From assembly GCA_030043175.1 (NCBI GenBank), contig JASHYD010000056.1, positions 1 to 8,876 of the forward strand: a DNA stretch of 8,876 nt. Reading direction: 5' to 3'. Below the pieces are notes generated by a model, which saw only the letters and a list, made by a program, of their open reading frames with translations, had not been told where the DNA came from and made no database searches. Positions within the stretch are counted from its first letter, which is position 1. Each line of letters starts with the position of its first letter. The position numbers were made by a program, and so were the translations under genes. Positions 1-8,876 of this stretch are shown one piece after another. This DNA is from Xanthobacteraceae bacterium. Its GTDB lineage: Bacteria; Pseudomonadota; Alphaproteobacteria; Rhizobiales; Xanthobacteraceae.

Positions 1-1
1 G

Positions 2-823
2 GCAGCCGACTCGAACCTGGTCGCTGCGGCCGGCGTACTGGATCTCACCACCCGCAATCTGGAGCGCCTCAAGAAGCTCTATGAGACGCGCGCGGTTTCG
101 CAGCACGATCTGGAGCAGGCGGTTTCCGACCAGCAGACCGCAGAAGGTAACCTGCGGGCTGCGCGCGATGCCGTGCGCATCTTCGGCAAGACCGAGGTCG
201 AGGTCGACAAGATCGTGACCGATCGCATGGCCGATCCGCGACTGGTCGTGCCGAGCCCGATTGCGGGCCGCGTTACCGCCCGCAACGCTGCGCCCGGCCT
301 CCTCGTTCAGCCCGGCAACCCGCCAGCGCCGTACTCGGTTGCTGACATTTCAACCATGTGGATGCTCGCCAACGTTGCCGAGAGCGACGTTCCGCTGATC
401 CATCTGGGTCAGGAGGTGAAGGTCTCGGTCCTGGCTTATCCGGGCAAGGTGTTCGAAGGGCATATCACCACGATGGACTCGATGGTTGACCCGAACACCC
501 ATCGGATGCTTGTGCGTTCGACCATCGACGATCCCAATCACGAGCTGCGCTCGAATATGTTCGCGACGTTCACCATCCGCACCGGCGACCCGGAGCGTTC
601 GCTCGCGGTCCCGCTCGACGGCGTCGTGCGTGAAGGTGACGGCACGATGACGGTTTGGGTCACCAGCGATCGGCGGCGCTTCACGCAGCGCACCGTCAAG
701 ATCGGCATGCAAAGAGACGGCTATCGCCAGATCCTTGAAGGCGTCCAGCGGGGCGAACTGGTCGCCACCGACGGGGCGGTGTTCCTGAGCAATATGCTGG
801 TCATTGGGCAGGCCGGCGGGTAA
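2..823 (+). CDS. RND efflux periplasmic adaptor subunit (membrane-fusion protein), 5' end missing
   Basis: This is the last 273 residues of a HlyD/CzcB-type periplasmic adaptor, which joins an inner-membrane RND pump to an outer-membrane channel. The frame is open from base 2, so the signal peptide and first domains lie outside the window; the GTG at 173 is internal. Visible parts in order: the returning arm of an alpha-helical hairpin (about residues 1-60, rich in Leu/Glu/Gln), the second half of the lipoyl-like barrel-sandwich domain (about 75-105, with PSPIAGRV), a beta-barrel domain (about 105-180, with the adaptor-typical DPNTHRMLVR stretch) and a membrane-proximal domain (about 190-273, ending near DGAVFLSNMLV). 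There is no His- or Met-rich metal-binding stretch in the part seen. It ends 83 bp before the RND pump gene on the same strand, as expected for partners of one complex. The family call is firm; the substrate is not readable from this half. Confidence 0.93.
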   Translation, partial: AADSNLVAAAGVLDLTTRNLERLKKLYETRAVSQHDLEQAVSDQQTAEGNLRAARDAVRIFGKTEVEVDKIVTDRMADPRLVVPSPIAGRVTARNAAPGLLVQPGNPPAPYSVADISTMWMLANVAESDVPLIHLGQEVKVSVLAYPGKVFEGHITTMDSMVDPNTHRMLVRSTIDDPNHELRSNMFATFTIRTGDPERSLAVPLDGVVREGDGTMTVWVTSDRRRFTQRTVKIGMQRDGYRQILEGVQRGELVATDGAVFLSNMLVIGQAGG

Positions 824-878
824 GCGCCCCGGTTTTACTTGAGCTGACACGATCGAACCAGCAGCACGCTTCCCGCGC

Positions 879-906
879 GCCAATCAATAAGACCAGGGGC
901 CAATCA
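879..906 (+). repeat. 8-bp direct repeat GCCAATCA just before the RND pump start
   Basis: GCCAATCA occurs at 879-886 and again at 899-906, 20 bp apart (start to start), the second copy directly abutting the GTG start codon. AGGGG at about 895-899 is the likely ribosome binding site and overlaps the second copy by one base. The repeat may be chance. It is noted because it sits in the only gap between the adaptor and pump genes and could affect ribosome access. Confidence 0.35.
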
Positions 907-3900
907 GTGCTAAAGGCAATCATCACGGCGAGCTTGACCCGCCGCCCAATCGTGCTGTTGGGACTGTTCGTGTTCTTCGCCGGCGGCCTGATCGCGTTTA
1001 CCCGACTGAACATTGAGGCTTATCCCAATCCCGCACCGGTGATCCTTGAGATCACCGCCCAGGCTCCCGGCCTGTCTGCCGAGGAGATGGAGCGCTACTA
1101 CACGATTCCGATGGAGGTCGGCCTCTATCCGACCCCAGGCATCGACAACATTAGGTCGACCTCGTTCTATGGTCTGTCGTTCGTCCGGGTCACCTTCAAA
1201 TACGGCATCGACTACTATTTCGCCTATACGCAGACGGGCCTGAGCCTGCAGCAGAACGTCACGCTGCCTGGAAATCAGGTTCCGCAGATCCAGATGTCGA
1301 GCACGGTCGGCGAGATTTATCGCTATCAGGTGGTCGGCCCGCCGCATTTCGGGCTGACCAACCTGCGTACCATTCAAACCTGGATTGCCACGCGCCGGCT
1401 ATTCGCAGTGCCGGGCGTCGTTCAAATCAATCCCTGGGGCGGACCAACCAAGCAATACGACGTGGAGGTCGATCTTCACAAGCTCGACGCCTATAGCATC
1501 ACCATTCCGCAGATCGTCGCCGCGCTGAACAACGCCAACATCAACGTCGGCGGGCGCGAGATCACGATCGGCCAGCAGTCCGTCAACATTCGCGGCATCG
1601 GCCTGCTGGACGGCGGCGGCGATGATGATCTGACCAAGGGCTTTCGGACCCAAGACATCGAAAAGGTGGTGCTGGCCCAGTACAACGGCGTCCCCGTGCA
1701 GGTAAAGGACGTCGCCAAGGTCTCGGTTGGCTACGTTCCCCGGCTCGGCATTGCCGGAAAGGACCATGAGGATGACGTTGTTCTTTCCATCGTCGTCATG
1801 AACCGCACGATGCACACCAACGAGGTATTGCCGCGAGTCAAGGCTGAGGTCGAAAAAATAAATACCGACGGGACACTGCCGCCCGGCGTCAAGCTCGTCC
1901 CCTATTACGATCGAGCCGGCCTCGTCGAGGTCACCACCCACACAGTGCTACACAATCTTGTTTTCGGCTGTCTGCTGGTGTTTTTCATCCAATGGATATT
2001 CCTCGGCGACTTGCGCAGCGCCGTTATTGTTGCCACGAATATTCCGTTCGCGCTGTCTTTTGCGGTCATCATGCTGGTGCTGACCGGCCAGGACGCAAAC
2101 CTGCTGTCGGTCGGCGCGGTCGACTTCGGCATCATCGTCGATTCCGCCGTTATCATGGTGGAGAACATATTCCGCAATTTCCAGGCGCGACCGGAGCAGA
2201 GGGTTGTGGCGCTCCAGCAGCTGTCCGAGGAGCACTGGGGCGAGGACCCGACGCGGGAGCGGCCGGGCTTCATCAGCGTTTGGACGGATCGGCTGCGGTT
2301 GATCCTCCTCAGCGCCTTGCAGGTCGATAACGCAATCTTTTTTTCCGCCGCAATCACGGTCGCCGCCTTCGTGCCCCTGTTCACCATGCAGGGTGTCGAG
2401 GGCCAGATCTTCCGCCCGATGGCGCAGACCTATGGCTATGCGCTCGCCGGCGCCCTGTTCGCGACGTTCACGATCACGCCGGCTCTTTCGTCAGTGCTGC
2501 TTCCACAGCACGTCCACGAAGTTGAGACGATCCTGGTGCGCGTGCTGCGCTTCATTTATGAGCCGGTGCTGCGCTGGTCGCTCGACCACCGCAAGACGAT
2601 GGCCATGATCGGTCTCCTATTCCTCGGCGTGATCGGCCTCATCGCGACGCGGCTCGGCAGCGAGTTCCTGCCGCATCTGGAAGAAGGCAACCTTTGGATC
2701 CGGGTTCAGCTGCCGCCTTCGACCGGGCTGGTGTCAGGAACGCCTGCAACCAAGAAATTGCGCGAGATCCTGCTTCGCCATCCACAAGTCGTCACCGCGA
2801 TCTCCCAGCACGGCCGGCCCGACGACGGCAGCGATGCTTCACCGTTCTCCAATGTCGAGCTGTTTGCGCCGCTCAAGCCGTACGACCAGTGGCCGGCGGG
2901 TCGCACCAAGGAGAAGCTGATCGAGGAGTTGAACAAGGAGTTCACCGACGAAGTGCCCGGCGCCACGTACAACTTTTCGCAATACATCCAGGACAATCTC
3001 GAAGAGGCGCTTTCCGGCGTAAAGGGCGCGAATTCGGTGAAGATCCTCGGCCGAAATCTCGCCATTCAAGAGCAGTTGGCGAGCCAGATAGCGCACGAGA
3101 TGCAACAGGTCCATGGCATCACCGACCTTGGCATCTTCCACGTGCTCGGACAGCCGAACCTCAACATCAAGGTCGACCGCGACAAGGCGGCTCGCTACGG
3201 CCTCAACACCGGCGACGTGAACACCACCATCCAGGCCGCCCTCGGCGGCACGGTGGCGACCACCTTGCTGGAGGGCGACCGCCAGTTCAACGTCACGGTT
3301 CGCCTGCCGCAAGAATATCGCGACAGCCTCGAAGCGGTGGGCGATATCAAAGTCGCCGGAGGCACCGGCGGCAACGCCTACATTCCGCTGCGCGAGCTTG
3401 CCGACATCACGCTCGATACCGGCGCATCCTACATCTATCACGAAAGCAGCTCGCGCTATCTTCCGATCAAGTTTAGCGTTCGTGGTCGCGACCTCGGCGG
3501 CGCAGTCGCCGAGGCGCAGGCGCGGATCGCCAAGAACGTAAAATTGCCGGACGGCTACAGGCTCGTGTGGGCGGGAGAGTTCGAAGATCTACAGAGGGCC
3601 CAGGAAAGACTTGCGATCATCGTTCCAATCAGCCTCGTTCTCATCCTGGTGCTGCTCTATGGCCTGTTCAATTCGCTGCGCGACAGCCTGTTGGCACTCG
3701 CCGGCATTCCGTTCGCAGTCGCCGGCGGCATCGTTGCACTCTACGTCACCGATCTCGATTTTTCGGTATCGGCGGCGATCGGGTTCGTGTCGCTGTTTGG
3801 GGTCTCCGTCATGGACGGCATCCTGATGATCATCTACTATAATCAGGTCCATGCCACCGGCATGAACGCCGTCGATGCGATGTTCCACGCCGCCACGCAG

Positions 3901-4143
3901 CGGATGCGGCCGATGCTGATGACCGCGATGTCGGCCTGCATCGGACTGTTCCCGGCGGCGATCTCCACCGCCATCGGCAGCCAGGTGCAGCGGCCACTTG
4001 CGACGGTCGTGGTCGGCGGACTTTTGATCGGACCGATCATGCTGCTGGTCGTGGTACCGGCGCTGCGCATGATGTTCCTGCGCGAGAGCGGTCCCGAGGC
4101 AACACATCACGCTGGCTCGGAAGGCCTGGCGCCGGCCGAGTGA
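907..4143 (+). CDS. Heavy-metal-type RND efflux permease (CzcA/CusA family)
   Basis: Full-length inner-membrane proton/substrate antiporter of 1078 residues, slightly longer than typical HME-RND pumps. TM1 lies at about 14-31, TM2-TM6 at about 348-530, TM7 at about 565-582 and TM8-TM12 at about 903-1057, with two large periplasmic porter loops between. The HME signature in TM4 reads DFGIIVDSAVIMVEN (406-420). D406, D412 and E419 match in spacing the acidic residues needed for proton transport in CzcA (D402, D408, E415). The family's usual VDGA is VDSA here (S413). The second porter loop contains NFSQYIQDNLEEALSGVKG (689-707), the HME-type counterpart of the CusA region, but has no methionines between about 605 and 730. 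This argues against a CusA-like Cu/Ag methionine relay. The start is GTG at 907 with AGGGG 8 bases upstream, and the N-terminus runs straight into TM1 as usual. Zn/Co/Cd/Ni or another substrate is inference only. Confidence 0.95.
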   Translation: MLKAIITASLTRRPIVLLGLFVFFAGGLIAFTRLNIEAYPNPAPVILEITAQAPGLSAEEMERYYTIPMEVGLYPTPGIDNIRSTSFYGLSFVRVTFKYGIDYYFAYTQTGLSLQQNVTLPGNQVPQIQMSSTVGEIYRYQVVGPPHFGLTNLRTIQTWIATRRLFAVPGVVQINPWGGPTKQYDVEVDLHKLDAYSITIPQIVAALNNANINVGGREITIGQQSVNIRGIGLLDGGGDDDLTKGFRTQDIEKVVLAQYNGVPVQVKDVAKVSVGYVPRLGIAGKDHEDDVVLSIVVMNRTMHTNEVLPRVKAEVEKINTDGTLPPGVKLVPYYDRAGLVEVTTHTVLHNLVFGCLLVFFIQWIFLGDLRSAVIVATNIPFALSFAVIMLVLTGQDANLLSVGAVDFGIIVDSAVIMVENIFRNFQARPEQRVVALQQLSEEHWGEDPTRERPGFISVWTDRLRLILLSALQVDNAIFFSAAITVAAFVPLFTMQGVEGQIFRPMAQTYGYALAGALFATFTITPALSSVLLPQHVHEVETILVRVLRFIYEPVLRWSLDHRKTMAMIGLLFLGVIGLIATRLGSEFLPHLEEGNLWIRVQLPPSTGLVSGTPATKKLREILLRHPQVVTAISQHGRPDDGSDASPFSNVELFAPLKPYDQWPAGRTKEKLIEELNKEFTDEVPGATYNFSQYIQDNLEEALSGVKGANSVKILGRNLAIQEQLASQIAHEMQQVHGITDLGIFHVLGQPNLNIKVDRDKAARYGLNTGDVNTTIQAALGGTVATTLLEGDRQFNVTVRLPQEYRDSLEAVGDIKVAGGTGGNAYIPLRELADITLDTGASYIYHESSSRYLPIKFSVRGRDLGGAVAEAQARIAKNVKLPDGYRLVWAGEFEDLQRAQERLAIIVPISLVLILVLLYGLFNSLRDSLLALAGIPFAVAGGIVALYVTDLDFSVSAAIGFVSLFGVSVMDGILMIIYYNQVHATGMNAVDAMFHAATQRMRPMLMTAMSACIGLFPAAISTAIGSQVQRPLATVVVGGLLIGPIMLLVVVPALRMMFLRESGPEATHHAGSEGLAPAE

Positions 4144-4161
4144 GGCTGGCTGGATTATCAG

Positions 4162-4168
4162 AAGGAGG
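4162..4168 (+). promoter_or_regulatory. Strong ribosome binding site deciding the start at 4173
   Basis: AAGGAGG lies four bases before ATG 4173. The only other in-frame start upstream, GTG 4140 (overlapping the RND stop as GTGA), has no such site and would add 11 residues without hydrophobic character. The ATG is therefore preferred. Confidence 0.8.
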
Positions 4169-4172
4169 CGCG

Positions 4173-5345
4173 ATGCTGACCTTCCTGAAGGGCGAGAAAA
4201 CGATCGATTACCTGCGCTGGATCGCGGCCTTCGTCGCCGTTGTGCTGACTTACGGCGCCGCCGCCTGGATGGTGCTGCGGCCGGCGGGTTGGCAACTCGA
4301 CGCTCCGCTGGTCGAAATCAACCTTCGCGACGTGCCGCAGCTCCCCGCCATCCCGCCGAATGATCGCGCGTCGGAGCCGGCCATTGCGGCGGATCCCACC
4401 GGAGGCAATGCCCAAGGGACAGTGTCCGACTCTGCCGATACTGCTCCGCGCGTCGCCGGCGCCCCTGCAAGCCGCGCCGACGCGGGGAGGGATGCCGATA
4501 CCGACGCCAGGGACGACTCTCCTGATGGGCCCAAGACGGCGGCGTTGGATAAGGCTGAAAATCCCTCCATCACCCAACCGCGGTCGTCTCCTGACACCGC
4601 AGCCAAAGCGTCACCCAAGATGGAAGCACCAGCGGCCGACAGCGGCGGGGGTGGTCGGCCTACCACCATTCCGCCTCGGGTCGTTACGCCGGACACCAGC
4701 GCCACGGCGAGCATCGGCCGCGCGCCCATCGATACCAGCATTACAGTGAACCAGGGGAGGAGCCTGCTCCGCACTGCCAACGGGCGTTCACAGTTGAACG
4801 TCTTGCCGCTCCCTCAGTTGAAGCTCACGCCGCCACTTGCGACACTCAAGGACCGCAACGAACCCTTTGCCAAAAAGCCGCCCCCCGTTGCGGGATTGAC
4901 GTTACAGGCCATCGCACCGACCGCCAACCATGGCCATGCAGACCTTGCGCAGAAGCCGGCGATGGGCGACGACGGCGGGCTTGCGCGCAATGCAATCGGA
5001 GTCGTCATCGCACGTCACACCGTCATGCCGCAAGCGGGCGCGCCCCTGGGCATTCACCCGCTATCTGGCGCGATGTCGATTGCTATGCATCCAGCTGGCG
5101 AGCATGGACCGGCCACGACGGCGACGGGCGTGCCGCTCGCAGCCAATAACGCAAAGCCGAGCGATGCCACCGCCGCTCCCAACCAATGGCGGCCGGGTCA
5201 CGCCGGTCCAATCGCATCGATAGGCGGTCCAGCCGTCAATGGAACGGGCATGAGTCGGCCCGCGTCCAGCACCGGAGCGGTCGGTGCCGCGAAAGCTCCT
5301 ACCGGCGGGCTCAATGGCTCCAGCTTCCGAACAAAATACCCTTAA
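4173..5345 (+). CDS. TonB-like single-TM, Pro/Ala/Gly-rich periplasmic protein of the efflux operon
   Basis: A 390-residue protein of unknown function. Residues 1-14 are a short charged N-terminus and about 15-36 a single membrane segment. These are followed by LDAPLVEINLRDVPQLPAIP, resembling the segment after the TM anchor in TonB proteins (hydrophobic/acidic, then proline-rich). The rest (about 55-390) is low-complexity Ala/Pro/Gly/Thr/Asp sequence without cysteine, expected to be extended in the periplasm. No folded TonB C-terminal domain is recognisable. The C-terminus carries a short motif twice: VNGTGMSRP inside 351-363 and LNGSSFRTKYP at the very end (380-390). It begins 29 bp after the RND stop codon on the same strand and is probably co-transcribed, so a structural or coupling role in the efflux complex is a fair inference. 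Alternatives are a cell-envelope spanning protein or a degenerate TonB. The GTG at 4140 is a possible longer start. Confidence 0.8.
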   Translation: MLTFLKGEKTIDYLRWIAAFVAVVLTYGAAAWMVLRPAGWQLDAPLVEINLRDVPQLPAIPPNDRASEPAIAADPTGGNAQGTVSDSADTAPRVAGAPASRADAGRDADTDARDDSPDGPKTAALDKAENPSITQPRSSPDTAAKASPKMEAPAADSGGGGRPTTIPPRVVTPDTSATASIGRAPIDTSITVNQGRSLLRTANGRSQLNVLPLPQLKLTPPLATLKDRNEPFAKKPPPVAGLTLQAIAPTANHGHADLAQKPAMGDDGGLARNAIGVVIARHTVMPQAGAPLGIHPLSGAMSIAMHPAGEHGPATTATGVPLAANNAKPSDATAAPNQWRPGHAGPIASIGGPAVNGTGMSRPASSTGAVGAAKAPTGGLNGSSFRTKYP

Positions 5346-5676
5346 TTCCGCCACGGCATCTGCCGGCATTGCTGGTTATTGACACTTTTTGTTGCTGCAC
5401 GTCTCTGAGCGGATCGAACTCACTCATTTGCAGTTGCGGTGCGGCCAGATCGATCCCGCTCAATTGGGTATCGATTACGTGGCCAGCCCACCGTGACAGT
5501 GTCGACAAGGCAGCACACATCGGCGCCACCGGTAGAAACTGGCTGTCATTTATCACAGAGCCCACAAGTGCTTTTCACAGTTTACCTGTTTCAGTTATCC
5601 GGCAGAAATACGCCGGGACCTGAGCATGCCGTCGTTTTCCGCAACAGGCAAGACTCGCACAAATGAGCTATGACTC
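5346..5676. other. 331-bp gap between efflux operon and response regulator
   Basis: I see no convincing gene. Open frames on both strands cross it but lack ribosome sites and recognisable protein character. A small inverted repeat CCGGC-N8-GCCGG lies at 5599-5616, about 60 bp before the regulator start, and could be part of its control region. A TTGACA at 5379-5384 has no matching -10 box. No terminator with a T-run follows the 5345 stop. Confidence 0.5.
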
Positions 5677-5678
5677 AT
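5663..5678. repeat. Inverted repeat overlapping the response-regulator start codon
   Basis: ATGAG (5663-5667), six bases, CTCAT (5674-5678): a perfect 5-bp dyad whose right arm includes the first two bases of the ATG at 5677. There is no good Shine-Dalgarno sequence before this start. The dyad could be an operator half-site pair or a small RNA fold hiding the start; it could also be chance. Confidence 0.4.
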
Positions 5679-6282
5679 GGCCGAAGCTCGAAAGAAAATT
5701 CTCTGCATCGAGGATGACCGTGAAACGATCGCGTTGCTGGCGGAGGAGCTCGCCGCCCGCGACTTCCATGTGATCACGGCTTATGATGGCCACGAGGGTT
5801 TTGTATCGATTCTCAGGAACATGCCAGATCTTATTCTGTGCGACATCAACCTCCCGCTGATGTCGGGATTCGAGGTGTTGGAGCACTTGAACGCGTTGAC
5901 GCCTCGCCTCGGCCATATACCATTCCTGTTTCTCACCGCGCTTGCAGATCGTGAAAGCGAATTGCGGGGTCGCCGTCTCGGTGCGGACGACTACGTCACC
6001 AAGCCCATCGATTTCGATATCCTGGAAACAATCATTAAGGCGCGCCTCGCCGGCATTGCGCGCAATGAAAGTTGGCCAAAGCTGGTCATGCTCAACGAGC
6101 GCGAGATCGAGGTGTTGACATGGGTCGCACGCGGCAAGACATCAGGGCAGATAGCGCAGACGCTTAGGCTGACGAAGCGAACGATTGATTTTCATCTCGA
6201 CAATGCTCGCATGAAGCTGGGCGCGGCGACGCGCACCGAGGCCGCCATCAAGGCCGCGATCGGCAAGCTGATCGAGCCTTAA
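5677..6282 (+). CDS. Response regulator with REC and LuxR-type HTH domains
   Basis: A 201-residue cytoplasmic two-component response regulator. The receiver domain spans about 6-125: acidic pair D13/D14, phosphoacceptor D56 (in LCDINLP), switch T87 (LFLTA) and K109 (VTKP). All the canonical residues are present, so it should be phosphorylated normally. A short linker leads to a LuxR/NarL-type helix-turn-helix at about 139-195 (LNEREIEVLTWVARGKTSGQ, then RTIDFHLDNARMKLGAATRT). It therefore probably binds DNA as a dimer and regulates transcription. No histidine kinase gene is in the window, so the partner and target are unknown; the preceding efflux operon is a possible target only by proximity. 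The start at 5677 is chosen because the receiver fold begins at residue 6, although no clear ribosome site precedes it. Confidence 0.93.
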   Translation: MAEARKKILCIEDDRETIALLAEELAARDFHVITAYDGHEGFVSILRNMPDLILCDINLPLMSGFEVLEHLNALTPRLGHIPFLFLTALADRESELRGRRLGADDYVTKPIDFDILETIIKARLAGIARNESWPKLVMLNEREIEVLTWVARGKTSGQIAQTLRLTKRTIDFHLDNARMKLGAATRTEAAIKAAIGKLIEP

Positions 6283-6622
6283 AGCATGGTTTTTCAAACC
6301 AATCCAATATCCTACGACGGCACCGGCGCGGGGTGGTGGATTTTGCTGATGGAGGCATCGCCTCAGCATCCCAGTGCCATGGGCTAGCAAATCACAAATC
6401 TCGACGCCCACAAACGTGCCAGGCCGCGATTGGCTTGCATCAACCCGAGATTTGATTCCTGTCCCTTTACCGATGAGGAGCGAAAAGCCCGTCAACGGCT
6501 CAACGGTCGTGGTGACCTTCGTCTCCTTGTTGGCGAGTGCGCCCGTTCCAAACTAGCCTGGTCAATCCTGGACCACAAAGAAGACGCTGACGGCACTTCG
6601 GACCCCAGCCTTTGAAGTTCTT
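6283..6622. other. 340-bp stretch without a supported gene
   Basis: It follows the response regulator and precedes the 3' end of the minus-strand cysteine-rich gene. Short open frames exist (for example about 6430-6615, +), but they have no ribosome site, no recognisable motif and rely on chance openness. I see no tRNA or clear repeat. It may be decayed sequence at the edge of an accessory region. Confidence 0.5.
6287..6301 (+). terminator. Weak hairpin after the response regulator
   Basis: TGGTTT (6287-6292), loop TTC, AAACCA (6296-6301): a perfect 6-bp stem four bases after the TAA. The stem is AT-rich and no U-run follows, so it is at best a weak transcript 3' structure. Confidence 0.25.
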
Positions 6623-6871
6623 TCATTGGCACCACCTGTATCCGGTACCAGTAAAGTTCAGGGGGCAACTGAAGCTACAGCAATCCTGAGCATAAATGCA
6701 AACGGCACCTCGAGGTCGGCACGTCTGTTGTCGTTGTCTCAGGGATAATTGGGGGCTTCGTTCTGCGTGACTTACTGAGGGATTTGCGAGGCGGACCGAG
6801 GTGGAACTTTCTCCAGGCATCGCCCCGCTGCTAACCAACAGAGCTACAACGAGGGTTGCGGTTCTGTTCAT
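6623..6871 (-). CDS. Small secreted cysteine-rich protein with knottin-like (ICK) spacing
   Basis: An 82-residue pre-protein I cannot assign to a named family. Residues 1-17 look like a Sec signal peptide: MNR, the hydrophobic core TLVVALLVSS, and a plausible cleavage after SGA (A17). Residues 18-50 form a polar pro-region or linker. Residues 51-81 hold all six cysteines (C51, C58, C64, C65, C69, C81) as C-X6-C-X5-CC-X3-C-X11-C, within the classical inhibitor-cystine-knot spacing of small toxins and plant or animal knottins. Two stretches are CRPRGAVCIYAQDCC and TGTGYRWCQ. The ATG at 6871 is preceded by GGAG with 6-base spacing, and an in-frame TGA directly before the ATG blocks any longer start. 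A perfect EcfG-type promoter lies upstream. The stop follows one residue after the last cysteine, typical of knottins. A periplasmic or secreted disulfide-bonded peptide is likely; toxin, inhibitor or host-interaction roles are speculation. Confidence 0.75.
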   Translation of the reverse strand: MNRTATLVVALLVSSGAMPGESSTSVRLANPSVSHAERSPQLSLRQRQQTCRPRGAVCIYAQDCCSFSCPLNFTGTGYRWCQ

Positions 6872-6877
6872 TCAACG

Positions 6878-6882
6878 CTCCA
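6878..6882 (-). promoter_or_regulatory. Ribosome binding site of the cysteine-rich gene
   Basis: On the minus strand TGGAG is followed by six bases (CGTTGA) and ATG at 6871-6869. The final TGA of that spacer is in frame, so this ATG is the only sensible start. Confidence 0.65.
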
Positions 6883-6913
6883 TTTCGAGGTCGTATCGCC
6901 CACATGATCGGCC

Positions 6914-6939
6914 AACGCGGTCAGAAGTGAACGAGTTCC
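6914..6939 (-). promoter_or_regulatory. EcfG (general stress response) type promoter for the cysteine-rich gene
   Basis: Read on the minus strand, GGAAC (6939-6935), 17 bases, CGTT (6917-6914). This equals the published alphaproteobacterial sigma-EcfG consensus GGAAC-N16/17-CGTT. The predicted transcript start, 6-8 bases downstream at about 6906-6908, leaves a leader of about 36 nt before the ATG at 6871. Reading both strands by eye, I found no second perfect match in the window. Confidence 0.6.
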
Positions 6940-7094
6940 GCCCCAAGGGGCCGCCTCTCCTCGACCCCGGATCGTCGAGCACAACCGTGATTGGAGAGCA
7001 GCCGATAAAGGAGGCTGCGATGTCGCCATTCCTGCCGCCCTGCGACAGGCGATAATAGGTAATTTCTTGAAACCGCGAGTCGCTCCTGATAGCG

Positions 7095-7358
7095 AGATTG
7101 AAGATATCGTGTCCCTAGCAGTTCTCGACATGACCACAACGCGATATCAATCGGGGGAACGACGACAGCGGCCGGATTTTAAAGAACGGGGAGGGCTCGG
7201 TGCGTGCGGTGCTCTACGGCGCCGGTCACCTCATCCTCACCACGCCGCTCAAAGGCTGCACCGCCCTGAAGGGTTGGGCGACGCGGATCGCCAAGCGGGC
7301 TGGGCTGAAGAAAGCCGGCGGTGACGCTGGCCCGCAACTCGCTGTCATCATGCATCGG
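7095..7358 (+). pseudogene. IS110-family transposase remnant, C-terminal part, frameshifted
   Basis: Pieces of the C-terminal (transposase_20-type) domain of an IS110/IS1111 recombinase are readable in different frames. LDMTTTRYQSGE (7127-7162, frame of 7067) resembles the family's LGLTxxRYQSGE. After a frame change, SGRILKNGEGSVRAVLYGAG begins at 7167. The same frame continues with LKGCTALKGWATRIAKRAGL, KKA and, after a locally scrambled stretch, LAVIMHR ending at 7358. Another frame reads VTLARN at 7321, where the family has KVALARKLAVIMHRM, so at least two indels are present. No intact start, catalytic N-terminal DEDD domain or stop remains. The open frame before 7095 may include more decayed transposase, but I cannot align it. 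This is dead sequence and evidence of past mobile-element activity. Confidence 0.7.
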
Positions 7359-7499
7359 TGCTCGTAACCGGCGCAGAAGGACCTTCTCGAAACTGAATCG
7401 AGCCGGCGCAGCATTCTGCGTGGCTTTGGCTTGAAGGTCGGCAAGACGACCCCGGTGGGGTTCGCGGGGCGTATCAGAGAACTCGTTGGAGGACATCCA
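7359..7499 (+). pseudogene. IS110-family transposase remnant, N-terminal/middle part, out of order
   Basis: From 7377 the frame reads KDLLETESSRRSILRGFGLK, then VGKTTPVGFAGRIRELVGGH, ending at HP (7499). This resembles the segment following the DEDD catalytic domain in IS110/IS1111 transposases (the family's ARKxLLxxxxxxExxIRGxLRGFGLKVG and RIRELVxGHP). In an intact transposase it precedes the C-terminal domain by roughly 100 residues, but here it follows it on the same strand, directly after MHR. No similarity is visible beyond 7499. Either two neighbouring copies were deleted into each other, or a circular/tandem intermediate was permuted. Confidence 0.6.
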
Positions 7500-7777
7500 A
7501 GTGGTCAGGAACCAGCCTTCCCGAAGCGAGGTCCCGACGCCGGGACGATAAATCTTGTCAGGCGCAAAAATGGCGGATGGCACAGACCACACGCAACGTT
7601 AGATTGGCCGACCTATCCTCTTCAAACCCCATCACGTGGCGGTTTCGCGCCGACCCCGAACAGAATCAGTACGTGAGGAACTTAAAAACCCTGGCCACCT
7701 GGTGGAAAGGAGTCCTCGCTGCACGTGAGTACTTGACAACCCACGGCCCGTTACACAAGCTAGGTGCCGAGTTCGAG
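7500..7777. other. Gap before the cytochrome c gene
   Basis: A frame is open from 7577 into the cytochrome c, but its N-terminal 67 residues would lie before a signal peptide and look non-coding. AAAGGAG at 7706-7712 has a GTG at 7725, but that frame stops after three codons. TTGACA at 7733-7738 lacks a fitting -10 box at 16-18 bp. Confidence 0.45.
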
Positions 7778-8155
7778 ATGGGAACGCACAATCGCCCGAT
7801 AATTGTCTTGTTCATTTCTTTCATCGCGATTCTTACAGCCGCCGCAAACGACAAAGAGCCAACCGATCGCGGTAACGCTGATGCCGGCCGTGAGTTGGCT
7901 CTAGAAGCGTGTACCGGTTGTCACGTTGTCTCAGATGCCCAGCGGTTTTCGCCACTTCTGAAAGGTGCACCGAGCTTTCGGGAAATCGCCAACCGGCCGA
8001 ACGTCTCTGCCGCATCGTTGCGCCGTACGATCGCCGCGCTGCCGCAAGTGCCGCGGAACGGCCGCATGGCGAACCCGCTGCTTACCGACCACCAACTCGT
8101 CGATGTCGCCGCTTATATCATGACCTTGCGGGAGGATCGCACAAAACAACCTTGA
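7778..8155 (+). CDS. Small secreted single-haem cytochrome c
   Basis: A 125-residue class I-like c-type cytochrome acting as a periplasmic electron carrier. Residues 1-23 form a signal peptide (IIVLFISFIAILTAAA, cleavage near A23). The haem site is CTGCH at 45-49: C45 and C48 bind haem covalently and H49 is the proximal ligand. The probable distal ligand is M98 in NGRMANPLLTDHQLVDVAAY, typical of this family, followed by the C-terminal helix (about 104-117). A longer reading from 7577 would put 67 residues before the signal peptide, so ATG 7778 is chosen; its ribosome site is weak (GCCGAG). The redox partner is unknown. The gene converges with a small membrane-protein gene 50 bp downstream and stands alone on its strand, so no pathway can be read from context. 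Confidence 0.88.
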   Translation: MGTHNRPIIVLFISFIAILTAAANDKEPTDRGNADAGRELALEACTGCHVVSDAQRFSPLLKGAPSFREIANRPNVSAASLRRTIAALPQVPRNGRMANPLLTDHQLVDVAAYIMTLREDRTKQP

Positions 8156-8161
8156 CCAATA

Positions 8162-8178
8162 GCGCCAGCTCCAGGCGC
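8162..8178. terminator. Possible hairpin between convergent genes
   Basis: GCGCC (8162-8166), seven bases, GGCGC (8174-8178), starting six bases after the cytochrome c stop and lying between two convergent genes. The stem is GC-rich but short and has no T-run, so termination activity is uncertain. Confidence 0.25.
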
Positions 8179-8205
8179 CCCAGCGCGAGGCCGCGTATTC
8201 GCCCG

Positions 8206-8367
8206 CTACTTCGGCGTCGGTGACTGACTGGCTCCTGGGGCCGCAGCGCTTGTATCATGATGGACCAGCACGTTGATGCCCATGGCGCCAACGATTAAAA
8301 GCGCAATCCCGACGCTGGCGATCCACATCATACGCATTTCGCGCTTGTCGTCATTATTGTCCGGCAT
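8206..8367 (-). CDS. Small single-TM membrane protein of unknown function
   Basis: A 53-residue protein: charged N-terminus MPDNNDDKREMRMM, one membrane segment at about 14-34 (WIASVGIALLIVGAMGINVL), then the short polar tail VHHDTSAAAPGASQSPTPK. The positive/acidic N-terminus followed by the TM suggests an inner-membrane anchor with the tail in the periplasm, but the topology is not certain. The start at 8367 is chosen because the protein-like part begins there; AAGG lies 8 bases upstream. In-frame ATGs at 8400 and 8436 would add 11-23 residues without a ribosome site. It converges with the cytochrome c gene. I do not recognise a family, and function cannot be inferred. Confidence 0.6.
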   Translation of the reverse strand: MPDNNDDKREMRMMWIASVGIALLIVGAMGINVLVHHDTSAAAPGASQSPTPK

Positions 8368-8449
8368 GGCACACGCCTTGTCTTGATGCGTGGGCGACAT
8401 GATTGCTGAACGGGCGCGGGCTGTGAACTGTGACAATTACAGGCGATCC

Positions 8450-8468
8450 TGGACCGGTCCGCGGTCCA
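8450..8468. repeat. Dyad upstream of the small membrane-protein gene
   Basis: TGGACC (8450-8455), seven bases, GGTCCA (8463-8468); the left arm also forms the perfect palindrome GGACCGGTCC at 8451-8460. It is 80-100 bp upstream of the minus-strand start at 8367, a reasonable operator distance, but there is no direct evidence of function. Confidence 0.35.
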
Positions 8469-8770
8469 CGCTGTGAGCGATAACCGAGTAGACCGAAGCT
8501 CAACGACATCGGCTCTTTAAACGGCCGCTGTCCAAGCTGCCCGCCGATTGCGCACGCAGTTTTGACGAATCCAAGAAATGGCAAATCGGGCCTGCAACAA
8601 CTAGCGCATGTTTCCCCTAACGCCACAATTGAGCGACGCAAAGTGCCTGATTTTCCTTGAGTCGAGGCTTGATTTTCTCAAAAACGTAGGGACAGACATT
8701 TTTATGTTTTTATTTTATTTGTGATTGCCATTTGCTGATTCTCATGTTGGTTTTGACAGGGACAGGTTTC

Positions 8771-8777
8771 GGAGGAG
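8771..8777 (+). promoter_or_regulatory. Ribosome binding site of the transposase
   Basis: GGAGGAG ends three bases before ATG 8781, giving a strong translation start and supporting this ATG. Confidence 0.65.
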
Positions 8778-8780
8778 ACC

Positions 8781-8876
8781 ATGTTCCTGCGAGTGGTCCG
8801 CGCGGCGGGCGGCAAGGGCATCAAGCACGAATACGTGCGGGTGGTCGAAGCCTATTGGCAGCGCGGCAAGACGCGC
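8781..8876 (+). CDS. IS1634-type (IS4-group) transposase, N-terminal 32 residues only
   Basis: The visible part reads MFLRVVRAAGGKGIKHEYVR, then VVEAYWQRGKTR, and continues past the window edge. An opening MFLRxxx...K..Y..VVE.YW..GKTR, a short beta-rich segment reading like 'represents one's own voice again with a given name', is characteristic of IS1634-family transposases as I remember them; the catalytic DDE core would lie far downstream. The start is well defined by GGAGGAG just upstream. Whether the rest is intact is unknown. The family assignment rests on 32 residues and is recognition, not a search. Confidence 0.6.
   Translation, partial: MFLRVVRAAGGKGIKHEYVRVVEAYWQRGKTR

Follow-up and report, generated by a model that had tools for sequence, protein, structure and literature searches.

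A rare, apparently exported knottin-like peptide gene in an alphaproteobacterium

Knottins are known mainly as toxins and inhibitors of animals and plants. The window analysed here, the whole stretch of 8,876 nucleotides from a Xanthobacteraceae bacterium, contains a short open reading frame whose product carries six cysteines, and it raises the question of whether an alphaproteobacterium makes an inhibitor cystine knot (ICK) peptide, where such a peptide would come from and what it would do. A sequence-only reading had proposed an exported six-cysteine peptide with ICK spacing. This is apparently so, since the spacing is exact and the N-terminus is hydrophobic. The features of the locus were as follows.

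6623..6871, minus strand: knottin-like precursor gene (P0001), 82 residues, ATG at 6871 and TGA at 6623-6625; two relatives.
6815..6871, minus strand: signal-peptide-like segment, residues 1-19, from N-terminal hydrophobicity; cleavage site by inspection.
6737..6814, minus strand: spacer or pro-region, polar and variable, residues 20-45 of the window copy; of the 28 alignment columns 19-46, 15 differ between the three sequences.
6626..6736, minus strand: six-cysteine core, residues 46-82 (Cys 51, 58, 64, 65, 69, 81); 1 of 37 columns varies; profile test and models.
6878..6881, minus strand: Shine-Dalgarno-like GGAG, 6 bases 5' of the ATG, read from the sequence.
7144..7665, strand not given: IS110-type remains flanking the peptide gene, from plasmid DNA matches.

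The coordinates and cysteine spacing given by that reading were exact, the frame being an 82-residue minus-strand ORF with six cysteines only. P0001 starts with MNRTATLVVALLVSSGAMPGESS, continues with a polar stretch and then reads CRPRGAVCIYAQDCCSFSCPLNFTGTGYRWCQ. Its spacing, C-X6-C-X5-CC-X3-C-X11-C with Gln as the last residue and no cysteine elsewhere, is of the ICK type (X6-X5-0-X3-X11). When the six-cysteine frame with the loop-1 Gly was written as a DNA pattern, it occurred once in the window and in none of 200 dinucleotide shuffles. A signal peptide and a polar spacer had been read ahead of the core; consistent with this, the maximum 10-residue Kyte-Doolittle mean of the N-terminus was 2.62, a value reached by 11 of 5000 whole-protein shuffles (9/5000 for P0002 and 101/5000 for P0003 in the same test). 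By inspection, the putative cleavage site is Ala-Met-Ala|Gly in P0002 and P0003 and Ala-Met-Pro|Gly in the window copy. The precursor is thus very probably exported.

The gene had also been credited with its own ribosome site and promoter. The former was borne out by the GGAG 6 bases before the ATG, whereas the latter found no backing: a scan of 6250-7300 for the sigma-70 consensus gave 0 sites where shuffles expect 0.5, a null result of little weight in this type of organism. An 89-residue frame at 6868-7137 (minus) has a stop that overlaps the peptide start codon (ATGA); with no Pfam match and no coding-like bias in GC3, it is probably not a gene. P0001 had no match in PHROGs, and NCBIfam gave only a weak N-terminal PtrA match in P0002 alone (16.4 against 31 bits).

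Subsequently, relatives of the peptide are considered. When about 5.8 billion protein clusters were searched with P0001, two relatives, P0002 and P0003, were obtained, which were 84-85% identical and represented by one metagenome sequence each on short JGI contigs of 2,910 and 3,253 bases. The three-member alignment used as the query again returned P0002 and P0003, and an enlarged-alignment search added only P0004 (E = 1.3); the three protein-cluster searches, in which 5, 99 and 156 candidates were scored, reach only relatives sharing exact 5-residue words and would miss distant ones. P0004 is part of a protein with ICK-like units in tandem and exceeds the Pfam cut-off of the spider-toxin family PF08116 (28.6 against 25 bits).

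Variation among the three sequences was unevenly distributed: 2 of 18 columns varied in the signal-like segment, 15 of 28 in the spacer and 1 of 37 in the core, so that the core differed from the rest (1/37 against 17/46; Fisher p = 1e-4). Homologues with all six cysteines conserved and a varying linker had been proposed as a check, and P0002 and P0003 are of this sort: both keep every cysteine and every core spacing. The frame, rather than being broken at random, is kept, and the sequences differ in length only by a single whole codon, which lies in the spacer. Such a distribution is what an exported precursor would show if its core does the work and its linker is under little constraint. Because the two relatives combine a nearly frozen core with a drifting spacer, ORF 6871..6623 is almost certainly a real gene, and P0001 looks like a very rare one.

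Is the core an inhibitor cystine knot? The structure models were of low confidence (pLDDT 53 and 65), and the core model (mean 64.8) consisted of a short strand and a C-terminal hairpin with strands 26-28 and 34-36. Foldseek against the PDB at E <= 10 returned three matches, all weak, to two ICK peptides: both models matched a remipede double-ICK toxin, and the third match was to leginsulin, a knottin. The core also touched five Pfam venom toxin models, whose fold is presumably of the ICK type, four of them at E < 0.05 and all below the cut-off, whereas among nine cysteine-preserving shuffles two touched one such model each (E 0.035 and 0.14). For Pfam Conotoxin (PF02950) the score was 22.8 bits with P0001, 23.4 with P0002 and 19.1 with P0003, against a cut-off of 25.1; for PF06357, P0001 reached 17.3 against 22 bits, which leaves it short of membership of the venom family. 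The best match to a solved structure by sequence was the spider atracotoxin-Hvi (E 0.021 with the single sequence, 0.0067 with the profile), and in the solved-structure toxin matches the last third of the core stayed unaligned. The cysteine frame and the precursor layout of the window peptide are those of ICK toxins from spiders and cone snails (PF06357, PF02950, PF17557, PF08091, PF08087). It stays below every curated cut-off, and a likeness to spider toxins at that level is no proof of kinship. Taken together, these findings suggest that the core probably folds as an ICK, with 1-4, 2-5, 3-6 as the most likely predicted disulfide pairing.

A closer counterpart was found among bacteria. The scorpion-calcine Pfam profile (PF08099) was run against 188 genomes of one phylum, that of a Sorangium genome (Myxococcota), and 4 of them gave weak matches, all below the cut-off. 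Three of the four loci (L245, L246 and L248) contained ICK-like modules and the fourth (L247) had no module. Seventeen modules were collected from the three proteins, 14 (counted) in L245, 1 in L246 and 2 in L248, and C-X6-C-X5-CC-X3-C was exact in 16 of the 17, although the search expression preselects loop lengths. As judged by reading, Gly is present in loop 1 of 15 of those 16 modules, and the residue ahead of the CC is acidic in 13. Several venom Pfam models that the window core touches are also touched by pieces of the three proteins.

A profile was built from 16 of the 17 modules, one with X4 being dropped, and without the window protein. It gave 21.8 bits for the P0001 core and 19.5 for that of P0002, against a mean of 4.2 for cysteine-preserving shuffles; 4 of 2000 shuffles reached the P0001 score and 9 of 2000 the P0002 score, with 25.3 as the best shuffle. 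The best score over 49,748 frames of other loci was 16.0, a 9-residue antisense chance match in L229. The window core thus has the Myxococcota-type frame C-X3-G-X2-C-X5-CC-X3-C together with its residue preferences. With 1996 of the 2000 shuffles ranked below the core, it is not the cysteines alone but also the intervening residues that fit a bacterial ICK-like module. The C1-C5 spacing is common to both; the Myxococcota modules are tandem or C-terminal in large proteins and have a last loop of 4-10 residues, whereas the window module is single and stand-alone with a last loop of 11.

The proteins carrying these modules were also inspected. The L245 protein (ORF 859-2730, plus) is a lipoprotein-like protein of 623 residues that holds 14 or more ICK-like modules; C-X6-C-X5-CC-X3-C is seen in 13, and the whole makes a striking natural knottin-like array. 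The L246 protein (ORF 1492-2652, minus; 386 residues) looks secreted and has one ICK-like module at the C-terminus; it contains HEVGH, presumably a metalloprotease-type motif, an arrangement that would suit a knottin tail used for targeting or inhibition. The L248 protein (ORF 1468-3024, minus) has at least 518 residues in a frame that runs past the locus end; we take it to be VWA-like, and it has two C-terminal ICK-like modules.

Knottin-type antifungal peptides of plants and insects are secreted and cationic and have CC at Cys3-Cys4, a pair that the window core has too. PF11410 was not among the matches of P0001-P0003 at E <= 10, a range in which those above about 0.1 are mostly lost to the HMMER filters. 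The fold of bacterial defensins is different from the ICK. Two bacterial ICK peptides, KrICK of Ktedonobacter racemifer and HoHP-ICKD of Haliangium ochraceum, were reported in 2013 after searches with scorpion ICK queries, as described in the available part of that paper (PMC3694633). KrICK, according to the same part, is a signal peptide followed by a single ICK, like the window peptide; compared by description only, the window gene differs from both in being alphaproteobacterial and in having a spacer between signal and core. The sequence-only reading knew of no described system. That no longer stands in view of these peptides, including a stand-alone signal peptide plus ICK, and of the Myxococcota modules with the same C1-C5 spacing, and as far as the available text goes the window peptide belongs to a known though little-studied bacterial ICK kind and not to a new one. 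Among the titles and abstract openings listed in searches of the open-licence PMC literature, none announced an alphaproteobacterial ICK peptide. Bacterial defensins have been reported (PMC8819291, available part), as has a Hymenoptera-like antimicrobial peptide on pSCL4 of Streptomyces clavuligerus, likewise rare, small, exported and eukaryote-like, for which the available part of PMC6406012 reports no ICK nature.

In a Chloroflexota sample, PF08099 matched 1 of 251 genomes (L229) over a 12-residue piece and did not recover KrICK; the L229 piece lies on the antisense strand of a 765-residue frame, is matched by the module profile over 9 residues only and was rejected. PF02950 gave 1 weak match below the cut-off in 4 genomes, and among 14 control genomes Bacillus subtilis also matched below the cut-off.

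Searches with a cysteine-rich query require caution, as another match showed. In a phylum sample, 59 of 398 genomes matched at E <= 0.001, and all 15 loci fetched shared RG..C..SQ.GC...C..C.TGT, which we take to be the RlmN radical SAM motif; nearly all remaining matches covered the same query residues. This local match to the core (6626-6736, minus) reached 30 bits and outscored the spider match. It aligned only 23 residues, and the third cluster cysteine of C-x3-C-x2-C is Asn in the window core. RlmN-like kinship was rejected on these grounds and the match is judged a coincidence, of the kind that arises when cysteine-rich queries inflate scores. With phmmer against other loci, the real core scored 19.3 at best, on a locus with the radical-SAM motif, barely above the 17.8 of the best of 100 shuffles.

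The peptide gene appears to be rare and accessory. Its accessory character is suggested by a GC3 of 0.51, where the four genes to its left (adaptor, pump, 390-residue hypothetical protein and response regulator) lie at 0.70-0.80, by IS remains and by absence from sampled relatives, which agrees with the accessory stretch and adjoining IS remains read earlier. Three pieces of 7144-7665 matched, at 76-80% identity, a part of a Bradyrhizobium plasmid where an IS110 transposase gene is annotated nearby, and among the 20 plasmid records listed, 3 (all Ensifer adhaerens, at 7131-7337) had an IS110 family transposase annotated under the match. The peptide itself had no plasmid match, and the two phage records matched, both of one phage (E = 5, 20 residues), were judged chance. 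None of the 265 genomes in the genus of a Bradyrhizobium MAG (L122) had the gene, nor did the 1 genome in the genus of a Hyphomicrobiales MAG (L133) or any of 397 in an order sample; these samples include no known positive genome and alone show nothing. In the family of the L133 genome (391 genomes), 22 had a match at E <= 0.01; 20 loci were fetched and none of the 19 alignments, several of which contain stops, had six cysteines. Likewise, 79 loci of up to about 20 kb fetched with the response regulator did not contain the gene; profile matches outside the window did not exceed 14.6 bits (28-residue frames in L125 and L126), and two frames found with a loose cysteine expression (L132, L141) were Arg/Ser-rich and rejected by eye. 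Genome contigs of 84,980 species gave 123 stretches fitting a pattern and viral contigs 39, with no relative in either set.

How such a peptide might work can be outlined. The N-terminal signal would direct Sec export and be cut by signal peptidase; the window copy has Pro at the site and may instead be cut after Ala17. Three disulfides would then form among the six cysteines in the oxidising periplasm, most likely 1-4, 2-5, 3-6, an order inferred from the spacing, the likeness to bacterial ICK-like modules and the weak model matches. The periplasm of Escherichia coli is a published production route for disulfide-rich venom peptides (PMC3646780, available part). The fast-changing spacer may be a linker or pro-region, perhaps, speculatively, trimmed at the conserved Arg (...QR|QQTC), and the rigid disulfide-braced core would bind one conserved partner in the periplasm or outside the cell.

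On balance, P0001 would be a stand-alone exported peptide of the bacterial ICK kind, encoded at a rare alphaproteobacterial accessory locus and acting outside the cytoplasm. As the gene is rare, accessory and self-contained, we tentatively favour an outward-acting antagonist or inhibitor directed against neighbours, whether microbial competitor, protist, invertebrate or root. Since the core is almost frozen, one constant target is suggested, which argues for an inhibitor or channel ligand rather than an arms-race toxin. The weights given here to an antagonist or inhibitor, to a role in the cell's own envelope, to eukaryotic origin and to metal binding overlap in part. A fuller claim would make P0001 a dedicated, stand-alone ICK effector that a Gram-negative alphaproteobacterium secretes to act on other organisms, derived from a bacterial module and not an animal loan. 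This is doubtful at present; if true, venom-like knottins would also be a bacterial weapon class, annotated as hypothetical proteins. A constrained, apparently exported alphaproteobacterial ICK-like peptide together with the Myxococcota modules suggests that bacteria have an ICK repertoire of their own, and convergence against gene transfer between bacteria and animals becomes a testable question. As a scaffold, the window core would be very small and probably stable, and it comes naturally from a bacterium.

The nearly frozen core would also suit a constant cellular partner, and the Myxococcota modules sit in surface- or protease-like proteins, as expected if P0001 were a periplasmic or surface inhibitor or regulator of an enzyme of its own cell, or a structural knottin without outward antagonism. 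A housekeeping regulator would not be so rare and patchy (0/265 in the genus of L122, 0/397 in the order), and we consider this role possible but rather unlikely.

Capture from a eukaryote (arthropod, plant or fungus), by which an animal-type ICK toxin or antimicrobial peptide would now reside in a bacterium, is improbable. Venom precursors are laid out as signal, spacer and mature peptide, the same order as in the window precursor. The atracotoxin-Hvi and Conotoxin matches and the low GC3 point in the same direction, and the insect-like peptide of Streptomyces is one published case (PMC6406012, available part). However, every match is weak or below the cut-off, the unrelated radical-SAM-like match outscores the spider match, and the Myxococcota modules share the C1-C5 frame and touch several of the same Pfam models, so that a bacterial source suffices. 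The window peptide is therefore not evidently a captured animal toxin gene.

The neighbouring genes bear on a further alternative. A HlyD/CusB-like adaptor, an AcrB-family pump, a 390-residue protein and a response regulator lie to the left of the peptide gene, and the IS110-type remains and a small cytochrome c to the right. With the adaptor and pump within the window and six cysteines in the peptide, an exported cysteine-rich metal binder aiding the Cus/HlyD-type efflux genes at 2-4143 was considered. This is very improbable: those genes are on the opposite strand and about 2.5 kb away, with the hypothetical protein and the response regulator intervening, the IS remains mark an accessory stretch, and the ICK-module residues kept in the core (loop-1 Gly, Asp before CC) are needless for metal. 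A chance open frame, or DNA conserved for another reason, which GC3 without coding bias and the absent promoter consensus might suggest, is hardly credible given two relatives with a kept frame and one whole-codon indel, and a region-specific constraint that coincides with signal, spacer and core.

As for the neighbours themselves, a Xanthobacteraceae MAG (L134) matched the pump gene at 77% DNA identity along 3.2 kb, and the response regulator (5677-6282) was 81% identical to one in the L133 MAG. These matches point to an alphaproteobacterial window, from the order Hyphomicrobiales. The 390-residue protein (4173-5342, plus), directly after the RND pump gene, begins with a hydrophobic segment, carries a long tail rich in Pro, Ala and Thr, and had no Pfam match at E <= 0.01. 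At the right end, 8437-8770 has 49% GC and is followed by the start of a frame reaching 8876; this frame resembles, we presume, an IS transposase, and its 32 residues had no Pfam match.

A six-cysteine scan of viral contigs gave at least 122 matches; among these 122, 44 were open in frame, and by eye none was small and exported with exactly six cysteines, the whole ORF being inspected only for those under 160 residues. L202, a candidate for a signal plus cysteine pair, was rejected as an inner piece of a 320-residue ORF. Five IMG/VR contigs (L002, L059, L084, L098 and L106) had frames of 489-1459 residues in which the six-cysteine pattern lies in repeated-looking CG.CG..C modules; these are possibly cellular-like cysteine-repeat proteins carried on viral contigs.
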